Shown here piece by piece: positions 1 through 23,392 of a stretch of 23,392 nt of DNA (within the stretch, counting starts at the first letter, position 1; the number at the start of each line of letters is the position of its first letter). The stretch comes from a virus. Location of the stretch: positions 1 through 23,392 of IMG/VR virus record IMGVR_UViG_3300044627_003355. One strand, given 5' to 3'. The position numbers and the translations under genes are program-made. A model generated the notes under the pieces. It had not been told where the DNA came from. It was given only the letters and a program-made list of their open reading frames with translations, and ran no database searches.

Positions 1-236
1 ACTACACCTGCAGTGATATAATATCCTAGAGATTTGTATACATATCCTTGTCTAAGAATTCTAGATTGAAATATATCTCTGTATTTTCTTTTAGTTTGTT
101 TAGCTATTTTTCTAAGAGATATTAGTTTAACTACAGTATCTACAAAGATTATAAACATTAAAACAAGAACCATAATTTCAATTGGTGCAAAGAAAGAAGA
201 GACTGCCAAGATTCCTAAAGTTATATTTGTTTTCAT
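1..236 (-). CDS. Holin-like membrane protein, 3' end cut by window edge
   Basis: The reading frame starts with ATG at 236-234 and runs off the left edge after about 78 residues. The start is MKTNITLGILAVSSFFAPIE, followed by a strongly hydrophobic segment (about residues 20-38), then an Asp and a Lys/Arg-rich stretch, then SLGYYITAG, which may begin a second membrane segment. This hydrophobic-FVD-basic layout resembles the phage holin_4/toxin-secretion holin family, which forms holes in the inner membrane at lysis. The start codon overlaps the stop of the spanin-like gene (ATGA), so the two would be translated together as a lysis pair. The family call is by pattern only, and the missing C-terminus cannot be checked. 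Confidence 0.55.
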   Translation of the reverse strand, partial: MKTNITLGILAVSSFFAPIEIMVLVLMFIIFVDTVVKLISLRKIAKQTKRKYRDIFQSRILRQGYVYKSLGYYITAGV

Positions 237-721
237 ATTGTAGGTATTTGAGCTTTAATCAGACGGTATATAATATATAATATAATAATTATTAACCATA
301 TACCACCCAACCATGCTAGGAAGTTGACCCAACCTGGGATGTATTTTATCTTTTGTGGCTTTTGAGTTTTTGTTACTAATCTAGTTTTATAAATAGTATT
401 ACCTCTTACAGTTCTGTAGATAGTATCTACGCGGGCAATTACTTTATATTTATTATCTCTAACTCTTGATTGTAACTTAATAATAGTTCCATCTTTCTCT
501 GCTAGTCTAGAGGCATATACATTACCTAATGAATCACAGAATAATGTATCTTCTATATATACAGTTTCTCCCGGGATATTAATAGTAGTATCTCTAATTT
601 GTGTTATAGTAACTATACTATCTTTCTGAGTACAAAGCGGGCAGTATTTTTCAAGTCTTCTTTCTAATGAACAAGAACTGATAAACATTAACAGTAAAGA
701 AACTATAAATAAATTTTTCAT
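233..721 (-). CDS. Unimolecular spanin-like lipoprotein
   Basis: 162 residues. The N-terminus is a lipoprotein signal, MKNLFIVSLLLMFISSC, with the lipid-attachment Cys at 17. The middle is polar and charged with predicted beta/coil character (about 25-125). A single hydrophobic helix, about 133-153, lies near the C-terminus. An outer-membrane lipid anchor at one end and an inner-membrane helix at the other is the defining plan of u-spanins (phage T1 gp11 type), which join the two membranes and complete lysis of Gram-negative cells. The gene starts one base inside the stop of the upstream structural gene (TAATG), and its stop overlaps the start of the holin-like gene (ATGA), giving a compact lysis cassette. 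The architecture is clear; sequence homology to a named spanin family was not tested. Confidence 0.65.
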   Translation of the reverse strand: MKNLFIVSLLLMFISSCSLERRLEKYCPLCTQKDSIVTITQIRDTTINIPGETVYIEDTLFCDSLGNVYASRLAEKDGTIIKLQSRVRDNKYKVIARVDTIYRTVRGNTIYKTRLVTKTQKPQKIKYIPGWVNFLAWLGGIWLIIIILYIIYRLIKAQIPTI

Positions 722-1188
722 TATGCGCCAAATGTTCTTATGTCATACTTAATTACAAATCTCAATGTGCCATTTCCAAGAGTAGGATTAACATCCCCCC
801 ATGTTCTTAATACAATAGGTTTATTTATCCATGTACCATTAAATTGATAGTTAACAGAATTAGCTGTATCAAGAGCACCCTCAAAATGTGTAAAGTGCAT
901 TGCTTTATTTCCAGCAGTTGTCATAAATCCTTTTTGCATAAACATGTTTCCTGTAGCACTTGGATTAATAAAGATATATGGATTGGCACCTGTACCAATA
1001 GTATAAGGTGTTCCATTATCTGTAAACTCCATGGCAACTGAATAAATAGCATAATATTGATTTGCTCCTGGTGCAGGTAAAATTACTGCAGGACTTGATC
1101 CAGTACTTAAAATTTGAGCAGCAGATAAATTTACAACAGTTTCTGTTACACTGCTCCCACCACCACTTAATTGTATTAACGTACTCAT
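721..1188 (-). CDS. Putative virion surface or tail protein
   Basis: 155 residues, rich in Gly, Ser, Thr and Asn with alternating hydrophobic residues, as in beta-structured virion proteins. It starts MSTLIQLSGGGSSVTETVVN, has no membrane segment and ends with a beta-like tract, TLRFVIKYDIRTFGA. It is the last structural gene before the lysis pair, sharing one base with the spanin start, and lies 26 bases downstream of the 416-residue structural gene. I recognise no named family. A role in the tail fibre or baseplate is inferred from composition and neighbours. Confidence 0.6.
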   Translation of the reverse strand: MSTLIQLSGGGSSVTETVVNLSAAQILSTGSSPAVILPAPGANQYYAIYSVAMEFTDNGTPYTIGTGANPYIFINPSATGNMFMQKGFMTTAGNKAMHFTHFEGALDTANSVNYQFNGTWINKPIVLRTWGDVNPTLGNGTLRFVIKYDIRTFGA

Positions 1189-1214
1189 TTGAATTAATAT
1201 ATTTTATTTATAGT

Positions 1215-2465
1215 TTATCTACTTATTTCTTCCCAATCTACAGAAACATATCCACCTAAAGTTCCTCCTATAGTATCAATAGCCATTTCAACTACTAATT
1301 CAAAAGGAGTTCCTGTAAAAGTATTTCTTTCAAGTTGAGTTGCAAATAAAGCTTCTTTTAATATGTTAATACTTGGAGAACCTTGGTTAGAAGAGTTTAC
1401 ATACCCCTGTGCTAACACCCTACCTCCAGCAGCAGATGTACCTGTTAAGTTATATGCAACAGCAGAATCAACCCCAACAGGAGTCCATAAACCACCAGTT
1501 ATAGTTGCAGATTGAACAACTCTCCAAGCATAGTTTTTACCATTACCTAAACCTAATATAGACGCAGCAGTAAGTATTACAATTGCATCTAGTTTAGTTG
1601 GCACAAGTCTTAACCCTACAATAGGATAATAAGTTCCTGCTGCAGCAAATGTTCTTGGAGTAAGTATTGGTGTACCAACAGCTTGTTGTGCCCCTCTTAA
1701 CTCATATCCTCCCTCTGATATTACAGAAGAACAAACTTGTTTTAATGTGGTTGCTGTTGCAGTTGATGCATTAAGTATCTCGTATCTTAATGGTAATGAA
1801 GCTGTAGTAATATAAGTAGAAGTAATTAAGTTAGCATGATTAAATCTATGACAAACTATAAAGTTTCCATCTATTATAAACCCTATTCTTACTGTGCCTT
1901 CACCTAACCACTCAATATCCATAAATAGAATCTGAGCTTTACTAATATCTAAAGTTATTCCTGATGGTCCATTACCATCCATTGTATCAGCATTCCAAGA
2001 AGCTTGATCTACAACAGTTTCAGTTACAACACCTGTAACCAAACTTCTTTCTACAAAACTTAAAGTGTTGTCTCTTAATTGAATATATATACCATTTTCT
2101 GTTCCAAAATAACCCACTCTTTGTCTTAGGTTAGTTTGAGCTGGAGCCATCACAAAGGTATTCATAACCAACAAAGACTTACCTGGTTGATAAGAAAATA
2201 CCTTTGCTGTTTCTCTTAGTACTTCAGATCCAGCTGTGCCAGTTACATTTAGATTTACTAATCCTTCATTTGGACTAAATACTGCAGTACCTCCACTTGT
2301 TGTAGAAGTATTCCATAAACCATTATCTCTATATCTATGAGATGAATCAAATAATGTTAATGGTTGTGCTGTTCTAATTCTACCAAATGCATCTGTGAGC
2401 ATTGGGTATTGGGTAAGAATATCATTAGAACCTGAACCCCCAGCTATGGAAACTATAGTACCCAT
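1215..2465 (-). CDS. Conserved phage structural protein (DAFGR-type)
   Basis: 416 residues. The region from about residue 22 contains MLTDAFGRIRTAQPLTLFDS, followed by the stretches GLWNTSTTSGGTAVF, KVFSYQPGKSLL and RQRVGYFG, then ISKAQILFMDIEWLGEGTVR and SSVISEGGYELRG. These match, from memory, a widespread virion protein of marine and Bacteroidota tailed phages that has no assigned enzymatic activity. About 250 residues form the conserved core; the C-terminal ~150 residues are variable and beta-rich. The gene follows the 112-residue tail gene with a 3-base gap, so both are in one leftward operon. The exact place in the virion (capsid decoration or tail appendage) cannot be decided here. Confidence 0.75.
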   Translation of the reverse strand: MGTIVSIAGGSGSNDILTQYPMLTDAFGRIRTAQPLTLFDSSHRYRDNGLWNTSTTSGGTAVFSPNEGLVNLNVTGTAGSEVLRETAKVFSYQPGKSLLVMNTFVMAPAQTNLRQRVGYFGTENGIYIQLRDNTLSFVERSLVTGVVTETVVDQASWNADTMDGNGPSGITLDISKAQILFMDIEWLGEGTVRIGFIIDGNFIVCHRFNHANLITSTYITTASLPLRYEILNASTATATTLKQVCSSVISEGGYELRGAQQAVGTPILTPRTFAAAGTYYPIVGLRLVPTKLDAIVILTAASILGLGNGKNYAWRVVQSATITGGLWTPVGVDSAVAYNLTGTSAAGGRVLAQGYVNSSNQGSPSINILKEALFATQLERNTFTGTPFELVVEMAIDTIGGTLGGYVSVDWEEISR

Positions 2466-2468
2466 AGT

Positions 2469-2807
2469 TTATGATATCCAAGTAATTAAAAATGTAGTAC
2501 CTGTTGCATCATAAGTAATACCACTTAGAGAGTTATTCTTATCAGGAGCAAAATTTACAGTTGTTCCTGCAGGTAATGTAACACCATTAACTGTTCCAGA
2601 AGCAGCTCCAACATTGGCTATTGAAAAACCATATGTTACTGATATAGCTCCAGCACCAATATCAGAAAGAATTACAGGTGTTCTTGTTGCTACTACACTA
2701 CTTCCTACTAAAAAATCATAAATTTTTTGTAGACCTTCAAGTACTTTCAATTGCCAAGGAAAATTATTTCCCTTGTTTCCGTAGTCTTTTAAATTTCCTA
2801 TTGACAT
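2469..2807 (-). CDS. Small conserved phage structural protein (SIGNLKDYGNKG type)
   Basis: 112 residues. The N-terminus, MSIGNLKDYGNKGNNFPWQL, is followed by a short helix (KVLEGLQKIYDFL) and then a Gly/Thr-rich beta domain. I recall this N-terminus from several unrelated phages at the head of variable small proteins, where it probably acts as an attachment or assembly signal; no enzymatic function is known to me. It lies between a MDILNFISWI-type gene and the 416-residue structural gene. The position suggests a fibre or baseplate accessory protein. Confidence 0.65.
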   Translation of the reverse strand: MSIGNLKDYGNKGNNFPWQLKVLEGLQKIYDFLVGSSVVATRTPVILSDIGAGAISVTYGFSIANVGAASGTVNGVTLPAGTTVNFAPDKNNSLSGITYDATGTTFLITWIS

Positions 2808-2824
2808 AATTAGTATTTTATATG

Positions 2825-3307
2825 TTATTGAGGATTAATGATTAAGAAATGAATGTTTAATGGTTGATCCAATGGGCCAGAAGTATCTGGATTTCTAATA
2901 ATAATCCTTGCAGAATTACCCAGTGCATTAATTTCTGAAGATACTACTGGAGTACCTGACCCAACAGCTGGATAATTAACACTTAAAAGCAAAATTGAAT
3001 TTGCTTGTATATTTGTATTATTTAATATAAATACATCCGGTGTACCTGGTGCAGTACCTGCATTTACTGTATTAATAACTCCGGCATGTGTATTCAAAGT
3101 AACAGCTGTTGTAATAGAAGTTAACTGAGTTACAGTACCTGTATTATACAAAGATTGTAACGGTGCTGCATTTACTGCTAATGGTAACCAAGCATCATCT
3201 CTAGTTACATCTCTAGACCCAATTGCTAAAAGATTAGGTACATCTGTTGGTAAAGTGGTTCTATAATTACCCGCTTTAATCCATGATATAAAATTTAAAA
3301 TATCCAT
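2825..3307 (-). CDS. Tail protein with MDILNFISWI N-terminal module
   Basis: 160 residues. It begins MDILNFISWIKAGNYRTTLP and has an RDVTRDDAWLPL segment at about residues 32-44. The same layout, a helical MDILNFISWI start followed some 25-30 residues later by a basic/RDD segment, occurs in the proteins at 3337-4329 and 5277-5621. The shared module probably docks different surface domains to one place on the virion. The rest is a beta-rich Thr/Val/Asn domain with no motif I recognise. The gap to the downstream 112-residue gene is 17 bases. Confidence 0.65.
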   Translation of the reverse strand: MDILNFISWIKAGNYRTTLPTDVPNLLAIGSRDVTRDDAWLPLAVNAAPLQSLYNTGTVTQLTSITTAVTLNTHAGVINTVNAGTAPGTPDVFILNNTNIQANSILLLSVNYPAVGSGTPVVSSEINALGNSARIIIRNPDTSGPLDQPLNIHFLIINPQ

Positions 3308-3336
3308 TTTACTTTGTTTTATATATAATTATTAAT

Positions 3337-4329
3337 TTAAATTCTTGCTACTGAAAGAAATCTAGCTCCAATAGAAGATGTTCCTCCAACGGATTCTACA
3401 GTAACTACAATGTATGTGTTAAGTGACCAGTTTATAGTTCCAAATGACAAAGCATTTTCAAAAATTCCAGAATTGTATGTTGCTCCAGCATTACTTCCAA
3501 TACCTGAATCAGAGAATGCTTCATTTGGATCTGTACCATTATTTAAAAACTGGCAAAGATTATTAGTAAACCAAATATCTCTTTCAATTTTTACAACTCT
3601 TTGATTTACACCTGATGTTGCAGTACTTGTATTTGCAATAAGAGTTGCGCCAGTAGCATTAAAAACAGTTCCTTGAAAAGGGGCTGTATTAGTTATATAA
3701 ACTTTTGTGTTTAAAGTTGTTGCTGCTGCTACTTTTTGTAATGCAGTTTTTATGCAAAAAATAGGCCAAGAACTATTATTATACGTGTTACCAGGTATTG
3801 TACTAAATGTAACTACTATATCAGATCCTGGTGCTACAGAAACTAATCCTGAAGGTACAATACTAAAACTTGGTGTAGCAGTTCCAGATGGACCTACTGG
3901 ACCTTGAATACCTTGAGGACCTTGAGGACCAGTTGCACCTTGAGAAGCTAACAATGCCCAGTTAACTGTATCTGTAGCAGGATCTGTAGGAGAAGGCCCT
4001 ACTGGATTAATACAAAAATAGGATGCCCCACCAAAACCTACTGCATCATTAGCTACATAAGTACCTGCTGCTGACCATGCACCTTGCCAATTAAGACCTG
4101 CTGGTCCTACTGGTCCTGGTACACCTTGTGGGCCTATTGGGCCTTGTGCGCCAGCAGGTATGTTTGCTGCAACTTGTGTTGTAAAATTTTGTACTGTAAT
4201 AGCACCTGTTAAATATTCATCATCTCTTCTATCATCTTGAAGAGCCACAGGTAGTAATGTTTTATTAGGGTCAACAGAATTTACAATTCTACGACCTCTA
4301 ATCCAAGAAATAAAATTTAAAATATCCAT
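3337..4329 (-). CDS. Tail fibre with collagen-like repeats and carbohydrate-binding-like domain
   Basis: 330 residues. Residues 1-50 are the MDILNFISWI module, including DDRRDDEYLTGAITV. Next come Gly-X-Y repeats (around 62-78, PQGVPGPVGPAG), then a segment with the spacing of small CBM5/12-like folds (AWSAAGTYVANDAVGFGG, then SYFCIN and VNWALLAS). A second Gly-X-Y run follows (around 131-147, GPQGPQGIQGPVGPSG), then a beta-rich C-terminal domain of about 180 residues. Collagen-like repeats make trimeric stalks in phage fibres, so a trimeric, sugar-binding host-recognition fibre is a reasonable inference. The CBM assignment rests on spaced aromatic residues and is less certain than the collagen repeats, which are plain in the sequence. 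Confidence 0.75.
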   Translation of the reverse strand: MDILNFISWIRGRRIVNSVDPNKTLLPVALQDDRRDDEYLTGAITVQNFTTQVAANIPAGAQGPIGPQGVPGPVGPAGLNWQGAWSAAGTYVANDAVGFGGASYFCINPVGPSPTDPATDTVNWALLASQGATGPQGPQGIQGPVGPSGTATPSFSIVPSGLVSVAPGSDIVVTFSTIPGNTYNNSSWPIFCIKTALQKVAAATTLNTKVYITNTAPFQGTVFNATGATLIANTSTATSGVNQRVVKIERDIWFTNNLCQFLNNGTDPNEAFSDSGIGSNAGATYNSGIFENALSFGTINWSLNTYIVVTVESVGGTSSIGARFLSVARI

Positions 4330-4338
4330 TATTATTTA

Positions 4339-5280
4339 TTATTTATTTTTTAATGTTTCTAGTTCTTCTTTCAAAGATTTAACTTCTGAACTTAAATCTT
4401 GAATAGCTTTAACTAATACAGGTAATAATTTACCGTAAGATGCTTCTAGTTTTTCAGGGTTTTCTTCATAAACTAAACCAAGGTAATTTGCATTTGCTTC
4501 TTCTTGTGATGCTTTTAAATCCTGAGCAATAAACCCAAAATCTTCTATATCATGCTTACCTTCCTCATTTCTATCATCCCATGTAAACTTAACTGGTTTT
4601 AGTTTTTCTACAAACTCTAATCCTACTGGTAGTTCTTCTATTTCTTTTTTGTCTCTTGCATCTGAAAGAGATGTAATTGTAGTAACAGCACAACGTAAAA
4701 CATTATGAGAGGCATTACCTAAAGTAATAGAATTGTTTGTTGTTGCTGTAGCAGTTTGTGTATCATCACCTAATAAAACATTGTTACTTCCTGTAGTTAA
4801 AGTCGCTCCAGAAGAAGTTCCAACAATAACATTGTAACTACCTGTAGTTATAAAACCAGCTGAATTCCCAATACAAACATTTTCTGTTCCATTGTTTTGA
4901 TATAATGCTTGTTGTCCTATTGCAACATTGTTACTTCCTGTAGTAATAGTATATAATGCAGCTTCTCCAAGTGCGCTATTTGAAGAACCAGTTGTATTAT
5001 TAAATAAAGCATCCTTGCCTAAACTAGTATTATTACTCCCAGTTGAGTTATTTCTTAATGCATTTGAACCTATTGCTGTATTTGAATTTCCAGTATTTAC
5101 TGGCATTGCTCTACTACCAACAATGGTAACATTATTACCAGTTGATGTATTTGGTGTAAATGCGGTTCCTCCATAAAGAATGAATCTATTATTAGCATTT
5201 ATTTCTTTTATTACTACTCCATTGACATTTACATCACTTCCTGACTGCGGAATTATATCATCTACATTTATTTGACTCAT
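4339..5280 (-). CDS. Tail fibre with YadA-like head repeats and peptidase S74 chaperone domain
   Basis: 313 residues from ATG at 5280-5278, which overlaps the stop of the upstream gene (ATGA). A longer in-frame reading from 5334 would add 18 residues out of keeping with the neighbours and was not used. Residues ~40-190 are degenerate repeats of the type TGSNNTSLGKDALFNN and SGSNNVAIG, as in trimeric left-handed beta-roll heads. Residues ~205-285 hold SLSDARDKKEIEELPVGLEF, VKFTWDD and FGFIAQDLK, typical of the S74 intramolecular chaperone, which folds the trimer and then cuts itself off before the Ser of SDARDKK. The last ~20 residues form a charged coiled coil. This is a receptor-binding fibre candidate with self-processing. 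Confidence 0.85.
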   Translation of the reverse strand: MSQINVDDIIPQSGSDVNVNGVVIKEINANNRFILYGGTAFTPNTSTGNNVTIVGSRAMPVNTGNSNTAIGSNALRNNSTGSNNTSLGKDALFNNTTGSSNSALGEAALYTITTGSNNVAIGQQALYQNNGTENVCIGNSAGFITTGSYNVIVGTSSGATLTTGSNNVLLGDDTQTATATTNNSITLGNASHNVLRCAVTTITSLSDARDKKEIEELPVGLEFVEKLKPVKFTWDDRNEEGKHDIEDFGFIAQDLKASQEEANANYLGLVYEENPEKLEASYGKLLPVLVKAIQDLSSEVKSLKEELETLKNK

Positions 5281-5621
5281 GGTATTATTGTTAAAGTTGT
5301 TCCTACTGGAATGGTTAAAGTTTTCCCTACGCACATTGCTAGGGGTGTTTTATAAGTTAAATTAGCATTATTTGGTAATGTAATATTTTCATTAATACAA
5401 CCTACTACTGTAAAACCATTTGCCCAAATAGATGAGGTAACAGCTGGACCTGGAGGTGTAGGAATTTGTGAGATAAAATCTTGAACAGTCATAGTAACTG
5501 GTACATAATCATCATCTCTTCTATTAGTTTTTACACCAAGAGGAATAAGTGTTTTTTGTGGATCTACAGTAGAGACAAGTCTACTACCCTTAATCCAACT
5601 AATAAAATTTAAGATATCCAT
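5277..5621 (-). CDS. Short tail protein, MDILNFISWI module plus small beta domain
   Basis: 114 residues. The N-terminal half is the shared module, MDILNFISWIKGSRLVSTVD, followed by a TNRRDDDYVPVTMTVQDF segment very like that of the 330-residue fibre. The remaining ~60 residues form a small domain ending in a Thr-rich beta repeat (GKTLTIPVGTTLTI). Its stop codon overlaps the start of the S74 fibre gene (ATGA), so the two products would be made in step. A small adaptor that attaches the S74 fibre to the virion is a reasonable inference from module plus coupling. Confidence 0.65.
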   Translation of the reverse strand: MDILNFISWIKGSRLVSTVDPQKTLIPLGVKTNRRDDDYVPVTMTVQDFISQIPTPPGPAVTSSIWANGFTVVGCINENITLPNNANLTYKTPLAMCVGKTLTIPVGTTLTIIP

Positions 5622-5681
5622 TTCTAAATAATTACATACTATATCTATAATATAATGAAAATTATTTAGATAACAAACTAA

Positions 5682-5816
5682 TTAAGATATTATATCTCCA
5701 ATTTCTAATGTGTCAGAAATGATGTAGGTTGTTTCAGATAACATGTGCATATTATCCTGCTCAATTGCAATTATATTCTCTACAATATTATCTACTATTA
5801 TTGCTACGCGTATCAT
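5682..5816 (-). CDS. Small protein next to tail genes, 44 aa
   Basis: ATG at 5816-5814 shares one base with the stop of the upstream glycine-rich fibre gene (TAATG), and TAA lies at 5684-5682. The product begins MIRVAIIVDNIVENIIAIEQ and ends LEIGDIIS. The pattern of hydrophobic strand, Asn-Ile-Val-Glu-Asn-Ile-Ile recalls the first strands of small tail-fibre accessory or chaperone proteins. Its position directly behind a fibre gene is typical for such proteins, but the sequence is too short for a safe call. About 60 bases of AT-rich DNA with no visible feature separate it from the next gene. Confidence 0.5.
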   Translation of the reverse strand: MIRVAIIVDNIVENIIAIEQDNMHMLSETTYIISDTLEIGDIIS

Positions 5817-7216
5817 TAGAAATATGTTATAATTATACAGTATCCATTACCACCTGTACCACCAGCTCCAGATGCTGCACTATTTGTAGATGCTCCACCA
5901 CCCCCACCTCCAGCACATATACCACCATTACCACCTCTTCCCCCAGCTATTGTTCCTGCTGCATCTCCTGATGCTCCACCTGCTCCCCCAGATGATAATA
6001 CAGCAAAGTTTGCATCTGTTAATGAAAATGTACCATTTGCACCAACAGCACCTGCTGCTACTCCACCAGATGTGGTATAAAACAATGTAGCTAAATCCAT
6101 TTTTCTATTTTGAATAGAAGAACCTGAGTATCTATTATTTGCTGTATCTATTCCACCACCATATACACCACATGTAATTGGTCTAACATTGAACACGTTA
6201 TTAGTAGTAAAACTACTTGCACTGAATGATCCTGTACCATATGCATTAACACCATATACTCCATAGATAAGCTGTGCTGCTGATTGACCACTACTATTTG
6301 CAACGTTAGTTCCACCAAAACCACTTCCCCCACCTGGAGCTATTATTTTAGCAGTTGCTGCATTTCCAGTTCCACCTATGTATGAAGTTCCACCAACACT
6401 ACCTGCTAAACCATTTGTATTATCTACAGTAACAACACTGGCACCATTGCCTCCAATACCAATCCAAATATTTTCTGTAGCTGATAATACTGAAGCATCC
6501 ATTTTATTAATTACAACAGAACCAGTAGCTGCGCCACCACCTCCATATCTTCCTGTTGTTGGTGCACCTCTTCTACCAGCACCTCCTCCACCGCCTGCAC
6601 CAAATAAAAATACCTCTACTAGTTTTGCATTTGCAGGTTTAGTCCATACTCCACTTGATGTAAATGTTTGTATATTGACTGGTGTTCCACCACTACTTGC
6701 ATAATTAGGAATATTTAATGTAGATCCTACTAATGTTGCTGCTCCACTTGTTCCTGTTGTAGTTAAACTTAATATTGGTTGATAGGTACTAGCTGCTGTA
6801 GCAGAAGTAAGGTAAGGTGTTAATGCAGAAGAATTAATATATCCTGCTGGATTTGTTGCATCATAAGGAGTAAAACCCAAAGCACTAGTAACCATAGATC
6901 CTGTTATACCTGAGATATATCCATTAGGATTTGTAAGTGGATAATACGTACTTGCTGCTGCTGCTACAGTTAAATAACCTGACAGAGCTGCAGTTGTAAT
7001 ATACCCTGCTGGATTTAAACTTAGTGGATAATACTGTAAGTCATAAGTAGGTAAACCATTACTCCATACTACTCCTGGGTTAGGATAAAATCCAGAAAGA
7101 TCTCCACCAGCAGCTCCTGTTGGAGGACCACCACCAATAGTCTTTGGCTTACCATCTGGACCATTTACTTGTAATCCACCACCAAATATATTTCCATTAT
7201 TATCAACTACTTGCAT
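5816..7216 (-). CDS. Glycine-rich tail fibre / receptor-binding protein
   Basis: 466 residues. The first ~50 residues include IFGGGLQVNGPDGKPKTIGG and DLSGFYPNPGV. Then come repeats built on NPAGYI/NPNGYI and AASTYYPL/AASTYQPI (about 65-155), a form common in phage fibre shafts, including a LGFTPYDATNPAGYI unit. From about 185 (VNIQTFTSSGVWTKPANAKL) to the end the chain is very rich in Gly, with runs such as GAGGGGGAGRRG and GGGGGGASTNSA and an end of GNGYCIIITYF. Polyglycine-helix domains of this sort form the host-binding tip in some phage adhesins. The gene overlaps the upstream 103-residue gene by 14 bases. Confidence 0.7.
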   Translation of the reverse strand: MQVVDNNGNIFGGGLQVNGPDGKPKTIGGGPPTGAAGGDLSGFYPNPGVVWSNGLPTYDLQYYPLSLNPAGYITTAALSGYLTVAAAASTYYPLTNPNGYISGITGSMVTSALGFTPYDATNPAGYINSSALTPYLTSATAASTYQPILSLTTTGTSGAATLVGSTLNIPNYASSGGTPVNIQTFTSSGVWTKPANAKLVEVFLFGAGGGGGAGRRGAPTTGRYGGGGAATGSVVINKMDASVLSATENIWIGIGGNGASVVTVDNTNGLAGSVGGTSYIGGTGNAATAKIIAPGGGSGFGGTNVANSSGQSAAQLIYGVYGVNAYGTGSFSASSFTTNNVFNVRPITCGVYGGGIDTANNRYSGSSIQNRKMDLATLFYTTSGGVAAGAVGANGTFSLTDANFAVLSSGGAGGASGDAAGTIAGGRGGNGGICAGGGGGGASTNSAASGAGGTGGNGYCIIITYF

Positions 7217-7514
7217 AATCTATACCATATACATAATAAGTTGTTCCTGGGATATTAGAGTATACAACTAATTCATCCCCTTCTTTTAGAGCATATATTA
7301 AATCATCAGTTACTGTATCACCAGCTCCTAGTGTTAATTCATACAATGTTTCACTAGTAGCAGATATTGCATCATATCTTTCTAGTGTAAGCACATATGG
7401 TAGAGGATTATAAAATCTTAAGTTTGTAATTTTAGTTAATATAACACCATTACTACCTATATAGAGTATAGTGCCTGCTACATTAACTTCTCCTTGCTTA
7501 ACAATTTCTGCCAT
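7203..7514 (-). CDS. Hypothetical protein, first gene of the tail-fibre operon
   Basis: 103 residues, starting MAEIVKQGEVNVAGTILYIG and containing alternating beta-type stretches (NPLPYVLTLERYDA and GDELVVYSNIPGTTYYVYG). There is no signal peptide or membrane segment. It is the first gene after the terminator at 7527-7555 and overlaps the glycine-rich fibre gene by 14 bases. The composition fits a small beta-sandwich virion protein, for instance a fibre connector, but I recognise no family. Confidence 0.6.
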   Translation of the reverse strand: MAEIVKQGEVNVAGTILYIGSNGVILTKITNLRFYNPLPYVLTLERYDAISATSETLYELTLGAGDTVTDDLIYALKEGDELVVYSNIPGTTYYVYGIDYASS

Positions 7515-7529
7515 ACACTAATATACAAA
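7515..7529 (-). promoter_or_regulatory. Leader motif TTTGTATATTAGT, copy 1
   Basis: On the minus strand TTTGTATATTAGTGT sits directly against the ATG of the gene ending at 7514. An almost identical 15-mer, TTTGTATATTAGTAT, sits in the same place before the metalloprotease gene (10486-10500). It may be a translation-start element of a phage whose genes lack Shine-Dalgarno sequences, or part of a promoter. The function is not known. Confidence 0.4.
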
Positions 7530-7555
7530 AAAATCCCCAGCTTTGCAACTGGGGA
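7527..7555 (-). terminator. Rho-independent terminator between accessory and tail operons
   Basis: Read on the minus strand, TCCCCAG, an 8-base loop and CTGGGGA form a perfect 7-bp GC-rich stem followed by seven T residues. It lies between the membrane-protein gene at 7597-7788 and the first tail-operon gene. It should stop or reduce transcription from the accessory cluster and so allow separate control of the tail genes. Confidence 0.85.
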
Positions 7556-7596
7556 CGAGCCTGTTTGTATTAACCTTGGAAACAGAGAGATACAGG

Positions 7597-7788
7597 CTAT
7601 AGTAGTAGGCCGATTGCTAGAGAAAGGCTTAACATCAATAGAATACAAATATTTGCAAGTTTAAAATCATCTTCATTAATTACATACTGCTGTGAGATCT
7701 TATCATACACAGGTTTGTATAGTATATGTGCTATTGCCCATAACATGGCAATAACAGCAAACATGATTATAACTGCAGCTATTCTCAT
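7597..7788 (-). CDS. Small membrane protein with two transmembrane helices
   Basis: 63 residues. Hydrophobic helices lie at about 3-22 (AAVIIMFAVIAMLWAIAHIL) and 46-62 (ANICILLMLSLSLAIGLL), joined by a polar loop with KPVYDKISQQYVINEDD. The start shares one base with the stop of the upstream 84-residue gene (TAATG), and the terminator at 7527-7555 follows. Two short helices with a charged loop would fit a class II holin or a superinfection-exclusion type protein, but nothing in the sequence decides between them. Confidence 0.6.
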   Translation of the reverse strand: MRIAAVIIMFAVIAMLWAIAHILYKPVYDKISQQYVINEDDFKLANICILLMLSLSLAIGLLL

Positions 7789-8042
7789 TATTCCATTTTT
7801 AATAGTTTCTCAGACATAAGTAAAGCTCTTGTCAAGTCACCTATAGTCTGATCAAATAATAAACTCTTTACTGGAGATCTATTAAGATTATAGTTCTCTT
7901 TAAGATCTTCAGCTAATTTAGAAAATACTTTTCTAAGCTCAATAATTTCTTCAGACTCATTAATCTCTTCTGAGTCTAAACCAACTAAGATATCCCCAAA
8001 GGAATAGATCTTAGTTTCTTTAAAAGCTACTTGCTCACTCAT
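7788..8042 (-). CDS. Small helical protein of unknown function, 84 aa
   Basis: Mostly predicted helix: an acidic segment (LDSEEINESEEIIELRKVF), then KLAEDLKENYNLNRSPVKSL and LLFDQTIGDLTRALLMSEKL. Two helices separated by a short loop with Arg-Ser...Lys-Ser-Leu, followed by an amphipathic helix, loosely resembles the Acb2 group of cyclic-nucleotide sponges that block CBASS defence. The usual TKLEEA..WAN signature is absent, so this is only a suggestion. It overlaps the DUF3310 gene stop (ATGA) and shares one base with the membrane-protein gene. Confidence 0.55.
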   Translation of the reverse strand: MSEQVAFKETKIYSFGDILVGLDSEEINESEEIIELRKVFSKLAEDLKENYNLNRSPVKSLLFDQTIGDLTRALLMSEKLLKME

Positions 8043-8347
8043 AATTTATCAATTCTTCTTTGTAAATATACTAAAGCTTTTTGTAAGTCTTCTTTTTTGT
8101 TAGAAGTTTTTTTACCAGCTCGTGCTAAATACTTTATAACATTCCCCAAATAAAAGTCTTCATCTAAACCCCAGGCTTCTAATACATTAAATACTTCATA
8201 AGTATTTCCTGCTCCACCATAATACTTAGGTCTATTATAATCTAATACTCTATCTGCATATGGTTTTTCCATAGCATTTATTGTATTATACTTTCTGTAC
8301 ATTTGAGTATTGTACAAGTTCTCTGATTCTTCTGTAAGATTTACCAT
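8039..8347 (-). CDS. DUF3310 family protein (phage nucleotide-kinase-associated type)
   Basis: 102 residues. From residue ~42 the sequence YYGGAGNTYEVFNVLEAWGL, then LGNVIKYLARAGKK, then DLQKALVYLQRRI matches the DUF3310 pattern: Tyr-Glu-Val, Glu-Ala-Trp-Gly-Leu, Leu-Gly-Asn, Lys-Tyr-x-x-Arg-Ala-Gly-Lys-Lys, Leu-x-x-Ala-x-x-Tyr-Leu-x-x-Arg-Ile. The domain is common in phages, sometimes labelled nucleotide kinase, but its biochemical role is not established. About 40 residues precede the domain. The gene overlaps its upstream neighbour by 7 bases and its downstream neighbour by 4. Confidence 0.85.
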   Translation of the reverse strand: MVNLTEESENLYNTQMYRKYNTINAMEKPYADRVLDYNRPKYYGGAGNTYEVFNVLEAWGLDEDFYLGNVIKYLARAGKKTSNKKEDLQKALVYLQRRIDKL

Positions 8348-8616
8348 ACTATTGCAATGTCTCTTTCAGCAACCATTAACTTCATTCCATCTTCTAGCTC
8401 AACAGCCTCAGATGATTGTAGTCCAATAATACCAATATAGACTTTGCTTCCTACATGTATATTTTCTACTTCATCTCCTACAGCATAAACTTCTAATCTA
8501 GTCCATGTCTTTCTCATGTCCATCTCAATAGCAAGTTTATCAGCTTCACTTAATTCAAATGGAGATTCTTTTACTTCTGGTTTATTTAATAAAACCCGTT
8601 TTCCTTTTAGTTGCAT
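8341..8616 (-). CDS. GroES-like co-chaperonin
   Basis: 91 residues. The second half has the order of elements of Cpn10: RLEVYAVGDEVENIHVGSKV (GroES: V.AVG...VKVGDKV), a glutamate-containing strand (SSEAVELEDG) and KLMVAERDIAIVW at the C-terminus (GroES: ...E.DILAIV). The protein is slightly shorter than host GroES (about 95). Some phages encode such proteins (T4 gp31) to adapt the host GroEL chamber to their own capsid protein. The mobile loop that contacts GroEL is not clearly visible, so interaction with GroEL is inferred. This is the first gene after a short gap that carries a possible -7 promoter element. Confidence 0.55.
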   Translation of the reverse strand: MQLKGKRVLLNKPEVKESPFELSEADKLAIEMDMRKTWTRLEVYAVGDEVENIHVGSKVYIGIIGLQSSEAVELEDGMKLMVAERDIAIVW

Positions 8617-8638
8617 TTTATTGGTTTTTAATTACAAG

Positions 8639-8646
8639 CAAATATA
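8639..8646 (-). promoter_or_regulatory. Possible Bacteroidota -7 element TATATTTG
   Basis: TATATTTG on the minus strand lies 22 bases before the ATG of the GroES-like gene, inside a 38-base gap. It matches the -7 consensus TAnnTTTG of Bacteroidota sigma factors. No TTTG stands at the usual 19-21 bases upstream, so this is weaker than the promoter at 10717-10747. Confidence 0.35.
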
Positions 8647-8654
8647 AACAAAAT

Positions 8655-8792
8655 TTATTTACCTTGTCCTCTATATAACTTTTTATATTTTTTGCTTGAC
8701 TTAAGTTGACTAGTTTTAGTTTTAGCATGTATGCCTGGACGGGATACTTTAGTTGTAACTAGTTTTGTTGTTAGTTCTTTTATTTTTGCCAT
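8655..8792 (-). CDS. Very basic small phage protein, 45 aa
   Basis: ATG at 8792-8790, TAA at 8657-8655. The product starts MAKIKELTTKLVTTKVSRPG and ends KKYKKLYRGQGK; about a third of the residues are Lys or Arg. I recall small proteins with the same HAKTKTSQLKSSKKYKK core in other phages of Bacteroidota, so it is probably a true gene. A nucleic-acid-binding or virion-internal role is possible from the charge alone. It follows the 117-residue basic protein with a 2-base gap. Confidence 0.65.
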   Translation of the reverse strand: MAKIKELTTKLVTTKVSRPGIHAKTKTSQLKSSKKYKKLYRGQGK

Positions 8793-8794
8793 GA

Positions 8795-9148
8795 TTATTT
8801 TCTTTTAGATTTTCTTTTAGATTTTATTACTCCTCCTTTTTTATTTTCCTGTAAAGATTTTAGTGTTGAAGGAACTTGACTTCTTGGTATTTTCTTTCTA
8901 GATACATTTGTAACTTTTCCAATACTTGTGTTATCTCCGGTTCCCTTTTTTATAACTACAGTAAAAGAAGGCTTACCTTTAGAATATCCTGTTGTATCAA
9001 TTGAAGTTGTTTTAAATTCATATGGTTCAAATAAACCTCCAGATGTTGTTCTAGTCATTTCTGTTTTAAAAACTCCCATATTAGGTTTGTTTCCACTAAC
9101 AATAGTGGTTCCATTTTTCTTAACTTTACCTTTCTTTGGCTGTAGCAT
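8795..9148 (-). CDS. Basic hypothetical protein with Lys/Arg-rich tail
   Basis: 117 residues, net positive along its length, beginning MLQPKKGKVKKNGTTIVSGN and ending KKGGVIKSKRKSKRK. The middle has Thr/Ser/Gly-rich strands (KTTSIDTTGYSKGKPSFTVV) and a short VPSTLKSLQ segment. It forms a pair with the next gene (45 residues), also very basic. Proteins of this sort near virion genes often bind packaged DNA, but no motif proves it. Confidence 0.55.
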   Translation of the reverse strand: MLQPKKGKVKKNGTTIVSGNKPNMGVFKTEMTRTTSGGLFEPYEFKTTSIDTTGYSKGKPSFTVVIKKGTGDNTSIGKVTNVSRKKIPRSQVPSTLKSLQENKKGGVIKSKRKSKRK

Positions 9149-9179
9149 AATAATTAGTTTATAGTATTAATATATAAAA

Positions 9180-9377
9180 TTATTTAATTATTCTGTGAAA
9201 AGTTATATTACTTTTTGCACGTATGTCCTTATGGGTATACTGCCAGAACTCACCTGTTTCATTTATTATCACAGTGTATATAGTATCTGTTTCATGCCCA
9301 TAGTCAGTAACTAACCAAATAACCCCCGGGCCTTTTGGTGTAATAACTTCTACTCTGTTTGTAGGTTCATAGATCAT
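9180..9377 (-). CDS. Hypothetical protein, 65 aa
   Basis: The product begins MIYEPTNRVEVITPKGPGVI and continues with WLVTDYGHETDTIYTVIINE. The pattern of short beta strands with a Gly-Pro-Gly turn and a later EFWQYTHKDIRA suggests a small SH3-like barrel, as in proteins that read VxVxTPxGxGxI. The start codon overlaps the stop of the transferase-like gene (ATGA), so it is translationally coupled to it. Function unknown. Confidence 0.55.
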   Translation of the reverse strand: MIYEPTNRVEVITPKGPGVIWLVTDYGHETDTIYTVIINETGEFWQYTHKDIRAKSNITFHRIIK

Positions 9378-10042
9378 GGCAGTTCCATTTTAATTTTTTC
9401 ATCCCGCTCTACTAGTGTCTTATATAACTCTATATCTGTTGACCATTCTGCACCTGTCCAAAACTCAAACCCAGAATAGTTAGATTTATACAAACAACAC
9501 TGCTCATACCCACCCAACAAATATACATATTCACAGCCTAATATTCTAGCTGTTTCACATTCATACATTTGAGCTACAGTACCCAGTGATAATTTAGGAT
9601 TAGCATAATCCCATATAAACTGGTATGCCACAAATTGATCATTGAATGTTTTGTACAAACTAATCCCTACCAAATCTCCATCCCAGTATTCTATAACAGA
9701 GCAATCTTCAAATGATGATAAACTAATATCCCGCTTAAACCCATGATAGTCACAATACTTCTCATAGAGCTCAGAATACTTTTCTCTTTCAGCAGCTACA
9801 TTGCCTGCTTGAACTATAACTCTCTTTGATAATTTCTTAGTAGTCTTTGATGGGGAGTACTCATTTAAATTAATCCGGGTACTTCTTTCATTGTACCACT
9901 TACCCTCCCAGGGAATCCATCCTTGTTTAAGTGCATCTGTAGAAGATTCATTAGGATCTAGTATACCATAAGCACAATTGACTATAACTTCTAGATCACT
10001 TACTTTGCCAAACCCATTAATGTGATCAAAGTAGACTTTCAC
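9374..10042 (-). CDS. Arginyl/leucyl-tRNA--protein transferase (ATE/Bpt) homologue
   Basis: 222 residues with a GTG start at 10042-10040 that overlaps the protease stop (GTGA). Family members transfer Arg or Leu from aminoacyl-tRNA to the N-terminus of proteins, making N-degrons. The C-terminal half follows the bacterial Bpt pattern: SVIEYWDGDLVGISLYKT (Bpt: FYEFRDGRLVGVAVVD), FIWDYANPKLSLGT (FFDPDEAKRSLGT), CETARILGCEYVYLLGG (IELARELGLPYVYLGYW), YKSNYSGFEFWTGAEW (YKTRFRPLEVLVDGRW). The N-terminal half also fits: ALKQGWIPWEGKWY and INLNEYSPSKTTKKLSKR, like the FRPSRSQRR segment. The length is near that of bacterial Bpt. The Cys-rich N-terminal cluster of many ATE proteins is reduced to single cysteines. 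Which amino acid is moved cannot be told. A plain GNAT acetyltransferase is the alternative. Confidence 0.65.
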   Translation of the reverse strand: MKVYFDHINGFGKVSDLEVIVNCAYGILDPNESSTDALKQGWIPWEGKWYNERSTRINLNEYSPSKTTKKLSKRVIVQAGNVAAEREKYSELYEKYCDYHGFKRDISLSSFEDCSVIEYWDGDLVGISLYKTFNDQFVAYQFIWDYANPKLSLGTVAQMYECETARILGCEYVYLLGGYEQCCLYKSNYSGFEFWTGAEWSTDIELYKTLVERDEKIKMELP

Positions 10043-10485
10043 TTTCTAGAGAAGAAGTTTTTCTTAGGTGTCTCTACCTTGGTAGTTTTAAGTTTCTCAA
10101 TGATCTTGTTTGCTTCATCTTCAGCAAACTGAATAACCTCTTCTTCTTTATCCTTGATATTCCAGTTGTTTAGTAGAATACTCATGTGCATAGTTTCATG
10201 CATAACAGCTGTGGCTTTCTCTGTAGTAGAATACTTCTTGAAAGTTCCTAAGTTCAAAAACAAGAAAGGTTTGTTGGGAGCTTTTGCTGTAAGTTTTGTA
10301 TCAGCAGGATCATAGTTAGTAAGACCATACATGTAAACTCCATTGCCTTTGGTCTTATCTACTTCTTCAGCCTGAGCATCTGCTCTGTTTAAGCCATGCA
10401 TCTCCGGGACCTTGTAATAGTCAAAGATCTCAGTAGCATCATTACCAATGAGTAGGATATACTTACCCATGTCAAACTTCTTCAT
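10039..10485 (-). CDS. Zincin-like metalloprotease with HExxH motif
   Basis: 148 residues. AVMHETMHMSILLNNW holds the zinc-binding motif HETMH (His96, Glu97, His100) in a predicted helix; Glu residues 14-20 positions further on (KEEEVIQFAEDEAN) could give the third ligand, as in gluzincins. The upstream strand FLFLNLGTFKKYSTTEKATA fits the edge strand that precedes the active-site helix. There is no signal peptide, so it would act in the cytoplasm, or in the virion if packaged. The gene is start-stop coupled to the downstream aminoacyl transferase homologue. Short zincin domains of this type occur in many phages, mostly with unknown substrates. Confidence 0.7.
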   Translation of the reverse strand: MKKFDMGKYILLIGNDATEIFDYYKVPEMHGLNRADAQAEEVDKTKGNGVYMYGLTNYDPADTKLTAKAPNKPFLFLNLGTFKKYSTTEKATAVMHETMHMSILLNNWNIKDKEEEVIQFAEDEANKIIEKLKTTKVETPKKNFFSRK

Positions 10486-10500
10486 ATACTAATATACAAA
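10486..10500 (-). promoter_or_regulatory. Leader motif TTTGTATATTAGT, copy 2
   Basis: TTTGTATATTAGTAT on the minus strand abuts the ATG of the metalloprotease gene and fills the whole 15-base gap after the lipoprotein gene. It matches copy 1 (7515-7529) at all but one position. Two copies at the same distance from two start codons suggest a translation-initiation or promoter role. Confidence 0.4.
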
Positions 10501-10632
10501 TTATTTCTTAAACTCTGTATTACTATAAGCATCACACTTTTGGGAGGACTTGCACCCAGTCATAAGATACCCTATAGCAACTCCTATACATAAAGCAAAT
10601 ATATATAGGCAAAATAGTTTATACTTTTCCAT
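10501..10632 (-). CDS. Small lipoprotein, 43 aa
   Basis: ATG at 10632-10630, TAA at 10503-10501. A short basic start (MEKYK) and a hydrophobic stretch lead to LMTGC, a good lipobox with the modified Cys at residue 27, leaving a mature peptide of 17 residues that contains KCDAYSNTE. The rightward operon encodes a second small lipoprotein (15539-15676) with a near-identical HCDAYGQTE motif. It is the first gene of the leftward transcript. A role in outer-membrane or periplasmic defence against other phages, or in lysis, is possible but not shown. Confidence 0.65.
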   Translation of the reverse strand: MEKYKLFCLYIFALCIGVAIGYLMTGCKSSQKCDAYSNTEFKK

Positions 10633-10653
10633 GTAACAAATATAATAAAATAA

Positions 10654-10685
10654 CAAAGGCCCGGGCTTTCAACTCCAGACCTTTG
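10654..10685 (-). terminator. Leader hairpin, possible attenuator
   Basis: On the minus strand CAAAGGTCTGG, a 10-base loop and CCGGGCCTTTG give an 11-bp helix that uses two G-U pairs. The pairs exist only in the minus-strand RNA; the plus-strand RNA would have two A-C mismatches. The helix is followed by an interrupted T tract (TTATTTTATTATA). It lies between the promoter at 10717-10747 and the first leftward gene, so it would be read in the leader as an attenuator or a 5'-end stabiliser. Confidence 0.5.
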
Positions 10686-10716
10686 TGCTATTTATTAACC
10701 CTTAAAAATAACATGA

Positions 10717-10747
10717 CAAATATAAAACTAAATTTTAAAATTCCAAA
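10717..10747 (-). promoter_or_regulatory. Bacteroidota-type promoter for leftward genes
   Basis: On the minus strand TTTG (10747-10744), exactly 19 bases, then TATATTTG (10724-10717). This matches the Bacteroidota primary sigma consensus TTTG / TAnnTTTG with 19-21 bases between. Transcription would start near 10710 and run through the hairpin at 10654-10685 into the lipoprotein, protease and transferase genes. Confidence 0.6.
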
Positions 10748-10785
10748 CCGGTAGGCAAAATATTTTATAGTAGAGATAGTGTGGA

Positions 10786-10835
10786 CCCCCCTATAGCAAC
10801 CCCCCCGCCCCACTGGCCAGCCCTGGTACCCCCCC
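10786..10835. other. C-tract cluster in the divergent region (G tracts on minus strand)
   Basis: Within 50 bases the plus strand has runs of 6, 7, 4, 3 and 7 C residues (10786-10791, 10800-10806, 10808-10811, 10821-10823, 10829-10835) in an otherwise AT-rich genome. The minus strand could form a G-quadruplex. The rest of the 10633-10943 intergenic region holds the leftward promoter and leader hairpin, a 7-bp hairpin at 10877-10895 (ATTTTCC/GGAAAAT), and the TACAACCC element with palindrome next to the first rightward gene. Confidence 0.6.
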
Positions 10836-10912
10836 ACAAAGCCAGCACACTACCATCACACAACAAAAAATAAAACATTTTCCTTGGGGGAAAATCTTCT
10901 ATTTTTTCTAGA

Positions 10913-10946
10913 TACAACCCTTGACATAGTATAAATTTATACTATG
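10913..10946 (+). promoter_or_regulatory. TACAACCC element (copy A) and 22-bp palindrome over the start codon
   Basis: TACAACCC (10913-10920) is followed at once by TTGACA (10921-10926), then by a perfect palindrome with half-site CATAGTATAAA (10925-10946) whose last three bases are the ATG of the first rightward gene. Related TACAACCC...TTGRCA blocks lie at 11336 and 11981. The palindrome is the right size for a dimeric repressor and would also fold as a hairpin hiding the start codon. Confidence 0.5.
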
Positions 10947-11273
10947 AAAACATACACACACTATGCAAAAATTACTATTGAAATGTTTGCAAGCACCAAG
11001 AATGAGAATAACATTCTTGTAAAAGATATAATTAGTGAGCATATAGTATGCAATAAGCACATTAATTATATCAAGAAACTTGGTCTAGAACTCAATAAAC
11101 CTTATATGGTTACTATTGCATTCTATACCAATGAAAGAGGATACAAAGAAGCAGATTTTATATATGGTAAAATCTACTCCTATGTACCCGAACAAACCAA
11201 CCAATCTCAGACTCAGAAGCCAACAGCACAAGCCACAGCACCTTCTAAGCCTAAGCCTAGTTGGTTACGCTAA
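10944..11273 (+). CDS. Hypothetical early protein, 109 aa
   Basis: The product starts MKTYTHYAKITIEMFASTKN and has a predicted alpha/beta core (HINYIKKLGLELNKPYMVTI, then KEADFIYGKIYSY), followed by a low-complexity Gln/Pro/Ala/Lys tail that ends KPKPSWLR. As the first rightward gene, with its own terminator directly behind it and a 22-bp palindrome over its start, it is a candidate for an early, tightly controlled gene. I recognise no family. Confidence 0.65.
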   Translation: MKTYTHYAKITIEMFASTKNENNILVKDIISEHIVCNKHINYIKKLGLELNKPYMVTIAFYTNERGYKEADFIYGKIYSYVPEQTNQSQTQKPTAQATAPSKPKPSWLR

Positions 11274-11280
11274 CAGCTTA

Positions 11281-11316
11281 AGAGATAATGGGGCCCTTCC
11301 CATTATCTCTTTTTTC
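11281..11316 (+). terminator. Strong rho-independent terminator
   Basis: A perfect 12-bp stem, AGAGATAATGGG with CCCATTATCTCT and a 6-base loop (11281-11310), runs into six T residues. It ends the single-gene unit 10944-11273. Confidence 0.92.
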
Positions 11317-11335
11317 CTTCACACACCTTTTTTTT

Positions 11336-11360
11336 TACAACCCTTAACTTGACAAAAATA
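11336..11360 (+). promoter_or_regulatory. TACAACCC element, copy B
   Basis: TACAACCC (11336-11343), five bases, TTGACA (11349-11354), then AAAATAT. It lies between the terminator at 11281 and the gene at 11389. With copy C it shares TACAACCC-nnn-ACTTGRCAAAAATAT, and with copy A the TACAACCC and TTGACA blocks. It is a likely phage-specific promoter or activator site. Confidence 0.55.
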
Positions 11361-11388
11361 TATTTATTAATCCTTTAAAAATTGACTT

Positions 11389-11898
11389 ATGAGCAATGCA
11401 AAGAAAACAGAGACAACTGAACAAACAAATTTGGCAAAGAGTACTAAAATTGTTGCTGTGTATGCAGGACGTGGTACCAATAATCAACAAGGGCATAAAA
11501 ACTTTGGGAAGAAATTCTTTAAATATGACCTTGAAGGACCGGCCTCTGATATAAAAGAATTTCTAGAACATCCATCTAATGTAGAGTATGGCGTGAAATA
11601 TAACAGAGATAACAAGCCACAGTATTGGTGCAACTGGAAAGATGCTTTTGGAACAATAGGTACTAGATACAAAGTAAACGTGTCTATATATGGGACTTAT
11701 GTATTAGACAAGGAAGAGTCCTATGATATAGAAGATACTTTGGAAGCATTAGAAAACCGTGGTCTAAGTACTGCGGCAAGAGTATATGCTGAACAAGTCC
11801 TAGGTAGTAGACTAGGATTAGGCTTGAATAAAGCAAGTGTAAGCAGACATACTGTAACAGCATCTGATGGAAGCGACGCTAGTTTAGACCAGGAATAG
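11389..11898 (+). CDS. Hypothetical early protein, 169 aa
   Basis: Starts MSNAKKTETTEQTNLAKSTK, then IVAVYAGRGTNNQQGHKNFG, a mixed alpha/beta middle (YGVKYNRDNKPQYWCNWKDA, then RYKVNVSIYGTYVLD) and a C-terminal helix (TAARVYAEQVLGSRLGLGL) with a polar tail. It forms a single-gene unit with the TACAACCC element before it and a strong terminator after it, as does 10944-11273. This arrangement suggests strong early expression. No family is recognised. Confidence 0.65.
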   Translation: MSNAKKTETTEQTNLAKSTKIVAVYAGRGTNNQQGHKNFGKKFFKYDLEGPASDIKEFLEHPSNVEYGVKYNRDNKPQYWCNWKDAFGTIGTRYKVNVSIYGTYVLDKEESYDIEDTLEALENRGLSTAARVYAEQVLGSRLGLGLNKASVSRHTVTASDGSDASLDQE

Positions 11899-11916
11899 GT
11901 CTAGGCATACCCTAAT

Positions 11917-11968
11917 GGAACATACAGTGGTACTAGAAATAGTGCTACTGTATAGTTCCTTTTGTTTT
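11917..11968 (+). terminator. Long hairpin terminator
   Basis: GGAAC-ATACAGT-nnn-ACTA pairs with TAGT-nnn-ACTGTAT-GTTCC around a GAAA tetraloop (11936-11939), about 18 bp in all including G-U pairs and a one-base bulge. It is followed by TTTTGTTTT. It ends the unit 11389-11898. Confidence 0.88.
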
Positions 11969-11980
11969 ACCTTTATTTTG

Positions 11981-12008
11981 TACAACCCGCCACTTGGCAA
12001 AAATATGT
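11981..12008 (+). promoter_or_regulatory. TACAACCC element, copy C
   Basis: TACAACCC (11981-11988), GCC, then ACTTGGCAAAAATAT. It is nearly identical to copy B and follows a terminator in the same way. It would start a transcript across the AT-rich segment and the structured RNA at 12587-12818. Confidence 0.55.
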
Positions 12009-12326
12009 TTTAGTTTCTTATCTTATATATTTATATTATATATTTTAGATACTACAAGATATCTACTAAAACACACCAATAAGCTAGTATTACTTAGGAG
12101 ATACAGTATAATACTTAAATGATATGTGATATTTATTATTTATGTGTATACATATTGTAAATAAGTGTATGTTATTGTAAGTAACTGATTATTAACCCAA
12201 TCACTCTACTTAACTATACTTATACTTAGTATTTATATATTATATTATTATATCTATAATAATATTTATATAGCTAACTTATTACTTAATCAGTATTGTC
12301 TAACCCTTATATATAAATCTTATCTT
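12009..12326. other. AT-rich intergenic segment with TACTTA repeats and nested inverted repeats
   Basis: No gene is visible here. TACTTA occurs six times (12091, 12112, 12207, 12217, 12223, 12283). A perfect inverted repeat with arms ATATTATTATA/TATAATAATAT and a 2-base centre lies at 12242-12265, and an outer pair ACTGATTA (12184-12191) / TAATCAGT (12287-12294) encloses it. Repeated short words, dyads and very high A+T are the usual look of a replication origin, or of a large regulatory region. No DnaA box of the form TTATnCACA was seen. Confidence 0.4.
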
Positions 12327-12458
12327 ATGATTTTTAAAACTATGATTCAGATGTTTCAAGGTAACTTACACCTTGTACAGTATGTTAAGTACTCTAATGG
12401 TAAAGTAGTAAAAAGAGTGCTTGATAAACAAGGACTCCCGATTGCTATTTTCAGCTAA
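12327..12458 (+). CDS. Small hypothetical protein, 43 aa
   Basis: ATG at 12327, TAA at 12456-12458. It begins MIFKTMIQMFQGNLHLVQYV and continues KYSNGKVVKRVLDKQGLPIA. The ordered beta-type sequence, a normal amino-acid mix and codon use like its neighbours support a real gene in a region otherwise without one. An internal start at residue 6 is possible. Function unknown. Confidence 0.5.
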   Translation: MIFKTMIQMFQGNLHLVQYVKYSNGKVVKRVLDKQGLPIAIFS

Positions 12459-12477
12459 CCATATTATTCTTAGTACT

Positions 12478-12546
12478 ATGACAACAGCAATTATCTGGGG
12501 ATTTGTATTCTTATTATCTTATATTAAATATTGGATAATAAAATAA
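12478..12546 (+). CDS. Possible 22-aa membrane peptide
   Basis: ATG at 12478, TAA at 12544-12546. The peptide is one hydrophobic helix: start MTTAIIWGFVFLLSYIK, end YWIIK. It lies 19 bases after the 43-residue gene and just before the structured RNA. Length alone makes this uncertain; a chance frame cannot be excluded. Confidence 0.3.
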   Translation: MTTAIIWGFVFLLSYIKYWIIK

Positions 12547-12586
12547 TCCCAACTATCCTGAGTAGGATATAAAACTGCTCTTTATA

Positions 12587-12818
12587 TACTCTCATCCAAG
12601 CAGGAATATTATTCATAGGATGTATGATTCTGTCACCACCTATACATTGTGGGGTAACTGAATAATATTTGTTACAAGGATTGCAACCTTGTGAGAGTAC
12701 CAATAATCAGATAGAGAAGAAAGTTCTCACTCAGCAGTATAACTGACTAGTATACACTTATGTCTAGTCAACATAAGAAAAACTGAGAGGTCAGCAGGTG
12801 AAAGTCCTGCTTCTGATT
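12587..12818 (+). ncRNA. Structured RNA candidate with two domains and a pseudoknot
   Basis: Domain 1 is closed by TACTCTC (12587-12593) / GAGAGTA (12693-12699). Inside are AATATTATTCA (12605-12615) / TGAATAATATT (12659-12669) and ACAAGG/CCTTGT (12674-12692), which stacks directly on the closing helix. Domain 2 is closed by AATCAGA (12705-12711) / TCTGATT (12812-12818). Inside are GAGAA/TTCTC (12714-12728), CTCAG (12730-12734) / CTGAG (12783-12787), and AGCAGG/CCTGCT (12793-12811), which abuts the closing helix. Between the CTCAG and CTGAG strands is an H-type pseudoknot: GACTAG/CTAGTC (12745-12769) and CTTATG (12757-12762) / CATAAG (12772-12777). A short hairpin TATCCT/AGGATA lies upstream (12554-12569). 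No known RNA class was recognised. It may be a free RNA or the leader of the gene at 12846. Confidence 0.55.
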
Positions 12819-12845
12819 AAGAATTATTCACTTAAAAATATAACT

Positions 12846-13019
12846 ATGTACGAATACTGTATAAATAGTGAAATATTATTCTCTACATATGACTTAAGAA
12901 GACATATTAGAATAATGAAAGCAAGAATGAACCACCATAAAAGTATTGGTGGTAAAGTAGGTTACTTTAAAAACCAAATCAAAATTGCAGAAAAAAAACT
13001 TCTTAAGAAACTTTATTAA
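12846..13019 (+). CDS. Basic hypothetical protein, 57 aa
   Basis: ATG at 12846 gives MYEYCINSEILFSTYDLRRH, then a Lys/Arg-rich helical part (KARMNHHKSIGGKVGYFKNQ) ending in IKIAEKKLLKKLY. An in-frame GTG at 12798 would lie inside the hairpin AGCAGG/CCTGCT of the structured RNA and was rejected as start. The gene begins 27 bases after the RNA closing helix, so the RNA could control its translation. Function unknown. Confidence 0.55.
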   Translation: MYEYCINSEILFSTYDLRRHIRIMKARMNHHKSIGGKVGYFKNQIKIAEKKLLKKLY

Positions 13020-13040
13020 TCACTTATAAATAAACTTAAA

Positions 13041-13844
13041 ATGAAAATTCATTTAAACTCAAGACAAGGTCTCTTTGAAGTAGAGACATATGGTAGAGAT
13101 ACAATTACATTATCTACCAAACATAATGTGTTTCAAGTACCAGTATCTGATTTTAAATCATTTGCTGGCGGTAATTGGAACTTTAATGTATCCAAAGAAA
13201 AAATGGATACATTCTTATCAGTTGTTCAACCTGATAAATATAAAATACAAGTTGAACAAGAGAATCAAATACTAACTCTAGCTGTTAGATTAGGTATGAT
13301 TCAAGATGCAGTTAAAGCACAACAATCAGTTGTTGTAGAAGAATCAGATGATTATCAAGATATACCATTTGAAACTGATGAACCAACCAAAGATGAATAT
13401 GAAAAATGGTGGAGAGATAAATGTGATGAGCTTAATAGTACAAGAAATAAAATGAGAAGTATTGCACGTGAAGTGTATTCTCAGAATCTTGACTTCAGTA
13501 ATTTTCAGAATACCAAGGGTATTAAGTTTATCATACAGCAGGATCATGTTGATGAAAACTCATACAGACTATGTTGGGATCCATATGGATTTGTATCCAA
13601 TGGTCACTCAGATATTAGTAGTATTTATCGTGATAATATATGGGGTACAATCAATGGTGGTTGGATTAAAATTATTGGTGATGATGTCATCTTGTATTTT
13701 AAATCTGGTGACTATGGTGTGTATGATAATGCTATTGCTACTGAATGTGCAAAGAAAGTATTTCCAGGAAAGACTATACATTCATTTGCAGGTAGACAAT
13801 GGGATTCTGAATTAGATTCTATGTTTGAATCTTTACCATTTTAA
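13041..13844 (+). CDS. Hypothetical protein with an SSB-like C-terminal tip
   Basis: 267 residues. The N-terminal ~60 residues form a beta-rich domain (MKIHLNSRQGLFEVETYGRD, then SKHNVFQV-like strands). A helix and an acidic linker follow, with YQDIPFETDEPTKDEYEKWW (about 104-123), and then a C-terminal alpha/beta domain (WDPYGFVSNGHSDISSIY, GGWIKIIGDDVILYFKSGDY). The last residues are ELDSMFESLPF: an acidic stretch ending in Leu-Pro-Phe, like the terminal peptide of single-stranded DNA-binding proteins that recruits repair and replication enzymes. I do not recognise the domains. Confidence 0.6.
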   Translation: MKIHLNSRQGLFEVETYGRDTITLSTKHNVFQVPVSDFKSFAGGNWNFNVSKEKMDTFLSVVQPDKYKIQVEQENQILTLAVRLGMIQDAVKAQQSVVVEESDDYQDIPFETDEPTKDEYEKWWRDKCDELNSTRNKMRSIAREVYSQNLDFSNFQNTKGIKFIIQQDHVDENSYRLCWDPYGFVSNGHSDISSIYRDNIWGTINGGWIKIIGDDVILYFKSGDYGVYDNAIATECAKKVFPGKTIHSFAGRQWDSELDSMFESLPF

Positions 13845-13928
13845 CTCTATGTCCTGAGTATGACAATAAAGTGCTCATTTTTTCAACTTAAAAATCAATT
13901 TATTATTAACTCTCAAAAACCAAAACAA

Positions 13929-14840
13929 ATGAGAAATTTATCTACTAAGGGTTTAAGCATGTCCCAAGCACAATCAATATCTAACTTGTGTAATCAAAAT
14001 GCTGTTGAGATTCAACGTGAGTTGGATTCTTACAACAACTGCAGTAAAACTATTACTGTTAATGGTGAAAGCTACTTATTACAAGAAGGAATATCTATTC
14101 CTGATAATGTAATTGAGAAGCTTAAAATCAAGGGTGATTTACATGCTTGTCAAGCTTTCCTTATGGAAGCTATCAAGGGTAAAGAAGCTTACATGGATGA
14201 TTTAAGGAGAGCTACTCCTGATTTATCTAACTTAGTTAAACCTGAAAGGGTTTATGCTCCTGACTTTGATGAGTTACCAGGTGTAACAGAATCATGGGGT
14301 TGGACACAACTAAGTGATAGTGAGTATTCTGAGTACTTACAAGCTGAAGCAATGGCTTCTCACTTGGGTCAATTTATCCATAGAAATGGTAAGTTATCTG
14401 AGTTGAGAAAGCAACTACCTCATATTGCTAGTATTGAGTGGTTTGAAGTGGAAGAAGGTAAAAAGACTCCGGTCAAAGTTACCAAGCATCACATGTCAAG
14501 CCCATTAATGGTACTACATGAGGAGATTGCTGAACAACATAGAAAGTATGAGCAACGTGTTAATTACTTCAAAGCTAAGGTTAAGAACTTAACTAGTGAT
14601 GAGAATGCACGTATTCAGAAATTGAATGCAGATAAAGCTGCTGAATTCTTAATCATTGAGCAAAAACTCAATGAAGAGTATCAGTTAGCTATGGATGCAT
14701 ATCATGGTGAAGTGCTTAGACTTACTATGGAGTTTAATAGTCAACGAGAGTTGGATATTAAAGCTGCTGCAGCATTGAGAATCAATGTTGATCCTAGATT
14801 TCAAGATGTAATAAACTTGTTTGTTGCTCCTGAGAAATAG
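13929..14840 (+). CDS. Conserved phage protein with long C-terminal coiled coil
   Basis: 303 residues from ATG at 13929; the extra 23 residues of a start at 13860 are unlike the rest. It begins MRNLSTKGLSMSQAQSISNL, followed by CNQNAVEIQRELDSYNNCSK and SLHACQAF-type helices (GDLHACQAFLMEAIKGKEAY). Residues ~210-290 are heptad-like and charged (HEEIAEQHRKYEQRVNYF and LNADKAAEFLIIEQKLNEEY), a probable coiled coil. I recall proteins with the same KGLSMSQAQSISNLCNQ start from other phages of Bacteroidota, without known function. A terminator-like hairpin follows. Confidence 0.65.
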   Translation: MRNLSTKGLSMSQAQSISNLCNQNAVEIQRELDSYNNCSKTITVNGESYLLQEGISIPDNVIEKLKIKGDLHACQAFLMEAIKGKEAYMDDLRRATPDLSNLVKPERVYAPDFDELPGVTESWGWTQLSDSEYSEYLQAEAMASHLGQFIHRNGKLSELRKQLPHIASIEWFEVEEGKKTPVKVTKHHMSSPLMVLHEEIAEQHRKYEQRVNYFKAKVKNLTSDENARIQKLNADKAAEFLIIEQKLNEEYQLAMDAYHGEVLRLTMEFNSQRELDIKAAAALRINVDPRFQDVINLFVAPEK

Positions 14841-14857
14841 GAACTTACATACTAGGT

Positions 14858-14895
14858 GAGCAAGAGATAGGCACAAGCTGATTCTCTTGCTCTTT
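14858..14895 (+). terminator. Hairpin terminator after the coiled-coil gene
   Basis: A perfect 10-bp stem GAGCAAGAGA (14858-14867) / TCTCTTGCTC (14883-14892), followed by only three T residues and TATGTT. The stem is clear, but the T tract is weak. Confidence 0.6.
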
Positions 14896-14975
14896 ATGTT
14901 AAGTGACAAGAATTTTTTTATTTGTGATTGATTATCACACAATAATTAATAAAATTAATACAACTAATTTTACCG

Positions 14976-15096
14976 CTTCTCTTCAAACTTTATAAAAACT
15001 GAGATAGAACTCCCACATTAGACAGGTTATGCATAATATATGCAATTGGCTAACATTGAGACTTAGTATTTGTATTTGCCTTTGTGTGAAGAGAAG
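14976..15096 (+). ncRNA. Second structured RNA candidate, about 120 nt
   Basis: The outer helix CTTCTCTTCA (14976-14985) / TGAAGAGAAG (15087-15096) is perfect over 10 bp and closes a 101-base interior. Inside, TTAG (15018-15021) / CTAA (15050-15053) and TGCATA/TATGCA (15030-15044) make one stacked hairpin with small internal loops. The remaining 14896-15189 interval has no gene: it holds an imperfect dyad TTGTGAT...ATCACACAA near 14922-14942 and AT-rich DNA before the gene at 15190. A long rod with large asymmetric loops recalls 6S-type RNAs, but there is no sequence match to prove that. Confidence 0.45.
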
Positions 15097-15189
15097 GTCT
15101 TTGAATTTGTTTTTGTATTTGATTTTAGCTATATATTCTTGTCACTTGATGACTATTTACTTATCTGATTACAATTTAAAATTACACTT

Positions 15190-15528
15190 ATGAATAAATC
15201 AATCCCCTTTGGTTACCACTATATAGGTAGCCACACAATCATTAAACTTAACATGAATCTCACACCTGCAGATGCAGATGAAATTAGAAATCTATTTGGT
15301 TTTTCTGTTTCACATGTAGGAAGATATGGCTCTATGCTATGTAGAATAGAAGCAGTAGTTCCTTGGAATGGTATGGGAAATGAAAACTTTAGAAACTGGT
15401 TTAATAAACTTGAGATTTATAAGATCAATGCTAAGATGGAAAAACTAGCAAACAAAAAAGTAGAAGCATTAGACAGAGCACTTAATGCTGAGAATTTATT
15501 AATTAATTTGAATGATTTACCCTTTTAA
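15190..15528 (+). CDS. Hypothetical protein ending in SSB-like NDLPF
   Basis: 112 residues. It begins MNKSIPFGYHYIGSHTIIKL, has a compact alpha/beta core (TPADADEIRNLFGFSVSHVG, RIEAVVPWNG, NFRNWFNKLEIYKI), then a charged helix (AKMEKLANKKVEALDRALNA) and ends LINLNDLPF. Asp-Leu-Pro-Phe at the extreme C-terminus is the tip found in Bacteroidota SSB proteins. This could let the protein bind host SSB partners. No family is recognised for the core. Confidence 0.6.
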   Translation: MNKSIPFGYHYIGSHTIIKLNMNLTPADADEIRNLFGFSVSHVGRYGSMLCRIEAVVPWNGMGNENFRNWFNKLEIYKINAKMEKLANKKVEALDRALNAENLLINLNDLPF

Positions 15529-15538
15529 TAAAATAATT

Positions 15539-15676
15539 ATGAAAACAATTGGAATAGTACTAGCATGGTTTGTATTTATTGGAGTTCTAGCATCTTTTGT
15601 TAGCTGCAGTAGTACAGTACACTGTGATGCTTATGGTCAAACAGAACAAGTACAAAATAAAACTGTAAGCAAATGA
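15539..15676 (+). CDS. Small lipoprotein, 45 aa
   Basis: ATG at 15539, TGA at 15674-15676, overlapping the next start (ATGA). MKTIGIVLAWFVFIGVLAS then FVSC gives a signal peptide with the lipid Cys at 23; the mature peptide is SSTVHCDAYGQTEQVQN-like. The HCDAYGQTE core matches KCDAYSNTE of the leftward lipoprotein at 10501-10632. Very small lipoproteins of phages can block receptors after infection; that role is only a possibility here. Confidence 0.6.
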   Translation: MKTIGIVLAWFVFIGVLASFVSCSSTVHCDAYGQTEQVQNKTVSK

Positions 15677-15918
15677 TTTATAGAAAGTTAACAAAACTAA
15701 AAAAGCAAAAGAGGGATATAGAGTCCCTCATTAATGCTGCATATCAGTCTAAGGCTGACCCTGAAGTGGTTATACTTAGAGTAGGTGACTTACAATGGGA
15801 CCTTAGTATAGTAGAAAAAGAAATAGAGGAAGAAAAAATGATGCTTCCTTTTAAATTAACTCTTGCTGCATTTGTAGTAGGTAGTATAGGTTTATTAATT
15901 TATGGATTAACACTTTAA
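15673..15918 (+). CDS. Coiled-coil protein with C-terminal membrane anchor, 81 aa
   Basis: Residues 1-55 are a highly charged helix (KLTKLKKQKRDIESLINAAY, then VEKEIEEEKMM); residues ~59-80 (LTLAAFVVGSIGLLIYGLTL) form one membrane helix. It is translated from a start that overlaps the lipoprotein stop. The pair of a small lipoprotein plus a coupled inner-membrane coiled-coil protein resembles the o-spanin/i-spanin arrangement, although here the anchor is at the C-terminal end, unlike usual i-spanins. Function not assigned. Confidence 0.6.
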   Translation: MIYRKLTKLKKQKRDIESLINAAYQSKADPEVVILRVGDLQWDLSIVEKEIEEEKMMLPFKLTLAAFVVGSIGLLIYGLTL

Positions 15919-15920
15919 TT

Positions 15921-16115
15921 ATGGCGAATTTAATTTTTGTATGGTATCTTCTTACAGGAACTGTACAGTATCAACAGACAATGGATGGACACAAGCAATA
16001 TGCTTTGTTCTTTGAAGATGGAAAGGTTATAGACTATGCATATAAGGGTGAAATCTTAGAATACATAGAGACCGGAACATTTGAGTATAATGAAGATTTA
16101 GAACTTAGTAAATAA
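15921..16115 (+). CDS. Hypothetical protein, 64 aa
   Basis: Begins MANLIFVWYLLTGTVQYQQT and continues DGHKQYALFFEDGKVIDYAY, ending with an acidic stretch (YNEDLELSK). The first ~14 residues are hydrophobic but too short for a sure membrane helix; the rest looks like a small beta-hairpin domain. It starts 2 bases after the membrane protein stop. The tRNA gene begins 7 bases after its stop. Function unknown. Confidence 0.55.
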   Translation: MANLIFVWYLLTGTVQYQQTMDGHKQYALFFEDGKVIDYAYKGEILEYIETGTFEYNEDLELSK

Positions 16116-16122
16116 TCTTTTT

Positions 16123-16196
16123 GGTCCTGTAGCTCAGCTGGATAGAGCAATTGCCTTCTAAGCAATAGGTCCTTGGTTCGAATCCAAGCAGGATCA
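16123..16196 (+). tRNA. tRNA-Arg (anticodon UCU)
   Basis: A full cloverleaf can be drawn: acceptor GGTCCTG/CAGGATC (one G-U pair), D stem GCTC/GAGC, anticodon stem ATTGC/GCAAT with loop CTTCTAA (anticodon TCT at 16157-16159), five-base variable loop, and T stem CTTGG/CCAAG with loop TTCGAAT. The discriminator is A at 16196, and CCA is not encoded. It reads AGA, a codon used often in this window, so codon supply is the simplest role. It might also supply a charged tRNA for the transferase at 9374, if that enzyme uses Arg. Confidence 0.95.
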
Positions 16197-16216
16197 CTAA
16201 CTTTTAAATATATTAT

Positions 16217-16447
16217 ATGAGAAATACAGACTATAAACTTATAACATCTGTCATGGGATTTAATTTAAAGGTCACAGTTAAAGATGAGAATAACCAAATG
16301 GTTAAAACAGGTATTAAACACACTATTCAACGTGCAGAAGGTAGTATATCTGCATTTAAAAATAGAATAGGTGATAAGAAATGGTTTACTCACTTTAATG
16401 ATGGTCTTTACAACAAAATTCTAGACTACAGAAAAAACAATGATTAA
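16217..16447 (+). CDS. Hypothetical protein, 76 aa
   Basis: Begins MRNTDYKLITSVMGFNLKVT and has KHTIQRAEGSISAFKNRIGD and KKWFTHFNDGLYNKILDYRK. A short beta start and two amphipathic helices are likely. It stands between the tRNA and a terminator. No family is recognised. Confidence 0.5.
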   Translation: MRNTDYKLITSVMGFNLKVTVKDENNQMVKTGIKHTIQRAEGSISAFKNRIGDKKWFTHFNDGLYNKILDYRKNND

Positions 16448-16496
16448 GATTTTTAAGATAGTGTATTCTGTGAATATACTTTTCCAATCCAAATAG

Positions 16497-16527
16497 CAAG
16501 GGGTAGCAATACCCCTTGTTTATTGTT
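16497..16527 (+). terminator. Rho-independent terminator
   Basis: A perfect 9-bp stem CAAGGGGTA / TACCCCTTG with a GCAA (GNRA) tetraloop (16497-16518), followed by TTTATTGTT. It closes the unit that contains the tRNA and the 76-residue gene. Confidence 0.85.
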
Positions 16528-16574
16528 AGCTATATATTACAGTATTTTATTTTGTACAAGCAATTCTACTTGAT
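16526..16574 (+). promoter_or_regulatory. Possible promoter, degenerate TACAA element
   Basis: TTAGCTATATATT (16526-16538) also occurs upstream of the gene at 15190 (15125-15137). It is followed by TTTTGTACAAGC and, six bases on, ACTTGATTTT, which resembles the spacing of TTTTGTACAACCC...ACTTGG in copy C at 11977-11996. The segment lies between a terminator and the gene at 16606. Confidence 0.35.
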
Positions 16575-16605
16575 TTTATCACGTATTTTTACTACAGAAT
16601 AAATA

Positions 16606-16878
16606 ATGTTATATCAATTACCTAACGGAAAAGTTGTTCACCTGAGCATTGAAGAATACTTAAGTCTTACAGATTTAGATATACAGTTCTTAATGTCTAT
16701 AGATTATGGTGAACATATCTTAGACCCTTTTACCGGTTCTGCTGTTGAGAAAAACACCAGAGAAAAATATATTGATACAGACTTTCTTCCACTAGAAGAT
16801 TATGACCTTAATGATATACCATCAGATGATTTACCATTTGATGATATCATTGACTTAGAGGATCCACTGGATAACTAG
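16606..16878 (+). CDS. Acidic hypothetical protein, 90 aa
   Basis: Begins MLYQLPNGKVVHLSIEEYLS and continues LTDLDIQFLMSIDYG and EHILDPFTGSAVEKNTREKY. The last 35 residues are very acidic, with LNDIPSDDLPFDDIIDLEDP. The DDLPF piece is like an SSB tip but is internal here. I recall this protein type in other Bacteroidota phages without function. Acidic small proteins can act as DNA mimics or partner-binding tails. Its TAG stop is the first base triplet of the near-palindrome at 16876-16905. Confidence 0.6.
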   Translation: MLYQLPNGKVVHLSIEEYLSLTDLDIQFLMSIDYGEHILDPFTGSAVEKNTREKYIDTDFLPLEDYDLNDIPSDDLPFDDIIDLEDPLDN

Positions 16879-16905
16879 TATTGCTAATCGCGATATGCAA
16901 TACTA
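16876..16905. repeat. 30-bp near-palindrome with central ATCGCGAT
   Basis: Arms TAGTATTGC (16876-16884) and GCAATACTA (16897-16905) are perfect inverted repeats. The centre holds the self-complementary ATCGCGAT flanked by TA and AT, so 26 of 30 positions fit dyad symmetry. There is no T tract, so it is not a normal terminator. A second short pair TTGAGT/ACTCAA lies at 16923-16958 in the same gap before the gene at 16993. Confidence 0.55.
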
Positions 16906-16992
16906 AACACTTATCACTTAGCTTGAGTAACTAATGGTATAGTAAAATCTACACTCAAAAATCTATTTATTAATTTTTTAAAAACAAAAAAG

Positions 16993-17475
16993 ATGAACTC
17001 TAAAGTAATCGTAACAGCTGACCCTACAACTAATGCAGTAATTAATGTATCACAAAATAAACCTGAATGGGGTTATATCCGTGTACAACAAGTAAGAACA
17101 ATGATTGATGATAATGGTTTCTTGAAAAGAAAAACAGTATCTGCAATTGTTCCTTCTTTACTAGTAGATTTACAAGCATCAGGTTTCTTTGCTGGTCAGC
17201 AATTAGATGGTAAAATTGTGATTGAAGAATCACTTGAGCCATTCAATGATAAAACACCAGAGCGTGATTTAAAAATTGCTGGTGAAACAGGTATTGTATG
17301 TACATTAGCAGGACAACCAATCTATAGAAGAACTAAATTTTCTTTTGATGGTAATATTTCTGATACTTTAATCAAACATGATAATGTTGAAGAGTTGCGT
17401 GCTGCTTATGCTATTAGTTCTAAACCAAATACTGAAGCATTGAAGAATGCTGCAAGCCAGGATTTTAATCTATAA
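16993..17475 (+). CDS. Conserved phage protein, possible ssDNA-binding protein
   Basis: 160 residues, beginning MNSKVIVTADPTTNAVINVS. Beta-type stretches (PEWGYIRVQQVRTMIDDNGF and KRKTVSAIVPSLL) are followed by GQQLDGKIVIEESLEPFNDK and GIVCTLAGQPIYRRTKFSFD. The C-terminus is less ordered, ending NAASQDFNL. Length, beta content and position ahead of DNA-metabolism genes would fit an OB-fold single-stranded DNA-binding protein, but no firm motif shows this, and the C-terminus is not acidic. The gene has a 114-base leader with a dyad and a hairpin after its stop. Confidence 0.5.
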   Translation: MNSKVIVTADPTTNAVINVSQNKPEWGYIRVQQVRTMIDDNGFLKRKTVSAIVPSLLVDLQASGFFAGQQLDGKIVIEESLEPFNDKTPERDLKIAGETGIVCTLAGQPIYRRTKFSFDGNISDTLIKHDNVEELRAAYAISSKPNTEALKNAASQDFNL

Positions 17476-17497
17476 GATATAAGGTTGATGGAAGTAG

Positions 17498-17526
17498 ATG
17501 GGGCTGGGAAACTGGCCCCATTTATT
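17498..17526 (+). terminator. Hairpin terminator
   Basis: ATGGGGC (17498-17504) / GCCCCAT (17515-17521), 7 bp with a 10-base loop, followed by TTATTATG. It should end or weaken transcription after the gene at 16993-17475 and argues that the next gene starts downstream of it. Confidence 0.6.
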
Positions 17527-17538
17527 ATGATTTATAAT

Positions 17539-18042
17539 ATGAAAATGTATAAAAAAATGGAAAAGTTAAAACAGGAAATTAGAAATTATCAGTTAAATGC
17601 AGGTAAAACTTACATGCAATATGAATCAGATGGATACTCTCAGTATCAGAACTATTTGTATAAAAGAGCATTGTATGGTTTAAATGCATTGACACAAGAA
17701 GAGCTTGCTTCTATGTGTAGCAAGAAGAAACAAAGAATACTCAATGTTTATAAGCGTGCACAGAAAGTACTTAATGTATTTAAGCAACAAGTAACAAATC
17801 AGTATAGTAACTATATCTTCAAAACTCTGTTCCCAAAGAGTCCATGGACTGATGATATGCTTGCATATTCAGAGGTAGATGAGAAGTTTACTAACACTCT
17901 AACTTTTAAAGATTTAAATATCTCTAAACAGGATATTATTGGTATCTTTATTACTGAAGGAATCCTTCCTAAAAACTTTTTAAGTTTAAAAGAAGCACCA
18001 GTAACATTACCAAGATTAAAGCATGAAGTTAAAAGTATGTGA
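17539..18042 (+). CDS. Hypothetical helical protein
   Basis: 167 residues from ATG at 17539. In-frame starts at 17485 (TTG) and 17488 lie before or inside the hairpin at 17498 and were rejected; 17527 and 17545 remain possible. The product is almost all helical and basic: KKMEKLKQEIRNYQLNAGKT, ALTQEELASMCSKKKQRILN, VYKRAQKVLNVFKQQV. It ends with an ordered segment, ISKQDIIGIFITEGILPKNF. It overlaps the HNH-type gene by 20 bases. No family is recognised. Confidence 0.6.
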   Translation: MKMYKKMEKLKQEIRNYQLNAGKTYMQYESDGYSQYQNYLYKRALYGLNALTQEELASMCSKKKQRILNVYKRAQKVLNVFKQQVTNQYSNYIFKTLFPKSPWTDDMLAYSEVDEKFTNTLTFKDLNISKQDIIGIFITEGILPKNFLSLKEAPVTLPRLKHEVKSM

Positions 18043-18427
18043 TGCCTGTCAAAAAGAGACAGTAATATGGAAGAACCATGGGGGATTTAAATACTGTAAA
18101 TATTGTTGGAGTTGCCAAAAAGCCATTGATAGTGACAGTGTACAGAAACCAACTGACTATAAAATTCCCCAGGTTTCTTCTAAGCGGAAGAAGAAAGACC
18201 AAGAGTATTTAAAACTAAGAAACAGATTTCTTACTGATTTCAGTCTATGTCAGATTGCAGTAAAAGGTTGTTCTGTTAATGCTACAGATGTACATCATAC
18301 ATATGCTGGTGCTAACAGAGATGCTTTTTACTTAGTACAATCTACATGGCTTGCAGTCTGTAGGAATTGCCATGATTGGGTGCACAGTCACCCAAAAGAG
18401 TCTAGAGCTCTTGGATATTTAAAATGA
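18023..18427 (+). CDS. Zinc-ribbon plus HNH-type nuclease-like protein
   Basis: 134 residues. The N-terminus has a zinc ribbon: Cys6-x-x-Cys9 and Cys25-x-x-Cys28 with Cys31 (KVCDACQ, KYCKYCWSC). The C-terminal half has Cys76...Cys83, then ATDVHHTYAG (His91-His92), then VCRNCHDWVH (Cys113, Cys116, His117, His121). The DVHH and CxxCHxxxH pattern is that of HNH (beta-beta-alpha-metal) endonucleases and of NinG-like recombination proteins. It may cut or resolve DNA during phage replication. It lies ahead of ParB-like and helicase genes. Confidence 0.65.
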   Translation: MKLKVCDACQKETVIWKNHGGFKYCKYCWSCQKAIDSDSVQKPTDYKIPQVSSKRKKKDQEYLKLRNRFLTDFSLCQIAVKGCSVNATDVHHTYAGANRDAFYLVQSTWLAVCRNCHDWVHSHPKESRALGYLK

Positions 18428-18433
18428 TTTATT

Positions 18434-18727
18434 ATGGGATCAAAATCAAACATGATTATTGTACAAACAATATTAGAGTATAATATAGAAAGAAGACGTG
18501 AGTTTAATATACTTAAAGAACAATTAAAAACATGTTGTTGCTTTCCAACTAGAAGAAAAATAAAATTTAGGATGGAGGAGCTTAATAAGATTTTAAGTAG
18601 AGATTATATGCTTCCTAAGTATGACTTAGTTCAAACATTAGGTATTAAGTATAAAGAACTTAAAAAGTATCCAGAGTTAATTGAAATTACAAGAAAGAAA
18701 AAAGAACTTCAAAGACTAATAGCATGA
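18434..18727 (+). CDS. Basic helical hypothetical protein, 97 aa
   Basis: Begins MGSKSNMIIVQTILEYNIER and contains REFNILKEQLKTCCCF, FRMEELNKILSRDY and YKELKKYPELIEITRKKKEL. It is mostly helical, with three cysteines in a row (CCC) near residue 35. The stop overlaps the next start (ATGA). Internal ATG at residue 7 may be the true start. Function unknown. Confidence 0.5.
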   Translation: MGSKSNMIIVQTILEYNIERRREFNILKEQLKTCCCFPTRRKIKFRMEELNKILSRDYMLPKYDLVQTLGIKYKELKKYPELIEITRKKKELQRLIA

Positions 18728-18903
18728 GTAAACCAAACAAAAAACAAATTAAAAGTATTGCTGATAAGTCTGAAACTGTTGGTAATGAATTGTATGATGA
18801 GTTTCAAAAAAGTAAAAAACTTGAAACTGCAAAAGTAGCTATAGCAGCATTTAGAAATACTCTTTATGCTAATAGTTTACTAATAAAAAATGAAAAGATA
18901 TAG
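18724..18903 (+). CDS. Small helical protein, 59 aa
   Basis: ATG at 18724 overlaps the previous stop; TAG at 18901-18903. Product: MSKPNKKQIKSIADKSETVG, then NELYDEFQKSKKLETAKVAI and AAFRNTLYANSLLIKN. Two amphipathic helices are likely. The coupling and ordinary codon use support a true gene. Function unknown. Confidence 0.55.
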   Translation: MSKPNKKQIKSIADKSETVGNELYDEFQKSKKLETAKVAIAAFRNTLYANSLLIKNEKI

Positions 18904-18926
18904 TATTTATTAATGATTTAAAATTT

Positions 18927-19670
18927 ATGATTATGCACATGATTGGAAAAGAACTTAAAGTAAACTTAGCAGCAGATTATTCAAAATTTGCAGTATTACC
19001 CATGAACAGAGGTATTGATAGCAAACATGTACAAAAGATGATTGCTAGTATCCGTAAAATGGGTGTGCTAAGATGTGTTATTACAACAACTACTGATATA
19101 ATAGAGGGTGAAAAGAAAAGATATATCATTGATGGTCAGCATCTTGCTACAGCATTAGAAAGAGAAGGAAAACCAATTCCTTATATTGATATTACTGTAG
19201 AATCAGAACAAGATTTAGTTGAAAAAATGGCTTATCTTAATAACTCATCTAAGTCTTGGGATTTAATGAATTACATTAATGCATGGAAAATGATTCAGCC
19301 AGACTACATGAAGTTATTTAAGTGGAAAAACATGTATGACATAGAAATTACTATGTTAGCTGCAATTGGTATTAATAATGCTGGTTTTAAGAGCAGTTCA
19401 CAAAGCATTAAAACAGGTGAGTTTAGAATTACTAATCCAAATGCAGAAGATATGTGTAAAGCATTTAATGATATTTTCTTAAAGATTGGTATGGCTGAGC
19501 GATCAGTAAAGTTTCAGTTTCTTACAGCATTTTTACAAGCTTATGGCAGTTACAACCATGCGAAGGTAATTACTAATCTTGACAAACACCTTAAGACAGT
19601 TAAGCTTATGATGAATGGAGATGAGACTGCTACTTATATCAGACGTAAAATATTTAATTTACCAAAATAA
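18927..19670 (+). CDS. ParB-like N-terminal domain protein
   Basis: 247 residues (an internal ATG at 18939 is also possible). Residues ~22-50 (AVLPMNRGIDSKHVQKMIAS, then IRKMGVLRCVI) and 66-82 (YIIDGQHLATALEREGK) match the ParB/Srx fold: a start strand, a helix that spans SI.K.G, and the IIDG.H...A signature strand-helix, with the acid and His of the nucleotide-binding site in place. A helical C-terminal part (about 120-240) includes AERSVKFQFLTAFLQAYG and may bind DNA. In phages such proteins act in partition, transcription or as nucleases. The stop shares one base with the helicase start. Confidence 0.75.
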   Translation: MIMHMIGKELKVNLAADYSKFAVLPMNRGIDSKHVQKMIASIRKMGVLRCVITTTTDIIEGEKKRYIIDGQHLATALEREGKPIPYIDITVESEQDLVEKMAYLNNSSKSWDLMNYINAWKMIQPDYMKLFKWKNMYDIEITMLAAIGINNAGFKSSSQSIKTGEFRITNPNAEDMCKAFNDIFLKIGMAERSVKFQFLTAFLQAYGSYNHAKVITNLDKHLKTVKLMMNGDETATYIRRKIFNLPK

Positions 19671-20764
19671 TGGAAAGACAGGAAATACAAGATGAAGCTT
19701 TAAAGGCTAGTGAGGGTAAACAAAGATGCACAATTGTACTTGGTACTGGTGTAGGTAAAACTCTTGTTGGTTTAAAGCATATGGAAAAACATTATTCTCC
19801 ATTACAAAGTATTCTGATTGTTGCTCCCAAACTGTCTATCATTAGCTCATGGAGATATGAAGCTGAGAAATTTGGATTAAGCAAAGTATTGGAAAATGCT
19901 AAGTTTACTACTTATCTCAGCTTAAATAAACATAATCCTGGTGAATATGATGCAGTTTACTTTGATGAAGTTCACAGTTTATTAGATAGTCACAGATCTT
20001 TTCTTAATAATTATGCAGGTAGAGTACTGGGTTTAACCGGTACTCCACCTAAGCATAAAACATCTGAGAAAGGTAGATTAGTATCTGAATATTGTCCAGT
20101 TGTCTATACTTTTAAGGCAGATGATGCAATAGAATCAGGTATTATTAATGATTATCAAATAATTGTGCATGAGATTAATCTTGATACTGCCAAGAACTAT
20201 AAAGTATCAACACAGAAAGGAAGTTTTCTTACATCTGAGTTGCAGAACTATGGTTATTGGGGTACAAGGATTGATACAGCATCAGGGCAACCTCATATAC
20301 TTAGAGTAATGAGAATGAAAGCTATGATGGAGTATCCAAGTAAAGAAAGATATGCAAAAGCTTTGTTAAACAGTATAACAAGCAAGTGTATTGTATTTGC
20401 TAATACTCAGGAACAAGCTGATAGAATGTGTACACATAGCTATCATAGTAACAATGAAGATTCTGAAGAGAATCTGCTTGATTTTAAAAAAGGTAGGATA
20501 GATAAACTTTCATGTGTATTGCAATTAAATGAAGGTGTAAACATACCAGGTTTAAAACAAGGTATTATTATGCATGCATATGGTAATGAGCGTAAGGCTA
20601 GTCAGAGAATAGGAAGACTTTTGCGTTTAAATCCAGATGACAAAGCTATTGTGCATATACTATGCTATGTAAACACAGTTGATGAGAAATGGGTCAAGGA
20701 TGCTTTAGAAGACTTTAATCAAAGTAAAATAGTGTGGAGAAGCTATAACTTACAAACTACATAA
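19670..20764 (+). CDS. Compact SF2 DNA helicase
   Basis: 364 residues. All main motifs are visible: I (Walker A) GTGVGKT at 25-31, Ia region ILIVAPKLSII, II (DEVH) FDEVH at 98-102, III GLTGTPP at 121-127, IV CIVFANTQEQADRM, V region LQLNEGVNIPGL and VI QRIGRLLRL at 312-320 with two arginine fingers. It is shorter than RecG- or UvrB-type helicases and has no extra nuclease domain. ATP-driven DNA unwinding or translocation in phage replication or recombination is expected. It is coupled to the ParB-like gene (TAATGG) and followed 16 bases on by ClpS. Confidence 0.9.
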   Translation: MERQEIQDEALKASEGKQRCTIVLGTGVGKTLVGLKHMEKHYSPLQSILIVAPKLSIISSWRYEAEKFGLSKVLENAKFTTYLSLNKHNPGEYDAVYFDEVHSLLDSHRSFLNNYAGRVLGLTGTPPKHKTSEKGRLVSEYCPVVYTFKADDAIESGIINDYQIIVHEINLDTAKNYKVSTQKGSFLTSELQNYGYWGTRIDTASGQPHILRVMRMKAMMEYPSKERYAKALLNSITSKCIVFANTQEQADRMCTHSYHSNNEDSEENLLDFKKGRIDKLSCVLQLNEGVNIPGLKQGIIMHAYGNERKASQRIGRLLRLNPDDKAIVHILCYVNTVDEKWVKDALEDFNQSKIVWRSYNLQTT

Positions 20765-20780
20765 TTCTTATATTTAATAT

Positions 20781-21035
20781 ATGGAAGATGTTAAGACACA
20801 TAAAATTATTTTGCATAATGACAAGAAGAACACATTTACATATGTAATGGCTTGTCTGATAAGATTTTGTGAGCACCATCCAACGCAGGCAGAGCAGTGT
20901 GCTTTGCTTGCACATGAGATGGGAAGATGCACCATAAAATCTGGAGATTACTTAGAAATGCTTGAGATTTCAGAATCTTTGCGTAATTTAGAGCTCAAAA
21001 CATCAGTAGAAGAGTATGAGAGCAATATGCATTGA
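20781..21035 (+). CDS. clpS: ClpS-like Clp protease adaptor (N-recognin)
   Basis: 84 residues. HKIILHNDKKNTFTYVMACL (7-26), TQAEQCALLAHEMGRCTIKS (35-54) and a final helix match Bacteroidota ClpS (NDxxNTFxYV, QAEQC..L.H..G.C..KSG). The residues that hold the alpha-amino group of an N-degron in ClpS are present: Asn13, Asp14 and His45. The Met gate of E. coli ClpS (M40) corresponds to Phe19, as in host Bacteroidota proteins; the acidic residue after the Asp is Lys15, and the residue before His45 is Ala, which may alter binding. The N-terminal extension needed to engage ClpA/ClpC is short. The protein should deliver N-degron proteins to host ClpAP/ClpCP, or block it. It overlaps the next gene by 20 bases. 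Confidence 0.85.
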   Translation: MEDVKTHKIILHNDKKNTFTYVMACLIRFCEHHPTQAEQCALLAHEMGRCTIKSGDYLEMLEISESLRNLELKTSVEEYESNMH

Positions 21036-21291
21036 TGCTTCAAATAGACCAAGCAAAGTGCCTGATAATGAATGGGTTAAAGAAGGTGAAGTTTATACTA
21101 TTACCAGAGTTGTTAGAATGGGGTTACAGGAAAACAAATTTGGTGTTCTGTTAAAGGAAGTTAAGCTATCAGCTGAATCTTTTCCTTATGAGCTATATGA
21201 CGCAGAAAGATTTTTACCAATTGATTTATTATCACAGGCATTTGAAGAAACTAAAGAAACAGTTAAAGAAGCTGACTTAGAACTAATTTAA
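21016..21291 (+). CDS. Hypothetical protein, 91 aa
   Basis: Begins MRAICIDASNRPSKVPDNEW and continues VKEGEVYTITRVVRMG, GVLLKEVKLSAESFPYELYD and AERFLPIDLL, then a charged tail. The layout (ICIDAS.RP, W...G..YT.T, FPYE...AERF.P) looks like a small SH3-like domain that I recall from other Bacteroidota phages. It is translated in overlap with ClpS. The function is unknown, but the coupling makes it a possible ClpS partner. Confidence 0.6.
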   Translation: MRAICIDASNRPSKVPDNEWVKEGEVYTITRVVRMGLQENKFGVLLKEVKLSAESFPYELYDAERFLPIDLLSQAFEETKETVKEADLELI

Positions 21292-21296
21292 ATTTT

Positions 21297-21476
21297 ATGG
21301 AAGAGAGGTATATAGTACCACTATATAGTGCTTTTATGCTCTATATTTTGGTAGCACAGTTTTTTGCTTTATATTTTTGGTATTTGTATGGACAGAACCA
21401 TGGATTCTTAGCATCAGTATTTATTGGACCTATTGTAGCTGAATTTAAAGGGTTATTATTTCCATTTTTTATATAA
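21297..21476 (+). CDS. Small membrane protein, 59 aa
   Basis: ATG at 21297, TAA at 21474-21476. Product: MEERYIVPLYSAFMLYILVA, then a hydrophobic helix (QFFALYFWYLYGQ) and a second hydrophobic part (GFLASVFIGPIV), ending KGLLFPFFI. One or two membrane helices, Aromatic-rich. It starts 5 bases after the previous gene. The function is unknown; a holin- or exclusion-type protein is possible. Confidence 0.6.
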   Translation: MEERYIVPLYSAFMLYILVAQFFALYFWYLYGQNHGFLASVFIGPIVAEFKGLLFPFFI

Positions 21477-21478
21477 CT

Positions 21479-21967
21479 ATGAAAGATGATGTATTGGCAC
21501 TTTATAAAGTTGCAAACAAGGATGTTGTAGATATCATTGAGAAGTTTAATCTTACAACCAAAACCAGAAAACGAGGTATAGTCTACAAAAGATACTACTT
21601 GTACCATGTACTAACATCAAGAAGATTTCTTACTTGTAGCATGACCGGTAAGTTTTTTGGAAAAGACCATTCAACTGTTATTCACGGACTTAAACTACAT
21701 GATTATTGGTGGAAAGTAAAAGATATGAACTATCTAACTGAAATTAATCCAATACATGAGTTATTAAAAAATGAAAAACTAAATGATGGTAAATTTGGGT
21801 TTGAGATTCAACATCTTGGTGAGGAAGAGACAAAAGTTATTATAACAGGTAACTTTGATTGGAGAACATTAGAAAAAATGCCAAGTAGAATGACAAAGGA
21901 AGAATTAACTAAAATTTTTAAAGAACATGGGAAGAATGAAAGAGGCATATATTCAGTTAATGAATGA
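21479..21967 (+). CDS. Stand-alone DnaA domain IV-like DNA-binding protein
   Basis: 162 residues. Residues ~32-72 (RGIVYKRYYLYHVLTSRRF, then MTGKFFGKDHSTVIHGLK) match the DNA-binding domain IV of DnaA: the helix of YLxRxLT followed by IGxxFGGRDHSTVIHA. The key GKDHSTVIHG helix-turn-helix signature is intact. There is no AAA+ ATPase domain; the C-terminal ~85 residues are an unrelated alpha/beta part. It could bind DnaA-box-like sites at the phage origin or act as a repressor or antagonist at the host oriC. It starts two bases after the membrane protein stop. Confidence 0.8.
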   Translation: MKDDVLALYKVANKDVVDIIEKFNLTTKTRKRGIVYKRYYLYHVLTSRRFLTCSMTGKFFGKDHSTVIHGLKLHDYWWKVKDMNYLTEINPIHELLKNEKLNDGKFGFEIQHLGEEETKVIITGNFDWRTLEKMPSRMTKEELTKIFKEHGKNERGIYSVNE

Positions 21968-22157
21968 TAATGACGGTATACCAGAAGATATGACTCTTGC
22001 AGACCTAATAAAGATGAAAGAGTTAAACATCTATAATTGGAAAGAGTATGAAAGAGCGCAAGAAAGAACCAGATTACAATCTAATAAACAAACAGATCTG
22101 GGAGAGACTGCAAAAGATTCTGAAGGAGAGTCCATCAGAAGAGAAGAAAACAATTAA
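21936..22157 (+). CDS. Hypothetical protein, 73 aa
   Basis: ATG at 21936 gives MKEAYIQLMNDNDGIPEDMT, then LADLIKMKELNIYNWKEYER and a charged tail rich in Glu, Arg, Ser and Asn. Alternative ATG codons at 21927 and 21960 exist; all overlap the previous gene. The ordered first part with ADLIKMKEL and the disordered acidic tail suggest a small partner-binding protein. No family is recognised. Confidence 0.5.
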   Translation: MKEAYIQLMNDNDGIPEDMTLADLIKMKELNIYNWKEYERAQERTRLQSNKQTDLGETAKDSEGESIRREENN

Positions 22158-22169
22158 AAAACCAAAAAA

Positions 22170-22544
22170 ATGAAAAGATTACTTTTGTTATTCTTTGTAA
22201 TAACAGTAGGATTAGTTTCCTGTGGAAAAAAGGAATATTCAATTACTTATAAAGTAACTACTGAATACCCAGTAGATTCATTACAGATTCAAACATTAAC
22301 ACTAAATAATCAAAGCATTGTAATGGTTAATTCAGGTATCTGGACAAAAACTATTTCTAATGCAGATATCAGTGCAGGTTCACACTATTCTGTACAGGTG
22401 GTTTATATGGGTCAAGAAAATCCAGGTAAAATAAATGTTAGTATATATCAAAATGATAATTTAATTGCTGAGGGAAGTCAAGAAGCATATTTGATTACTC
22501 CAGTTACTTATTATTCTGAACCAAGTTGTTTTTACCTATTTTAA
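22170..22544 (+). CDS. Secreted lipoprotein, MmpS-like fold possible
   Basis: 124 residues. MKRLLLLFFVITVGLVSC is a lipoprotein signal with the lipid Cys at 18. The mature part is a small beta-sandwich type: YSITYKVTTEYPVDSLQIQT, VNSGIWTKTISNADISAGSH, YSVQVVYMG, GKINVSIYQNDNLIAEGSQE. This YxVTY...W..T......G....V......G.I...I..DG.....S pattern recalls the MmpS/DUF-type extracellular domain. It belongs to the envelope-directed group at the right end of the window. The family call is tentative. Confidence 0.6.
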   Translation: MKRLLLLFFVITVGLVSCGKKEYSITYKVTTEYPVDSLQIQTLTLNNQSIVMVNSGIWTKTISNADISAGSHYSVQVVYMGQENPGKINVSIYQNDNLIAEGSQEAYLITPVTYYSEPSCFYLF

Positions 22545-22564
22545 TTAATTAAAAAATCAAAAAA

Positions 22565-23065
22565 ATGAAAAAATTATTTTTATTACTATTAACAGTAATT
22601 GCTACTAATGTATTTGCTCAAAATAAAATTGAGAATGGATATTTTAAAACTGAATTTACTACGGGTATTGGAGAAAAAGTACCAATGAGTTTTAGTTTAG
22701 ATTCTATAACAATTGATCAAATTACAAAAACACCATCTTATATCTATTGGGATAGTATAACTTTTGCCAATCCTGATAATGCAGGATATGTTGAAAAGCA
22801 CAAGGATAAGACTCACATGGAAATGTTTTTAATGAGTAATGCTGGTATGGGTTCTATTCAAATAAAATATGCTTTGAAGATTCCTAACAGTTATACCCCA
22901 TTACAAAGCACTAATAATAGGATATATGTGACAGAGGATAAATCTGTTGTTATTAGATATGACATAAAAGGTCAAAATTCTTATGGTAACATGATTTTTA
23001 ATACTGCTGCTTATCATGTGTCATTTGTGAATGGAAAAAGTGTTACACAGCCTTATATTTTTTAG
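22565..23065 (+). CDS. Exported protein of unknown function, 166 aa
   Basis: A clear Sec signal, MKKLFLLLLTVIATNVFA with cleavage before QNK, is followed by a beta-rich domain of about 148 residues (GYFKTEFTTGIGEKVPMSFS, SYIYWDSITFANPDNAG, SIQIKYALKIPNSY, TEDKSVVIRYDIKG). There are no cysteines in the mature part. It would reside in the periplasm or outside the cell. Its TAG shares a base with the GTG of the next gene. No family is recognised. Confidence 0.65.
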   Translation: MKKLFLLLLTVIATNVFAQNKIENGYFKTEFTTGIGEKVPMSFSLDSITIDQITKTPSYIYWDSITFANPDNAGYVEKHKDKTHMEMFLMSNAGMGSIQIKYALKIPNSYTPLQSTNNRIYVTEDKSVVIRYDIKGQNSYGNMIFNTAAYHVSFVNGKSVTQPYIF

Positions 23066-23259
23066 TGAAACATTTTATTAAATATCTATTGGTATGGATA
23101 AGCCAAAACTTGTCCATACCATTTTGGATGGTAGGGCATATACATCTCTCAGTGAATGTATATGCTGACCTCCATGAGATATTAATGTCATTTGGTATGA
23201 ACCTCATAGTAGCTATAGGATTTACTATAGATTACTTAGAACAAAGAAAACAAAAATGA
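23065..23259 (+). CDS. Small membrane protein before the RlpA-like gene, 64 aa
   Basis: A GTG start at 23065 overlaps the previous stop; an ATG at 23128 (MVGHIHLSVNVYADLHEILM) is an alternative. Hydrophobic stretches at about 5-24 (IKYLLVWISQNLSIPFWMVG) and 40-55 (EILMSFGMNLIVAIGFT), ending in LEQRKQK. Its stop overlaps the start of the RlpA-like wall enzyme (ATGA). That placement fits a holin-like or export-helper role, which is inference only. Confidence 0.5.
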   Translation: MKHFIKYLLVWISQNLSIPFWMVGHIHLSVNVYADLHEILMSFGMNLIVAIGFTIDYLEQRKQK

Positions 23260-23392
23260 AAGTATTACTAATATTTGCCGTGTTGTTCAGCTTTGTAGAT
23301 CCTAATCCTTTAGTTACTAAGGGAAGAGTAAGCTACTATGGACAACATTGGACAGGAAGATTAACTGCTTCCGGAGAAAGATTTCATGCAGA
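23256..23392 (+). CDS. RlpA-like murein-active protein, 3' end cut by window edge
   Basis: About 45 residues are visible. A signal-like start (MKVLLIFAVLFSFVDPNPLV) leads into KGRVSYYGQHWTGRLTASGE and RFHA. This is the classic opening of the RlpA double-psi beta-barrel domain (GxASYYGxxFxGRxTASGERF), whose members are lytic transglycosylases acting on peptidoglycan. With the coupled small membrane protein upstream it may be the phage wall-degrading enzyme. The catalytic region lies beyond the window, so activity cannot be judged. Confidence 0.8.
   Translation, partial: MKVLLIFAVLFSFVDPNPLVTKGRVSYYGQHWTGRLTASGERFHA

Follow-up and report, generated by a model that had tools for sequence, protein, structure and literature searches.

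What kind of RNA, if any, does the gene-free stretch around position 12,600 of the window (the whole 23,392-nt piece of viral DNA analysed here) encode, and what would a phage use it for? The earlier note had described it as one structured RNA with two domains. Our analysis resolves positions 12554-12819 into a row of three folded RNA units placed end to end, which we name E, A and B; the two domains, corresponding to A and B, were found apart from each other in related viruses, each recombining with other modules, and the reading as a single RNA was therefore abandoned. The units and the frames that follow them are:

12554-12580, + strand: module E, a 27-nt H-type pseudoknot
12587-12699, + strand: module A (formerly domain 1), a three-way junction with an 8-bp closing helix and a junction-loop pseudoknot
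12704-12819, + strand: module B (formerly domain 2), a cloverleaf-like four-way junction
12846-13019, + strand: ORF of 57 aa directly downstream, without family match, also found behind B in L073
13041-13844, + strand: gene of 267 aa belonging to no known family, used to find homologous leaders

All helices described previously can be read from the sequence once their coordinates are shifted by one or two positions; of the two closing helices given as 7 bp, that of domain 2 has this length and that of domain 1 has 8 bp. The stretch is non-coding and precedes a small ORF, as had been stated. The region folds more stably than its dinucleotide shuffles, with a z-score of -3.08 for 12560-12830, domain 1 by itself scoring -2.25 and domain 2 -3.29; since this is one stretch picked out of 23 kb, the score is weak evidence by itself and the comparative evidence decides, which favours domain 1 and finds the copies of domain 2 identical. 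Two pseudoknots with comparative support had escaped the earlier note, namely E (12554-12580) and the J1/2-L3 pairing in domain 1. The assignment to no known class is upheld by the covarying homologues of domain 1 and by an Rfam 15 scan, a check that had been proposed, in which A, B and E gave no match at gathering score and none credible at E<=5; moreover, no description of A, B or E was found in the openly accessible literature.

The source is identified by protein relationships as a crAss-like phage: a contig of 102,735 nt (G001) has a leader identical to that of the window, and the relatives of its capsid, portal and terminase include crAss-like phages. The best match of its capsid is a Leptolyngbya phage at 28% identity, which indicates a deep environmental lineage. 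The capsid closest to this lineage is that of the cyanobacterial Leptolyngbya phage Lbo-JY46 (PP438436.1), a closeness that makes one ask how broad a host range crAss-like phages have. A tRNA-Arg (TCT) gene lies at window positions 16123-16197, and several relatives have tRNA genes at a similar place.

Constant frame and exchangeable insert of module A

The 267-aa downstream gene led to 12 related viral contigs, whose leaders revealed the modularity: of domain 1, distant relatives keep only TACTCTCATCCAA(TT)GCAGG and CAAGGRTTGCAACCTTGTGAGAGTA, with the sequence between and after these elements replaced. A pattern scan of IMG/VR yielded at least some 50 further A leaders, and a covariance model gave at least 92 matches at E<1e-4 in at least 85 loci, including some 30 loci retrieved through another module only; E-values from such home-made models are rough, and all counts in this report are lower bounds. 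Judged from these sequence matches, module A is a widespread RNA family not previously catalogued. Its frame consists of P1, P3, the invariant UCCAA..GCAGG junction and the junction-loop pseudoknot, with the following parts in the window:

12587-12594, + strand: 5' strand of P1, UACUCUCA; the P1 pairs covary in 88 distinct homologues
12595-12604, + strand: conserved junction J1/2, UCCAAGCAGG, in which GCA (12600-12602) pairs with UGC of L3
12605-12674, + strand: exchangeable P2 insert, 70 nt in the window
12675-12691, + strand: P3 hairpin CAAGG-AUUGCAA-CCUUG, supported by the covariance-model and MAFFT alignments
12692-12699, + strand: 3' strand of P1, UGAGAGUA, supported by covariation

In the covariance-model alignment 98.2% of the cells are paired and 9 of the 13 pairs change on both sides; the observed values were reached by 0 of 500 shuffles, and slid controls dropped to 23-47% paired. 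Because an alignment of this kind is fitted to the structure, the trimmed A frames were realigned by MAFFT alone, with the result of 99.0% paired cells, nine pairs with double changes, and again none of 500 shuffles at these values. Related sequences inflate cell counts, so independent rebuilds of P1 are given separately: the helix is extensively rebuilt in L232 (UGUUCUUG/CAAGAACA) and L050 (ACUUUUA/UAAAAGU), and that of Flavobacterium phage FpV21 has one base pair fewer, lost on both sides. The 3-bp pseudoknot between the junction GCA and the loop UGC is paired in 100% of the cells, one of its pairs occurring as CG in 30 and as UA in 3; variants are GUA/UAC in L098 and UA/UA in L235 and L116, each located in a cassette that is carried elsewhere with GCA/UGC.

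Within this constant frame we counted 91 inserts of 23-153 nt, which fall into 47 clusters without detectable mutual similarity, and the same insert can precede different genes, as in L129 (267-aa gene, 35 nt) and L085 (MRNL gene, 32 nt). In L017 (9032-9155) a tRNA T-arm-like piece, GUGGUUCAAAUCCAC, lies inside the insert. The reading of A itself as tRNA-like, suggested by a 12-bp stacked stem and an ACCA end in the window, was discarded because P1 has 8 bp, loop lengths are variable and a T-loop consensus is absent. Between two and four copies of A are present at some loci or in some records (L050, L232, L271, L098, L116), and most of the large contigs searched hold one. A variant form, in which an extra hairpin displaces P1' and is followed by UUGGAUGAGAGUUUUU, occurs at L057 1002-1108, L076 2891-3014, L090 1190-1309, L107 1-110 and L219 5778-5890; 12 nt at the 5' end of A are complementary to UUGGAUGAGAGUUUUU, and this variant may represent a two-state switch or a terminator form.

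Cultured phages also carry the module. The covariance model located A in FpV21 (KT876726.1; 88122-88212, minus strand, 49.7 bits), placed between the next gene and a stop codon that precedes A by about 9 nt, and in FPSV-S29 (49.7 bits), whose copy a first-pass genome search had missed. The 201-nt A region of Flavobacterium psychrophilum phages is 99.5-100% identical in 18 records, and FpV4 (KT876724.1) lacks, at the FpV21 site, A and about 0.8 kb with two ORFs, so that FpV21 and FpV4 form a natural presence/absence pair. A BLAST search with a short A copy gave no match in cultured phages, where the covariance model did find FpV21; an exact pattern of 20 fixed A bases, blind to FpV21-type variants, gave none in 84,980 prokaryote genomes, and about 300 kb of Leptolyngbya phage Lbo-JY46, Cellulophaga phage phi17:2_18 and gut crAssphage cr7_1 contained no credible A.

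Three readings of the frame bear on these data. Constant ends that flank unrelated inserts, together with the FpV21-FpV4 difference of about 0.8 kb comprising two ORFs and A, would suit sites at which small inserts recombine or home at the level of DNA; nevertheless, pairs are kept via compensatory and G-U changes, a paired deletion is found in FpV21, and A keeps to one strand relative to transcription, which makes this explanation very improbable. An intrinsic terminator for the preceding gene, or part of one, is suggested by the U-run directly past P1 in FpV21 and several other copies and by the frequent location of A close behind a stop codon, but most copies go on as GAGAGUAC.. without a U-run, and a terminator would need neither the invariant junction nor the pseudoknot; we give it very little credence. 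Likewise, a conserved junction with a pseudoknot in a 5' leader could be a riboswitch in which ligand binding controls the downstream gene, a reading that appears hardly probable given that differing genes follow A (the 267-aa gene, MRNL, the 57-aa ORF, the FpV21 gene) and that no conserved expression platform is found past P1.

Modules E and B

Module E is an H-type pseudoknot with both stems covarying, and a second copy is present in the window:

12554-12557/12566-12569, + strand: stem S1 of E, UAUC/GAUA, with covariation in homologues
12560-12564/12576-12580, + strand: stem S2 of E, GAGUA/UGCUC, with covariation in homologues
13850-13876, + strand: second E copy (UGUC/GACA, GAGUA/UGCUC), just past the stop codon of the 267-aa gene, recognised from sequence and consensus

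The loops of the first copy are CU (L1) and UAAAAC (L3), and the consensus reads N4-CU-RAGYA-N-N4'-L3-URCUY. Among 20 distinct homologues covariation reaches 0.506, compared with 0.187 for shuffles, and 35 cells show double changes (0 of 500 shuffles); three of five measures exceed the shuffles, the number of pairs with any double change and the number of pair types being those that do not. The module abuts A or C, with A often following 22-29 nt downstream and C following 29 nt downstream. H-type pseudoknots in mRNA include the gene 32 leader of phages T2/T4 and the preQ1-I riboswitch, with which E shares the layout of S1, a short L1, S2 and an A-rich L3, as well as a location in phage intercistronic regions; E differs from them in that many unrelated genes or modules follow it, in its CU..AAAC core, and in having no Rfam match.

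Module B comprises these elements:

12704-12710/12813-12819, + strand: P1 of 7 bp, UAAUCAG/CUGAUUA
12714-12728 and 12793-12811, + strand: two hairpins, read from the sequence
12730-12787, + strand: arm closed by 12730-12734/12783-12787, which holds a putative pseudoknot
12745-12750/12764-12769, + strand: putative pseudoknot stem GACUAG/CUAGUC, by complementarity
12757-12762/12772-12777, + strand: putative pseudoknot stem CUUAUG/CAUAAG, by complementarity

Over 121-123 nt, B was found identical in leaders of three kinds, namely the type of the window, that of L073, in which A has another insert, and that of L003, where the flanks differ. The flanking coding DNA is 82-97% identical to that of the window in L073 and 91% in L003, and B therefore looks like a recently exchanged unit. 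As all copies are identical, covariation, which was to be sought in homologues and was found in domain 1 (9 of 13 pairs changed on both sides), can judge neither the helices nor the pseudoknot of B, supporting or refuting them. Both stem sequences of the domain-2 pseudoknot claimed earlier are indeed present; comparative support is absent and there is steric doubt, since with 6-bp stems and loops of 6, 1 and 2 nt, 2 nt must span a 6-bp stem and the two stems may exclude each other.

A covariance model of B found no diverged copy in 1.7 Mb, its weaker matches (E>=0.02) being driven by one hairpin: the terminal hairpin of B, GCAGGUGAAAGUCCUGC, is the sole part recurring in that search. A stand-alone hairpin, AGCAGGUGAAAGUCCUGC, equal to the last hairpin of B, lies past a stop codon and about 45 nt before a start codon (L009 4347-4364, L045 2638-2655, L161 773-792). 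Module B resembles a tRNA in its four-way junction, 7-bp closing stem, 5-nt variable stretch (AGGUC) and 6-bp arm with a 7-nt loop, whereas a T-loop consensus is absent and the equivalent of the anticodon loop measures 48 nt; with no call by ARAGORN or the Rfam tRNA model, the likeness was confined to topology and the tRNA reading was set aside.

Leader arrays and their possible role

Of 88 distinct copies of A, 79 lie outside ORFs, which cover 64% of random windows, and the next ORF shares the strand of A in 69 cases and is on the other in 5; this one-sided orientation speaks indirectly for transcription. In most loci with recognisable synteny A is in the early region, its map position being kept behind a divergently transcribed gene block and ahead of an HNH/ParB-like/helicase block; the regulatory leader proposed in the earlier note fits this location before early genes, by position. 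In most cases another 200-600 nt of modules separates A from the gene (median 410 nt). Along a single strand the modules keep the order H - {E|D|K|I} - A - {J|B|E} - C - M; the counts are 63:0 and 54:0 for C, taken as two halves, 47:1 for E and 9:0 for H, and the letters other than A, B, E and H denote simple patterns rather than models. Module H is the hatchet ribozyme (RF02678), which scored above the Rfam gathering threshold in 6 of 26 records (64-82 bits vs 51; 82 in L003 and 81 in both L008 and L045), all in early leaders:

L003, 1800-1937: hatchet ribozyme, Rfam
L008, 1751-1909: hatchet ribozyme, Rfam
L045, 46-208: hatchet ribozyme, Rfam
G006, 118814-118950: hatchet ribozyme, Rfam
G019, 11502-11638: hatchet ribozyme, Rfam
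G020, 89170-89333: hatchet ribozyme, Rfam

In records that also hold A, the hatchet lies 0.6-1.5 kb upstream of it on the same strand, and no hatchet was found in the window itself. Sharing leaders and strand with A, the hatchet is distinct from A, B and E, none of which matches its model. A degenerate ribozyme, which the earlier note had thought possible, would have these upstream hatchets of related arrays as neighbours.

The structure, the covariation, the family, its map position and strand, the order of the modules, their exchange and the variety of genes behind them are direct observations. In the reading that we hold with about even confidence, the stretch belongs to an array whose modules are RNA beads that fold independently, are shuffled fast and would act in cis on the early transcript. 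Such beads would set off each cistron from the leader that follows it, would place a compact fold before the start codon, and might thereby separate, process or protect early mRNAs; on account of this boundary marking and compact structure, mRNA processing and protection of the 5' ends of leaders are the most likely functions. The presence of a hatchet upstream in some arrays suggests self-cleavage as one route of leader processing. As counterpoints, the 200-600 nt of modules after A would also fit a long non-coding RNA, and the turnover of inserts would also fit a trans-acting role in an arms race. With the large phage RNAs GOLLD and ROOL, described as ornate, the array shares the character of long structured uncharacterised non-coding tracts (PMC12286853), but it differs from them in having no Rfam match and in modules that occur singly or in various combinations instead of as one long fixed RNA.

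The arms-race view can be put more sharply: the array would be an early RNA acting in trans against host defence, a function that the earlier note had also proposed, with A as a display frame and the inserts as changing effectors. The early-region position and fast turnover, the 47 unrelated insert clusters on a constant frame, and the exchange among phages that share 82-97% identity in the flanking coding DNA are what such an RNA would lead one to expect; on the other hand, the inserts are confined to leaders that run in the direction of the genes, none of the known defence-related RNAs matches, and A also stands alone just upstream of genes (L006, L007, FpV21), so we hold this reading to be rather improbable. 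Together with the riboswitch, the terminator and the DNA-level site, it ranks as less likely than both the cis role and a self-cleaving A.

The latter is the most interesting alternative to cis processing or protection. Module A, and perhaps B, could be a putative new class of small self-cleaving ribozyme, with P1, P3, the pseudoknot and a UCCAA/GG junction as core and P2 dispensable. Invariant unpaired bases at a three-way junction, the pseudoknot, one peripheral arm (P2) free to vary as in other small ribozymes, and the vicinity of Rfam-confirmed hatchets are consistent with a candidate ribozyme, and hatchet, pistol and twister-sister came from ribozyme neighbourhoods of this kind (PMC10085705). 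Conversely, no conserved cleavage dinucleotide was identified in A, no Rfam ribozyme matches it at E<=5, and among the neighbourhood-screen candidates tested in the same study none cleaved, hammerheads apart (PMC10085705); we thus consider self-cleavage doubtful, if possible. Like twister, twister-sister and pistol, A and E are compact pseudoknotted leader RNAs near other ribozymes; unlike them, A and B match no ribozyme family (Rfam, E<=5). To the broader proposal that A represents a new class of catalytic or switching RNA, in which a constant core takes a plug-in variable domain and which is shuffled among phages in strings with other ribozymes, we likewise assign only a low probability; if true, crAss-like phages would process their early mRNAs by interchangeable RNA beads.

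Whichever role applies, A provides a structured RNA family of at least some 90 members that Rfam lacks; its core is clear, its pseudoknot can be tested, and among cultured phages FpV21 carries it. The combination of frame and cassette, and the rapid exchange of ordered strings of beads, hatchet included, constitute a natural hunting ground for new ribozymes, and the leader arrays a concrete setting in which to study why phage leaders retain ribozymes.

The pattern-defined modules deserve a brief record. Module C, in at least 120 contigs, reads UAAUGYACC..hairpin with a UUCCCAAG loop..CAGUUGUA[variable]UACAACUGAGUGCAGAGGGG (for example L005 2543-2820, L008 2851-2960, L010 2704-2812). Its UAAUGC..UUCCCAAG..GCAGAG is twister-like to the eye, an identity rejected by the Rfam twister-P1 and twister-P5 models (for L198 also at E<=10), and its loop-bearing hairpin shows compensatory variation. 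Module D, ACCACAAGGUUUCAGGCAUAACC..CCUGUAAAGCAGGGGUUGACUUGUGGU, ends right before A (-51) in L045 (about 832-885), L088, L090 and L091, with a possible CAGG/CCUG pseudoknot. Module M, GUCCGUU..GGGGCUG..GAAGCC, is located after C or before A (L010 2880-2960; L055 near A), and module I, CCUCUCCGCAACUUGUACAACUAACCAAUAAUGUUGUACC, sometimes then followed by AAGCAGGUGAAAGGCCUGC, precedes the hatchet or A (L008 1711-1750; L078 and L272 just before A; L244 1479-1593).
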